A DNA stretch of 47,072 nucleotides from Acidobacteriota bacterium (lineage in GTDB: Bacteria > Acidobacteriota > Thermoanaerobaculia > Gp7-AA8): positions 1 through 47,072 of the forward strand of contig JAJXWV010000088.1 in assembly GCA_021781455.1 (NCBI GenBank). Reading direction: 5' to 3'. The notes beneath the pieces are model-generated. The model was not told the DNA's origin and searched no databases. It was given only the letters and a program-made list of their open reading frames with translations. Shown here one piece after another: positions 1 to 47,072 of the stretch; position 1 is the first letter of the stretch, and every line of letters starts with the position of its first letter. Both the position numbers and the translations under genes were made by a program.

Positions 1-175
1 CATGCTGTGGTGGATTGACATACAGCCCGATCACGTCGGTGGCCTTGGTTTCAAAATCGGGATCGTCCGACGCCATGTACCGCGCGATACGGTGCGGCTT
101 CAGATTCGCGCGCCTCCACGCCGTGGCGATGACCGAGTGGCTCACGCCCAGCTTCTTGGCGAGCTTCCTCGTTAG
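1..175 (-). pseudogene. IS630-family transposase fragment
   Basis: The complement strand, read from about 171 down to 1, gives an uninterrupted stretch that includes TRKLAKKLGVSHSVIATAWR, then NLKPHR, and ends DVIGLYVNPPQH at the window edge. This matches the helix-turn-helix and linker of IS630/Tc1-type transposases, where a 'GVSH..V...WR..GLKPHR' segment precedes a 'D..GLYLNPP' segment. No start is present, and the reading frame is lost upstream of about 175, so only an inner piece is left here; the DDE catalytic part would lie off the left edge. It faces the opposite way to the cassette genes and appears to have cut into the first cassette. Confidence 0.72.
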
Positions 176-429
176 TGCGCACCGTCTCACTGATCGACGT
201 GCCCGTGGCTATCTTCGGCCTGGTTGCGCCAGCTCAGGTTCGTGACCGCGCGGTCGACGTCTACATGCAATTCTTCGGCTACGGTTCGACCCGATTCTGT
301 TTCGGCATACCGCCGGGAAACCTCTGGGGTCATCTTTCCGTAGCAGTGCCCGTGTGGATAGCGATCCTGGCAACGCCCGGGCTGCTTGCACTCGCTATCG
401 GTCGGACACGGTCTCGGCCGGCTAACTAG
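175..429 (+). pseudogene. Probable 3' remnant of a cassette-1 membrane-protein gene
   Basis: An open frame runs into attC site 1 and stops at the TAG just after its R'' box (C-terminus RPAN), as several other cassette genes do. The last 30 residues hold one hydrophobic segment (VAVPVWIAILATPGLLALAI) followed by a basic tail, suggesting the end of a membrane protein. The left boundary coincides with the IS630 fragment, so the true start is probably lost; GTG at 175 is only the first available start. An antisense reading with several Cys residues also exists, but cassette genes normally run towards attC. No family is recognised. Confidence 0.35.
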
Positions 430-525
430 CGCCTACACCGGACCCGGCCCGCTTCGTTCCTGCGTGCCAGCTGGGTTACCATTTCGCGTCGCGGGCCGGG
501 CCGGTGAGGCGCGGGTCCGTTGGGC
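420..525 (+). repeat. attC recombination site 1
   Basis: 106 bp. R'' is GGCTAAC (420-426) and R' is GTTGGGC (519-525), with crossover expected after G519. The inner arms CACCGG and CCGGTG pair, and the left arm carries an unpaired A before CCCGGCCCGC, the extrahelical base typical of folded attC. It ends the cassette interrupted by the IS630 remnant. Confidence 0.93.
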
Positions 526-529
526 GGCT

Positions 530-994
530 ATGAACGTCTTGATCGCGGCGATCCTCCTGACCGCGGCTACTACGCCCGGACCACTTGATCGCCTAAACGT
601 AAACCCTCGTGGCGTCTCATGGGGTCCTTTCGAGATATTCGCATCGCACTCCACGGTTGAACGCAGACTGGGACGTCGGCTTGTGATCACGAAGAAACCG
701 TACGTAGAAGCGTGCGGCTCCGGTGCCAGCCGCACCACGTTCGCGGGTAGTCGCGTTCGCATGAAATGGTCGGACGACGCGAAGCACGAACTCGAGGCCT
801 TTTTCGTCGTTCTGCCACGAAACAGTAAGCGGAGCGACCTCGTTCGGGAACTCGCAGCGCGCGCAGGGCTGAACGCTAAACCATGCGGTCCCGCGCCGGG
901 TGATTGTTACGAGCATCCGGCGGGGATAACGCTGTTGCTCACCGACGATCGTGAGCCCGTCGAGCTGTGGGTCGTAATCTCGAACTGTTTCTAG
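530..994 (+). CDS. Cassette 2: small secreted protein of unknown function
   Basis: 154 residues. The ATG is 4 bases after the R' box of attC 1, so there is no room for a normal Shine-Dalgarno site inside the cassette, and the frame stays open back through attC 1. Residues 1-15 (MNVLIAAILLTAATT) look like a short signal peptide. The rest is soluble and mixed, with Cys in 'EACGSG', 'AKPCGPAPGDCYEHP' and the C-terminal 'ISNCF', which could form disulfides after export. No known family is recognised. It is the only gene in its cassette and ends just before the R'' box of attC 2. Confidence 0.7.
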   Translation: MNVLIAAILLTAATTPGPLDRLNVNPRGVSWGPFEIFASHSTVERRLGRRLVITKKPYVEACGSGASRTTFAGSRVRMKWSDDAKHELEAFFVVLPRNSKRSDLVRELAARAGLNAKPCGPAPGDCYEHPAGITLLLTDDREPVELWVVISNCF

Positions 995-996
995 CC

Positions 997-1102
997 GGCT
1001 AACGAGCGCCTGCAGCGGACCAGGCCCGCTTGGCAGCCGCACGGCAACTTGGCTACCATTGCGCGTCGCGGGCCGGGCCGCTGAGGCGCAGGTCCGTTGG
1101 GC
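997..1102 (+). repeat. attC recombination site 2
   Basis: 106 bp. R'' is GGCTAAC (997-1003) and R' is GTTGGGC (1096-1102). The stem uses CAGCGG/CCGCTG instead of CACCGG/CCGGTG, a compensated change relative to site 1. It is the one cassette end whose R'' does not match the R' at the start of the same cassette, although the next bases outward (TAGCCG) still do. Confidence 0.93.
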
Positions 1103-1110
1103 GGCCGAAC

Positions 1111-1452
1111 ATGTTCGGTTGGAAGAAGAGATCGCAACAACCGCGCGAGCGGACCAACCGGTGCTCGTTCTGCAATAAGTCACAGCACGACGTCGCGAAG
1201 ATGATCGCAGGTCCGAACGTGCAGATCTGCGATGAGTGCGTTGAGATCTGCGTCGACGTTCTTGCCCCCGAGAGGCCGCAAGGAAAGAGAAGCACACCGG
1301 CATCGGAGCAACCGGAGCACGCCCTGTGGTGCAGTATCTGCCGCCTCCAGGTCCCACTCGCCAGCTCGCTTGCCGTTCCTGACCGTGGGTATCTCTGCCG
1401 GGAGTGCGCAGCAGCCGTGGCGGCCGCTTTGGGCTGGCGGCCGCCCAACTAG
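1111..1452 (+). CDS. Cassette 3: stand-alone ClpX-type double C4 zinc-finger protein
   Basis: 113 residues. Residues 18-46 hold [18 protein letters not shown] followed by CDECVEIC, the C-x2-C-x18-C-x2-C zinc-binding domain found at the N-terminus of the ClpX unfoldase. A second, shorter module (CSIC ... CREC) fills the C-terminal half. There is no AAA+ ATPase domain. In ClpX this domain dimerises and binds adaptors and substrates, so a free copy could act as an adaptor, decoy or inhibitor of ClpXP; that role is inferred. The ATG lies 9 bases after R' of attC 2. The last residues (RPPN) and the TAG stop are encoded by the R'' end of attC 3. Confidence 0.85.
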
Positions 1453-1548
1453 CGCCTGCACCGGACGCGGCCCGCTCGGCAGCCGCATCGCAAGTGCGTT
1501 ACCATTCCGCGTCGCGGGCCGCGCCGGTGAGGCGCGGGTCCGTTGGGC
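1443..1548 (+). repeat. attC recombination site 3
   Basis: 106 bp. R'' is GCCCAAC (1443-1449) and R' is GTTGGGC (1542-1548), fully complementary. The inner stem has CGCGGCCCGC on the left and GCGGGCCGCG on the right, another paired change relative to site 1. R'' and the bases before it (GGCCGCCCAAC) are the reverse complement of the start of the same cassette. Confidence 0.93.
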
Positions 1549-1833
1549 GGCACGAGGAGGTCGGTCGGTGGGTTCCTGTCGGCCAGCCCACCACGACTTT
1601 TCGGACATACCCGGGAGGTACGACGAGGAGCCGATTCCAAAATTTAGTTCTCCCCTCCGGCGCTATCATCGCCACTTCATGGCCTCGCTCCGTGCCGCGA
1701 TCATCGTGAAGCCGGATTCCGGAAAGAGACCTCAACGTTGGGCGGCACGCCTCAGGCACATCGGCGGGCAACCCGCTGTTAACCTTTGTGCTCGCCGCCC
1801 GTAACTGCTCACGATACGACCTGGGGAGAAATC
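1549..1833 (+). other. Long non-coding 5' region of cassette 4
   Basis: 285 bases between attC 3 and the hydrolase start contain no convincing gene: frames crossing it are continuations through attC or lack a start. A solitary R'-like heptamer GTTGGGC followed by GGCACG sits at 1737-1743, repeating the first bases of this cassette. It has no R'' partner at a suitable distance, so it may be a scar of an older cassette junction. No clear promoter was identified. Confidence 0.45.
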
Positions 1834-2922
1834 ATGAAATACAGAGCGGATGCCTTCTTCGCGGTGTGCTGCACGCTCCTGCTCAGGATGGCAGAAGCGA
1901 CAGCGGCAGCACCAGGAGCGCCCGCCCCCTCCGCGCCGCAACCCGTGAAGGAAGAAATGTTCGTGCGCATCGGGGGCATCGACCAGTGGCTCACGATCGA
2001 AGGAAAGAATCGCGAGAATCCGGTTGTGCTCTTTCTGCACGGCGGACCGGGAGACGCGTACAGTCCGTTTGCTGCTGCGCTTTTCCACGGATGGGACAAA
2101 GGTCTCACACTCGTGCAGTGGGACCAGCGCGGCGCGGGCAGAACATACGGGAAGAGCGGCCCATCAATCGAGCCGACGATGACCGTCGCCCAAATGGTCC
2201 AGGACGGTGTCGAGGTCGCCCAGTTCCTGACGAAGCACCTTGAAAAGAAAAAGATCATCATCTGCGGTGGTTCGTGGGGCTCGATGCTCGGTATCTATCT
2301 GGCCCATGCTCGGCCCGACCTGTTCTACGCGTACGTCGGCGATGCTCAGATGGTGAACTGGCAGAAGAACGTGGGCGCGAGCTACATGCGCGTGCTCGAA
2401 CTGGCGCGCGCCGCTGACGATCGGCCCGCAATCGCAGCACTGACGGCAATCGGGCCACCACCCTGGAGCTCGCTCGCGAAGTGGCCTCAATTCCGAAAGT
2501 GGCAACGCGCCTATCAGGCGAAGACGGCGACTGCGGCGGCACCGGATATGACACGTAGTCCCGAATACGATTCGCCAGAGGAGCGGGCACAATACGCGGC
2601 GGCCGACGACTTCTCGTTTCTGCATTTCGTGGGAATGACGATGTCGGGCCCCATCACGCGGGTCGATCTTCCGTCATTGGGAACCGACTTCGCGATTCCA
2701 ATCTTCATGATTCAAGGAGAAGAGGACCTGGTCGCTGTGCCTGAGTTGGCGAAATCGTATTTCGACACCATCAAAGCGCCGCGGAAGCGATTCTATCTGG
2801 TGCCGGGGACCGGCCACGAGCCATCGGTGCCCGAGCTTTCTCTGATCCTCAAGATCCTCACTGACGAAGTGCGGCCCCTAGCTCGGCAAGGTGGAGGACG
2901 AGGCTCAGCGCCGCCCAACTAG
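1834..2922 (+). CDS. Cassette 4: exported alpha/beta hydrolase, proline iminopeptidase-like (S33)
   Basis: 362 residues. The ATG was chosen because GGGGAGAA lies just upstream and a signal-peptide-like stretch follows (residues 1-25, ending ATAAA). The mature part has the S33 oxyanion motif HGGPGD, then WDQRGAG, the nucleophile elbow GGSWGS (Ser), the acid in 'GEEDLV' and the catalytic His in 'GTGHEP'. This is the layout of proline iminopeptidases and related alpha/beta hydrolases; the real substrate cannot be read from sequence. It is exported or periplasmic by inference. The last three residues (PPN) and the stop come from attC 4. Confidence 0.85.
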   Translation: MKYRADAFFAVCCTLLLRMAEATAAAPGAPAPSAPQPVKEEMFVRIGGIDQWLTIEGKNRENPVVLFLHGGPGDAYSPFAAALFHGWDKGLTLVQWDQRGAGRTYGKSGPSIEPTMTVAQMVQDGVEVAQFLTKHLEKKKIIICGGSWGSMLGIYLAHARPDLFYAYVGDAQMVNWQKNVGASYMRVLELARAADDRPAIAALTAIGPPPWSSLAKWPQFRKWQRAYQAKTATAAAPDMTRSPEYDSPEERAQYAAADDFSFLHFVGMTMSGPITRVDLPSLGTDFAIPIFMIQGEEDLVAVPELAKSYFDTIKAPRKRFYLVPGTGHEPSVPELSLILKILTDEVRPLARQGGGRGSAPPN

Positions 2923-3104
2923 TGGCCTGTATTGGTTGAATTGGTACCAGTGGCGCCGGCGTCGAGACCAAGCCAGGTGGTACCAATTCAGCCGATACAG
3001 GCCACTAGCGCCTGCACCGGATCCGGCCCGCTTCGTTCACGCAGCCTAACTGGGTTACCATTTCGCGTCGCGGGCCGTGCCGGTGAGGCGCAGGTCCGTT
3101 AGCC
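2913..3104 (+). repeat. attC recombination site 4, interrupted by a small palindromic element
   Basis: 192 bp as found. R'' is GCCCAAC (2913-2919) and R' is GTTAGCC (3098-3104). Removing the 86-bp insertion beginning right after R'' restores exactly 106 bp and a normal attC. The inner stem CACCGG/CCGGTG is intact, with one unmatched position further in. Extrusion of the bottom-strand hairpin may be disturbed by the insertion. Confidence 0.9.
2919..3008. mobile_element. MITE-like palindrome inserted in attC 4
   Basis: An 82-bp body (2923-3004) begins TGGCCTGTATTGG and ends CGATACAGGCCA, forming terminal inverted repeats of about 28 bp with a few mismatches. It is flanked on both sides by CTAG (2919-2922 and 3005-3008), while the other eight sites have at most one CTAG there, so CTAG is probably the target duplication. 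It encodes nothing. A matching end without its partner occurs at 36325. Confidence 0.75.
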
Positions 3105-3140
3105 GGCGCTCGGCTGCAGGAAGGCGCCAACAAAGGCCTC

Positions 3141-4466
3141 TTGATCGTGGCTAAACTCTGGGCTGTCGCGCACACAAGACTCCTGAACGCAGTGGTGTCG
3201 GCTCAGATACCGGAGTTTTTGTCCCACAACTTCGTCCAACGTCGTACCTGGATTGCCGCGCTCACGTTCGCGCTCCTGCCGTTGCTCGCAACAAGCGGTT
3301 CCGCCCTACTGATCGCGAAGACTCGAAATCGCGCGGCACGGAGCACTCTGGCGTTTCTCTCCTCCGCAGTTGTGACGATTGTTGCATCGGCTACTGCGCT
3401 TCTGTACGCCTTGCTCTGCACGGCCGGATGGTCGGACTGGGCTGCTAACGGAAGCTATCTTCTCGATTTCTATCACCAGGCGCGGGTTGCTCTCGCCATA
3501 GGCGTTGGGTCGTCGCTGATCGCGGCTGTGGTCGGCGTTCTCTCAATTCTATTTGCCCACGACTACCACCGCCGGCCTCGGCTCTCTATCTCGTGGGTCT
3601 TCGTCTTGGCAGCGGCAGGTAGTGCAGCGCTGGCACTCCGCACGGTGGGTAGTTTGGAAGACTTTCTCTTAAACTCCACGGCCGCGCTCGACGCCAACGC
3701 GTTCGTCGCGGCCCGGCTGAGCGCGATTGCATCGGCACTCACTCTCGCGATTGCGACGAGCCTGTCCGCCCTCGCTGCGGCGGGCTTGGTCTTCGCGCTC
3801 AATCGTAGGCGCCAGCCAGCGGAGAAGGAATCCAGTCTTTGGGTGCTTATGCCCGGCCTCTCGCTTCTGTTTCTCGCCTCGTGCGCCGTACTGGAATACG
3901 GGCGTTTCGACGCCTTTTACGCTCTCCGATCTCGCCCCGTCACGAACCAGTGGGTGCCGGAGGATCTCATCAGGCTCGCAGGCGCGCGTCACGTGTGGTC
4001 ACGCTATGAAGAAGACCATCAACTGTTGGAGTACACCCTAGCTGCCGAATATCCCGCTCCCAGCGTGATTGACAGTCTGTCCGACAGGCTTGTCGCGCGA
4101 GGGTGGCGACCTCTGGCCAACGACTGGTACACCCCTTCGGAACCATCCGGATTCGTTCGCGGGTGGCAGCGCGAGCCGGTCGATCTCGCGGGTGCGATAC
4201 GACTGTCCTGGAGCGCACAATGGAAGAACGCTCGCGGCGAACTTCTCAACTGCGCGTTGGGGTACGTGCCGCCGACCGGCGTCGAGACTCGCGGGTGTTC
4301 TCGATACGATTCGGCGGGCGCTCTCGATACTTCCTCGCTCCACGTCTTTTTCGAAAAAATGAGCGCGACTGAGGTCGGTCGGTACGGTTCTTCTTCAGCC
4401 GCTTCGAGGGCCGCGATCCCGCTCCTGAGTCCAGAAGCGCGACCCAACACACAGCCGGCACCCTAA
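3141..4466 (+). CDS. Cassette 5: six-helix membrane protein with soluble C-terminal domain
   Basis: 441 residues from a TTG start; an internal start is possible, as no strong ribosome site is visible. Six hydrophobic segments lie at roughly 37-60, 69-95, 115-138, 147-167, 190-218 and 233-250. About 190 soluble residues follow, rich in Trp and aromatic residues (for example 'RGWRPLANDWYTP' and 'GFVRGWQRE'). The soluble part may sit outside the membrane and holds two Cys (LLNCALGY, ETRGCSRY). No family is recognised. This is one of the largest cassette genes here. It ends 66 bp before attC 5. Confidence 0.7.
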   Translation: MIVAKLWAVAHTRLLNAVVSAQIPEFLSHNFVQRRTWIAALTFALLPLLATSGSALLIAKTRNRAARSTLAFLSSAVVTIVASATALLYALLCTAGWSDWAANGSYLLDFYHQARVALAIGVGSSLIAAVVGVLSILFAHDYHRRPRLSISWVFVLAAAGSAALALRTVGSLEDFLLNSTAALDANAFVAARLSAIASALTLAIATSLSALAAAGLVFALNRRRQPAEKESSLWVLMPGLSLLFLASCAVLEYGRFDAFYALRSRPVTNQWVPEDLIRLAGARHVWSRYEEDHQLLEYTLAAEYPAPSVIDSLSDRLVARGWRPLANDWYTPSEPSGFVRGWQREPVDLAGAIRLSWSAQWKNARGELLNCALGYVPPTGVETRGCSRYDSAGALDTSSLHVFFEKMSATEVGRYGSSSAASRAAIPLLSPEARPNTQPAP

Positions 4467-4532
4467 CGGCTGCAAATTTTGCCTAAGTGCTGCGCGAACC
4501 GTCAACCGCTCATTCTTCGGCCATTTCGCGCC

Positions 4533-4638
4533 GGCTAACGAGTGCCTGCAGCGGACACGGCCCGCTTCGTTCCAGTCTCCCAAGTGCGTTACACTTTCGC
4601 CTCGCGGGCCGTGCCGCTGAGGCGCGGTTCCCTTGGGC
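4533..4638 (+). repeat. attC recombination site 5 with altered crossover base
   Basis: 106 bp. R'' is GGCTAAC (4533-4539); R' reads CTTGGGC (4632-4638), so the G at the cleavage point has become C. The stem is CAGCGG/CCGCTG and the inner arms CACGGCCCGC/GCGGGCCGTG pair exactly. R'' and its outer bases mirror the start of cassette 5 (GCGCCGGCTAAC). Confidence 0.92.
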
Positions 4639-4645
4639 GGCTGTG

Positions 4646-5020
4646 ATGCTCAAACTTTGGGAGATCGGCGAAGACGTAAAACGCAGGCGCTGCGCTGAGG
4701 CGGAAGTAGAGCCGCAGCATCATTGCTGCCTGGACATGGCGTTTGCGATCGCGATGCCGATCGTCACCGAACATCAGGGTCCGTCCCGAAAAGTCGACTG
4801 GTCTGCCGCTTGGAACGAATACCGCGTGCCGGTTGCCCACGATGGGCATACGGCGGCACAGCTGAGATACTGCCCGTTCTGCGGCGCCTCGCTCGGACCA
4901 TCCTTGGCAGACGAGTGGTACCAACGGCTCTACGCGCTTGGATACGCCGACCCGGGAGAAGAGAAGGTACCTTCGGAATTCCAGAGCGACTCTTGGTGGC
5001 GGAAACAGCCGCCCAACTAG
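4646..5020 (+). CDS. Cassette 6: small zinc-ribbon protein, DUF6980-like
   Basis: 124 residues. The features recall a small bacterial family (tentatively DUF6980): an N-terminal 'HHCCLDM' pair of Cys, a central 'NEYRVPVAHDG' strand segment, a 'YCPFCGASL' zinc-knuckle motif, then 'DEWYQRLYALGYADP' and a closing 'PSEFQSDSWW'. Metal binding by the four Cys is likely; the function of the family is not known to me. The ATG is 7 bases after R' of attC 5, leaving no ribosome site inside the cassette. The C-terminal PPN and TAG come from attC 6. Confidence 0.7.
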   Translation: MLKLWEIGEDVKRRRCAEAEVEPQHHCCLDMAFAIAMPIVTEHQGPSRKVDWSAAWNEYRVPVAHDGHTAAQLRYCPFCGASLGPSLADEWYQRLYALGYADPGEEKVPSEFQSDSWWRKQPPN

Positions 5021-5116
5021 CGCCTGCACCGGACCCGGCCCGCTTCGTTCCCGCATGCCAGCTGGATTACACTTTCGCGTCGCGGGCCGGGCCGGTGAGG
5101 CGCGGATCCGTTGGGC
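5011..5116 (+). repeat. attC recombination site 6
   Basis: 106 bp. R'' is GCCCAAC (5011-5017) and R' is GTTGGGC (5110-5116). The stem pairs throughout, with one extra A on the left arm. The end of cassette 6 (ACAGCCGCCCAAC) is the reverse complement of its own start except for the mutated base of attC 5. Confidence 0.93.
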
Positions 5117-5148
5117 CGCACGAGGAATTTGACAGAAAGGCATCCACG

Positions 5149-5346
5149 ATGAAGCGTGAGATTGTTGCTGCTTTGGCGTTCTTTGGACTTGGCATGCTCC
5201 TCATGCTTGCTGGGGTTCTGCCGATGTTTCGCGGCCACTCGATGAACGTTATCTTCTTTGCACTTGGTGCGTTTTGGATCATCGTAGCAATCGCTGTTGC
5301 GGGCAAATTGCGTAAGCCGTCGCCCGATGCCGCCCAGGTCAAGTGA
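5149..5346 (+). CDS. Cassette 7: 65-residue two-helix membrane protein
   Basis: Start ATG at 5149, preceded by AGAAAGG. Two hydrophobic segments (about residues 6-26 and 33-52) are joined by a short loop with 'FRGHSMN', and the protein ends in a basic, hydrophilic tail (KLRKPSPDAAQVK). This is a typical small integral membrane protein with both ends probably on the same side. No family is recognised. About 70 bp without a gene separate it from attC 7. Confidence 0.65.
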   Translation: MKREIVAALAFFGLGMLLMLAGVLPMFRGHSMNVIFFALGAFWIIVAIAVAGKLRKPSPDAAQVK

Positions 5347-5418
5347 CGAGCGCGAAGCGATTCGGCAGTTGTGAGTTCCGTCGGCACGCCCTAAGGTCGT
5401 GAGTTATTCTGGCGTGCG

Positions 5419-5524
5419 GCCCAACTAGCGCCTGCACCGGCCGCGGCCCGCTTCGCAGCCGTACTCCAAGTGCGTTACACTTCCGGATCGCGGGCCGCGC
5501 CGGTGAGGCGCGGGTCCATTAGCC
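5419..5524 (+). repeat. attC recombination site 7 with altered crossover base
   Basis: 106 bp. R'' is GCCCAAC (5419-5425); R' reads ATTAGCC (5518-5524), so the conserved G is A. Inner arms CGCGGCCCGC/GCGGGCCGCG covary, and the extra base on the left arm is C instead of A. The end of cassette 7 (CGTGCGGCCCAAC) is a 13-base reverse complement of its start. Confidence 0.92.
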
Positions 5525-5529
5525 GGCAC

Positions 5530-5751
5530 GTGCTTAAGCCATCGTGGAAGAGAGTCTTCGCAGTACTCGTCGGCATATCTTGCGTGGCAACCGTCACCGG
5601 CTACGTCTGGGGAGTACGAGCGCAAACGAACGACCCGATGGGTGGCTGCTCCGGCGCCATGCTCCCATTTGTTCTGCTCTGCGCTTCCGGCATTTGCTTG
5701 GGCAGTCGCGGCCTTGGTCGCATCAGCGCGCACATCCGGGCGTGCGGCTAA
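5530..5751 (+). CDS. Cassette 8: 73-residue membrane protein
   Basis: The best start is GTG at 5530, 5 bases after R' of attC 7. The protein begins with a basic 'KPSWKR', then a hydrophobic helix (about residues 9-25), a polar loop with 'TNDPMGGCSG' and a second hydrophobic helix (about 44-58, 'MLPFVLLCASGICLG'). It ends at the TAA inside the R'' box of attC 8. No family is recognised. The close fit between R' and R'' leaves almost the whole cassette coding. Confidence 0.55.
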   Translation: MLKPSWKRVFAVLVGISCVATVTGYVWGVRAQTNDPMGGCSGAMLPFVLLCASGICLGSRGLGRISAHIRACG

Positions 5752-5851
5752 CTAGCGCCTGCAGCGGACATGGCCCGCTTGGCAGCGGCATTGCGACTTG
5801 GTTACTATTGCGCGTCGCGGGCCAGGCCGCTGAGGCGCGGGTCCGTTAGGC
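5746..5851 (+). repeat. attC recombination site 8
   Basis: 106 bp. R'' is GGCTAAC (5746-5752) and R' is GTTAGGC (5845-5851). The outer stem is CAGCGG/CCGCTG, with one mismatch in the inner arms. The TAA of its R'' box is the stop codon of cassette 8. Confidence 0.93.
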
Positions 5852-5870
5852 CGCCATCCCAGAGCGCAAG

Positions 5871-6308
5871 ATGATCGAGTTCTTCACTGGTTCCGAAAAG
5901 GGCCCCGACCGGTATCACAACGAGGACCGATACTGGGTGTCGGCCGATCGGCGTCTTTGCGCAGTATTGGATGGGTGCGGTGGCCGCGGGATCGTTGCGG
6001 ATCTTGTGGTCGAGAGCCTTGCAAGACAGTTCGGGTCTGCCGAGTCAGAGATTGGTTTCGAGAGCCTCCTCGTAGCCGTTCAGCACGCCAACACGGAGGT
6101 AGTGGAGCAGATGCGAACTAGGTCGGAAGGTCGCGGGAGTGGCACCACTCTTGACCTCCTCGCATTCGTCGGCTCGGAGCTGGTCGGCATCCATGTCGGA
6201 GACGGGCGGGTCTACCTGCTTAAGCCGGCAGTCGCCATCGAGAAAATCCTTGCACGAGCTGCTGCTTCACACGACAGCGGGACCATCGTTGTCGCAGCCG
6301 TATATTAG
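5871..6308 (+). CDS. Cassette 9: shortened PP2C-like phosphatase
   Basis: 145 residues, against about 240 for a normal bacterial PP2C domain. The first half is well kept: 'RYHNEDRYWV' (metal-binding Asp), 'VLDGCGG' in place of the usual DGMGG, then 'GSGTTLDLLAF' and 'HVGDGRVYLL' (usually GDSR). After 'VYLL' the chain jumps to 'SHDSGTIVVAAVY', which resembles the final 'DN.TVVVV' strand. About 70-90 residues carrying the LT-DHS and 'SDGL' metal-site motifs appear to be missing. The simplest reading is an in-frame internal deletion, leaving a catalytically weak or dead phosphatase, possibly a phosphopeptide or partner-binding protein. Confidence 0.75.
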   Translation: MIEFFTGSEKGPDRYHNEDRYWVSADRRLCAVLDGCGGRGIVADLVVESLARQFGSAESEIGFESLLVAVQHANTEVVEQMRTRSEGRGSGTTLDLLAFVGSELVGIHVGDGRVYLLKPAVAIEKILARAAASHDSGTIVVAAVY

Positions 6309-6320
6309 TTAGCAAAGGTG

Positions 6321-6426
6321 GCCTAGCTAGCGCCTGCAGCGGACCCGGCCCGCGTGGCAGTGGCAGGGCAGTTTGGCTACCATTTTGCGTCGCGGGCCGT
6401 GCCGCTGAGGCGCGGGTCCGTTAGCC
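6321..6426 (+). repeat. attC recombination site 9 (last complete one)
   Basis: 106 bp. R'' reads GCCTAGC (6321-6327), one base off RYYYAAC, and R' is GTTAGCC (6420-6426). The outer stem CAGCGG/CCGCTG pairs, with one mismatch in the inner arms. R'' matches the reverse complement of the GTTAGGC that opens cassette 9 except at the mutated base. Confidence 0.9.
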
Positions 6427-6474
6427 CGCCGCGACCGGAACAACGCACCCGGCGTCCCGTGTTACGCTTCAAGC

Positions 6475-6684
6475 ATGAAGGCCTACACCGCAGTCGTCGA
6501 GCGCTCTCCCGAAACCGGGCTCTACGTCGGGTTTGTCCCCGGCTTTCCGGGAGCACACAGCCAAGGCCAATCGCTCGATGAACTGAACGCAAACCTTCGA
6601 GAAGTCATCGAGATGCTCCTTGAAGATGGGGAGCCGGCCGTGCAGTCGGAGTTCGTCGGTACCCAACTCGTCCGAGTGGGCTGA
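6475..6684 (+). CDS. hicB: Cassette 10: HicB-type antitoxin
   Basis: 69 residues with the HicB partial RNase-H fold pattern: 'YTAVVERSPETGLYVGFVPGFPGAHSQG' read as strand-strand, then 'SLDELNANLREVIEMLLEDG'. There is no added DNA-binding domain, so it is the short form. In known systems HicB binds and blocks the mRNA-cleaving HicA and often represses its own operon. The order here is hicB then hicA with 3 bases between them. Toxin-antitoxin pairs are common in large cassette arrays, where they are thought to stabilise the array. Confidence 0.85.
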   Translation: MKAYTAVVERSPETGLYVGFVPGFPGAHSQGQSLDELNANLREVIEMLLEDGEPAVQSEFVGTQLVRVG

Positions 6685-6687
6685 GAA

Positions 6688-6888
6688 GTGCCGAAACTGC
6701 CGGTTCTCAAGCCTCGTGAGGTGGTTGCCATCCTTGGCAAACTCGGGTTTGTGGAGGTCCGGCAGCGTGGATCGCACAAACAGTTCCGGCATTCCGACGA
6801 GCGGGTGACAACGGTACCGTTCCATCCCGGCAGGGATAGTTCGAGGTTCCGCTGCCGAGAGGCTTACCGGTCAGCGGCGCAGTTCTGA
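6688..6888 (+). CDS. hicA: Cassette 10: HicA-type toxin, altered C-terminus
   Basis: 66 residues from a GTG start. The first two thirds are textbook HicA: 'KPREVVAILGKLGFVEVRQRG', then 'SHKQFRH' with the catalytic His, then 'TTVPFHPGRD'. The family normally continues with a helix such as '..GTLR.ILR.AGL..EEF'. Here the chain instead reads 'SSRFRCREAYRSAAQF' and stops, so the last helix is rewritten or shortened, perhaps by small deletions. The catalytic core is present, but folding and toxicity are uncertain. Confidence 0.78.
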   Translation: MPKLPVLKPREVVAILGKLGFVEVRQRGSHKQFRHSDERVTTVPFHPGRDSSRFRCREAYRSAAQF

Positions 6889-6896
6889 GCGATCAG

Positions 6897-7067
6897 ATGA
6901 AGAGTCTCGACTGGAGCGCCCGAAAGGCGGAACGCATGGCCACGCTGCCACGCGAAGTGCTTCAGGCCATCCTTCAGCGGTGCATGCTTCTTCTACCCGT
7001 GTGCGCTACCATTTCGCGTCGCGGGCCGCGTGGTCAGCGGTCAACGGCGGCGCTCCGGGCGTCGTGA
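6897..7067 (+). pseudogene. Short gene remnant running into an attC fragment
   Basis: A 56-codon frame starts ATG at 6897. Residues 1-31 (MKSLDWSARKAERMATLP then REVLQAILQRC) look like a genuine small-protein N-terminus. From about residue 34 onward the frame is simply translated attC sequence, so the natural 3' end of the gene and the left half of its attC have been lost together. No family is assigned. Confidence 0.35.
6999..7028 (+). repeat. Fragment of an attC site (central part only)
   Basis: About 25-30 bases match the middle and inner right arm of the complete sites (GCTACCATTTCGCG then TCGCGGGCC). The R'' side is missing. The right side has decayed to 'TGGTCAGCGGTCAACGG' with no R' box. 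It marks the former end of an eroded cassette. Confidence 0.75.
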
Positions 7068-7081
7068 GCTGTGAGCTGCGT

Positions 7082-7507
7082 ATGAACACGAGTCCGAATC
7101 CCTCGCGGAAAGCAAAGTCACCCTCGCAGGAGATTGACGCCATGATCAGGAAGTCAGGTGACTGGCGAGGCAAGACACTGTCGCGGCTTCGCGCTGTGAT
7201 CCGGCAAGCCGACCCTGGTGTGGTCGAGGACGTGAAATGGAAGAAGCCGTCGAGACCGGAGGGAGTCCCGGTCTGGTCGCATGACGGGATCATCTGCGTC
7301 GCCGATGCGCTCAAGAACGCCGTGAGACTGACCTTCCCCAAAGGTGCGCGGATGAAGGATCCGAAGAGGCTTTTCAATACGCGCCTCGAGAGCAATACGG
7401 TGCGGGCGATCGATTTCAGCGAAGGCGCCACGGTCGACGAGGCTGCTCTTTCCGCGCTCATTCGCGAAGCCGTGAGAGTCAACACGTCGAGAGCCCGGGA
7501 GTCGTAA
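7082..7507 (+). CDS. DUF1801-domain protein
   Basis: 141 residues. The start at 7082 excludes the attC-derived sequence upstream. Family features include 'SGDWRGKTLSRLRAVIRQAD', 'VVEDVKWKKPS', 'PVWSHDGIICVADALKN', 'VRLTFPKGARM' and 'VRAIDFSEGATVDE'. DUF1801 proteins are small, soluble, and structurally similar to YdhG/frataxin-like folds; their biochemical role is unsettled. This is the only full-length gene in the eroded end of the array. No attC follows it directly. Confidence 0.82.
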   Translation: MNTSPNPSRKAKSPSQEIDAMIRKSGDWRGKTLSRLRAVIRQADPGVVEDVKWKKPSRPEGVPVWSHDGIICVADALKNAVRLTFPKGARMKDPKRLFNTRLESNTVRAIDFSEGATVDEAALSALIREAVRVNTSRARES

Positions 7508-7542
7508 GGGCGAAACTCCAACCCCAGAACACGGAGACTCAA

Positions 7543-7737
7543 GTGAGAAAGCTGCTCGAACATGGGCTTGGGGATGAAGTGCTGCTGGTCGTCTATCCGG
7601 TCCTGTTGGGCACGGGGAAGCGCTTCCTTGCGGAGGGAGCCCCCGCACGTTCGTTCGAGCTTGTCAGCACGAAAGCGATGCCCTCCGGAGTCATTTTCAA
7701 TACTTACAAGGTCGCCGGACCTCTGAAGAGCGGATAG
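7543..7737 (+). pseudogene. RibD C-terminal / dihydrofolate-reductase-like gene, 3' third only
   Basis: 64 codons from a GTG. The sequence 'HGLGDEVLLVVYPVLLGTGK' followed by 'RFLAEG..', 'FELVSTKAMPSGVIFNTYK' matches the last third of RibD-C (YyaP/YqjY-type dihydrofolate-reductase-like) proteins, which are normally about 180-200 residues. The NADPH-binding N-terminal part is absent and the upstream frame belongs to nothing recognisable. It is a 5'-truncated relic. Confidence 0.72.
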
Positions 7738-7872
7738 TTCGAACGACGCGACATCGTCGGTCGGCTTGATCTTTCTCTCGGCTACGCGGGCTATGCACGA
7801 CGACGAGGGCGCTCACGCCTTCGGCTACGTAGAGTCCGCCGCTCCGCGTCCGATTCTCGGGCATCACGCGCC

Positions 7873-7890
7873 GCCTGACTAATGCCTGCT
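7873..7890 (+). repeat. Decayed attC left end (R''-like)
   Basis: GCCTGACTAATGCCTGC resembles the GCCTAACTAGCGCCTGC that opens the complete sites, with two or three changes. No right arm or R' box follows. It suggests that the RibD-C relic once ended a cassette here. The 140 bases before it (7738-7872) show no gene. Confidence 0.5.
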
Positions 7891-8061
7891 TGGGCGAAAA
7901 ACATCATCGGCAATCCGAGCACGGTCACGCAGACGATTCTTTTCGATGGCGAGGTGGCGGGCTACATCGGGAGCTGGCTGCAGGACGGTGGCCGCCTCGT
8001 CGGCTACTGGCTCGGCAAGGAGCACTGGGGCAAGGGTGTCGCAACACTGGCGGGCGAATAG
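7882..8061 (+). pseudogene. GNAT acetyltransferase fragment
   Basis: A 59-codon frame from the ATG at 7882, overlapping the decayed attC end. It reads 'STVTQTILFDGEVAGYIGSW', 'LVGYWLGKEHWGKGVATLAG' and stops. The 'WGKGVAT' stretch is the acetyl-CoA-binding loop of GNAT proteins (R/Q-x-x-G-x-G/A). The first third of the fold and everything after the loop are missing, so it is truncated at both ends. It is the last cassette-like item before the stable chromosome begins at 8095. Confidence 0.75.
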
Positions 8062-8094
8062 GCGCTGATCGGCCGCTGATACACTCGCCGCGGG

Positions 8095-11000
8095 ATGAAC
8101 GGGCAGAGACCGCTCTATGACCGGATCGCCGCGGCATTTCTCTGGATCGCCGCCTTTTGCTACGCGACCGGCGTTTTCTTCTGCCTGACGATGTTCTTCG
8201 GCGTCTTCCCGCCGACGAAGCCGGTTGCGGTGGGTGTCGTCACCATCCAGCACTACGCGAAATCGAAGGACTACTTCGCGGCGGCGCTGTTCTTCGTCCT
8301 CGTGCCGTTGCTGACGCTGTGGCTGCAGCGTATCGGGCGGCGACTCATCGCCGGGGAACAGCGGCGACTCGCCTGGCGGCCTAACGAACGCCAGGATGCC
8401 GTGGCGCTGCTGTTCACGATTCCGTTTTTTCTCTCGCCGTTGTTTTACCTGACCACCGGGAAGGCGGGCTGGGTGCTGCTGCTGCCCGTCGCACTGGCCT
8501 ACGCCGGGGTCCGGCTGCTGCTGGTCTACGAGCGGAGCCTGTGGTTGCGGCGGGTTCTGAGCCGCGAGTTTCACCCTTACCACGCCCTTGTTTTCGCCGA
8601 AGCGTTGTCGTGGATCGTGTTCCGGTACCTGGTCACGGGCCGGCGGATCGCGCACATCCCGACGCTGTTTCTGGAGACCGTCTTCGTGGCGTTGTTTCTG
8701 GCGCTGCTGTGGGCGGCTGCGCTGCTGATCGCGCGTCTGACCGAGCTCGCGCTCGGCATCTCCAGCGAAGCGGTCTTCCGCCGCATCGCCACGGCGGCGA
8801 TCCCGCTGACGCTGCTTCCGCTGGTTCCCATGTTCGAGGTCCCGACGACGCACGCTGCGGCGGCGGTCGTGGTTGCCTTCCTGCTGACGGCCCTCATCGT
8901 GATCCGGCAGCGCGAGCCGTTGTCCGGACGGATGGCGTGGGCGCTGACCGCCTATCTCTTCATGCCGCTGCTGGTGTTCTACGTCAGCTACGCGTCGACG
9001 GCGCAGCTGTCGCAGTGGGTGGACCTGTTCCATCGCGGTGAGTCGATCGGACCGGCTTCCGATTACCTTCGCGGGAAGGCGCCGTACCGGCAGATCTTCG
9101 CTCTTCACGGCATGCTGCAGGACGGGCTGCTCGATGCCTGGCTGATGAAGCTTTTCGGCCGATCGCTCTCGGTGGCGATCGCCCGGGATGCCATCGTCGG
9201 CGGCTTTCTCGGCGTCTCTCTGTGGTATCTCGGCGTGGTGGTGTTCGACTCCATTCCCATCGCTCTTTTCGTCGTGGCGATGGGCTCCTGGACGACGGCC
9301 GAGAACGACCGGACGTTCTTCCAGGTGGCCGCCGTGGCGTTGTTCTGGAATGCGCTGCGCAGGCGAAACGCACCCTCCGCAGCGGCCAGCGGGATCCTCG
9401 CCGGCGTAGCGCTGTTCTTCAGCTACGAGATCGGCTTGTACACGATCGCCGGCGCCGTCGCCAGCGCCATCCTCCTGGCACTGGTCGGGAGGTTCATCGA
9501 GTGGAAGGGATTCGCACCGCTGCGCACGGCGGCCTGGTTCATCGCCGGGCTGGTCATCGCTGCGGTTCCTTTCGTGGCCTACCTCGTCTCCCGCAACGCG
9601 TTAGGCGGCTTCGTCTACACCTCGTTCGTCGCCATCCCACGGATCATCGACGCGGTGTGGTCGCTTCCCTTTCCCGATCTCGTCTCCGGTTTTCGCAGCG
9701 ACCTCAACCTGCACACGCTCTCGGACTTCATCCTCTGGGAGAAGTTCCATCTGATCCTCAGTCCGCTCACGATCGCCGTGGCCGCGGTCTACTACCTTCA
9801 GCGCGTGCTGCGGCGACGCGTGGATGCGCTCGACCACGCTCTCATCGTGCTGACGGTGTTCGCCACGATCACGCAGCGCACTGCTTTCGGCCGTGCGGAG
9901 TTCCGGCATCAGTATTTCGCGGCTTTTCTGATCGGGCCGATGCTGGTGCTGCTGGCGATCTTCGCCATCCGCACGCTCCGGAGGGCGTGGGCCGACGACG
10001 GGCAGGGTACGCACGCGTTCATCGTCGCCGTCGTCGTCGCGGTGATCCCCGTGGTGGGCGTCCTGTTCTGGATCCCCGACCTGATCAACGCCCGCATCGA
10101 CGATCTCATCAATTATCAGCGGCGCATCATCCACGTTCTGCCCGACGCGCATGCGGATGAGGGATGGCAGCGGATCAACGCGGTGAGCGGCGAGATCGAC
10201 AGGCTCACCAGGCCGGACGATCCGATCTACGACTTCTCCAATCAGCCGGCGTTCTACTTCTTCGCCAACCGCCCCAATCCGACGCGCTTCTACCAGGTGC
10301 CCATCGCCTCGCCGCCGGAATACCAGGCCGAGATCATCCGCGACCTGGAGCGCCGGAAGCCGAAGGTCGTGATTCGCACCGCCCCCGAGGGGTTCGACGA
10401 GTTCGACGGCATTCCGAATGCGATTCGGGCCCAGGCCGTCGCCGCGTACCTCGATGACTGCTATCGCTTCTACAGATCCGAGCGCGGCGTCGAGTTGTGG
10501 ACGCGCCTCCCGAACGCTCGCCCCGCGCCGCTGGCGACGTATCTGAAGAAGTTCCACATTCCCGCGCAGAAGGACATGGTCACGGCCGAGCGGCAGCGGA
10601 TGGTCTTTCCGCTGGTCGGCAGCGTGGCCGGCGCGAACGGCTCGTTCTGGGTTTCCGACCTGATCCTGCATAACGCGCTGCGCGAGCCGGTCTCGGTGTC
10701 GTTGCGCTACATTTCCGGCGACGTGCGGCTCGACCGCCATCTGGAGATCGCGCCACGGCAGACGGTCACATGGCCCGACGTCGTCCGGAGCTTCTTCCGT
10801 CTTCCCGGCGGGATGGGCGCCCTGTGGATCGAATACCGGGCAGGGCGCGCACCGATCGCCGCGGTCAGGACGGCCGACGTCGCACACGGTGGCCGCGCCT
10901 CGCTGGAGACACCGCTGTCGAGCGCCGACGCCGCCACCGCCGGTGGCGACCGCGCAGAGCTGACCATCGTCGGCATTCCGTCGGTGAGCGCGCCCGGAGG

Positions 11001-11295
11001 GCACCTCAACATCGGCGTCGTGAATTCAGGGATGATCCCGGCCACCTTCCGCATCACGGCGTGCAGCCGCGATGGTGCGGTCATCGGCAGGCCCGTTGAA
11101 TCGGGTGTGGCCGAAGGCGAAACGTGGTTTGTCCCTGATGCGGCGAGGGAGCTCGGCGTGCCGATCGACGAGACCACGACGATCCGCCTGACCGCGATCG
11201 CCGGCAGCGGCGTGGCCTTCGCCAGCGTCGTCGACCCGAGCGGCGATACTCAGTTCATCGCCGCGATTCCGGCCCAGCAGGCCCCGTCACTCTGA
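8095..11295 (+). CDS. Large GT-C-like membrane protein with C-terminal beta domain
   Basis: 1066 residues. The first about 680 residues hold some 15-18 hydrophobic helices separated by short loops. One loop, 'FHRGESIGPASDYLRGKAPY' then 'RQIFALHGMLQDG', resembles the first extracytoplasmic loop of GT-C glycosyltransferases that use polyprenyl-linked sugars. A soluble stretch (about 690-810) follows, then a C-terminal beta-rich domain (about 830-1060) beginning 'VFPLVGSVAGANGSFWVSDL', probably a periplasmic sandwich. Specificity is unknown. The last residues (PSL) and the TGA stop lie inside the palindromic repeat at 11285. No strong ribosome site precedes the ATG. Confidence 0.65.
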   Translation: MNGQRPLYDRIAAAFLWIAAFCYATGVFFCLTMFFGVFPPTKPVAVGVVTIQHYAKSKDYFAAALFFVLVPLLTLWLQRIGRRLIAGEQRRLAWRPNERQDAVALLFTIPFFLSPLFYLTTGKAGWVLLLPVALAYAGVRLLLVYERSLWLRRVLSREFHPYHALVFAEALSWIVFRYLVTGRRIAHIPTLFLETVFVALFLALLWAAALLIARLTELALGISSEAVFRRIATAAIPLTLLPLVPMFEVPTTHAAAAVVVAFLLTALIVIRQREPLSGRMAWALTAYLFMPLLVFYVSYASTAQLSQWVDLFHRGESIGPASDYLRGKAPYRQIFALHGMLQDGLLDAWLMKLFGRSLSVAIARDAIVGGFLGVSLWYLGVVVFDSIPIALFVVAMGSWTTAENDRTFFQVAAVALFWNALRRRNAPSAAASGILAGVALFFSYEIGLYTIAGAVASAILLALVGRFIEWKGFAPLRTAAWFIAGLVIAAVPFVAYLVSRNALGGFVYTSFVAIPRIIDAVWSLPFPDLVSGFRSDLNLHTLSDFILWEKFHLILSPLTIAVAAVYYLQRVLRRRVDALDHALIVLTVFATITQRTAFGRAEFRHQYFAAFLIGPMLVLLAIFAIRTLRRAWADDGQGTHAFIVAVVVAVIPVVGVLFWIPDLINARIDDLINYQRRIIHVLPDAHADEGWQRINAVSGEIDRLTRPDDPIYDFSNQPAFYFFANRPNPTRFYQVPIASPPEYQAEIIRDLERRKPKVVIRTAPEGFDEFDGIPNAIRAQAVAAYLDDCYRFYRSERGVELWTRLPNARPAPLATYLKKFHIPAQKDMVTAERQRMVFPLVGSVAGANGSFWVSDLILHNALREPVSVSLRYISGDVRLDRHLEIAPRQTVTWPDVVRSFFRLPGGMGALWIEYRAGRAPIAAVRTADVAHGGRASLETPLSSADAATAGGDRAELTIVGIPSVSAPGGHLNIGVVNSGMIPATFRITACSRDGAVIGRPVESGVAEGETWFVPDAARELGVPIDETTTIRLTAIAGSGVAFASVVDPSGDTQFIAAIPAQQAPSL

Positions 11296-11432
11296 GCCGG
11301 CGGAGCCGCGTGGGCGGACGGCGGGGTGGCGCGGCGCGGCGCGGCGAAGAGTCTCAAACTGCTGATCGTCCCGGTAGGAGACTCTCCGCCGCGCTCCGCC
11401 GCCCAGGGCGGCTCCGCCGGCTCAGAGTGACG
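11285..11432. repeat. Palindromic intergenic element, copy 1 (short form)
   Basis: Left end CGTCACTCTGAGCCGGCGG, right end CCGCCGGCTCAGAGTGACGG; inner segments around GAAGAGTC and GGAGACTCTCCGCCGCGCTCC are also mirrored. The whole 148 bp can form one long hairpin between two convergent genes. The TGA of the left end is the stop codon of the gene at 8095. Confidence 0.85.
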
Positions 11433-11452
11433 GGTGCCGGCGTTATTGCGCC

Positions 11453-12310
11453 TTACGCGCCCCACTTCTTCAGCAGCGCGCGGGCATCCTCGGTCGCCGC
11501 GGCCTGCTCGACTTCGTAATCGGGCGGGTTCGGCGCGGCGATGACTTCCTTGAGGATCTGGATGGCCTGGGGCTTGTTGTCGCTGTCGTTGTCGACCAGG
11601 GCCTCGGCCAGGAAAGTCCGCGTGATCTTGTTCGACGGGTCGATCTTCAACGACTCGTTGAGCAGGCGTATGGCCTCCTTGCTCGAAGCCCAGCCGGTGA
11701 GGAACGGAACGCGCGGCGTCTGGTCGTACAGGCGGCCGAGGACGCGAGCCGGCGCGCCGCCCTCCAGCTTCGGGTCGACGAGCATGGCGATCGTTGCTTC
11801 GCGTTTGATGCGGTCAGCAGCACCTTGCCTGACTGCCGCGAGCTTGCCGTACACCAGGGCCCACTCGCCCCAGTTGATCGAGTCCCACAGAAACACTTCC
11901 CCGGCGCCGGGGATGGCGCGCGCCGCATCGGCGACCTGCTTTTCGCCGGCATCGGCCGGCGACTTGATGCCGCGGCTGGCGAGCTGCCTGTCGACGAGAG
12001 CCAGCGCTTCCTTGCCGGCCGCCTTGCCCTCGTTGTAGACCTGCTTCTTCTCGTCGGCAGTGGTGGCGACGTACATCCCCTTGAAGCGCAGGGCCCGGAG
12101 CAGCTTCCAGCGCGGCTCGATGTCGTTCGGATTCTGCGCGATGGCGCGCTGATAGGCGGCGATGGCTGCATCGACCTGCGCCGCTTTCGCATGTCCGGCC
12201 TGATGACCTTCGGCGCGAAGGGCCCAATGCTGATCGCCCTCAGCGACCTGGGCCATGGCGGCGACGGAGAACAGGCAAACCATTCCGAGGCACCCAATCG
12301 TCTTTCGCAT
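11453..12310 (-). CDS. Exported TPR-like repeat protein
   Basis: 285 residues with a signal peptide (residues 1-20, ending AAMAQ). The rest is helical with TPR-like pairs: 'DAAIAAYQRAIAQNPNDIEP' near the start and 'KEAIRLLNESLKIDPSNKIT', 'PQAIQILKEVIAAPNPPDYE' near the end. The layout recalls the periplasmic T component-like TPR proteins (TatT family), whose partners vary. It probably sits in the periplasm and holds other proteins. It points towards the GT-C-like gene and is separated from it by a palindromic repeat that could terminate transcription from both sides. Confidence 0.7.
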   Translation of the reverse strand: MRKTIGCLGMVCLFSVAAMAQVAEGDQHWALRAEGHQAGHAKAAQVDAAIAAYQRAIAQNPNDIEPRWKLLRALRFKGMYVATTADEKKQVYNEGKAAGKEALALVDRQLASRGIKSPADAGEKQVADAARAIPGAGEVFLWDSINWGEWALVYGKLAAVRQGAADRIKREATIAMLVDPKLEGGAPARVLGRLYDQTPRVPFLTGWASSKEAIRLLNESLKIDPSNKITRTFLAEALVDNDSDNKPQAIQILKEVIAAPNPPDYEVEQAAATEDARALLKKWGA

Positions 12311-12327
12311 GGGGTGGATTCTACGTC

Positions 12328-12468
12328 ATGGCACAGCGGTTGAACTCGACAGTAGGGTTGAACTCGACAGTAGGTTTGCGCCTGCTCGTCGGTGTCGTCG
12401 CCACGGTATTGGCGCTGCGCGCCTGTCGCGGCGAGCCGGTGCCGCGCGATTATCAGAAATGGCCGTGA
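12328..12468 (+). CDS. Possible 46-residue peptide with an exact 18-bp internal repeat
   Basis: The frame from the ATG at 12328 contains two tandem 18-bp units (LNSTVG twice), a hydrophobic helix 'LRLLVGVVATVLALRACR' and a short tail 'GEPVPRDYQKWP'. It looks like a small membrane-anchored peptide or the start of a lost longer protein. No ribosome site is obvious, and it faces fmt in the same direction with 138 bp between. It is weakly supported. Confidence 0.25.
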   Translation: MAQRLNSTVGLNSTVGLRLLVGVVATVLALRACRGEPVPRDYQKWP

Positions 12469-12606
12469 CCGATCGCATCTGGCGCTGCCGCTTCAACGAG
12501 AGTGCAGAGCGCAGGTCGTCGCGACCTCAATATGTTTGTCAGGATCTCCACCTGCCCTCTGCGCTCTGCCCTCCGCGCTCCGGAACTGTCGTAGCATTCG
12601 GCCGCT

Positions 12607-13566
12607 TTGCGGATCGTCTTTTTCGGCACGCCTGAGTTCGCGGTTCCGACGCTGAATGCGGTGGCGCGGTCGCATGAAATCGCGCTGGTGGTGGCACAAC
12701 CCGACAAGCCGGCCGGCCGCGGCATGCGCATGCAGACGCCCGCGGTCGCAGTCAGGGCGAACGAACTGCCGCTGCCGCTCGTGCAGCCGGCGAAGATCCG
12801 CACTCCTGAGCTCCTCGATTCCGTGGCCGCGCTGAAGCCCGACGTCGGCGTCGTCATCGCCTACGGAAAGATCCTTCCGGCCGCGCTCCTGGCGATTCCG
12901 CGGCATGGCTTCATCAACGTGCACGCGTCCGTCCTGCCGAAGTATCGCGGGGCCGCACCGATCCAGCGGGCCATCGAGGCGGGGGAAACCACGACCGGCG
13001 TGACGATCATGCGGGTCGACGAGGAGCTCGACCACGGGCCAATGCTCTCGGTCGAGACGCTCGAGATCGCGCCCGACGAGCGCACGCCATCGCTCGCCCG
13101 CCGCCTGTCGGAGCTCGGGGCGCGCGCAATTCTTCCGGTGCTCGCCGCGATCGACGAAGGGAGCGCGAAGGAGACGCCGCAGGATCATTCGCAGGCCACG
13201 GTGGCACCGAAGATCGCCAGGCACGAGGGCGCGATCCGCTGGACCGATTCCGCGGCGTCGATCTACAACCGCTTCCGTGCCTTCGACCCGTGGCCGGGCA
13301 TTTTCTTCGAATGGCGAGGCGAAGCGGTGAAGCTGACGGATCTCGTGTGGGGCAGACTTTCCAGCCTGCCCCCGAGCGCCGGCTCGAAAGCCGGCGCCAC
13401 ACCGGAGCCCGGAACGATCGAATCGCTCGATGCGCACGGCGTGGTGATCGCGACTGTGGACGATGCGCTCCGGATCGTGGAGATGCAGCGTCCCGGCAAG
13501 CCTCGCGCCGCCGCGGCCGACGTGGCCCGAGGCCTGGGCTGGCGCGCCGGAGAGCGTCTGGAGTGA
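12607..13566 (+). CDS. fmt: Methionyl-tRNA formyltransferase
   Basis: 319 residues from a TTG start; the first residues 'RIVFFGTPEFAVPTL' are the usual Fmt N-terminus, so no upstream start is needed. The formyl-tetrahydrofolate site motif 'GFINVHASVLPKYRGAAPIQ' is present, and the C-terminal OB-like domain is complete ('GIFFEWRGEAVKLTDL'). It adds a formyl group to initiator Met-tRNA in the cytoplasm. The def gene that often precedes fmt is not here. The stop overlaps the start of the next gene (GTGA), indicating translational coupling with rsmB. Confidence 0.95.
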   Translation: MRIVFFGTPEFAVPTLNAVARSHEIALVVAQPDKPAGRGMRMQTPAVAVRANELPLPLVQPAKIRTPELLDSVAALKPDVGVVIAYGKILPAALLAIPRHGFINVHASVLPKYRGAAPIQRAIEAGETTTGVTIMRVDEELDHGPMLSVETLEIAPDERTPSLARRLSELGARAILPVLAAIDEGSAKETPQDHSQATVAPKIARHEGAIRWTDSAASIYNRFRAFDPWPGIFFEWRGEAVKLTDLVWGRLSSLPPSAGSKAGATPEPGTIESLDAHGVVIATVDDALRIVEMQRPGKPRAAAADVARGLGWRAGERLE

Positions 13567-14723
13567 ACGATCGCGAGCGCGCGCTGACGCTGCTTCGCCG
13601 CATCGAAGGCGAGTCGCTCTATGCGTCTCTGGTTCTGCAGAACGACAGCGGATTCGTGCGCACGCTCGTGCTCGGCGTGCTGCGCTGGCGCTCGCGGCTC
13701 GACTTTGCGATCTCGTCCTTCGCCGCCCGACGCATCGAGCCTGAGATCCTCGACGTCCTGCGCCTCGGGGCCTTTCAGCTCCTGTTCACCGATGTGGCCG
13801 CGTACGCGGTCGTGGCCGAGACGGTGGAGCTCGCGCCGCGGTGGGCGCGCGGGTTCGTCAATGCCATCCTGCGGAAGATCGCTTCGGGAAAGGCTCCTGA
13901 GCCGGCCAGCGTCGCCACCCGCACGGCTCATCCCGAATGGTTGATGGATCGCTGGACGAGCTTTTTCGGCGCTGAGCGAGCCGTGGCAATCGCTCTCGCC
14001 GATCAGCAGCTCTCGTATCCCGACGTGCTGACGTTGAGCGGCGAGGTGCCGCCCGATTCGGTCAGGTCGGATCTCGTCGACGGCATCTGGAAACTGCACG
14101 GATCGAGCGCGGCGCTCGACCGCAGCAGCTGGTGGCCGATGGACGAGGGGAGTGCCGTGGTTGCGGCGATTGCGGCGAATGCCGGCGAGGAAGTGCTCGA
14201 CCTGGCGGCAGCTCCCGGCGGGAAGTCGCTGTACGCGGCGACGCGCGGCAGACGTGTCTTCAGCAGCGACGTCTCGATGGCGCGGCTTCGGCCGCTGATC
14301 ACCCGCGATCCGCGGCACGTCGTCGTCAGCGACGGCAGGAGGCCGCCCTTTGCGCGCCGGTTCCAGACGGTCCTTCTCGACGCGCCGTGCAGCGCGACCG
14401 GAACCATACGCAAGAATCCGGAGATCAAGTGGCGGCTGCAGGAGAGCGATCTGGCCGCATTCTCGAGGCTGCAGCGCGACCTGTTGACCTCGGCGTTAGG
14501 CGTGGCCGGCGAGACATGCGTCTATTCGACGTGCTCGCTCGAGCCGGAGGAGAACGACGCGGTCGTGGCGGAGGCGTTGGCGTCGAATCCGGAGTTCGAG
14601 CTCGCGGATGTTCGGCCCTACTCGCCGCCCGGCGTTGGTCCCTGGATCGATGGCCGCGTTCTGCGACTCACGCCCGAGTCGGGGGCCGACGGGTTCATCG
14701 TGCACGTCCTGCGGAGGAAGTGA
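13563..14723 (+). CDS. rsmB: 16S rRNA m5C967 methyltransferase, RsmB/Sun type
   Basis: 386 residues from GTG at 13563, which overlaps the fmt stop. The first about 130 residues form a short NusB-like RNA-binding domain ('GFVRTLVLGVLRWRSRLDF'). The methyltransferase part has the SAM motif 'VLDLAAAPGGKS', the 'LLDAPCSATGT' motif with its Cys, and the catalytic 'YSTCSLEPEEND'. The order fmt-rsmB is common in bacteria. The domain is a little shorter than the E. coli protein (429 residues) but no motif is missing. Confidence 0.92.
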   Translation: MNDRERALTLLRRIEGESLYASLVLQNDSGFVRTLVLGVLRWRSRLDFAISSFAARRIEPEILDVLRLGAFQLLFTDVAAYAVVAETVELAPRWARGFVNAILRKIASGKAPEPASVATRTAHPEWLMDRWTSFFGAERAVAIALADQQLSYPDVLTLSGEVPPDSVRSDLVDGIWKLHGSSAALDRSSWWPMDEGSAVVAAIAANAGEEVLDLAAAPGGKSLYAATRGRRVFSSDVSMARLRPLITRDPRHVVVSDGRRPPFARRFQTVLLDAPCSATGTIRKNPEIKWRLQESDLAAFSRLQRDLLTSALGVAGETCVYSTCSLEPEENDAVVAEALASNPEFELADVRPYSPPGVGPWIDGRVLRLTPESGADGFIVHVLRRK

Positions 14724-14733
14724 TCGTTGCGAG

Positions 14734-14766
14734 GCCACGAGGTCACCGGGTCACGAGGTCACCAGG
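14734..14766 (+). repeat. Short 8-bp tandem array (TCACGAGG type)
   Basis: Copies of TCACGAGG and near variants (CCACGAGG, TCACCGGG) in tandem immediately after rsmB. The unit is the reverse complement of the CCTCGTGA unit that fills the right edge of the window, so the same unit is used at two places 32 kb apart. Confidence 0.7.
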
Positions 14767-14780
14767 GTGCGGGGTTCCTT

Positions 14781-14994
14781 CCGTCACTCTGAGCCGGCGG
14801 AACCGCGGGGGCGGTGGACGGGCGGGAGCGGTGGAGCGCGGCGAAGAGTCACTTACCGGGACGATTGGTCGGCTGGAGCGGATCGCGCATGACGGCAGGC
14901 TCACCGCGATCGTGCAATCTGGAGAGTCTTCGCCGCGCTCCGCCGCTCCAACCTCCCGGGCCTTCCTCGCGGCTCCGCCGGCTCAGAGTGACGG
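14781..14994. repeat. Palindromic intergenic element, copy 2 (long form)
   Basis: 214 bp with ends CCGTCACTCTGAGCCGGCGG and CCGCCGGCTCAGAGTGACGG. The inner arms contain GGAGCGCGGCGAAGAGTC and its mirror. The middle carries an extra segment (GACGGCAGGCTCACCGCGAT) shared with copy 4 but absent from copies 1 and 3. It fills most of the 345-bp gap between rsmB and the GH15 gene. Confidence 0.85.
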
Positions 14995-15068
14995 AGCAAG
15001 CGATATGCTCACGGCTGCGAATGGCACAGGGTTCGTCTCGCCCCAACTGCTTCTTCGGATGACCGCGG

Positions 15069-17108
15069 ATGCCTCGTGATCTCGTCATTGGCAACGGCTC
15101 GCTGCTGATCGGTTTCGACGCTCAGTACCGGCTGGCCGATTTCTACTTCCCGCATGTCGGGATGGAGAACCACGCCGCCTCGCGCTTCCGTTTCGGCGTA
15201 TGGGCCGACGAGAGTCTGCACTGGTGCGAAGATCCTGAGTGGCAAAGGCAGCTCGTCTACCTTAGGGACACGCTGGTTACCGACGTAAGGCTCGAGAACA
15301 TCGACGCCGGGCTGCGCCTGCGCTGCTACGACGCCGTGGACTCCGAGGCGAACGTCTACGTGCGCAAGATCGTGGTTCGCAATCTCCGCGCGGAACGGCG
15401 CACGGTGAAGCTGTTCTTCCATCACGATTTCAACCTCTACGGCAGCGCCATCGCCGACACCGTGATGTTCGATCCGGAGTCGCAGTCGATCGTGCATTAC
15501 AAGGCCCGCCGCTATTTCCTGATGAACGCCGCCACGGAGGCGGGGACCGGAATCGCGGAGTACGCATGCGGGAGAAGCGGCATAGGCGGAGCCGAGGGGA
15601 CGTGGCGCGATGCCGAAGACGGCCGGCTGTCGATGAGCGCGATCGCGCAGGGCGCGGTCGATTCTACGTTTGCCGTGGCGCTCGATCTCGAGGCCGGAGC
15701 GACGACCACGGTCTGGTCGTGGATCTGCGCGGGACAGGATTACGAGTCCGTGCGCAGTCTCGACGGCGCCGTGCGCGAAGAAACGCCGGCGCGGGTCATG
15801 TCGCGAACCGCCTCCTACTGGTACACGTGGGTCAACAAGAACGGCGAGCAACTCGGCGATCTCCCCGACGAGATCGTCGATCTCTACAGACGCTCGCTGC
15901 TGATCATCGACACGCAGTGCGACCGCGACGGCGCCGTCCTCGCCGCCAACGACTCGGACATCCAGTGGGGCCACAACGACAACTACTCGTACACCTGGAC
16001 GCGCGATGCGGTGTTTGTCTGCGATGCCACGGACCGCGCCGGATATCCGGAGTTCACCCGGCGGTTTCTCCGCTTTGCCCACGACGTCATTCGCGACGAG
16101 GGTTACTTCCTGCACAAGTACAACCCCGACGGCTCGGTGGCCTCCCTCTGGCATCCGTGGATCCGGAATGGCAAACCGCAGCTGCCGATCCAGGAGGACG
16201 AGACTGCTCTGGTGATCTGGCTGGTCGCGCGCCATTACGAGCGCAGCCGCGATCTCGACCTGCTTCGTTCGGTGTACCGCAGACTGGTCGTGCAGCCCGC
16301 CGAGTTCCTTCTCTCCTACCGCGATCCTGACACCGGTCTGCCGCTGCCGAGCTTCGACATCTGGGAGGAGCGGCAGGGAGTCTTCACGTTCACGACCTGC
16401 GCCGTCGTGGCGGGGTTGCTGGCCGCTGCGAAGCTGGCCAATCTGTTCAACGACCAGGAGCGGGGGGAGATGTACGCCACGGCCGCAAACGAAACTCGCG
16501 AGGCGATGGTCAAGCACCTCTGGCTCGATTCGGAGAAGCGCTTCGCCCGCGGGCTGCTGCTGCGCGACGAGTCGCTGGAGCTCGACGCTGCCGTCGATGC
16601 CTCCACGTTCGGCGTGTTCTACCTCGGCGTCTTCCCGCCCGCCAGCGCCATATCCGAGGGAACGATGCGGGCCATCCGTGAGCGACTGAACGTCGACACC
16701 GATGTGGGAGGCATCGCCCGTTACGAGGGCGACAGTTATCACCGTATCAGCGAAGAGACCGCGCGCGTTCCGGGAAACCCGTGGATCGTCTGCACGCTCT
16801 GGATGGCGGAGTACCTGCTGGCTCGGGCGTCCAGCCTCGACGACCTGCGCGCTGCGTCCGACATCATCTGGTGGGTGCGATCGAAGGCGCTGCCGTCGCT
16901 CGTCCTCCCCGAGCAGGTCAATCCATACGATGGATCGGCGCTCTCGGTGGCGCCGCTGACCTGGAGCCATGCCCAGCTGGTCTCGGTGGTCAACCGGTAC
17001 GCCGAGGCGATGGGACGACTGCGCCACAAATCCGGCGAGATACAAGGCCAGGAATCACTGCACAACGAGCGGTCAGATGCCGTTGACAATCCCCGGCATC
17101 TCTCCTAG
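15069..17108 (+). CDS. GH15 glucoamylase / trehalase-like glycoside hydrolase
   Basis: 679 residues without a signal peptide, so probably cytoplasmic. The N-terminal beta domain begins 'IGNGSLLIGFDAQYRLADFY'. The (alpha/alpha)6 barrel starts near residue 270 and carries 'YSYTWTRDAVFVCDATDRAG', the proposed general-acid Glu in 'IQEDETALVIW' (about residue 375) and the general-base Glu in 'LPEQVNPYDGS' (about residue 615). Family members hydrolyse terminal alpha-1,4 glucose from oligosaccharides or, in a subgroup, trehalose; the sequence alone does not decide between them. Its 3' end carries the promoter of the HU gene. Confidence 0.9.
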   Translation: MPRDLVIGNGSLLIGFDAQYRLADFYFPHVGMENHAASRFRFGVWADESLHWCEDPEWQRQLVYLRDTLVTDVRLENIDAGLRLRCYDAVDSEANVYVRKIVVRNLRAERRTVKLFFHHDFNLYGSAIADTVMFDPESQSIVHYKARRYFLMNAATEAGTGIAEYACGRSGIGGAEGTWRDAEDGRLSMSAIAQGAVDSTFAVALDLEAGATTTVWSWICAGQDYESVRSLDGAVREETPARVMSRTASYWYTWVNKNGEQLGDLPDEIVDLYRRSLLIIDTQCDRDGAVLAANDSDIQWGHNDNYSYTWTRDAVFVCDATDRAGYPEFTRRFLRFAHDVIRDEGYFLHKYNPDGSVASLWHPWIRNGKPQLPIQEDETALVIWLVARHYERSRDLDLLRSVYRRLVVQPAEFLLSYRDPDTGLPLPSFDIWEERQGVFTFTTCAVVAGLLAAAKLANLFNDQERGEMYATAANETREAMVKHLWLDSEKRFARGLLLRDESLELDAAVDASTFGVFYLGVFPPASAISEGTMRAIRERLNVDTDVGGIARYEGDSYHRISEETARVPGNPWIVCTLWMAEYLLARASSLDDLRAASDIIWWVRSKALPSLVLPEQVNPYDGSALSVAPLTWSHAQLVSVVNRYAEAMGRLRHKSGEIQGQESLHNERSDAVDNPRHLS

Positions 17109-17111
17109 ATT
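17083..17111 (+). promoter_or_regulatory. Sigma-70-type promoter of the HU gene
   Basis: TTGACA at 17083-17088 and TAGATT at 17106-17111 with a 17-bp spacer: a perfect -35, the optimal spacing and a near-consensus -10. It overlaps the last codons of the GH15 gene and leaves a leader of about 50 bases ending in a strong ribosome site. Confidence 0.85.
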
Positions 17112-17168
17112 GTCGAAAAATCCCGCATAACTCCAGAGTTTTTCGCCGTTGAACGAGGAGGAATTGTT

Positions 17169-17474
17169 ATGGCAGGCAAGGGTGACGTCATCAACGCGAT
17201 TGCCGAGCAGGCCGGCATTTCGAAGAAAGAGGCCACGGCCGCGTTCGATGCTTTCGTCGAGTACATTTCCGAGACGTGCCAGAGGGGTGAACGCTGCGCG
17301 GTTCCGGGGCTGGGAAGTTTCTCGGTGTCGCACCGCAAGGCCCGCGAAGGCCGCAACCCCCGGACCCGGGAAAAGATCACGATTCCAGCCTCGAAGAACG
17401 TCCGGTTCAAGGCAGGCAAGGACCTTCGCGATGCCGTGAACGCTCCGAAGCGCGCCGCCAAGGGCCGCAAGTAA
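17169..17474 (+). CDS. HU-family nucleoid protein
   Basis: 101 residues, preceded by GAGGAGG 8 bases before the ATG. The HU fold is complete: 'KGDVINAIAEQAGISKKEAT', then 'PGLGSFSV' and the DNA-grasping arm 'REGRNPRTREKITIPASKNV' with its conserved R-N-P tip. A basic tail (APKRAAKGRK) of about 10 residues extends past the usual end, seen in some high-GC HU proteins. It bends and packs DNA. It has its own strong promoter and terminator, as expected for an abundant protein. Confidence 0.96.
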   Translation: MAGKGDVINAIAEQAGISKKEATAAFDAFVEYISETCQRGERCAVPGLGSFSVSHRKAREGRNPRTREKITIPASKNVRFKAGKDLRDAVNAPKRAAKGRK

Positions 17475-17498
17475 CACTCACCCGCCCGTCATGATTCG

Positions 17499-17525
17499 AA
17501 CGCCCCGCGCCGAGCGGGGCGTTTT
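17499..17525 (+). terminator. Rho-independent terminator of the HU gene
   Basis: The stem CGCCCCGC / GCGGGGCG with a 4-base loop (GCCG or similar) is followed by TTTTCGTT. It begins 24 bp after the HU stop codon. Confidence 0.9.
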
Positions 17526-17532
17526 CGTTGGA

Positions 17533-17610
17533 GTAGGGACGCGCAGCAGCGCGTCCGCAACTCTGGTGGAGGATGACGAGAGCTGCGGACGCGCTGCTTC
17601 GCGTCCCTAC
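17533..17610. repeat. Inverted repeat between HU and dGTPase genes
   Basis: GTAGGGACGCG ... GCGCGTCCGCA is mirrored by TGCGGACGCGC ... CGCGTCCCTAC, giving arms of about 27 bases around a 24-base loop. The right end supplies the stop codon of the minus-strand dGTPase gene (17607-17609). Confidence 0.8.
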
Positions 17611-18632
17611 ACGCGCGCCCGCGGCACGAACAGCCGCTCATACATCGAGATGGCGTAGCGGTCCGTCATTCCGGCGATGAAGTCGATGGCCAGGCGCTCG
17701 ACCGGCTCGTCGCTGTCCGTGTCGAGGAATTCGTGCGGCTGTGCGACCACGTGCTCGAACAGCGCGATCAGCACCTTCTGCGCTTTCTCGAACTCGTCGC
17801 GTACGCTGGGAGTCAGGTACATGTTCTCGAACATGTAGCGTCGCAACTCCTCGAGCGCCTGCAGCACCTCGTCGGACATGGAGATGGCCTCGTAGTCACA
17901 GGCCAGCGTGGAGTTGATGACGTCGCGCACCATCCGGTCGATGCGCTTGCTGCCCGCGGCGCCGAGCGTCTTGCGAACCTCCTTCGGGAGGTCGTTCTCC
18001 GCGATGATCCCGGCCCGCACGCCGTCGTCGATGTCGTGATTGACGTAGGCGATGATGTCGGAGATCCGGACAATGTCTCCCTCGAGCGTCAGGGCGCGGG
18101 ACTTGGGCCGCTTGCGGAGCAGCTCTCCCTTTTCGCCCTTGGAATGCTTGAGGATTCCGTCGCGGACCTCGACGGTGAGGTTGAGGCCCTGTCCGTTGCG
18201 CTCGAGTTTTTCGACGACGCGCACCGACTGGCGGTAGTGATCGAAGCCGCCTTTGATGAGCTTGTTGAGCGCCGCCTCGCCGGCATGGCCGAAGGCCGAA
18301 TGGCCTACGTCGTGGCCGAGGGCGATCGCCTCGGTCAAGACCTCGTTGAGGCGGAGCGATTTGGCGATCGTGCGTCCGATCTGCATCACCTCGAGCACGT
18401 GTGTAAGGCGGGTGCGGTAGTGGTCGCCTTCGGGCGCGAGGAAGACCTGCGTCTTGTGCTTGAGCCGGCGAAAGGCCTTGCAATGGATGATGCGGTCGCG
18501 GTCGCGCTGGTACGACGGGCGGAGGTCGTCCTCCGGCTCCTCGCGGTCGCGTCCGCGCGTTTCCGCGCTCTTCGCGGCCTGCGGAACCAGCGTGTCGGAC
18601 TCGATCTTCTCGAGCATCTCGCGGATGTTCAT
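17607..18632 (-). CDS. dgt: dGTP triphosphohydrolase-like HD-domain protein
   Basis: 341 residues, the length of the shorter bacterial dGTPase-like group. It opens with 'SYQRDRDRIIHCKAFRRLKH'. The metal-binding HD residues lie in 'RTRLTHVLEV' (His), 'ALGHDVGHSAFGHAGE' (His-Asp) and a later 'DIIAYVNHDIDDGVRAG'. Such enzymes cleave deoxynucleoside triphosphates to deoxynucleoside and triphosphate, affecting dNTP pools. The start ATG follows no strong ribosome site. It runs towards the HU gene, with an inverted repeat between them. Confidence 0.88.
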   Translation of the reverse strand: MNIREMLEKIESDTLVPQAAKSAETRGRDREEPEDDLRPSYQRDRDRIIHCKAFRRLKHKTQVFLAPEGDHYRTRLTHVLEVMQIGRTIAKSLRLNEVLTEAIALGHDVGHSAFGHAGEAALNKLIKGGFDHYRQSVRVVEKLERNGQGLNLTVEVRDGILKHSKGEKGELLRKRPKSRALTLEGDIVRISDIIAYVNHDIDDGVRAGIIAENDLPKEVRKTLGAAGSKRIDRMVRDVINSTLACDYEAISMSDEVLQALEELRRYMFENMYLTPSVRDEFEKAQKVLIALFEHVVAQPHEFLDTDSDEPVERLAIDFIAGMTDRYAISMYERLFVPRARV

Positions 18633-18733
18633 GCGCTCATTCTAGCGAGCGTCGGCGCGGGTTCCGGCGGGTTGTGGAGGAGGGGAATTGCAGGCGCGAG
18701 ATGTTGTGACCGGCTCTACGCGGGGTAGAAGCA

Positions 18734-18788
18734 GGGCGCAGCTGCGCCCCACAGGAGAAGCTCGCGGACGACGGCCAGGTCGTCCGCC
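18734..18788. repeat. Two adjacent hairpins downstream of phzF-like gene
   Basis: A perfect 16-bp palindrome GGGCGCAGCTGCGCCC at 18734-18749 is followed by GCGGACGAC / GTCGTCCGC around a short loop (about 18765-18788). They stand just past the stop of the minus-strand PhzF gene and could end its transcript, though no T-run follows. Confidence 0.5.
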
Positions 18789-18801
18789 TCGCGAATGGTG
18801 A

Positions 18802-19587
18802 TCACACTTCCAGCTCGCCGCGCAGGACGGTCGCTGCTTTTCCGCCGAGCTTCACCCGATCACCCGCCAGGCGGACGCGGATGACACCTCCCCGTGCGGA
18901 GGCCTGGTAACCGACGAGCTTCTCCCTGCCGAGTCGCGAGCACCAGTAAGGCGTGAGGCAGGTGTGCGCCGATCCGGTCACCGGATCCTCGTCGACGCCG
19001 ACGGCCGGCGCAAAGAATCGCGAGAAAAAGTCGTACTCTCCCTCGCCGCGGCTGGTGACGATGACGGCGCGCGCAGGAATCCTGCGAAGGGCCGCGAAGT
19101 CGGGCTGCACCGCCCGAACGGCGTCGGGAGAATCGACCTCGACGATGTAATCCGCCACGTTCCGGCCGACATAGCGCGGCCCGGCGATGGCGAGCGCTTC
19201 GAGCAGGCCGGCAGCGGGCTCGCACTCCTGGTCGGGCTGAGCCGGAAAATCGAGCTCGATCCACTCGCCGTCACGCGAGGCAGTCAGAAGTCCGCTCTTC
19301 GTGTGAAAGCGCGCCGTTTGTTTCCCCTCGAGGATCTCTTCCTGCCAGAGCGCATGCGCGCTGGCCAGCGTCGCGTGGCCGCACAGATTCACTTCCACCT
19401 TCGGCGTGAACCAGCGCAGGGAGAAGCCATCGGACTGTCCCAGCAGAAAGGCCGTCTCCGAAAGGTTCATCTCCGTGGCGACGCTCTGCATCCAGGCCGC
19501 ATCGCGCTCACGGTCGAGCAGGCAGACCGCGGCCGGGTTGCCGCGAAACGGGACATCGGTGAAGGCGTCGATCTGGAGGAGGCGCAT
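18802..19587 (-). CDS. PhzF-family isomerase/epimerase-like protein
   Basis: 261 residues with the two-lobed diaminopimelate-epimerase-like fold. The N-terminal 'IDAFTDVPFRGNPAAVC', the active-site Glu in 'NLSETAF' (residue 44), 'NLCGHATLASAH' and the second-lobe 'DPVTGSAHTCLTPYW' are all present. PhzF itself isomerises a phenazine precursor, but most chromosomal relatives such as YddE have no known substrate, and no phenazine genes are nearby. It is preceded on the minus strand by a palindromic repeat. Confidence 0.9.
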   Translation of the reverse strand: MRLLQIDAFTDVPFRGNPAAVCLLDRERDAAWMQSVATEMNLSETAFLLGQSDGFSLRWFTPKVEVNLCGHATLASAHALWQEEILEGKQTARFHTKSGLLTASRDGEWIELDFPAQPDQECEPAAGLLEALAIAGPRYVGRNVADYIVEVDSPDAVRAVQPDFAALRRIPARAVIVTSRGEGEYDFFSRFFAPAVGVDEDPVTGSAHTCLTPYWCSRLGREKLVGYQASARGGVIRVRLAGDRVKLGGKAATVLRGELEV

Positions 19588-19616
19588 GGCGCGAGATTAC
19601 CGCGGTCGCTGCGCCA

Positions 19617-19812
19617 CCGTCACTCTGAGCCGGCGCAACCGCGCCCCCGTCACTCTGAGCCGGCGCAACCGCGGGGGCGGTGGACGGGCGGGAGCGGTGG
19701 AGCGCGGCGAAGAGTCTCTTACCGGGACGATCAGCAGGTTTGAGACTCTTCGCCGCGCTACGCCGCTCCGCCCACCCACCTCCCACGCGGCTCCGCCGGC
19801 TCAGAGTGACGG
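19617..19812. repeat. Palindromic intergenic element, copy 3, left end doubled
   Basis: Two successive left ends (CCGTCACTCTGAGCCGGCGC, 29 bp apart) precede the body, and a single right end CCGGCTCAGAGTGACGG closes it. The core lacks the insert found in copies 2 and 4. Nothing else is seen in the 274-bp gap apart from GCGGAACC units at 19824-19853. Confidence 0.85.
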
Positions 19813-19861
19813 AACTGCGCCACGGCGGAACCGCGCAACCGCGGAACCGCGTAACCCCGTT

Positions 19862-20647
19862 TCAGAACCCCTCTACCGTTGCGGCCTTCTTGTACAGCAG
19901 CCAGACGATGAAGAAGCCCACCACGATCACGCCTGTGAGGCAGGCGTCGCGGAACGGGTTGCTGTACATCGTCGGGTAGTGATTGCTGATCATCGCGAAC
20001 ACGAGCGGTACCGACATGTACGTGTTGTGCCGTGACCGCAAGCCGGCGATTTTCACCTCGGGCGAGTCCGCGGCCAGCGGCGTGCCGGCCTTGATCGCGG
20101 CGATGATCTGCTTCTGCTTCGGCCAGATGACCATCCAGACGTTGAGCGCCATCATCGTTCCGAAGATCATTCCCACGTGGATGTAGAGCGCCCGGCCGCT
20201 GTAGTGGCCGACGAACTCGAGGAAGAAGTAGAAGGCGGCGAACAGGATCATGCAGATGAAGGCCGCCAGCGGCTTGTTGCTCATGGCCTTCATGAGGGCG
20301 TTGTAGACGACGAACCCGATGGCCAGCAGGATCAAAAAGATGGCCACCCACAGCCATGGGTTGCCGACGTGATCCGGATCGAACAGGACGAGCTTGGACT
20401 GGTAGTAGATGAGGCCCGCCAGCAGGATGCCGGTAATCCACGTCCAGGCAGCACCCCAGCGGAACCAGTAAAGTGCTCGCGGAAGGAGCTCGGGATTGAC
20501 GGCGCGCTTGGTCGGTCCATCGATCTTTCCCTGGAACGGGCCGTTGACCCAGTTGAAGAAATAGAGAAGACCGATCCAGGTGATACCGGCGACGACGTGG
20601 GCCCAACGGAAAAGGAGCTGAAGGAGGTCGTTGACTTGACTAGGCAT
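19862..20647 (-). CDS. PuuD N-terminal (Urate_ox_N) domain membrane protein
   Basis: 261 residues with a good ribosome site (GGAGAGG) before the ATG. About seven hydrophobic helices carry the family marks 'RWAHVVAGITWIGLLYF', 'ALYWFRWGAAWTWITGI', 'HYSGRALYIHVGMIFGTMMA', 'NVWMVIWPKQ' and 'RHNTYMSVPLVFAMISNHYP'. In the urate hydroxylase PuuD this membrane part is followed by a cytochrome c domain; here there is none. Conserved His suggest haem binding. A role in electron transfer is possible, but urate oxidation is unproven and no purine genes are nearby. Confidence 0.82.
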   Translation of the reverse strand: MPSQVNDLLQLLFRWAHVVAGITWIGLLYFFNWVNGPFQGKIDGPTKRAVNPELLPRALYWFRWGAAWTWITGILLAGLIYYQSKLVLFDPDHVGNPWLWVAIFLILLAIGFVVYNALMKAMSNKPLAAFICMILFAAFYFFLEFVGHYSGRALYIHVGMIFGTMMALNVWMVIWPKQKQIIAAIKAGTPLAADSPEVKIAGLRSRHNTYMSVPLVFAMISNHYPTMYSNPFRDACLTGVIVVGFFIVWLLYKKAATVEGF

Positions 20648-20661
20648 GTCCTCTCCTTAGA

Positions 20662-20689
20662 TGGCAGGTGGCAGGTGGCAGGTCGCAGG
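20662..20689 (+). repeat. Heptamer array (TGGCAGG x4)
   Basis: Three perfect TGGCAGG units and one TCGCAGG lie between the divergent genes at 20647 and 20781. Unlike most arrays in this window, no reverse-complement partner array is seen nearby. Confidence 0.8.
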
Positions 20690-20780
20690 AGGTTGTGATC
20701 GACTGGCGCACCGTGCGCCCGAGAGCTGAGACCCGCGGTGGTTGAGTTGTCGTCCGGGAGGCTGAAAAGATTATAGACGT

Positions 20781-21482
20781 ATGTCTGACGAGTTCCGAGA
20801 CACAGTCGCAGTGGTGACGGGCGCATCGAGCGGTATCGGCCGAGCCACGGCCGAACGGCTCGCCGGCGAAGGGGCGCGCGTGGTGGTGTTCGCACGCACG
20901 CGCCAGGCTCTGGGATCCCTCGCTGCAAAGCACGGAGAGCGGATGATCGCTGTCGCCGGCGACGTCTCCGACCCTGCGGCGATCGAGAATCTCTTTGCGG
21001 AAGCCGAGCGGCGCTTCGGCCCCTGCCGCATTCTCGTGAACGCCGCGGGGATGATCGATCCGCGCCTCATGGTGCAAACCTCGCCCGAGGAGTGGGACCG
21101 GATGTTCGCCGTGAACGTGCGCGGCGCGTTTCTGGCATCTCGACGGGCGCTGCCGTCGATGTTGAGCGCCGGCGGCGGAGCGATCGTGAACGTAGCCTCC
21201 ATCTCGGGCGTTGTCGGCCCGGAAAAGTTTCCAGGGTTCGTCTCGTATTGCGCGAGCAAGGCGGCGGTCATCGCGTTGACCGAGGCCCTGGCCGTGGAGA
21301 TCCGCGAGCGAAACGTGCGAGTGAACTGCATCAGCCCCGGCTCGGTGGACACGAAGATGTGGAAGCGGGCCGGCGGCGGCGCGCCGGCCGACATGACAGC
21401 GGAGGAAGTCGCGGAAGCGGTCGTGTTTCTGGCCTCCGACCGCTCGCGGCCGATGAACGGGCAGAATCTGAGGTTGTGGTGA
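20781..21482 (+). CDS. Short-chain dehydrogenase/reductase (FabG-like)
   Basis: 233 residues. It has the cofactor motif 'VVTGASSGIGRATA' (residues 11-24), 'LVNAAG' (85-90), the catalytic Ser near 140 and the Tyr156-x3-Lys160 pair in 'SYCASKAA', and ends 'NGQNLRLW'. Arg37 and Arg39-Thr40 after the second strand favour NADP(H). The substrate is unknown, with 3-oxoacyl chains a common guess for this group. It is followed 34 bp later by alr. Confidence 0.88.
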   Translation: MSDEFRDTVAVVTGASSGIGRATAERLAGEGARVVVFARTRQALGSLAAKHGERMIAVAGDVSDPAAIENLFAEAERRFGPCRILVNAAGMIDPRLMVQTSPEEWDRMFAVNVRGAFLASRRALPSMLSAGGGAIVNVASISGVVGPEKFPGFVSYCASKAAVIALTEALAVEIRERNVRVNCISPGSVDTKMWKRAGGGAPADMTAEEVAEAVVFLASDRSRPMNGQNLRLW

Positions 21483-21516
21483 TGGCGAGACGGCTCGCGG
21501 CGCAGGAGATGCGGGA

Positions 21517-22710
21517 GTGACGGCGAAGAGCCGCTCGACGGACGACGCCGGAGCGCTCGCTGCAGCCGGCCTTCTCCGGCCGACGTGGGCGGACATCGAT
21601 CTCGATGCCTTCTCGCGCAACGTCGACGCGATCGTGAGGCGGCTGCCTGCCGGCTCGCGGCTCATCGCCGTGCTGAAGGCCGACGCGTACGGACATGGAG
21701 CGGTGGAACTGGCGCGACGCTGCTCACCGGAGCGCGTGGCCATGATCGCCGTGGCTTTGCTCGAGGAAGCGCTGGAGCTCCGCGGCGCCGGGATCGATCT
21801 GCCGATCCTCCTCCTCGGCTCGGTCGGCAGTGCGGACCAGGTCGCCCTGGCCGCCGGCCAGGACATGACGATCGGTGTGACCAGTCCGGAGATGCTGGAG
21901 ATTGCCGCCGCTTCATCGCGCGATCGCAGAGTGGGAATCGCACTGAAGCTCGATTCGGGGATGGGCCGGGTCGGATTGAGGGAGGGCGATCTCCAGCAGG
22001 CCATCGGGACCATCGCCCGGTCGCCGGGCCTGCACGTGGACGCCATCTACACGCATTTTGCGAATGCCGGCGATCCGCGCGATGCGTACACCGAAACGCA
22101 GATCGCGAACTTCCGGCGCATGGTGGGGGTGCTTCGCGAAGTGGGCATCGAGGGGAAGCTTCACGAGGCGAACAGCGGCGCGACCATGCGCGGGTTGGTC
22201 GCTCCCGGCGAGCTCGCCCGGGTCGGGATCGCACTCTACGGTGCGGAGGCGCTCGACGTGGGACATTCGAAGCTCGAGCCAGTCATGCGCTGGCGCACGG
22301 AGATCGTGCGCCTCAAGACGCTGCCGGCGGGACATCCCGTCGGGTACGGCGAGACGTTTCGCACGACGCGAGAGAGCCGCATCGCCACGCTGCCGGTCGG
22401 ATACGCGGACGGGTACAACCGCCTCCTCTCCAATCGCGGGGAAGTGCTGGTGCGCGGGCGGCGTGCTCCCGTGGTGGGGCGTGTCTCGATGGATCTCGTC
22501 ACGATCGACGTCACCGACATCGCGGACGTGCAGTTCGGTGACGAGGTCGTGCTCCTGGGGTCACAAGGCTCGGAGACCATCAGCGCAGAGGAGATCGCGG
22601 CGCTCACCGGTACAATCTCCTATGAAGTGTTCTGCAATGTCAGCGCGCGCGTTCCGCGCGTCTACCGCGAGGCAGACCGCATGACGGTCCGATCGCGATT
22701 CACCTCATGA
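21517..22710 (+). CDS. alr: Alanine racemase
   Basis: 397 residues from a GTG start. PLP is held by Lys54 in 'AVLKADAYGHG'; the second catalytic Tyr lies in 'PVGYGETF', and 'LPVGYADGYNR' with 'VGRVSMDLVTIDV' complete the C-terminal domain. The first about 20 residues are a short extension compared with the E. coli enzyme, so an internal start is possible. It makes D-alanine for peptidoglycan. The stop overlaps the ATG of mlaE (ATGA), so the two are likely co-translated. Confidence 0.94.
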   Translation: MTAKSRSTDDAGALAAAGLLRPTWADIDLDAFSRNVDAIVRRLPAGSRLIAVLKADAYGHGAVELARRCSPERVAMIAVALLEEALELRGAGIDLPILLLGSVGSADQVALAAGQDMTIGVTSPEMLEIAAASSRDRRVGIALKLDSGMGRVGLREGDLQQAIGTIARSPGLHVDAIYTHFANAGDPRDAYTETQIANFRRMVGVLREVGIEGKLHEANSGATMRGLVAPGELARVGIALYGAEALDVGHSKLEPVMRWRTEIVRLKTLPAGHPVGYGETFRTTRESRIATLPVGYADGYNRLLSNRGEVLVRGRRAPVVGRVSMDLVTIDVTDIADVQFGDEVVLLGSQGSETISAEEIAALTGTISYEVFCNVSARVPRVYREADRMTVRSRFTS

Positions 22711-23477
22711 TCCGCGTTCTCGAGCAGATCGGGCGAGTCTTTCTCCGGCTCTTCGAGGAGACGGGGCTGTGGTTCACGATGCTGTGGCGGACGATGGCCT
22801 GGTCGGTTCGTCCACCCTACGGAGTCGGCGAGTGGTTTCGGCAGATGGTGCGCCTCGGCGTCGATTCGATCCCCGTGGTGTTTCTGACCGCGATGTTCAC
22901 GGGCATGGTTCTGGCGCTGCAGACGTTCATCGGTTTTCAGCGCGTGCACGCGGAGAGCTTCGTGGGCAGCGTCGTGGCCCTGGCCATGCTGCGCGAGCTC
23001 TCGCCGGTGCTCGTGGGGCTGATGGTCACGGGCCGCGTCGGATCGTCGATGGCCGCCGAGATCGGCACGATGCGCGTCACCGAGCAGATCGACGCGCTCG
23101 AGGCGCTGGCCACCGACCCGATTCAGTACCTCTTCGTGCCGCGCGTGATCGCCGGCATCGTCATGCTGCCGTTCCTGGTCGTCCTTGGCGATGCCCTGGG
23201 CATCGGCGGCGGCTATCTGGTGGCGGTGCGGTTGATGCACGCCAATCCGGTGCAGTACGAGATCAACACGTACCAGTTCCTCGACATGAACGACGTGTGG
23301 AGTGGACTGATCAAAGCGTCTGCATTCGGTTTGATTCTGACGCTCACGGGCTGCGTCCGCGGCTACTACACGACAGGGGGCGCGGAGGGAGTCGGGCGAT
23401 CCACGACCGCAGCAGTGGTCAACGCGTCGCTGATCATCCTGCTGTCTGATTTCTTCCTGACCAAGTTGTTGTTCTGA
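22707..23477 (+). CDS. mlaE: MlaE-family ABC transporter permease
   Basis: 256 residues with about five hydrophobic helices. Family marks include 'FTGMVLALQTFIGFQRV', 'MLRELSPVLVGLMVTGRVGS', 'EIGTMRVTEQIDALE' and 'YYTTGGAEGVGRSTTAAVV'. MlaE permeases move phospholipids between inner and outer membranes together with MlaF (ATPase) and MlaD (lipid-binding MCE protein). The ATPase follows after a repeat-filled gap of 188 bp; no MCE protein is seen in the window. The TGA stop merges with the first unit of the GAGGTT/GCGGTT array. Confidence 0.93.
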   Translation: MIRVLEQIGRVFLRLFEETGLWFTMLWRTMAWSVRPPYGVGEWFRQMVRLGVDSIPVVFLTAMFTGMVLALQTFIGFQRVHAESFVGSVVALAMLRELSPVLVGLMVTGRVGSSMAAEIGTMRVTEQIDALEALATDPIQYLFVPRVIAGIVMLPFLVVLGDALGIGGGYLVAVRLMHANPVQYEINTYQFLDMNDVWSGLIKASAFGLILTLTGCVRGYYTTGGAEGVGRSTTAAVVNASLIILLSDFFLTKLLF

Positions 23478-23650
23478 GGTTGCGCGGTTTTGGGGTTGCG
23501 CGGTTGCGCGGTTACGCGGTTCCGAGGTTCCGAGGTGGTTGGAGGCACGATCATCATGATGACCGGGTCACAGAGTTGCCAGGTCGCCGAGTTCGGGCGC
23601 CCGATTGGTAAAGTGACCACGCAACCGCGCAACCGCGCAACCGCGCAACC
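23476..23650. repeat. Paired GCGCGGTT / AACCGCGC arrays between mlaE and mlaF
   Basis: Direct units GCGCGGTT, TACGCGGT and TTCCGAGG run from 23476 to 23535. Their reverse complement (CGCAACCG then CGCAACCGCG units) runs from about 23620 to 23650. The two arrays can pair across an 85-base spacer that also carries GGTCACA/GGTCGCC bits. The array starts inside the mlaE stop codon. Confidence 0.85.
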
Positions 23651-23665
23651 AGGGGCCACCAACTC

Positions 23666-24472
23666 ATGACAGTCGCGACGAACATGGAGCCGCAAAGCGA
23701 CCCAAACGCGGAGCCGATGATCTCTCTGCAGCACATCTACAAGTCCTTCGAGGGCAAGGAAGTGCTCAGGGACCTGTCGATCGACATCGCCCGCGGCGAG
23801 TCGGTGGTGATCGTCGGCGGATCGGGAACCGGGAAGAGCGTGACGCTGAAGCACATCATCGGGCTGCTCAGGCCCGACAGCGGGCACGTCATGATCGAAG
23901 GACGCGACATCACCGAGATGCGGCCGGTCGAGCTGAACCGGTTCCGGCAGCACTTCGGAATGGCCTTTCAGGAAGGAGCGCTCTTCGACTCGATGTCGGT
24001 ATTCGAGAACATCGCGTTTCCGCTGCGCAGGCACACCAAAATGACCGAAGAGGCCATTGCGGCGCGCGTCGAGGAGTGCCTCGAGCAGGTCCATCTGCAC
24101 GGCGTCGACGGCAAGCGACCCTCGGAGCTTTCCGGAGGCATGCGCCGGCGCGTCGGTTTCGCCCGGGCGATCTCGCTCAAGCCCGAGATCCTGCTGTTCG
24201 ACGAGCCGACCACGGGGCTCGATCCGGTCATCAGCGACGTGGTGGCCGATCTGATCGTGGAGATGGATCGAACCCTCAACACCACGACCGTGACGATCAC
24301 TCACGACATGAAGGTGGCCTTCAAGATCGCCGACCGCGTGGCCATGCTGTTCCAGGGCCACATCGTCGAGGATGGGACTCCCGCGGAGTTCCAGCGCTCC
24401 GAGAATCCGATCGTGCAGCAGTTCATCGAAGGGCGCGCGGAAGGCCCGCTGACGGACGGGACCAACGAGTGA
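23666..24472 (+). CDS. mlaF: MlaF-family ABC transporter ATP-binding protein
   Basis: 268 residues. A 16-residue N-terminal extension precedes 'MISLQHIYKSFEGKEVLRDL', so ATG at 23717 is an alternative start. Walker A is 'GGSGTGKS', the signature 'LSGGMRRRVGFARAI', Walker B 'ILLFDEPTTGLDP' and the switch His 'TITHDMK'. It powers the MlaE permease. In most genomes mlaF comes before mlaE; here the order is reversed and the two are split by a paired repeat array. Confidence 0.93.
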   Translation: MTVATNMEPQSDPNAEPMISLQHIYKSFEGKEVLRDLSIDIARGESVVIVGGSGTGKSVTLKHIIGLLRPDSGHVMIEGRDITEMRPVELNRFRQHFGMAFQEGALFDSMSVFENIAFPLRRHTKMTEEAIAARVEECLEQVHLHGVDGKRPSELSGGMRRRVGFARAISLKPEILLFDEPTTGLDPVISDVVADLIVEMDRTLNTTTVTITHDMKVAFKIADRVAMLFQGHIVEDGTPAEFQRSENPIVQQFIEGRAEGPLTDGTNE

Positions 24473-24488
24473 TTGAACGCGGAACGCC

Positions 24489-24552
24489 GAACGATGAACG
24501 ATGAACGATGAAGGAACGGGGGGCCCGGCCGTGCATCGTTCATCCTTCATCG
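24489..24552. repeat. Paired ATGAACG / CGTTCAT heptamer arrays
   Basis: ATGAACG ATGAACG ATGAAGG on the left (24489-24514) and CATCGTTCAT CCTTCATCG on the right (24532-24552), separated by a G/C-rich loop. It can fold into a hairpin in the mlaF transcript. Confidence 0.82.
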
Positions 24553-24562
24553 CTCACCGTTA

Positions 24563-24600
24563 CCAAAAAGAAAACGGCGCGCTCTTTTTTGCGCGCCGTT
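24563..24600 (-). terminator. Rho-independent terminator for the minus-strand lipoprotein gene
   Basis: The 10-bp stem AACGGCGCGC / GCGCGCCGTT (24573-24582 and 24591-24600) encloses CTCTTTTTT... read on plus. On the minus strand the stem is followed by TTTTCTTTTTGG, a proper T-run. It lies 30 bp past the stop of the gene at 24630. Confidence 0.88.
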
Positions 24601-24629
24601 CCTGCCTGGGAGAGTTGTTGATAAAGAGA

Positions 24630-25142
24630 CTAGTCCTTGCGCATACGGCGGTGATGCGGGGTCTCGGTGGTCTCGGTGGTCTCGGTGGTCTGCGTTGTGG
24701 TCGTCGCGCTCGTCATCGGGACGGTGGTGGTCTCGGTCGTGGTCTCGGTGGTGGTCTCGGTCGTCGCGGGCGCAGGGGCCGGCGTCTCAACCACTACGGG
24801 TGCAGGTGCGGTGTTTTCCGCGGTCGTGTAAGTAACGTTGCTCGTTTCGACCTTACCGGGGATCACGTTGACGTTGGTGTTGGTTCCGACGCCCGAGGCG
24901 TTGCCGCTTCCGGGGGCGGCGCTGCTGGTGTAGACGTTGCCCGAATTGTCGACCTTGGCGGGGCCGGGAATCGGGGTGACGCCATTGTTGGAGGCGGCCT
25001 GGGCCGGCTCGTTCTGGGCCACATGGCCGAAGTCGTTGTCGGCCGATGTCGCGTTGTGGTGCGCGCACGCACTCGCGAACACGAGCGATGCGGCGAACAC
25101 CGTTGCCGTTGCGGTTCTATTCAATATCGATCGAACGTTCAT
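24630..25142 (-). CDS. Thr/Ala-rich surface lipoprotein of unknown function
   Basis: 170 residues. The N-terminus is a lipoprotein-like signal ('VFAASLVFASACAHHN', Cys26). The mature chain is low in large hydrophobics and rich in Asn, Thr, Ala, Val and Pro. A near-perfect run of 'TTETTTETTTETTT' units and 'TTQTTETTETTETP' follows a 'VVETPAPAPATTE' linker, and the tail is basic (PHHRRMRKD). It looks like a flexible, possibly O-glycosylated or wall-associated spacer protein. No family is recognised. It diverges from xseA with 100 bp between the starts and has its own terminator. Confidence 0.65.
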   Translation of the reverse strand: MNVRSILNRTATATVFAASLVFASACAHHNATSADNDFGHVAQNEPAQAASNNGVTPIPGPAKVDNSGNVYTSSAAPGSGNASGVGTNTNVNVIPGKVETSNVTYTTAENTAPAPVVVETPAPAPATTETTTETTTETTTVPMTSATTTTQTTETTETTETPHHRRMRKD

Positions 25143-25242
25143 ATTGGCTCCTGTTCAAGCTGGACCAGCTCTTTGTCAGCTGGCCGCAGCAACTGATGAG
25201 CAATGGCAATGCCTGTTCGAGGCTTGCGATAATCGAGGCATC

Positions 25243-26541
25243 GTGAACACGTTCAAAGTTGGCGACCTCATCCGGCAGGTGAACCTCGACCTCTTCAAGT
25301 ACAACGACGTCTCCGTGGAAGGCGAGGTCACGAATTTCACCCGCTCCTCCGCCGGCCATTGCTATTTCTCGATCAAAGACGCCCGTGCGCAGTTGCGGGT
25401 GGTGCTCTTCGCCGCGAATGCGAGATTCCTGCGCTTCCGGATCGAAAACGGACTGCAGCTGATCGTTAGGGGACGGCTGGCCATCTACGAAGCCAAGGGC
25501 GAGTTCCAGCTGAACGCCGTTTCCGCGGAGCCGGCGGGCATCGGTGCGCTTCAGCTCGCTTTCGAACAGCTGAAGAAAACGCTGGAGGCCGAGGGACTCT
25601 TCGACCCCGCGCGGAAACGTGCCATCCCGATGCTGCCGCAGTCGATCGCCATCGTGACCAGCCCGACCGGAGCGGCCATTCGCGACATCCTCAACGTGCT
25701 GGGCCGCCGTTACGCGGGACTGAGCGTGCAGATCTACCCGGTGCGCGTGCAGGGCGCCACGGCCGCTCGCGAGATCGCCGCAGCCATCCGCAATCTCTCC
25801 CGGTGGGAGCTGCACGACGTGATCCTCATCTGCCGCGGCGGAGGATCGCTCGAAGACCTGTGGGCCTTCAACGAGGAAGTGCTGGCAAGGGCGGTGGCCG
25901 ATTCCGCGATCCCGACGATTTCCGGAGTCGGCCACGAGACCGACTTCACGATCTGCGATTTCGTGGCCGACCTTCGCGCACCCACTCCCTCCGCGGCCGC
26001 GGAAATCGTGATCCGTACACGAAGCGAGATCTGCACGCAGGTCGATCACGCCGTGCACCGGATCCGCAGCCTGGTCGAAGGGCGCGTCCTCAATTACCGC
26101 CACGAGCTGCGACACCTGACGTCGTCCGATCGCCTGGGGCTGCTGCCGCGTCGGGTGGCGGCCACGCGGGAGCGGCTGGAGCGGCGGCGGCTTTCGCTGT
26201 TCAGGCTGCTCGACGCGCACGCCAAACTTCTGCGGCGTCGCCTGGCGGCATGCGACGTCCCGCTGTCGCAGGTTCCGTCTCGCATCGAGCGCGAACGGCA
26301 GCGCCTCAAGGCCACGGTGGCCACGCTCAATGCGGTCTCGCCGCTGTCGGTGCTCTCGCGCGGCTACGCCATCGCCTTCTCGCGCGTGAAAAACCGCCGC
26401 AAGCCGATCCTCGATTCGAACGCCGTGCAGGCCGGCGACGCCATCGAGGTACAGCTCAAGAAGGGGCGGCTGGAATGCACAGTCGACGCGCGCACGCTCG
26501 GCCTGGAGAGCGTGTGGCCGGTAGTGGATGAGATAAAGTGA
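25243..26541 (+). CDS. xseA: Exodeoxyribonuclease VII large subunit
   Basis: 432 residues from GTG at 25243; longer upstream readings run through the divergent lipoprotein gene and are rejected. It begins with the OB-fold 'FKVGDLIRQVNLDLFKYNDV', then 'VSVEGEVTNFTRSSAGHCYF'. The catalytic domain has 'IAIVTSPTGAAIRDILNVL', 'ICRGGGSLEDLWAFN', 'ISGVGHETDFTICDFVADLR' and 'APTPSAAAE'. A long helical stretch then carries many Arg. With XseB it degrades single-stranded DNA. A 156-bp repeat-filled gap separates it from xseB. Confidence 0.94.
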   Translation: MNTFKVGDLIRQVNLDLFKYNDVSVEGEVTNFTRSSAGHCYFSIKDARAQLRVVLFAANARFLRFRIENGLQLIVRGRLAIYEAKGEFQLNAVSAEPAGIGALQLAFEQLKKTLEAEGLFDPARKRAIPMLPQSIAIVTSPTGAAIRDILNVLGRRYAGLSVQIYPVRVQGATAAREIAAAIRNLSRWELHDVILICRGGGSLEDLWAFNEEVLARAVADSAIPTISGVGHETDFTICDFVADLRAPTPSAAAEIVIRTRSEICTQVDHAVHRIRSLVEGRVLNYRHELRHLTSSDRLGLLPRRVAATRERLERRRLSLFRLLDAHAKLLRRRLAACDVPLSQVPSRIERERQRLKATVATLNAVSPLSVLSRGYAIAFSRVKNRRKPILDSNAVQAGDAIEVQLKKGRLECTVDARTLGLESVWPVVDEIK

Positions 26542-26578
26542 CTACTACTGACGATTACCAACGGTTACCGAAGATTTA

Positions 26579-26696
26579 GGATTTGAGATTGATGATTTAT
26601 GAACCGCAGCGGCTTTCATCGGTTCATAAATCATCAATCTAAAATCTCAAATTCGTTCATCGGTTCATAAATCATCAATCTCAAATCTCAAATCCG
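26579..26696. repeat. Three-armed inverted repeat between xseA and xseB
   Basis: A left arm (26579-26606, containing GATTGATGATTTATGAACCG) is followed by two tandem copies of its reverse complement (about 26616-26655 and 26656-26696, each with CGGTTCATAAATCATCAATC). The left arm can pair with either copy, giving two alternative hairpins just before the xseB start. It is strikingly AT-rich for this genome. Confidence 0.85.
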
Positions 26697-26697
26697 T

Positions 26698-26964
26698 ATG
26701 ACTCAGCCTCGCGCCAACGAATTCGAAAAAGCGTTCCAGCAACTCGAGAAGATCGTGCAGCGGCTGGAGGCGGAGGAGTTGCCGCTCGACGAGTCGCTGC
26801 AGCTCTTCGAGGAGGGCATCCGCCTCTCCCGCTTCTGTCACCAGCGGCTCGAGGAAGTCGAGAAGAAGATCGAGCTGATCCTGGCGGACGCCAAAGGGGA
26901 GCCGCGCACCGAGGCCTTCGAAGAGCCGGAGACGGAGGGCGACGGCGAGGCCGAGCTCGAATGA
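26698..26964 (+). CDS. xseB: Exodeoxyribonuclease VII small subunit
   Basis: 88 residues, matching the usual size. The two-helix core 'FEKAFQQLEKIVQRLEAEEL' and 'PLDESLQLFEEGIRLSRFC' is clear and an acidic tail follows. It assembles in several copies on XseA. Its stop overlaps the ATG of the next gene. The ATG stands 2 bp after the repeat block, so no separate ribosome site is visible; the repeat's own AAATCTCAAATCC gives none either. Confidence 0.93.
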   Translation: MTQPRANEFEKAFQQLEKIVQRLEAEELPLDESLQLFEEGIRLSRFCHQRLEEVEKKIELILADAKGEPRTEAFEEPETEGDGEAELE

Positions 26965-27881
26965 CTCCCCAGCGCGAATCCCTCCAGCAATACCTGGCCT
27001 CGCGGCGCAAGCTCGTGGACGAGACTCTCGACCGCGAGCTCACGGCGCCGGCCACTGCTCCGCAGAGCATTCACGAGGCCATGCGCTACGCGGTCCTTGG
27101 CGGCGGCAAACGCATCCGTCCGGTCATGGCCATGGCTGCGGCTGAGGCCTGCGGCGCGGCGATCGAGCCGCTGCTGAAGGCCTTCGCCGCGCTCGAGCTG
27201 ATCCACACCTACTCGCTCGTTCACGACGATCTTCCCGCACTCGACAACGACGACCTGCGGCGGGGTCGCAAGACCACGCACGTCGTCTTCGGCGAGGCTC
27301 TGGGTATCCTCACCGGCGACGCGCTGCTGACGGAGGCCTTCGTCTGGATGGCTGCGCCGATCGCGGGCATCGACGCCGCGCGCCAGCTCCGCGCGCTGCG
27401 CCAGGTGGCCGTGGCGGTCGACTCCAAGGGAATGATCGGCGGACAGGTGGCCGACATCGAGTCCGAGCGGGCCCAGGAGCGGAGCGCCGATGGCGAGATG
27501 CTGATGCGCCAGCTGGAGTTCATCCACGAGAACAAGACCGGCAAGCTGCTGACGGCTGCGGCGGTCTTCGGCGGCATCCTGGCCGGCGCGTCCGATCAGA
27601 AGCTCGCGGCGCTTCATCGCTACGGTCATGCCACGGGGCTGGCCTTCCAGATCGTCGACGATCTTCTCGACGTCGAGGGATCCTCCGCCGCCCTCGGAAA
27701 GACGGCCGGCAAGGACGTGGCGCAGGGCAAGCTCACCTACCCGTCGCTGATCGGGGTGGAGCGGGCTCGCGAAGAGGCCGCCAGACTCCTGCAAGTGGCT
27801 GTGGATAATGCTGATATGATCGCCGGCCCTTTGAATTATCTGGCGGATATCGCACGTTACATCTGCGAACGCCGGTCCTAG
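26961..27881 (+). CDS. ispA: Farnesyl/geranyl diphosphate synthase (short-chain polyprenyl synthase)
   Basis: 306 residues. The first Asp-rich motif is 'LVHDDLPALDNDDLRRGR' and the second 'QIVDDLLDVEG'; 'GGGKRIRPVM' binds diphosphate. The residues before the first motif ('ELIHTYS') and the two-residue gap inside it (DDLPALD) are typical of bacterial FPP synthases. It condenses IPP with DMAPP/GPP. It overlaps xseB by 4 bp and leads directly to dxs, a common arrangement. Confidence 0.93.
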   Translation: MTPQRESLQQYLASRRKLVDETLDRELTAPATAPQSIHEAMRYAVLGGGKRIRPVMAMAAAEACGAAIEPLLKAFAALELIHTYSLVHDDLPALDNDDLRRGRKTTHVVFGEALGILTGDALLTEAFVWMAAPIAGIDAARQLRALRQVAVAVDSKGMIGGQVADIESERAQERSADGEMLMRQLEFIHENKTGKLLTAAAVFGGILAGASDQKLAALHRYGHATGLAFQIVDDLLDVEGSSAALGKTAGKDVAQGKLTYPSLIGVERAREEAARLLQVAVDNADMIAGPLNYLADIARYICERRS

Positions 27882-27895
27882 GCGGCCGCGAAACC

Positions 27896-29827
27896 ATGAC
27901 CCGATTGCTCGACCACATCAGCACGCCCGCCGATCTGCGGGCTCTCGATCGCAGCCAGTTGACCCAGGTGGCGAAGGAGATCCGCGAGACCATCATCGAC
28001 ACGGTCTCGCGCGTCGGCGGTCATTTCGGCGGCAACCTCGGCATCGTCGAGCTCACCCTGGCGCTGCACTACGTCTTCGACACACCACGCGACCAGATCG
28101 TCTTCGATACCGGCCACCAGAGCTATCCGCACAAGCTGATCACCGGGCGGCGCGAGCGGTTCGACACCATACGCCAGCACAACGGCATCTCCGGGTTCTG
28201 CAAGCGCGAAGAATCCGAGTACGACGTCTTCAACGCCGGGCATGCCTCGACGTCGATTTCCGCCGCCCTCGGCATCGCCGTGGCGCGCGACTTCAGGAAA
28301 GAGGATTACAGCGTCGTCGCCATCATCGGCGACGGCGCGCTCTCCGGCGGACTGGCCCTGGAAGGTCTGAACCAGGCCGGACATCTCAAGCGCAGGCTGA
28401 TGATCATCCTCAACGACAACGACATGTCGATCTCCACGAACGTCGGCGCCATGTCGGGGTATCTGAATTCGATCATCAAGGCGCAGCACTACAAACACGC
28501 CAAGGATCTGGCCAAGGGGATCATGGAACGCGTTCCCCTGATCGGCGGACGCATGACCGAGCTCGCCGCCGACGTCGAGCAGGTCCTCAAGCACATGATC
28601 GTGCCGGGAACGCTGTTCGAGGAGCTCGGCTTCAAGTACATCGGCCCGTACGACGGTCACGATCTCGAGGGCCTGATCGACATTTTTGAAGAGAACAAGG
28701 CCTATGACGGGCCGCTGCTGATCCACGTGATCACGAAGAAGGGGAAGGGCTACACGCCGGCGGAGAACAAGCCCATCTGGTCACACGGCGTGAACCCGTT
28801 CGACATGGAGACGGGCGAGTCGAAGAAATCCGACAAGTCGCAGCCTCCGACATACACCGCCGTTTTCGCAGACACGCTGACGGAACTGGCCGGGCGCGAT
28901 CCGAAGATCGTGGCCATCACCGCGGCCATGCCCGAAGGAACGGGGCTGGACAAGTTTGCCAAGACCTTTCCGGATCGCATGTTCGACATCGGGATCGCCG
29001 AGGAGCATGGGGTGACGTTCTGCGGCGGCATGGCCACGCAGGGGATGAAGCCGATCGCAGCGATCTACTCGACGTTCCTGCAGCGCGCTTTCGACGAAGT
29101 CTTCCACGACGTGGCCATCATGGATCTGCCGGTGGTGTTCGCGCTCGACCGCGGCGGCATCGCCGGCGCCGACGGGCCGACGCACCACGGCATCTACGAC
29201 ATGGCCTACCTGCGGATCTTCCCCAACATGATCTGCATGGCGCCGCGCGACGAGAACGAGCTGCGGCACATGCTGAAGACGGCCTTCGAGACGGGCCATC
29301 CGACGTCGCTTCGCTACCCGCGCGGCAACGGCGTGGGCGTGCCGCTCGATGCGGAGCTGAAGTCGCTGCCGGTCGGGAAGGGCGAGGTCATGCGCGACGG
29401 CCGTGACGGCGCAATTTTCGCCGTCGGGAACGAAGTCTGGCCGGCGGTCCACGCCGCCGAGCAGCTCGCGAGCGAGGGCGTCGACGTCGCCGTCGTGAAC
29501 GCGCGCTTCATCAAGCCTCTCGACGACGAGCTGATCGCGAAGTACTGCGTTCCGAACGCCAAGATCGTGACCGTCGAAGAGGGATCCCTGGCGGGCGGCT
29601 TCGGCTCGGCAGTGATGGAGCGAGTCCAGGATCTCGGCATCGTCGACGTGGCCTTCCATCGCATCGGGATCCCCGATGAGTACGTACATCACGGATCGCA
29701 GGACATCCTGCGCGCCCAGTACGATCTGCACGCGGAAGGGATCGCACGGCGGGTGCGCGACTTCCTGCGCGGCGCGAACGAGCCGGAAGTGTTCAAGCGC
29801 GGCGAAGTCGTCGGCATCCGGCGCTAG
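27896..29827 (+). CDS. dxs: 1-deoxy-D-xylulose-5-phosphate synthase
   Basis: 643 residues. Features in order: 'GGHFGGNLGIVELTLALHYV', the thiamine diphosphate motif 'GDGALSGGLALEGLNQAG...NDN', 'GLKYIGPYDGHD'-like sequence ('GFKYIGPYDGHDLEGL'), the catalytic Glu in 'GIAEEHGVTFCGGMA', 'DRGGIAGADGPTHHG' and a complete C-terminal transketolase domain. It makes the first intermediate of the MEP isoprenoid pathway. It begins 14 bp after ispA. Confidence 0.96.
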   Translation: MTRLLDHISTPADLRALDRSQLTQVAKEIRETIIDTVSRVGGHFGGNLGIVELTLALHYVFDTPRDQIVFDTGHQSYPHKLITGRRERFDTIRQHNGISGFCKREESEYDVFNAGHASTSISAALGIAVARDFRKEDYSVVAIIGDGALSGGLALEGLNQAGHLKRRLMIILNDNDMSISTNVGAMSGYLNSIIKAQHYKHAKDLAKGIMERVPLIGGRMTELAADVEQVLKHMIVPGTLFEELGFKYIGPYDGHDLEGLIDIFEENKAYDGPLLIHVITKKGKGYTPAENKPIWSHGVNPFDMETGESKKSDKSQPPTYTAVFADTLTELAGRDPKIVAITAAMPEGTGLDKFAKTFPDRMFDIGIAEEHGVTFCGGMATQGMKPIAAIYSTFLQRAFDEVFHDVAIMDLPVVFALDRGGIAGADGPTHHGIYDMAYLRIFPNMICMAPRDENELRHMLKTAFETGHPTSLRYPRGNGVGVPLDAELKSLPVGKGEVMRDGRDGAIFAVGNEVWPAVHAAEQLASEGVDVAVVNARFIKPLDDELIAKYCVPNAKIVTVEEGSLAGGFGSAVMERVQDLGIVDVAFHRIGIPDEYVHHGSQDILRAQYDLHAEGIARRVRDFLRGANEPEVFKRGEVVGIRR

Positions 29828-29856
29828 GCGAGCTTCGCCGCACCTGCACTCCTTCG

Positions 29857-30597
29857 ATGAACAAGACACGCCTCGACGTCGCTCTGGTGGATCGGGGACT
29901 CGTGGAGACGCGCTCGAAGGCTCAGTCGCTGGTCATGGCCCGGCGCGTCCTCGTGAACGGCACGTACATCGACAAGCCGGGCACGCCGGTTCATGGCGAC
30001 GACGAGCTGGCCATTGCGGAGCTCGAGCATCCCTGGGTCGGTCGCGGCGGCATGAAGCTCGCGCATGCCGTCCAGGAGTTCGCGATCGATCTGCGCGACA
30101 AGATCTGCGCCGACATCGGCGCCTCCACCGGCGGCTTCACCGATGTGATGCTGAAGAACGGCGCACGCAAGGTGTATGCGATCGATGTCGGCTACGGCCA
30201 GCTCGATGCCTCGCTGCGCAACGATCCGCGCGTCGCCAATCGCGAAAAGGTGAATGCCCGCTACCTCTCGGCCGCCGACTTCGCGGAGCCACTCGACTTC
30301 GTATCCGTCGACGTGTCGTTCATCTCGCTGAAGCTGATCCTCCCCGCCGTCAGGACGTTCCTTGCCGGCGGGCTCGTAGCGCTCATCAAGCCGCAGTTCG
30401 AAGTGGGCAGGCACGAGGTGGGCAAGGGTGGCATCGTCCGCGACGAGGAGAAGCGGCGCGCGGCCGTCGATTCCGTCGTGTCGTTTGCGCGCGATCTCGG
30501 CTTCGATGTGAAGGGTGTGATCGAGAGCCCGATCAAGGGAGCCGAGGGGAATGTCGAATACCTGATGTGGGCGACGCTCGCGCCCGCGGAATCCTGA
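29857..30597 (+). CDS. tlyA: TlyA-family rRNA 2'-O-methyltransferase
   Basis: 246 residues. The N-terminal S4 RNA-binding domain is 'TRLDVALVDRGLVETRSKAQ'. The FtsJ-like domain carries the SAM motif 'CADIGASTGGFTDVML' and the catalytic Lys/Asp/Lys/Glu arrangement, including 'DVSFISLKLILP' and 'LIKPQFEVGR'. TlyA methylates the ribose of 16S and 23S rRNA cytidines; some relatives are called haemolysins. The run dxs-tlyA is widespread. The TGA stop is the first TGA of the palindromic repeat at 30592. Confidence 0.93.
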   Translation: MNKTRLDVALVDRGLVETRSKAQSLVMARRVLVNGTYIDKPGTPVHGDDELAIAELEHPWVGRGGMKLAHAVQEFAIDLRDKICADIGASTGGFTDVMLKNGARKVYAIDVGYGQLDASLRNDPRVANREKVNARYLSAADFAEPLDFVSVDVSFISLKLILPAVRTFLAGGLVALIKPQFEVGRHEVGKGGIVRDEEKRRAAVDSVVSFARDLGFDVKGVIESPIKGAEGNVEYLMWATLAPAES

Positions 30598-30872
30598 GCC
30601 GGCGGGTTTCCCGTCACTCTGAGCCGGCGGGTTTCCCGTCACTCTGAGCCGGCGGTTCCCCGTCACTCTGAGCCGGCGCAACCGCGTGGGCGGTGGACGG
30701 GCGGGAGCGGTGAAGCGCGGCGAAGAGTCTCTTACCGGGACGATTGTCAGGCTGGAACGGATCGTGGGGGACGGCAGGCTCACCGCGATCGTGCAATCTG
30801 GAGACTCTTCGCCGCGCTGCGCCGCTCCACCCCCCCGACCTTCCTCGCGGCTTCGCCGGCTCAGAGTGACGG
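30592..30872. repeat. Palindromic intergenic element, copy 4, left end repeated four times
   Basis: Four tandem left ends (TCCTGAGCCGGCGGGTTTCCC then three with CGTCACTCTGAGCCGG), spaced about 24 bp, precede the long-form body that shares its core insert with copy 2. One right end closes it at 30854-30872. The first left end includes the tlyA stop codon. Confidence 0.87.
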
Positions 30873-30983
30873 GAGCGCGGCGGCGCCCCGTCAGAGTGCG
30901 GCGGCGCCCCGTCAGAGCGCGGCGGCGCCCGGTCGGAGCGCGGTCACGCCCCGTCGGAGCGCGGCGGCGGCCGGTCGAAGCGC
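30868..30983 (+). repeat. 21-bp GC-rich tandem repeat
   Basis: Five units of about 21 bp (GTCAGAGTGCGGCGGCGCCC and variants) run on from the right end of palindromic copy 4 and stop 11 bp before the end of rmlD. The unit begins with the GTCAGAG of the reversed repeat end, so it seems to have grown from the element's own border. GTCGGAGCGCGG variants mark older units. Confidence 0.85.
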
Positions 30984-30994
30984 TGGGCTTCCGC

Positions 30995-31861
30995 TCACGG
31001 TTTCAGCGCCAGGTAGTCCCGCAGTCCTTCGCGCCACGATTCCGGCTCTACGCCGGTCAGGCGCTCGTACCGTTCGGTCGACAGGACCGAATAGGCGGGA
31101 CGCTTCGCCGGTCGCGGATACTCGGCGGTCGTTACCGGCCGGACGTCGACGGTGGCACCGCTCTCCTCGACGATCGCCTTCGCAAAGTCGAACCAGGTGC
31201 AGTCGCCGGCATCGGCATAGTGGACTGTGCCGCGAGCGTCCGCGGACTGCTGGGCGAGTTGCGCCAGGCGGATGATGGCGTGGGCGAGGTGCGGTGTGTA
31301 GGTCGGCCGGCCGCGCTGATCGTCGACCACGCGCAGTGGCGTTGTCCCCTTGCGGATCTGGTTGCGGATGGCCTCGACGAAGTTCGGGCCGTGCGTGCCG
31401 AAAAGCCAGGACGAGCGAATGACGAGATGTTTGTCGGCGTGCGAAGCGGCGAATTCCCCGAGGAGCTTCGACTTGCCGTAGACCGACAGGGGATTGGTCT
31501 CGTCGTTGATCTCGTAGGGAGTGCGCTGCGACCCGTCGAACACGAAATCGGTCGAGATCTGCACGAGCAGCGCGTCGCCGGCGGTGGCGGCGTTGGCCAG
31601 GAACTCCACGGCCGAGCCGTTGACCGCGTTGGCTAAGGCCTCGTTTTCTTCCGCAGCGTCGACCTTCGTGTACGCGGCGCAGTTGACGATGATGGAGGGT
31701 TTGTTCTCGCGGATGATGGCGCCGAGAGCGCGAGGGCTGGCGATGTCGAGCTCGGCCCGGGTGTAGGCGAGCACGTCTTCACCGCGAGAGCGCAGCTCGT
31801 CGGTGAGATCGCGGCCGGCCATGCCGCCGGCGCCGGTGATCATCCAGCGCAGTGGACTCAT
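30995..31861 (-). CDS. rfbD: dTDP-4-dehydrorhamnose reductase-like protein
   Basis: 288 residues. The Rossmann motif is 'WMITGAGGMAGRDL'; 'VNCAAYTKVDAAEENEALAN', 'STDFVFDG', 'PLSVYGKSKLLGE' (Tyr-x3-Lys) and 'RSSWLFGTHGPNFV' are the RmlD marks. It reduces dTDP-4-keto-rhamnose to dTDP-rhamnose in the usual pathway, or an NDP-sugar relative; no other rml genes are here. The start overlaps the stop of the upstream DUF4388 gene (ATGA). A longer upstream frame is the shadow of that gene. Confidence 0.88.
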   Translation of the reverse strand: MSPLRWMITGAGGMAGRDLTDELRSRGEDVLAYTRAELDIASPRALGAIIRENKPSIIVNCAAYTKVDAAEENEALANAVNGSAVEFLANAATAGDALLVQISTDFVFDGSQRTPYEINDETNPLSVYGKSKLLGEFAASHADKHLVIRSSWLFGTHGPNFVEAIRNQIRKGTTPLRVVDDQRGRPTYTPHLAHAIIRLAQLAQQSADARGTVHYADAGDCTWFDFAKAIVEESGATVDVRPVTTAEYPRPAKRPAYSVLSTERYERLTGVEPESWREGLRDYLALKP

Positions 31862-32643
31862 TCCGCCGCTTTTCCGCCGGGTGTCTGGACCTGGATCTTG
31901 ACCTTCTTCGCCTCGACCGGCGCGATCAGCTGCAAGGCGGCGAAGGCGTAGAGCAGGCGCGCGTTCTCGCCCGCCGGCAGGGGCGGCATCTGCACGAGCT
32001 CGTAGAGCGCGCTGCGGCCGTCGACGGCATCGAGAAGGCGCTGCTCGTCCTCGTCGACGCCGAGGTCTTCCAGGGTGCGGTCGGTGCGAGTGAACAGCGT
32101 GGCCTTCGTCCCCAGTCTGGCCGTGATGGCCCGGGCGTCGGGCATTCTCCGCACGCCGTGGATGATGGCGTCGGGGACGGACATGTCGATCTTCACGAAC
32201 TCCAGGTTCTTGTCTCGTCCGGGGGTGAAGGTCGCTGACCCGCTCGTCCAGGTGAAGAGCGACCAGATGATCTCCTGGATCTGGTGCTGCACCGCTGCGA
32301 ACAGCTCGTCGGGCTTCAGCAGGCGCATCTCCACCAGGGTCACGCCGTGGCGTTTGCCGGTGGCCTTGACCCGACGGACGCTCTCGTCGTACTGCTCGCG
32401 AGTGATGCGGCCTTCGCCGAGGAGCATGTCCCCGAGCGATTCCGAGATCTGGTTCGTGGACGCGAAGATGATCCTGCCGCGGTCGAGGTAAACGCGCTTG
32501 ACGTCTTCCGCGTGCCGGCACTCGACCACCCCTGGAACCTTGTAGCGGTGAATCGTGACGAGGATCTCGGCCAGTGGGGTCTGCGCCAGATCGGTCTGGT
32601 AGAGGGGAGCTGAGGACGGGGAGTTCTCGCCTGCCGATGCCAT
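31858..32643 (-). CDS. DUF4388 (PATAN-like) protein
   Basis: 261 residues. The N-terminal half has the DUF4388 pattern 'DLAQTPLAEILVTIHRYKVP', 'GVVECRHAEDVKRVYLDRGR' and 'IIFASTNQISESLGDMLL'. It continues with helical 'EGRITREQYDESVRRVKATG' and 'EEIIWSLFTWTSGSATFTPG'-like segments. Such proteins are common in delta-proteobacteria and Acidobacteriota, where they are linked to two-component signalling. Its precise role is unknown. It is co-oriented with tatA (17 bp upstream) and overlaps rfbD. Confidence 0.8.
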   Translation of the reverse strand: MASAGENSPSSAPLYQTDLAQTPLAEILVTIHRYKVPGVVECRHAEDVKRVYLDRGRIIFASTNQISESLGDMLLGEGRITREQYDESVRRVKATGKRHGVTLVEMRLLKPDELFAAVQHQIQEIIWSLFTWTSGSATFTPGRDKNLEFVKIDMSVPDAIIHGVRRMPDARAITARLGTKATLFTRTDRTLEDLGVDEDEQRLLDAVDGRSALYELVQMPPLPAGENARLLYAFAALQLIAPVEAKKVKIQVQTPGGKAAE

Positions 32644-32659
32644 TCAGATTCGATTCTGA

Positions 32660-32842
32660 TCAGGAATTCTTTTTTTCGTCGAGCTTCGCTTTGTCGTCGT
32701 CAGGCTTGCCTTTGAGGCTGTCCCGGAAATTCGAGATGCCCTCGCCCAGCCCGCGACCGAGCTGTCCGAGCCTGCCGGCGCCAAAAACGATGATGACGAT
32801 CAGCAGGATCAGGAGCAGTTCGGGAAATCCCAGTGAACCCAT
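32660..32842 (-). CDS. tatA: Twin-arginine translocase subunit TatA/E
   Basis: 60 residues. GGAGG lies 6 bases before the ATG at 32842. The pattern '[20 protein letters not shown]' with an '[16 protein letters not shown]' amphipathic helix and a charged tail ending in KKNS is the TatA signature (transmembrane helix, FG hinge, amphipathic helix). It forms the variable pore of the Tat export system; tatB and tatC are not in the window. Longer upstream readings pass through a repeat array and are rejected. Confidence 0.93.
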
Positions 32843-32888
32843 GGTGCCTCCAGGTGGACCGTCCGTAAGTGTATCGCAGGGCGGGGTT

Positions 32889-32992
32889 AGTGCTGAGTAC
32901 TGAGTGCTGAGTACTGAGTGCTGAGTACTGAGTGGAGATTCCCCGTCCCGGAACGAGTCCACTCAGTACTCAGCACTCAGTACTCAGCACTT
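32889..32992. repeat. Paired GAGTGCT/GAGTACT heptamer arrays
   Basis: Alternating GAGTACT and GAGTGCT units (32889-32933) and their reverse complement (32958-32992) surround a 24-base loop containing CCGTCCCGG. Both strands can fold into a hairpin. It lies between the divergent tatA and helicase genes. Confidence 0.88.
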
Positions 32993-33043
32993 CAAGAGCA
33001 CGCAATCCGGACGATCTTTCCGCTGTTACCATCCCCGCTTCAC

Positions 33044-35503
33044 ATGATCGACCTCTCCGGACTCAATCCTCAACAGCGCGAAGCAGTCATGCATGGGACG
33101 GGACCTCTTCTGGTCCTGGCCGGTGCCGGTTCGGGCAAGACGCGCGTGATCACGTACCGGATCGCCTACCTGATCGGCGGAATGGGAGTCCGCCCGGCGA
33201 ACATCCTGGCCGTCACGTTCACCAACAAGGCCGCCAACGAGATGCTGTCGCGCGTCGGGCGGTTGGTGCCGGAGGGGGGGTACAAACCGTGGATCGGCAC
33301 CTTCCACTCCACGTCGTTGCGCATCCTCCGCCGCTACGGCGACCGCCTCGGGTACACGAAGTCGTTTGCCGTCTACGACACGAGCGATCAGCTGACGCTC
33401 ATCCGCCGATCGATGCGGGAGCTCAATGTCAACGACGAGGCTTTCCCGCCCCGCGCCGTGCTGAGCCGGATCTCGAACGCCAAGAACGAGCTCATCGGGC
33501 CGGAGGAGTACGCCAAGACGAACCTCGACTTCTTCGGCGCGCGCATCGCCGACATTTACCGCGTCTATCAGAAGCGGCTGGCCGAGTACGACGCCATGGA
33601 CTTCGACGACCTGATCGGCAAGTACGTGGAGCTTCTGGAGAAGCACGAGGACATCCGCGACGAGCTGCACGGCCGGTTTCAGCACCTGCTCATCGACGAG
33701 TACCAGGACACGAATCGCGCTCAATACGTGCTGGTGAAACTGCTCGCCGGAAAAGAGGGAAACGTCGTGGCGGTGGGCGACGAGGATCAGTCGATCTACC
33801 GGTTCCGCGGTGCGGACATCAACAACATCCTGAACTTCGAGCGCGACTTCCCGGGCGCGCGGATCATCAAGCTCGAACAGAACTACCGCTCCACCGGAAA
33901 CATCCTGGACGCAGCCACCGGGGTGGTGTCGAACAACGTGGCCCGCAAGGGGAAGACACTGTTCACCGACGCCGGAAGCGGCGAGCCGGTGCGGGTGGTG
34001 ACGTGCGGCAACGACCGCGAAGAAGCGCAGTTCGTCGTCGAGAAGATCTCGTCGATGCGGTCGCAGGTGCCGCTCAGCGAGTTTGCGGTGCTGTTCCGCA
34101 CGAATGCCCAGTCGCGGCCGTTTGAAGAAGAGCTGCTCCGGGCGAACATGCCGTACTCGGTGGTGGGCGGCGTGAAGTTCTACGAGCGCGCCGAGATCAA
34201 GGATGTGCTCTCGTACCTGCGCCTGGCCATCCGGCCGCACGACACGCCGTCGATCGAGCGCGTCATCAACGTCCCTTCGCGTGGGATCGGCGACACGACC
34301 GTTGCGGCGCTCAACGAGAAGGGGCGCGAGGCCGACAATGCCTCGCTCTGGACCGTCGTCGACGGCGACCTCGGCTTCCTGCCATCGCGAGCTGCGAAGG
34401 CGGTCAAGGAATTCCGCGAGATCGTGCACGATCTGCAGCGTGCGGCCTCGAATCCGATTCCCGACTTTCTCGACTACCTCCTGCTCCGCACCGGATACCG
34501 GCGCATGCTGCAGGAATCCCGCGACGTGCAGGACGAGTCGCGCCTGCAGAACATCGACGAGCTCCTCAACTCCGCGCGCGAGTTCCACGAGGCCAATGCC
34601 GGCGCGTCGCTGGCCGATTACCTCGACTCGCTGACCCTCATGTCGGACCTCGACCGCTACGACAACCAGAAGGGCGTCACGCTCATGACGCTGCACGCCG
34701 CCAAGGGCCTCGAGTACCGCATCGTCTTCCTCGCCGGAATGGAAGAAGGGATCCTTCCCCACTCGAACTCGCTCGAGCAGGTGGAAGACGTGGAAGAGGA
34801 ACGGCGCCTCTGCTACGTCGGCATGACCCGGGCGCGCGAGCAGCTCTATTGCCTGCACTCGCTCGAGCGCCGCCTGCACGGCAGGTTTCGCGAGCAGAAT
34901 CCATCGCCGTTTCTCACCGAGATTCCCGAGGCCGTGCGTGAAGAGTTGCGACTGGCGAATGCGCGGTACGTCGCCGAGCCGTCGTGGCGCGAGCGGCCCA
35001 TGGACCGCTACGGCGACCGTCGGTACGACCGCAACGACCGCTATGGCAGCTCCTATGGATCACAGCGGCCGGGCGGCTCCCGCGGCCCGAGCCCGCGCTC
35101 CGACGGGACGCGGAGATCGCCAAACCCTGGGCCGCCGCCGCCCAGCCGGTTCAATGATCCCGAACCGCGGACTGTCTCCTCGAAGCCGGCCGAATCCGCG
35201 AACAGCGTCTTTTCGTTTTTCAAGGATGCACCGCCTGTCCCGGCGGAATCACAGGACGCCAGTGCTGCCGCTTCGTCGTCCGCCGTGCGTTTCGATCCAT
35301 CCGCCATTCGCGCCGCTCGTCCGGTCGAGAACAGCGGTCCCGCGGAGTTCAAGCGCGGCGCGCGCGTCCGCCACGAGCAGTTCGGCGTCGGCACGATCCT
35401 GACCATGGAAGGCAGCGGCCCCGACGCCAAGCTGACCATCTATTTCGAACGCGCCGGCTCGAAGAAGTTCGTGGCCAGGTACGCGAAGCTGACCAGGGCT
35501 TAG
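33044..35503 (+). CDS. UvrD/PcrA-type DNA helicase
   Basis: 819 residues from ATG at 33044. Motif Q precedes Walker A 'LAGAGSGKTRVITYRIAYL' (residues 25-43); the rest includes 'AVTFTNKAA', 'GTFHS', the Walker B 'LLIDEYQDTN', 'VGDEDQSIYRFRGADI', 'LEQNYRST', 'TLHAAKGLEYRIVFL' and 'LCYVGMTRAR'. A flexible R/G/S/P-rich segment (about 680-765) is followed by a Tudor-like C-terminal domain 'RHEQFGVGTIL', which in PcrA contacts RNA polymerase. It unwinds DNA in repair and at transcription conflicts. Confidence 0.93.
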   Translation: MIDLSGLNPQQREAVMHGTGPLLVLAGAGSGKTRVITYRIAYLIGGMGVRPANILAVTFTNKAANEMLSRVGRLVPEGGYKPWIGTFHSTSLRILRRYGDRLGYTKSFAVYDTSDQLTLIRRSMRELNVNDEAFPPRAVLSRISNAKNELIGPEEYAKTNLDFFGARIADIYRVYQKRLAEYDAMDFDDLIGKYVELLEKHEDIRDELHGRFQHLLIDEYQDTNRAQYVLVKLLAGKEGNVVAVGDEDQSIYRFRGADINNILNFERDFPGARIIKLEQNYRSTGNILDAATGVVSNNVARKGKTLFTDAGSGEPVRVVTCGNDREEAQFVVEKISSMRSQVPLSEFAVLFRTNAQSRPFEEELLRANMPYSVVGGVKFYERAEIKDVLSYLRLAIRPHDTPSIERVINVPSRGIGDTTVAALNEKGREADNASLWTVVDGDLGFLPSRAAKAVKEFREIVHDLQRAASNPIPDFLDYLLLRTGYRRMLQESRDVQDESRLQNIDELLNSAREFHEANAGASLADYLDSLTLMSDLDRYDNQKGVTLMTLHAAKGLEYRIVFLAGMEEGILPHSNSLEQVEDVEEERRLCYVGMTRAREQLYCLHSLERRLHGRFREQNPSPFLTEIPEAVREELRLANARYVAEPSWRERPMDRYGDRRYDRNDRYGSSYGSQRPGGSRGPSPRSDGTRRSPNPGPPPPSRFNDPEPRTVSSKPAESANSVFSFFKDAPPVPAESQDASAAASSSAVRFDPSAIRAARPVENSGPAEFKRGARVRHEQFGVGTILTMEGSGPDAKLTIYFERAGSKKFVARYAKLTRA

Positions 35504-35625
35504 GCGCACCAGCCGCTCGCCGGCGCAAACGCGGTCCATTCAGGTGGCGAAGCTCGGTTGGACCGATCCCTCGCACGAATCCGCGCAGCCGCGGCTCAGG
35601 ACGGCAGGTGATGATGGTGCCGCAA

Positions 35626-36000
35626 TCACGTCTTCGCAAACACCGTCACGCCGTCCATTCCCGCAAAATCCGAGTCGCCGGTCAAGAGTTCGGCGTGATG
35701 GGTTCGCGCGGTGGCCAGCATGATCGAGTCCGCCATCGCCAGCCGCTCTGCGAGGCTGATGTCGGCTGCAGCGAGCGCGATGTCGTCGGACAGAGGCACC
35801 ACTCGCGTCTTCTGCATGGCCGCCACGGCGATGAGAGCTTGCTCTTCACTCCGTTCCCGCTTGATCCATTTGTAGACCTCGTAAAGCGCAACCGTCGGAG
35901 TGAGCACGTGCTGCGGATGCTTCAGTTGCTCCGCGTATTGCTCTGCGAACGGGCCATCGGCGAAGAACTCGATCCAGCCTGAAGAATCAAGGACGATCAA
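35626..36000 (-). CDS. vapC: VapC-like PIN-domain toxin
   Basis: 124 residues. The four acidic residues of the PIN active site are present: 'VLDSSGWIEFF' (Asp), 'ALYEVYKWIKRE' (Glu), 'RLAMADSIMLATAR' (Asp) and 'LLTGDSDFAG' (Asp). VapC toxins cut tRNA or rRNA. The start overlaps the stop of vapB by 4 bp. The 122 bases between its end and the helicase gene contain no gene. Confidence 0.9.
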   Translation of the reverse strand: MIVLDSSGWIEFFADGPFAEQYAEQLKHPQHVLTPTVALYEVYKWIKRERSEEQALIAVAAMQKTRVVPLSDDIALAAADISLAERLAMADSIMLATARTHHAELLTGDSDFAGMDGVTVFAKT

Positions 36001-36206
36001 ACCCGGTCCTTCTTCTCGCGGAAGCCGCTCCTGCGGATGCCGCGGACGAATCCGCGCAGCGAGGCGATGGGGCGGTCAGGGACCAGCGTGATCGTCCCGT
36101 TCTTCGCCACGACGCGGAGCTCCTGGCCCGGTCTGAGCCCGACCTCGTCGCGGATCTCCTTCGGAATCACGATCTGGTATTTCGGCGAAACTCGCGTTCT
36201 GGCCAT
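35997..36206 (-). CDS. vapB: VapB-like antitoxin, AbrB/MazE fold
   Basis: 69 residues. The swapped-hairpin DNA-binding fold reads 'RVSPKYQIVIPKEIRDEVGL' then 'RPGQELRVVAKNGTITLVP', and the tail 'RPIASLRGFVRGIRRSGF' is the part likely to thread through VapC. It blocks the toxin and represses the operon. Order is antitoxin first, with the overlap typical of co-translated pairs. Confidence 0.92.
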   Translation of the reverse strand: MARTRVSPKYQIVIPKEIRDEVGLRPGQELRVVAKNGTITLVPDRPIASLRGFVRGIRRSGFREKKDRV

Positions 36207-36324
36207 GCGTCACCCGAGTCACGATATCGATCGAGGCAGTGTAATACGAAACTCCGATCGACGGCGAGGCGGGACTACCCAGGGAACTCATGTGCCAGAC
36301 CGTGTGCCACTTCTCTCGGTGTAA

Positions 36325-36343
36325 CTAGCGGCCTGTATCGGCC
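36325..36343. repeat. Solitary end of the attC 4 palindromic element
   Basis: CTAG followed by CGGCCTGTATCGGC repeats the reversed right end of the small element in attC 4 (CTAG then TGGCCTGTATCGGC), one base apart. No partner end is found, so it may be a deletion remnant. Confidence 0.55.
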
Positions 36344-36361
36344 ACCAGTCGATGCGACACT

Positions 36362-36480
36362 TGTCATCCCGAGCGTCAGCGAGGGATCTGGGCGGTCGGG
36401 CGGCGCCTAACATGCGCAGTTTCAGCATGTTTGGTGCGCCACCCACACTCCCAGATCCCTCGCTGACGCTCGGGATGACA
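36362..36480. repeat. Element with perfect 31-bp inverted ends
   Basis: The left end (36362-36392, begins TGTCATCCCGAGCG) and right end (36450-36480, ends CGCTCGGGATGACA) are exact reverse complements around a 57-bp centre. The remaining intergenic sequence (36207-36324, 36481-36550) shows nothing coding. A 21-bp piece of the right end recurs at 42658. Confidence 0.9.
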
Positions 36481-36550
36481 GGCGCGTGAGCCAACCTCCC
36501 AGGGCGGGCTGGAAAGTCCGCCCCACACGGGGGGTTCAGCCCACACCAGA

Positions 36551-38404
36551 TCAGCTCTTGGCCACCTTCCGCCTTCGCTGGTGGAGGCGGTCGATGAGCT
36601 TGGTAGTCGAGCGGACCTGCTCGAGGATCTTCTCCTCAAGGCCGGCGCCCTTGGTCTTGAAGGTCTTGGCCTTCCGGAAGACGACGCGGGCGCGATCTTT
36701 CTGGCCGCTCTCCAGCAGGGCCATGCCGAGGTGCATGAGGTTTGTCGAGGTGGGGCCGACGTCGGCGGACTTGGTCAGGAAATCGACGGCGTTCGTGTAG
36801 TCGCGCTTCTTGAAGTACACCCACCCTAACGCGGCCAGCGGGAACTGCCGCAGCTCTTTCGGCGAATAGCGCAACGCCAGCTGCGCGCTCTCCAGCGCTT
36901 CATCGAGGTTCTCTTCCATCTCCGCGAGGTTGTATGCCTTCTCGTAGTACGCGATCGACTTCGCGTAATTCGACGAGTACTCCGTCAGCATGTCTTCGAG
37001 GGCGCGGTTCGCCTCCTTGAAGTTGCCTTCGGCGCGCAGGGCCTCGACCAGCGTCGTGTACGCCGCCGCCGCCACGACCTCGGTCGGCTTGTGCTTGAGG
37101 ATCCGCCGCGCCACGGCGATGGCCTCGCCGTTGAGGTCGAGATGCGAACAGAGCAGCGCGTACGGCATCAGGATGTTGACGTTCTCCGGGTCTTCCTGCG
37201 ACGCACGCCGGTAGTGGTCGAGCGCTTCGACGTAGTTCCCGTTCGTGGCCAGCGCCTCGGCCTCGTTCAGCTCGGTGGCCGCAGGACCTTCCACCGGAAC
37301 ATGGCCGGAGATGCCCTCGTAGATGCGGACGGCCTGCTGGTACTCCATCTTGTTGGGATTGAGCTCGAGCGCTTCCTGGAAGCACTGAATGGCCTTGCGG
37401 TTCCAGTTGCGGTCGAGATAGCAGACGCCGAGGTGGTAGATCGCTTCCTCGAAATCGGGGTCGAGCTTGATCGCTTCCTGGAACGAGCGGATGGAGCGTT
37501 CCAGCTGGCCCTTCTCGTAGAAGATCGTGCCGAGGAGGTAGTAAGCCTGAGGGATCGGCTCGAGCTGCACGGCTTTCTCGAGGAACTTCTGGGCGCGGAG
37601 CAGCTTTCCCTTGCGCGCGTAGATTGCCCCGAGGGAGAAGTACGGAAGGAACGATTCCTGGGAGATCTGGATGGCCCGGCGCAGCCAGCGCTCGGCGCCT
37701 TTGAGATCCTGCCGTTCGTGGAGCAGCACGCCGTAGAAGACCGCCGCGTCGAAATGATCGGGCTGCACCTCGAGCGTGCGCTCCAGATAGCTCTTGGCCC
37801 GGTCCAGATTGCCGCCGTTGAAGAACATCTCGCCGAGAAAGAAACTCAGCTCGTAGTTGTCGCGGTCGAGGCGGAAGGCTTCCTCCAGAAGCTTCATGCC
37901 GCGTTCGGGATCGAAGGCGTCGAAGGCGGACTCCGCTTCCTTCATCAGCTCGCGGAAACGGTCGCGCTTGTCCCCACGGAAGAGCGAAACCATGCGGTCG
38001 CGTCGCTCGGTGAAGCGGGCCTTCTTCTCCAGGGCCAGCATCTGCTCGCCCATCTTCGATTCCCACAGTTCGACGAGCTCGTCGGCCGAGACGACGTTCT
38101 TTTTCTCAAGGAGCTCTTTGACCGAGAGCAATCCTGTCTGGTTGATGAAGATGGCGCGCTCGTGCTTCTGCACGGCGTCGACGAGGCCGCGGATCGTCTC
38201 CGCGGAACGCTTGATGATCTCTTCGAGAGCGGAAACCCGCTCGAGCAGGTGCTCATCGAGCGATACGTCGTCCTCTTCGTCGTAATCCTCGCTCTCGTCT
38301 TCTTCGAAGGCGTTCACGCCCGAGAGGACGAGCAATTTGTTCTGACAGCGATAGCAGAATTCGCGATCGTCGTCATTCAGAGCGCTGCACGTCTGACAGA
38401 GCAT
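36551..38404 (-). CDS. Zinc-ribbon, coiled-coil and TPR-repeat protein
   Basis: 617 residues. An N-terminal zinc ribbon (C3, C6, C17, C20: 'LCQTCS...FCYRCQ') is followed by an acidic stretch (EEDESEDYDEEDD), a helical/coiled segment (about 50-150) and some ten TPR units, for example 'ERSIRSFQEAIKLDPDFEEA', 'NRKAIQCFQEALELNPNKME' and 'VEALDHYRRASQEDPENVNI'. It ends with a basic tail (RLHQRRRKVAKS). There is no signal peptide, so a cytoplasmic scaffold is likely. Its zinc ribbon resembles that of the kinase-like protein at 39608. Confidence 0.82.
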   Translation of the reverse strand: MLCQTCSALNDDDREFCYRCQNKLLVLSGVNAFEEDESEDYDEEDDVSLDEHLLERVSALEEIIKRSAETIRGLVDAVQKHERAIFINQTGLLSVKELLEKKNVVSADELVELWESKMGEQMLALEKKARFTERRDRMVSLFRGDKRDRFRELMKEAESAFDAFDPERGMKLLEEAFRLDRDNYELSFFLGEMFFNGGNLDRAKSYLERTLEVQPDHFDAAVFYGVLLHERQDLKGAERWLRRAIQISQESFLPYFSLGAIYARKGKLLRAQKFLEKAVQLEPIPQAYYLLGTIFYEKGQLERSIRSFQEAIKLDPDFEEAIYHLGVCYLDRNWNRKAIQCFQEALELNPNKMEYQQAVRIYEGISGHVPVEGPAATELNEAEALATNGNYVEALDHYRRASQEDPENVNILMPYALLCSHLDLNGEAIAVARRILKHKPTEVVAAAAYTTLVEALRAEGNFKEANRALEDMLTEYSSNYAKSIAYYEKAYNLAEMEENLDEALESAQLALRYSPKELRQFPLAALGWVYFKKRDYTNAVDFLTKSADVGPTSTNLMHLGMALLESGQKDRARVVFRKAKTFKTKGAGLEEKILEQVRSTTKLIDRLHQRRRKVAKS

Positions 38405-38465
38405 CGTAGATTGGGCCTCTTGCGCCGACTAGAACATCACCGGGCGGTGAAGTATGTCAACTGCA

Positions 38466-38584
38466 GTCCTGAGTGCTGAGTGCTGAGTCCTGAGTCCTGA
38501 GTCCTGAGTCTTGAGTCGGATACGTCACAGTCAGTGCATCAGTCGCTGCTGCCCCTCAGGACTCAGCACTCAGGACTCAGGACT
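38466..38584. repeat. Paired CTGAGTC/CTGAGTG heptamer arrays
   Basis: Seven CTGAGTN units (38466-38517, as CTGAGTG, CTGAGTC and TTGAGTC) face CTCAGGA/CTCAGCA units (38555-38584) across about 38 bases. Similar letters to the array at 32889, but in different order. Confidence 0.85.
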
Positions 38585-38598
38585 TCGCGAAGAGCTCG

Positions 38599-39447
38599 CT
38601 ACCTGGTGTATGTGTAGAACCCGCGCCCGCTCTTCCGTCCCAGCCATCCCGCGTCCACCATTTTCACGAGCAGCGGACAGGGGCGGTATTTCGGGTCGCC
38701 GAAGCCTTCCTCGAGAACGCGGAGGATCGCCAGGCAGACGTCGAGCCCGATGAAGTCGGCCAGGGTAAGCGGCCCCATCGGGTGGTTCATGCCGAGCTTC
38801 ATTACGCCGTCGATTGACTCCGGCGTAGCCACTCCCTCGTACAAGGCGAAGATGGCCTCATTGATCATCGGCATGAGCACGCGGTTCGAGATGAAGCCGG
38901 GATAGTCGTTGACCTCGATGGGCGTCTTTCCCATCTCTTTCGCCAGCTCTTCGACTTTCTTGTACGTCTCGTCGGATGTGGCGATCCCGCGGATGACCTC
39001 GACCAACGTCATGACCGGAACCGGATTCATGAAGTGCATCCCGATCACCTTGTCGGGCCGCTTCGTGACGGCGGCGATCTTGGTGATGGAGATCGAGGAG
39101 GTGTTCGAGGCGAGGATGCAGTCGGGACGCGTGATCTGGTCGAGCTTCTCGAACAGGGCGGTCTTGGCGGCGGCGTTTTCGATGATCGCTTCGACCACCA
39201 GATCGGCGCCGGCGGCCTGACCGATGTCGGGCACGGTGCGGATCCGGCCGAGGACAGCCTGCTTCTCGTCGGCCGTCATTCGTCCTTTGTCGACGCCGCG
39301 CTGAAGATTGGCGGAGATGGTCGAGAGGGCGCGATCGAGAATCTGCGCGTTGACGTCGATCAGAGTGGTGTCGAATCCGCTGGCTGCGGCGGTGTGCGCG
39401 ATGCCATTGCCCATCGTCCCGGCACCGATGACCACGATTTTCTTCAT
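38599..39447 (-). CDS. 3-hydroxybutyryl-CoA dehydrogenase-type enzyme
   Basis: 282 residues, a monofunctional HBD/PaaH. The NAD motif is '[13 protein letters not shown]' (residues 7-19); '[10 protein letters not shown]' and the catalytic His138 in '[11 protein letters not shown]', plus the second-domain '[20 protein letters not shown]' are complete. It oxidises 3-hydroxyacyl-CoA to 3-oxoacyl-CoA in beta-oxidation or butanoate/aromatic degradation. The cluster with a biotin carrier and HMG-CoA lyase 5 kb away fits acyl-CoA catabolism, though they are not adjacent. Confidence 0.93.
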
Positions 39448-39474
39448 GAGGTATTTCTCTCCGACAAAAAGATG

Positions 39475-39532
39475 AAGCGGGTAGCGCGTAGCGTGTAGGA
39501 AGGCCCCCTACTCGCTGCGCGCTACCCGCTAC
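39475..39532. repeat. Paired GTAGCGC/GCGCTAC arrays
   Basis: AGCGGGTAGCGCGTAGCGTG units on the left (39475-39499) face CTCGCTGCGCGCTACCCGCT (39513-39532) with a short loop. It lies upstream of both divergent genes. Confidence 0.83.
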
Positions 39533-39607
39533 GGTTGGCCGTGCAACATATCACGTTGCCCACCACTGCCAAGGCGCGTAACATCGACCCTCCCAGGGGG
39601 TCCGGAA

Positions 39608-40864
39608 TTGGCCAAGTGCTTCATGTGTGGTGCGCAGATTTCGCAGGGGATCCTCTGCGAAAAATGCGATAAGCCGCGCCGGCCGAAGGCGTCTTCCCCG
39701 GCACCATCCCGGGCGGCCACGCCGCCGCCGTCTCCCGCCCCACCACCCGCAGCGCAGGCGGCAGCGGCGACGTCGCCGGCTACGTCCGCTCCCCGCAGCG
39801 AAGGCGCTTCCCCGGCGCGAAGCGCGACCGCGACGGCTCCGGCGCTCGACCATGATCCGTTCCCGAAGGCGCCGGTCGTGCCGTTCCCGGTGAGCGCCGC
39901 TTCGCTGGCCGTCACCAGCATCGTCGATCTTCTGATCGCGACGGGCGTGGCCGCAGCATTCGTCGCGCCCGATCGGAGCATGAAGTTCGTCTCCGAGGAG
40001 GCCAGGTCGCTGTTCGGCGCTTCCGGATCGGAGCTTTCGCTGCAGACGATCGAGAGCCACACCGGAATCCACATCGGCGATCTGTCGGTGCCGGCTACAG
40101 CGACCATTCGCATGGGAGAGCGCAGCCTGTTCTACTCGCTCGTGCCGCTGTCCGGCGGCGCGGCAGGAGCGGTGCTCGTCTTCCGCCCTGCCGATGCATC
40201 GACGCAGTCGCATGCCTCTTTCAACTCGTTTGTGCGCGAGGCCGTGTTCGGCCCCCTCCGCGCGCTTCGCGATCTGACCATCCAGGCTTCACGGACGCGC
40301 GGTCCGGGCGACCCGCTTCTCGACGACGTGGCTGCGACCGTCGAGCAGGTGCTCTCGTCACTCGAGCTGGCTCCCGAAGTCAGCGACAGCGGATTCGCGC
40401 AGGTTCCGACGGTCACCGACATCGTCAATCAGGTGGCCAGCCGCTTCGGCACGCGCGCCGACCTCAAAGGCATCAAGCTGCAGGTCGACGCCCAGGACCT
40501 CGAGGAGCGCTTCCGCGATCACGAGCGGCTCGCCGAGTCCCTTGGCATTTTCATGGAGAACGCCCTGCACTACGTTCCCGCCGGCGGTCAGATCGTCATG
40601 GGCGTGCGATGGATGGAGTACAAGGGCAAGCCCCTGCTGCTCTTCTTCGTCATGGATAACGGGCCGGTCGTCCCCGAAGCGCTGCGCCGCCCGATGTTCG
40701 AGGCGAACTTCGTGTGGAACCCCTCCAGTCCCGAGCGCAGCGGCCGCGGGCTGTCGAAGATCCGCGAGTTCGCCTTGGCGCACGCCGGGTCGGTGTGGGT
40801 CGAGGCGAGGAGCGGCAAGGCGTGCACGTTCTTCCTGCGCGTGCGACCCGACGGCGTGGCCTGA
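39608..40864 (+). CDS. Zinc-ribbon PAS histidine-kinase-like protein lacking the phospho-His
   Basis: 418 residues from a TTG start. Residues 4-20 form a zinc ribbon (C4, C7, C17, C20), then comes an Ala/Pro-rich linker to about 85 and a PAS-like domain (100-200). The helical segment 203-250 aligns with a DHp domain, but where the phosphorylated His of 'SHELRTPL' belongs it reads 'REAVFGPL', with Glu211. The ATPase domain keeps the N box 'FMENALHYV' (Glu317, Asn318) and 'VMDNGPVV' (350-352), but the second Gly of the G1 box is lost; 'SGRGLSKIREFALAH' gives the G2 box. Catalysis is doubtful. Confidence 0.8.
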   Translation: MAKCFMCGAQISQGILCEKCDKPRRPKASSPAPSRAATPPPSPAPPPAAQAAAATSPATSAPRSEGASPARSATATAPALDHDPFPKAPVVPFPVSAASLAVTSIVDLLIATGVAAAFVAPDRSMKFVSEEARSLFGASGSELSLQTIESHTGIHIGDLSVPATATIRMGERSLFYSLVPLSGGAAGAVLVFRPADASTQSHASFNSFVREAVFGPLRALRDLTIQASRTRGPGDPLLDDVAATVEQVLSSLELAPEVSDSGFAQVPTVTDIVNQVASRFGTRADLKGIKLQVDAQDLEERFRDHERLAESLGIFMENALHYVPAGGQIVMGVRWMEYKGKPLLLFFVMDNGPVVPEALRRPMFEANFVWNPSSPERSGRGLSKIREFALAHAGSVWVEARSGKACTFFLRVRPDGVA

Positions 40865-40908
40865 TCCGCGGGAATGCCCATCCGTTCCGCGCGTTTCGAA
40901 AACTGCCC

Positions 40909-41394
40909 ATGCGCCGGCTCTACCTCGCAGTTGTGATCGCCGCAGTCGCGCTGCCCTCGTTCGGCAGCGAAATCACTCCACAGTCGGTGATCGCCTCCAT
41001 GAACGCATATCGGCAGCAGTACGGATTGCCTCCGCTTCGCGAGGACCAGCGCCTCGTGAAGGCAGCCAACCAGCGACTCGACGATATGGAGAATCTCGAT
41101 TACTGGGGTCACGAGTCGCCGGACGGCCGCTCGCCGTTCGTGTGGCTCAAACCGGCGGGCTACGACTACCAGTACGCCGGCGAGAACCTGGCCGCTGGAT
41201 TCGAGACGACAGAAGTCCTGATGTCGTCGTGGATGGAGTCGCCCGGCCATCGCAGCAACATCCTCTCGCCGCTGTACGAAGACTGCGGCGTGGCCGTGGT
41301 CGACGGCGGGACGACCGGCCCGGCCGAGGGAAGGTCGATCGTGGTGCTGTTCGGACGGCCAAAGAATCCCGACCCGAAGGCAGCCAGGAAGTGA
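40909..41394 (+). CDS. Secreted CAP-domain (SCP/PR1) protein
   Basis: 161 residues. The start at 40909 gives a signal peptide (MRRLYLAVVIAAVALPSFGS). The CAP fold has 'MNAYRQQYGLPPLREDQRLV', 'YWGHESPDGRSPFVW', 'YAGENLAAG' and 'WMESPGHRSNILSPLYEDCG', which carry the conserved His and Glu residues of the CAP tetrad. It lacks an SLH or peptidoglycan-binding domain. Bacterial CAP proteins are widespread and mostly uncharacterised. It starts 45 bp after the kinase-like gene and may share its transcript. Confidence 0.88.
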   Translation: MRRLYLAVVIAAVALPSFGSEITPQSVIASMNAYRQQYGLPPLREDQRLVKAANQRLDDMENLDYWGHESPDGRSPFVWLKPAGYDYQYAGENLAAGFETTEVLMSSWMESPGHRSNILSPLYEDCGVAVVDGGTTGPAEGRSIVVLFGRPKNPDPKAARK

Positions 41395-41399
41395 CGGGG

Positions 41400-41427
41400 C
41401 GGCGCGGCGCCGGCTCAGAGTGACGGG
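41400..41427. repeat. Palindromic intergenic element, copy 5 (right end only)
   Basis: GCCGGCTCAGAGTGACGGG at 41409-41427 is the right end of the family. A G/C-rich stub replaces the rest. It lies between two convergent genes. Confidence 0.8.
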
Positions 41428-41463
41428 GACGGCTGTTGCGCCGGCCCGCGGGGCGCGTGCCGC

Positions 41464-42564
41464 TCACGCCACGCGGATCTTCGGATCGATGTCGCGTCTC
41501 CAGGCCTGCATCCCGCCCACGAGATTCTTCACGCTCGTGAATCCCTGGCTCATGAGGAACTGCTGGACGCTGGCGCTTCGGATGCCGGAACGACAGATCA
41601 TGACCAGCTCTCGATCGCGCGGCAGCTCGGCGAGGTGACCTGGGATCTGCTGCATGGGAATGTGCCGGGCGCTCTCCAGATGGCCGGCGCTCCACTCGTA
41701 CGGCTCGCGCACGTCGATGAGCACGATCTCCTCGCCACCGGCAATCCTCGCGGCGAGCTCTTTGGGCGTGATGTCGGTTGACTTCAACGGGTTGCAGAAT
41801 CCTTCGTAGTCGATCAGCTCGGTGATGGGTGCGTGCTCGTGGCAGCGTTTGGGCAGCTTCATCTCCCGGAAGCTCATCTGCAGCGCATCGAAGAGGAGGA
41901 GCCTTCCGGTCAGCGTCCGGCCGATGCCGGTGATCATCTTGATGGCCTCGGCTGCCTGAATCGTGCCGACGATTCCCGGCAGCACGCCGAGCACGCCCGC
42001 TTCGGCGCACGACGGGACGAGGTTCGGCGGCGGAGGATCGGGATAGAGGCAGCGATAGCACGGCCCGTTCTTCTGGTCGAAAACGGAGACCTGACCTTCG
42101 AAGCGGAAAATCGAGCCGTAGACGTTCGGCCTTCCGAGGAGGACGGCGGCGTCGTTCAGGAGATAGCGGGTCGGGAAATTGTCGGTGCCGTCGACGATCA
42201 CGTCGTACCCGCCCAGGATGTCGAGCGCGTTCTCCGAGCTCAATTGCGCCTCATGCGTCTCGACGGTCACTTCGGGATTGAGATCGCGAAGCCGGTCGCG
42301 CGCTGCCTGGAGCTTCGGCCGCCCGATGTCGCTGGTTCCGTAGAGCACCTGCCGGTGCAGGTTCGTCGCATCGACGGCGTCGAAGTCGACGAGACCGATC
42401 CTGCCGACGCCCGCTGCCGCGAGGTAGATCGCTGCAGGGCTGCCGAGGCCGCCCGCGCCGACGATGAGGACCGATCCGCTCTTCAGGCGCAGCTGCCCGG
42501 CCTCGCCGATCTCGGGAAGCATGATGTGCCGCGCGTAGCGGGCGCGTTCAGAGGAGGTGAGCAT
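41464..42564 (-). CDS. MoeB/ThiF-type adenylyltransferase fused to rhodanese domain
   Basis: 366 residues from ATG at 42564; upstream codons belong to a repeat array. The E1-like domain has the ATP motif 'VLIVGAGGLGSPAAIYLAA' (33-51), 'DFDAVDATNLHRQVLY', Cys pairs 'CYRCLYP' and 'CHEHAPI' with 'FCNPLK' for zinc, and 'VPSCAEAGVLGVLPG' with its conserved Cys. A C-terminal rhodanese domain has the active Cys in 'MICRSGIRSA' (about 324). Such fusions adenylate and sulfurate the C-terminal Gly of small sulfur carriers for molybdopterin or thiamine. No carrier gene is adjacent. Confidence 0.9.
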   Translation of the reverse strand: MLTSSERARYARHIMLPEIGEAGQLRLKSGSVLIVGAGGLGSPAAIYLAAAGVGRIGLVDFDAVDATNLHRQVLYGTSDIGRPKLQAARDRLRDLNPEVTVETHEAQLSSENALDILGGYDVIVDGTDNFPTRYLLNDAAVLLGRPNVYGSIFRFEGQVSVFDQKNGPCYRCLYPDPPPPNLVPSCAEAGVLGVLPGIVGTIQAAEAIKMITGIGRTLTGRLLLFDALQMSFREMKLPKRCHEHAPITELIDYEGFCNPLKSTDITPKELAARIAGGEEIVLIDVREPYEWSAGHLESARHIPMQQIPGHLAELPRDRELVMICRSGIRSASVQQFLMSQGFTSVKNLVGGMQAWRRDIDPKIRVA

Positions 42565-42581
42565 GAGAAACGATGAATGGT

Positions 42582-42643
42582 AAATGTTGAATGTTGAATG
42601 TTGAATGAAGAAACGGGGTGAGGTCATTCAACATTCAACATTT
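42582..42643. repeat. Paired TTGAATG/CATTCAA heptamer arrays
   Basis: AATGTTG repeated (42582-42607) faces CATTCAACATTCAACATTT (42624-42643), a compact hairpin in the upstream region of moeB. Confidence 0.85.
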
Positions 42644-42657
42644 GTGCTCGCCCCACG

Positions 42658-42678
42658 CCCAGATCCCTCGCTGACGCT
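42658..42678. repeat. Half of the 31-bp inverted-end element
   Basis: CCCAGATCCCTCGCTGACGC plus T matches the first 21 bases of the right end at 36450 exactly. The sequence then diverges (TCCAAGAAACTCC), so this is a truncated copy. Confidence 0.8.
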
Positions 42679-42720
42679 TCCAAGAAACTCCAGTGTTTAT
42701 GCGGGCTGTGGTGTTCGTTG

Positions 42721-42835
42721 CCCTTCTCCCCGCCGCAGCGGGGAGAAGGTGCCGAAGGCGGATGAGGGGTCTCCTTTTGAACCAGAACGAGACCCCTCAC
42801 CCCGGCCCTCTCCCCGCTGCGGCGGGGAGAGGGGG
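42721..42835. repeat. Inverted-repeat element with GGGGAGA arms
   Basis: Left CCCTTCTCCCCGCCGC plus GATGAGGGGTCTC is mirrored by GAGACCCCTCACCCC and CCCCGCTGCGGCGGGGAGAG. It contains nested hairpins (CCCCGCCGCAGCGGGG). With 42582 and 42658 it fills the 348-bp gap between moeB and yqeY; no gene is seen there. Confidence 0.83.
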
Positions 42836-42912
42836 AACGATCGAACGGTTCTTCTCTCGGGGGTCGCGCCTGCGCGATTCGAGTGCTCCGGATGACATGG
42901 TGGATGACAAGG

Positions 42913-43359
42913 TCACGGCAACAGCCGCGACACGATCTCCTGAATCTTCTTCCCGTCCGCCCGCCCCTTGTATCGCGCAGTCGCCTCCTTCATTACCTTG
43001 CCCATGTCCTTTTTGGACTGAGCGCCGGTGGAAGCGACGATCTCGCGGACGCCCGTCTCGAGCTCCTGGTCGGAGAGCTCGGGAGGGAGGTACTCCTTCA
43101 ACATCGCCATCTCGGCCGCTTCTTTCGCGGCCAGCTCCGGTCGGTTGCCCCTGGTGTACTGCTCGATCGAGTCCTGGCGCTGCTTGACGGCCTTGCGGAT
43201 GACGGTGAGCGCTTCTTCGTCGCTCAGCTCGTGGCCGGCGTTGATCTGTTCGTTCTTGAGCGCGGCCTGCAGCATGCGCAGGGTGGAGGTGCGGTCCGCG
43301 TCGCGCGCCTTCATCGACGCGGTGAGGTCGGCGCGAATCTGCTCGGTGAGTTTTCCCAT
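42913..43359 (-). CDS. yqeY: YqeY/GatB-like protein
   Basis: 148 residues. The family pattern is complete: 'LTEQIRADLTASMKARDADR', 'TLRMLQAALKNEQI', 'EALTVIRKAVKQRQDSIEQY', 'AMLKEYLPPELSDQELE', 'DMGKVMKEATARYKGRADGK'. This resembles the tRNA-binding tail of GatB; its function is unclear but it is often near rpsU or dnaG. It stands 40 bp from the divergent pyrE start. Confidence 0.93.
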   Translation of the reverse strand: MGKLTEQIRADLTASMKARDADRTSTLRMLQAALKNEQINAGHELSDEEALTVIRKAVKQRQDSIEQYTRGNRPELAAKEAAEMAMLKEYLPPELSDQELETGVREIVASTGAQSKKDMGKVMKEATARYKGRADGKKIQEIVSRLLP

Positions 43360-43399
43360 GTTTGCGTTCGCTCCTCGGCGCATTCTATTCTGCGCGGCC

Positions 43400-43981
43400 A
43401 TGGCGCTCGACGTCGCTGCGCTTCTCCGCGAGACCGGTGCGCTCCTCGCCGGCCACTTTCGCCTTTCCTCGGGCCTGCACAGCCCGAGCTACGTGCAGTG
43501 CGCGCGGCTCCTGGAGCGTCCGGGCAATGCAAAAGCCATCGGAGAGGCGCTCGCGGAAAAGGTGCGGGGCTTCGGTGCGCAGGCGGTCGTCGCGCCGGCT
43601 CTCGGCGGCGTGATCATCGGCTACACGGTGGCCGAAGCACTCGACGTGCCGTCGATGTTCACGGAGCGGAAAGACGGCCAGATGATGCTCCGTCGCGGTT
43701 TCGAGATCGGACCGGGCCAGCCGGTCGTGATCGTGGAAGACGTGGTCACCACCGGCAAGTCGACGCGCGAGACGGCCGACGTCGTGCAAAAACAGGGAGG
43801 CGTGGTCGCCGGATTCGCCTCCATCCTGAACCGCAGCGGAAAGGCGAATCCGTTTGCTCCCGCGCTCTACGCCTCCCTGCTCACCCTGGCACTCGACAGC
43901 TACGAGGAGTCGAACTGCCCACTCTGCAAGGCTGGAACTCCACTCGATGCTCCCGGCTCGCGATACAGCAGGAGCTCATGA
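43400..43981 (+). CDS. pyrE: Orotate phosphoribosyltransferase
   Basis: 193 residues. It has 'HFRLSSGLHSPSYVQCARLL', 'ALGGVIIGYTVAEAL', 'FTERKDGQMMLRRGF' and the PRPP motif 'VVIVEDVVTTGKST'. A C-terminal 'NCPLCKAGTPLDAPGSRYS' resembles that seen in a class of longer PyrE. It makes OMP from orotate and PRPP. The stop overlaps the start of the biotin-carrier gene. Confidence 0.92.
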   Translation: MALDVAALLRETGALLAGHFRLSSGLHSPSYVQCARLLERPGNAKAIGEALAEKVRGFGAQAVVAPALGGVIIGYTVAEALDVPSMFTERKDGQMMLRRGFEIGPGQPVVIVEDVVTTGKSTRETADVVQKQGGVVAGFASILNRSGKANPFAPALYASLLTLALDSYEESNCPLCKAGTPLDAPGSRYSRSS

Positions 43982-44460
43982 CCGAAAAAATCGTCACCAT
44001 CGCCGGCGCACAGCACGAGCTCGATGTCGATCACGACGGAGCGAAGGTTCGCGCCGGGTCGCACGAAATCGAAATCGCTTCCCTGCGCGACCGCGAGGCC
44101 GAGATCCGCATCGGCCAGCGGAGCTACACGGTTCCCTTCGTCATCAGCGGCTCGCAGGTCAGCTTTGCCTTCGATGGCGAGATCTACGTCGCCGATGTGG
44201 CCGACAAAGGATCGCGCTCGCATGCGCGGCATCGCGACCACTCCATGGCTGCGCCGATGCCCGGCGTCGTTCTCAAGATTCTGGTCGAGCCGGGATCCGC
44301 CGTCGAAAAAGGGGCGGCGCTTCTGATCCTCGAAGCCATGAAGATGGAGCACCAGATCCACGCCCCCTATGCCGGAACAGTGCGGGCCGTGAATTGCAGA
44401 GAGGGAGAGCTCGTGCAGCCGGGTGTGGAACTGGTCGAGCTGGAGAAGGAGCCGGAGTAG
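43978..44460 (+). CDS. Biotin carboxyl carrier protein (acyl-CoA carboxylase type)
   Basis: 160 residues. The C-terminal biotinyl domain begins 'MAAPMPGVVLKILVEPGSAV' and has the biotin Lys122 in 'EAMKMEHQ', 38 residues before the end. The N-terminal half (about 85 residues) is a beta-rich segment seen in separate carriers of propionyl- or methylcrotonyl-CoA carboxylases. No biotin carboxylase or carboxyltransferase is next to it. HMG-CoA lyase follows, which suggests the leucine pathway (methylcrotonyl-CoA carboxylase). It overlaps pyrE by 4 bp. Confidence 0.9.
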   Translation: MTEKIVTIAGAQHELDVDHDGAKVRAGSHEIEIASLRDREAEIRIGQRSYTVPFVISGSQVSFAFDGEIYVADVADKGSRSHARHRDHSMAAPMPGVVLKILVEPGSAVEKGAALLILEAMKMEHQIHAPYAGTVRAVNCREGELVQPGVELVELEKEPE

Positions 44461-44473
44461 GCGTGTCTGGTCT

Positions 44474-44513
44474 CCCGTCATCCTGATCCTGAGCCGGCGG
44501 CTCAGAGTGACGG
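44474..44513. repeat. Palindromic intergenic element, copy 6 (minimal form)
   Basis: CCCGTCATCCTGA then TCCTGAGCCGGCGGCTCAGAGTGACGG: the two ends of the family joined with no body, forming a hairpin of about 12 bp arms. It lies between the carrier gene and HMG-CoA lyase and could act as a terminator or attenuator. Confidence 0.8.
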
Positions 44514-44553
44514 AACGGGATGACACGCCACACGCGCGGCGTTTGCTAGAACG

Positions 44554-45492
44554 ATGAAGCTCACCGTCGGCTCTGTGAAGATCGTCGAGGTCGGGCCTCG
44601 TGACGGGCTGCAGAACGAGAGAGTCACGATTCCGACCGAGGCGAAGATCGCTTACATCACGGCTCTCGCCGACGCGGGATTGCGCGTCATCGAGGCGGGC
44701 GCGTTCGTCAGCCCGAAGTGGGTCCCGCAGATGGCCGACACGGCCGAGGTCTATGGCGAGATCCCGAAGGACCCGGGCGTCGACTATCCGGTGCTCGTCC
44801 CGAACATGCGCGGGCTCGAGCGCGCCCTCGAAAGCGGTGTCAAGTCGATCTCGATCTTCACCGCAGCCTCCGATACCTTCAACAAACGCAACATCAATAA
44901 GACGATCGACGAGGCATTCGAGAATTACGTGCCGGTCATGGCGCGGGCCCGCAGCGAGGGGATGCGCATTCGCGGTTACGTCTCGACGGCCTTCGGTTGT
45001 CCCTACGAGGGCGATGTGCCGCCCGAGAAGGTGCTGGAGGTCTGCGCTCGTCTCCTCGACCTCGGCTGCTACGAGGTCTCCGTCGGCGACACGATCGGCG
45101 TCGGCACTCCCATGCAGGTGCAGGGTGTCATCGGCATTCTTCGGCAGGTCATTCCGGCCTCGAAGCTGGCCATGCACTTCCACGACACCCGCGGCACCGC
45201 CCTGGCCAACACGCTCGCCGCCCTGGAGATGGGCATCTCCGCCTTCGACGCATCCTCAGGCGGATTGGGCGGCTGCCCGTACGCGCCGGGAGCGTCCGGA
45301 AACCTGGCGACCGAGGATTTGATCTATATGCTCGACCACATGGGAATCGAGACGGGCGTCGACATCCGACGCCTGGTGAAAGCATCCATGGTGATCGCAC
45401 CGCACCTCGATCATCCCCTTCCGGGCCGTTATCTCCAGGCCTGCATGCGGGCCGCCGCTCCGGTGAGCGTGCCGAGCACTGCCGTACAATGA
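44554..45492 (+). CDS. Hydroxymethylglutaryl-CoA lyase
   Basis: 312 residues. The TIM-barrel carries 'IVEVGPRDGLQNE' (metal Asp), 'VIEAGAFVSPKWVPQMADT', 'ISIFTAASDTFNKRNIN', 'DTIGVGTP', 'LAMHFHDTRGTALAN' (metal His pair) and the active-site loop 'GGLGGCPYAPGASGNLATED' with its Cys. It splits HMG-CoA to acetyl-CoA and acetoacetate in leucine breakdown. The neighbouring biotin carrier supports this. No signal or extra domains. Confidence 0.94.
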   Translation: MKLTVGSVKIVEVGPRDGLQNERVTIPTEAKIAYITALADAGLRVIEAGAFVSPKWVPQMADTAEVYGEIPKDPGVDYPVLVPNMRGLERALESGVKSISIFTAASDTFNKRNINKTIDEAFENYVPVMARARSEGMRIRGYVSTAFGCPYEGDVPPEKVLEVCARLLDLGCYEVSVGDTIGVGTPMQVQGVIGILRQVIPASKLAMHFHDTRGTALANTLAALEMGISAFDASSGGLGGCPYAPGASGNLATEDLIYMLDHMGIETGVDIRRLVKASMVIAPHLDHPLPGRYLQACMRAAAPVSVPSTAVQ

Positions 45493-45496
45493 AAGC

Positions 45497-45556
45497 TCGT
45501 AGCGAGTAGCGAGTAGCGGGTAGGAAGGGCTTCCTTCTGGCTAGCCGCTACCCGCT
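45497..45556. repeat. Paired GTAGCGA/CGCTACC arrays
   Basis: GTAGCGA GTAGCGA GTAGCGG GTAGG (about 45499-45524) faces GCTAGCCGCTACCCGCT (45540-45556) across a loop rich in GGAAGG/CCTTCC. It resembles the array at 39475. Confidence 0.85.
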
Positions 45557-45568
45557 CCCGCTCTCAAA

Positions 45569-45991
45569 ATGATGACGGCGCGCGGATGGAAGAACGGCTG
45601 GTACGTCGTCCCGATGGAGGCGACGTTCCGCGACATCGACTTCTTCGGTCACGTCAACAACGCCGTCTACTTCTCCTACTTCGAGTGGGCACGCACGCAG
45701 CTCTGGTTCGAGCTGACCGGCCAGCGCGCCCCGGGCGACATCAGCTTCATCGTGGCCCGAGCCGAATGTGATTTTCGCCAGCCGATCGTCATGGAACCGT
45801 TCGAAGTGCGGGTGCGGATCGACGAGATGCGCGCCACGTCGATGGACTTCGTCTACGAAATCCGCAAGGACGATGGCCGGCAGCTTGCTGCTACCGGAAG
45901 GACGGTGGTCGTGCTCTACGACTGGGACAAGCGGTCGAAGATGCCGATCCCCGAAGAATTGAGAGCAAGGGTGAAGGCGTTCCAGAGATAG
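45569..45991 (+). CDS. 4HBT (YbgC-like) acyl-CoA thioesterase
   Basis: 140 residues of hot-dog fold. The motif 'FRDIDFFGHVNNAVYFSYFE' holds the catalytic Asp. 'FIVARAECDFRQPIVMEPFE', 'SMDFVYEIRKDDGRQLAATG' and 'VVVLYD' complete the family. It hydrolyses short or medium acyl-CoA thioesters; acyl-CoA catabolism genes are nearby. The next base pair of start is uncertain (two ATG in tandem). Confidence 0.9.
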   Translation: MMTARGWKNGWYVVPMEATFRDIDFFGHVNNAVYFSYFEWARTQLWFELTGQRAPGDISFIVARAECDFRQPIVMEPFEVRVRIDEMRATSMDFVYEIRKDDGRQLAATGRTVVVLYDWDKRSKMPIPEELRARVKAFQR

Positions 45992-46001
45992 GCAGGTGCC
46001 C

Positions 46002-46856
46002 ATGCGAGCAACACGCGTTCTGACGCATCCGGCTCTGGCGCGGCAGCGTTTTCGCGAGATCGCCCAGCGCGCCGACCGCAATCTCGACCTGGTGGAAGCC
46101 TCGCTCATCATCGCCCTGGAGGATCAGCCGTCGCTCGACATCGAGGGTTACCTCGAGCAGGTCGGCCAGTGGACCGAGGCCATCGTGAACCGCCTGGAGG
46201 GCTCGCACGACGTCGAACGGATCATCGACGCCATCAACCGCCTGCTCTTCGAGGAGGAGGGCTTCCACGGGCAGGACGACGACTACTACGATCCGCGCAG
46301 CGCCTACGTCAGCGAGCTGCTCGATTGCCACGCCGGCCTGCCGATCACGCTTTCGATTCTTTATCTCGAAATCTCGCGCCGAGTCGGCATCGACGCCGCC
46401 GGGATGTCGCTGCCGGGCCGCTTTCTGGTGAAGCTGAGCGGCTACTTCGGCGATATCGTCGTCGATCCCTTCGACGGCGGACGGGTGCTGTCGACGATCG
46501 AGTTGCAGACGCTCCTCGACACCCTTTACGGCGGAGGTGTCCGGTTGCGCGAGCACCATCTCCGCTCGTTCTCGAAAAAGGAAGTACTGGCGCGCGACCT
46601 GGCGCAGCTCAAGGCGGCGTATCTGGCACGGCACGACCTGTCCCATGCCGCGGCGTCCATCGACCGGCTGCTCATCCTCGACGAGCGCGATGGCTTCGAG
46701 CTTCGCGACCGGGCCTCGCTGGCCATGCAGATGCACGCCTACGCGACGGCCATCGAGTGCCTGGAGCGCTACCTGACCCTCATGCCCCACGCCGACGATC
46801 GCAGTCTGATCCGAGAGCAGGTTGCGTACCTGCGGGCGTGGATGGATCAGAACTGA
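46002..46856 (+). CDS. SirB1/transglutaminase-like protein with TPR tail
   Basis: 284 residues from ATG at 46002; GTG at 45996 is an alternative. The family pattern is 'LVEASLIIALEDQPSLDIEG', 'INRLLFEEEGFHGQDDDYYD', 'SAYVSELLDCHAGLPITLSI', 'LYLEISRRVGIDAAGMSLPG' and 'RFLVKLSGYFGDIVVDPFDGG'. C-terminal TPR-like helices ('LSHAAASIDRLLILDERDGF' and 'ATAIECLERYLTLMPHADDR') follow. E. coli SirB1/YchA is its relative; the function is unclear. It starts 10 bp after the thioesterase gene and is likely co-transcribed. Confidence 0.85.
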   Translation: MRATRVLTHPALARQRFREIAQRADRNLDLVEASLIIALEDQPSLDIEGYLEQVGQWTEAIVNRLEGSHDVERIIDAINRLLFEEEGFHGQDDDYYDPRSAYVSELLDCHAGLPITLSILYLEISRRVGIDAAGMSLPGRFLVKLSGYFGDIVVDPFDGGRVLSTIELQTLLDTLYGGGVRLREHHLRSFSKKEVLARDLAQLKAAYLARHDLSHAAASIDRLLILDERDGFELRDRASLAMQMHAYATAIECLERYLTLMPHADDRSLIREQVAYLRAWMDQN

Positions 46857-46861
46857 GATCG

Positions 46862-46890
46862 GGTGTCGGGTGTCAGGTGTCGGTTGTCGG
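46862..46890 (+). repeat. Heptamer array (GGTGTCG)
   Basis: GGTGTCG, GGTGTCA, GGTGTCG and GTTGTCG in tandem start right after the SirB1-like gene. No reverse-complement partner is seen in the window. Confidence 0.78.
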
Positions 46891-46944
46891 CGATGGCGGT
46901 GGACAGTCCCTGAACCGAACGACGCAGCCGGGTCGCGTATCCTC

Positions 46945-47072
46945 TCTCGTGACCTCGTGACCTCGTGACCTCGTGACCTCGTGACCTCGTGACCTCGTGA
47001 CCTCGTGACCTCGTGACCTCGTGACCTCGTGACCTCGTGACCTCGTGACCTCGTGACCTCGTGACCTCGTGA
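46945..47072 (+). repeat. CCTCGTGA octamer array, 15 perfect copies, continuing past the window
   Basis: From 46953 to the last base, 120 bp are exactly 15 CCTCGTGA units, preceded by one variant unit (TCTCGTGA). It is the longest of the short-unit arrays. The array is not in a gene, and its end is not seen. Confidence 0.97.

Follow-up and report, generated by a model that had tools for sequence, protein, structure and literature searches.

MITEs are usually viewed as a pair of ends with little of importance in between. The autonomous element IS630 of Shigella inserts into the TA of 5'-CTAG-3' (Tenzen and Ohtsubo 1991, as cited in PMC2170065), and ISY100 duplicates TA (PMC2170065). RUP, a 107-bp MITE of the pneumococcus, is moved by IS630-Spn1, and the Correia/NEMIS elements of Neisseria occur as a 155-bp form with a functional 50-bp internal segment (an IHF site) and as a 107-bp form without it (PMC2229807). 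Mobile DNA that recognises the attC itself is known from the IS1111-attC group (PMC11187229) and from the group IIC-attC introns (PMC7923331). No paper on a MITE in an attC was found in the open-access literature. Here we describe such an insertion in a stretch of 47,072 nucleotides (the window), which is contig C3 of the 4.88-Mb draft genome of an Acidobacteriota bacterium.

The window contains nine attC-like sites at about 420-6430, and the site of cassette 4 is interrupted between its R'' and L'' boxes by an insertion that reads CTAG-TGGCCTGTATTGG...CCGATACAGGCCA-CTAG from 2919 to 3008 (Table 1). When 86 bp are taken out, a normal attC like the neighbouring sites is obtained. The site has both R'/R'' and L'/L'' boxes and a bottom-strand hairpin, and an integron integrase is encoded in the genome, as expected of an attC. 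The inserted 82-bp imperfect palindrome folds into a single long hairpin of -35.3 kcal/mol, compared to a shuffle mean of -10.8 (z -11.4), and none of 200 shuffles was equally good. At the exact insertion point, six of the eight other sites carry an empty CTAG (AACTAGCGCC or GCTAGCGCC) and two read CGAG, so that the empty-site comparison, for which an earlier reading of the DNA made without database searches (the sequence-only reading) had counted all eight, applies to six. That reading had a mini-palindrome jump into the attC with a duplication of CTAG, the 86-bp excess being an 82-bp inverted-repeat body plus one CTAG. The arithmetic is correct and the clean empty sites next to the insertion bear out the jump; however, an 84-bp body plus TA is equally valid, and the sequence alone gives no choice between the two. 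The ends of cassette 4 are mutually complementary (TTGGGCGGC at 1543 and GCCGCCCAA ahead of the insertion), indicating that the insertion lies within a mobile cassette, and the R' and R'' types of adjacent cassettes are mixed, as expected for recombined cassettes.

Table 1. Features of the interrupted attC, its surroundings and related elements (window positions unless a contig is given)
Feature	Position	Strand	Remarks
IS-B fragment, IS630-family transposase gene	1..175	-	at contig end adjoining the cassette array; protein 79% identical to IS-A
Empty CTAG in neighbouring attC	426..429	.	others at 1449, 5017, 5425, 5752, 6327
Gene cassette 4	1543..3098	+	own ends match: TTGGGCGGC at start, GCCGCCCAA at R''
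ORF of cassette 4, alpha/beta hydrolase (Hydrolase_4/Abhydrolase_1)	1786..2922	+	
Interrupted attC of cassette 4	2913..3104	+	R'' GCCCAAC 2913-2919; L'' from about 3008; L' to about 3092; R' GTTAGCC 3098-3104
CTAG, target copy on left	2919..2922	.	TA at 2920-2921; TAG at 2920-2922 doubles as stop codon of the ORF in the cassette
MITE copy of 82 bp, derived by deletion from the 158-bp element and lacking the core	2923..3004	.	alternative limits 2922-3005 (84 bp) if TA is duplicated
CTAG, target copy on right	3005..3008	.	TA at 3006-3007
Decayed remnant of this MITE, 16 bp, CTAG-CGGCCTGTATCGGCCA-CCAG	36325..36348	.	inserted in another repeat
IS-A, complete CTAG-bounded IS	C46:1-1112		352-aa IS630-family transposase
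IntI, integron integrase gene	C41:1113-2186 (L257)		TIGR02249, 468 bits; adjoins attC sites, on a contig other than that of the window array

The palindrome in the attC is a shrunken copy of a MITE of which this bacterium has dozens of copies. There are 16 complete copies of 158 bp within contigs (one with a 10-base assembly gap and one of 159 bp); a further 16 are truncated at contig ends, C77 has half a copy, and the 82-bp form occurs once. As one break can yield two ends, the cut copies represent 8 to 16 further insertions. The sixteen contig ends that stop within the MITE (C2, C8, C23, C24, C28, C36, C52, C54, C56, C57, C61, C65, C66, C70, C81 and C87) indicate that the MITE itself breaks the assembly. 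All its flanks in the source genome are CTAG, most copies are 99-100% identical, and 158 bp are too short for a transposase gene, so the element has the multiple near-identical copies without a transposase gene that are typical of a MITE. The family was also found in the same genus and the same family of bacteria. The sequence-only reading had proposed a search for further copies and for a parent element with TGGCCTGTA ends and a CTAG target; the search found both the dozens of copies and an identifiable parent lineage of that kind, described below.

Compared to a full copy, the window copy lacks 76 bp, including a core at positions 55-106 of the 158-bp MITE. The breakpoint lies at a CGG microhomology (two CGG triplets), with GCGCCGG joined directly to CGTCGAG in the window versus GCGCCGGGATCGGCG...CACGGCGTCGAG in full copies. 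The matching end that had been noticed at 36325 proved to be real kin, namely a short remnant of the same MITE family, and full copies occupy the same point of its host repeat elsewhere in the genome (L011 and L023). This other palindromic repeat (TTGTCATCCCGAGCG..AGCGAGGGATCT type; window 36300-36480, L011 and L023) has been struck by the MITE at AACTAGT at least three times.

Loss of the middle of the MITE is recurrent. In a sister genus (G004), elements with the same ends include core-less palindromes of 40, 46, 46, 54, and 54 bp, four flanked by CTAG and one by GTAG/TTAG, as well as copies with one core (162 bp) and with two (272 bp), the size series lying mostly at CTAG. The 46-bp forms are collapsed on GGTACC, which is found in both arms. 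Two loci of this genus (L301 and L302) are 46-bp CTAG-flanked palindromes that consist almost solely of the two end repeats. Such recurrent core loss is what would be expected if slippage at short repeats deletes hairpins.

The source genome encodes CTAG-bounded IS630-family elements. IS-A has CTAG-bounded inverted repeats, and its transposase matches NF033545 (E=1e-76, 258 bits versus a cut-off of 100) and DDE_3 (PF13358; E=3e-25), placing it in the IS630 family, while a second element, IS-B, is collapsed across the contig ends C26, C43, C48, and C81. The MITE end TGGCCTGTATTGGTTGAATTGGTACCAG shares 23 of 28 bases with the end TGGAGTGTATTCGTGGAATTGGGACCAG of IS-B from the same genome and 26 of 29 with the end TGGCCTGTAATGGTTGAAATGGTATCAGT of L180, a complete IS from the same class, which has CTAG-bounded ends and is assigned only by the 69% identity of its transposase to that of IS-A. 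The terminal inverted repeats are thus common to the MITE and IS630-family ISs, as in an IS630-derived MITE. An intact IS with exactly TGGCCTGTATTGG ends was not found in the source genome, and for this reason we infer the mobilising transposase. The IS-B fragment at the contig end may have rearranged the cassette array. On C48, an IS-B copy (L058, 1-640) abuts a half attC of which only the 3' half is present, another instance of an IS630-type element adjoining an integron site.

By analogy with the insertion of IS630 into the TA of CTAG and the TA duplication by ISY100, the duplicated bases are more likely the TA within the CTAG target than CTAG itself, and on this point the sequence-only reading is probably to be amended. 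Among two-sided copies over several genomes, 28 of 36 are flanked by CTAG on both sides and the remaining flanks look mutated; as nearly every flank is CTAG, TA and CTAG duplication look alike here. The CTAG on both flanks would equally suit an IS5-type MITE that duplicates all four bases, like MITEPsy1 of Pseudomonas syringae, which duplicates CTAG or YTAA (PMC3189936). However, the end repeats match IS630-family elements to the extent given above, and the genome contains a single match to DDE_Tnp_1 (PF01609; IS4/IS5-type), on C4; we consider an IS5-type origin unlikely. No match to an IS701-type transposase (PF13546) was detected in the source genome.

Because attC sites carry it, CTAG is frequent in the cassette array (13 in 6.5 kb); otherwise it is rare. 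The genomic density, estimated from 395 kb, is about 0.129 per kb, which corresponds to about 630 CTAGs per genome, 4-5% of them occupied. A second attC insertion, a full-length copy, lies at the same CTAG of another attC, on C81, where one side only is assembled, and thus two of the 13 attC CTAGs are occupied (P 0.09-0.14 versus the overall rate). That two attCs were hit at the same CTAG could mean that the element belongs to integron biology and has attC as its specific target, as do the IS1111-attC group and the group IIC-attC introns. Yet this occupancy is not measurably above the genome rate, on which ground we rejected preferential targeting; roughly 25 to 30 further copies are found away from attC sites, and three insertions occurred at one site of an unrelated repeat (window 36325, L011 and L023). 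We regard specific targeting as highly improbable. Judging from these rates, the attC is a target of opportunity for the IS630-type MITE, hit because it holds CTAG.

The sequence-only reading had suggested that the insertion may block excision of cassette 4. When the attC bottom strand was folded with DNA parameters, the L stem was the same with and without the insert (P 0.92 in both cases) and the R stem was retained with it, the MITE being predicted to form an independent side hairpin and hence a three-way junction. Folding does not support a block to excision, and the attC of cassette 4 is probably still foldable with its insert. The hairpin might also be a terminator or an mRNA-stabilising structure of the cassette gene, kept for expression, as it begins right after the stop codon of the hydrolase ORF. 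However, that stop codon falls at 2920-2922 because the attC supplies CTAG, no T-run follows the hairpin, and the same element occurs in unrelated contexts, so we give this explanation very little credence; a side effect of the hairpin on the mRNA is possible, though this is not why the hairpin is there. Movement of a REP/REPIN-like palindrome by a tyrosine transposase of the RAYT kind would suit the short palindrome and the many copies but is the least credible reading of all. REP/REPINs are RAYT-associated and make no duplication, and REPs are defined by an unpaired tag (GTAG or CGTC) at one of their ends (PMC3733652); the MITE lacks this tag, makes a flanking duplication (CTAG or TA), and has long terminal inverted repeats in common with a DDE element.

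We are highly confident in the following account as a whole. Given the observed sequence, empty sites, copies and shared ends, an IS630-family transposase would have cut and pasted a non-autonomous IS630/Tc1-mariner-type MITE into the TA of CTAG in the R''-L'' spacer of the attC, with TA as the presumed duplicated bases. Replication slippage across the hairpin, before or after landing, would have removed the segment between the two CGG triplets at the observed breakpoint; it would have taken the structured core with it and left the two end repeats back to back. The attC would have been struck for its CTAG and not for being an attC, as the rates suggest. On the attC bottom strand, the computed fold predicts that the MITE should extrude as a separate hairpin while the R and L stems stay paired, and the cassette, probably still foldable, would carry the MITE along when moving. 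The insertion provides a natural test of whether the integron integrase tolerates a hairpin in the spacer beside its cut site.

The attC insertion is a well-explained case of an IS630-type MITE; the wider finding is the core that is shared among MITE families. The core is conserved and recurs in elements with quite different ends. An exact-pattern scan of named genomes gave 68 core loci, in Acidobacteriota, Planctomycetota, Desulfuromonadales, Gemmatimonadetes, Fibrobacteria, and once in Chromobacterium, the last locus having no clear terminal repeats. Besides Acidobacteriota, at least four other phyla carry the core. Among 396 genomes of Acidobacteriota, a covariance model built from 21 core sequences (cut-off E <= 1e-4) detected it in 66, which belong to 45 of 210 genera, often in many copies. 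Core-bearing loci include L072 (1538-1620), L108, L120, L209, L213, L218, L305, L307 and others. In the window, a partial match to the model at 45049-45088 (E 0.005) was taken as chance. The core-bearing elements have at least seven end types, namely CTAGTGG..TGTA (the window MITE family), TGTCCCGTGCGG, GGGCCCGTCCGGGAATAA, GGAGCCTGTCCGAG, CAGCCCGTGGCGG, CAGGCTGCTGAGAAAC, and GTACCCCGCTCCACAAA, and their target duplications are TA/CTAG or TWA. In the GGGCCC end type, the duplications are clean and 3 bp long (TTA or TAA; 12 identical pairs); they differ from CTAG/TA and so suggest that different transposases are involved. Where the ends of a single-core element are clear, the modelled core lies about 40 bp from each of them, regardless of the end type.

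The exact 31-base MITE-end pattern was absent from 84,980 named genomes, and neither the palindrome pattern nor the core pattern was present in viral contigs. Likewise, we found no MITE in phage records and no core in plasmid records. A search of Rfam 15, including relaxed thresholds, gave no relevant match for the core, and searching the open-access literature for its exact sequence strings returned no paper.

Three stems that covary make up the core, together with an internal-loop motif that occurs twice, once inverted relative to the other. Among 78 aligned cores, two-sided changes were observed in 25 of 26 pairs, 90.6% of cells pair compared to 62.2% in shuffles and at most 52% with partners slid, and the covariation score was 0.656 versus 0.180, in an alignment that was fitted to the model and so leans toward it; in an unfitted MAFFT alignment of 21 sequences, the score was 0.539 versus 0.199. 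G-U pairs outnumbered A-C pairs by 56 to 10 (p 7e-9; 39 clusters at 80% identity), indicating that the fold is kept on one strand, either as RNA or as ssDNA with G-T wobble. There is little variation in the unpaired positions. In loop A, AAGGC faces AACGMM, and in loop B, GACGMM faces GAGGA; the two resemble a single asymmetric internal loop (RACGMM facing RAGGM) that is present in both orientations, with five base pairs in between. The strict form at all four places was found in 43 of the 78 cores, with most of the others one base off. In double-core elements, the second core is inverted and the sides of its loop B are often swapped.

Taken together, the covarying stems, the fixed loops, the single strand, the differing ends and duplications and the spread over at least five phyla suggest that something reads the fold of the core. 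We lean, by a modest degree, toward the core being an undescribed functional single-stranded module (RNA or ssDNA), a shared accessory part lying at a constant spacing of about 40 bp from ends that belong to different transposase families, which would be kept, lost and exchanged by otherwise unrelated MITEs across phyla. Identification of such a reader, which might be a host RNA- or ssDNA-binding protein, a nuclease, or a replication or transposition factor, would show how these elements multiply in very different bacteria.

Among known systems, IS630 and ISY100 are like the lineage described here in their preference for 5'-CTAG-3' and DDE transposase, and probably in their TA duplication (PMC2170065), but they are autonomous ISs, whereas the window MITE is non-autonomous. 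RUP is likewise small and non-coding, with ends matching those of an IS630-family element and a TA-containing target; it differs in length, host and ends, and no such conserved core is described for it (PMC2229807). The core aligns like the structured RNAs of Rfam, with covariation and invariant internal loops, though it matches no family of Rfam 15. The IS1111-attC group and the group IIC-attC introns also reside in attC, but they recognise the attC itself while the MITE recognises CTAG. The Correia/NEMIS elements have the same design, occurring with and without an internal segment, and they differ in ends, host and the nature of that segment, which in the MITE is a covarying structured motif.
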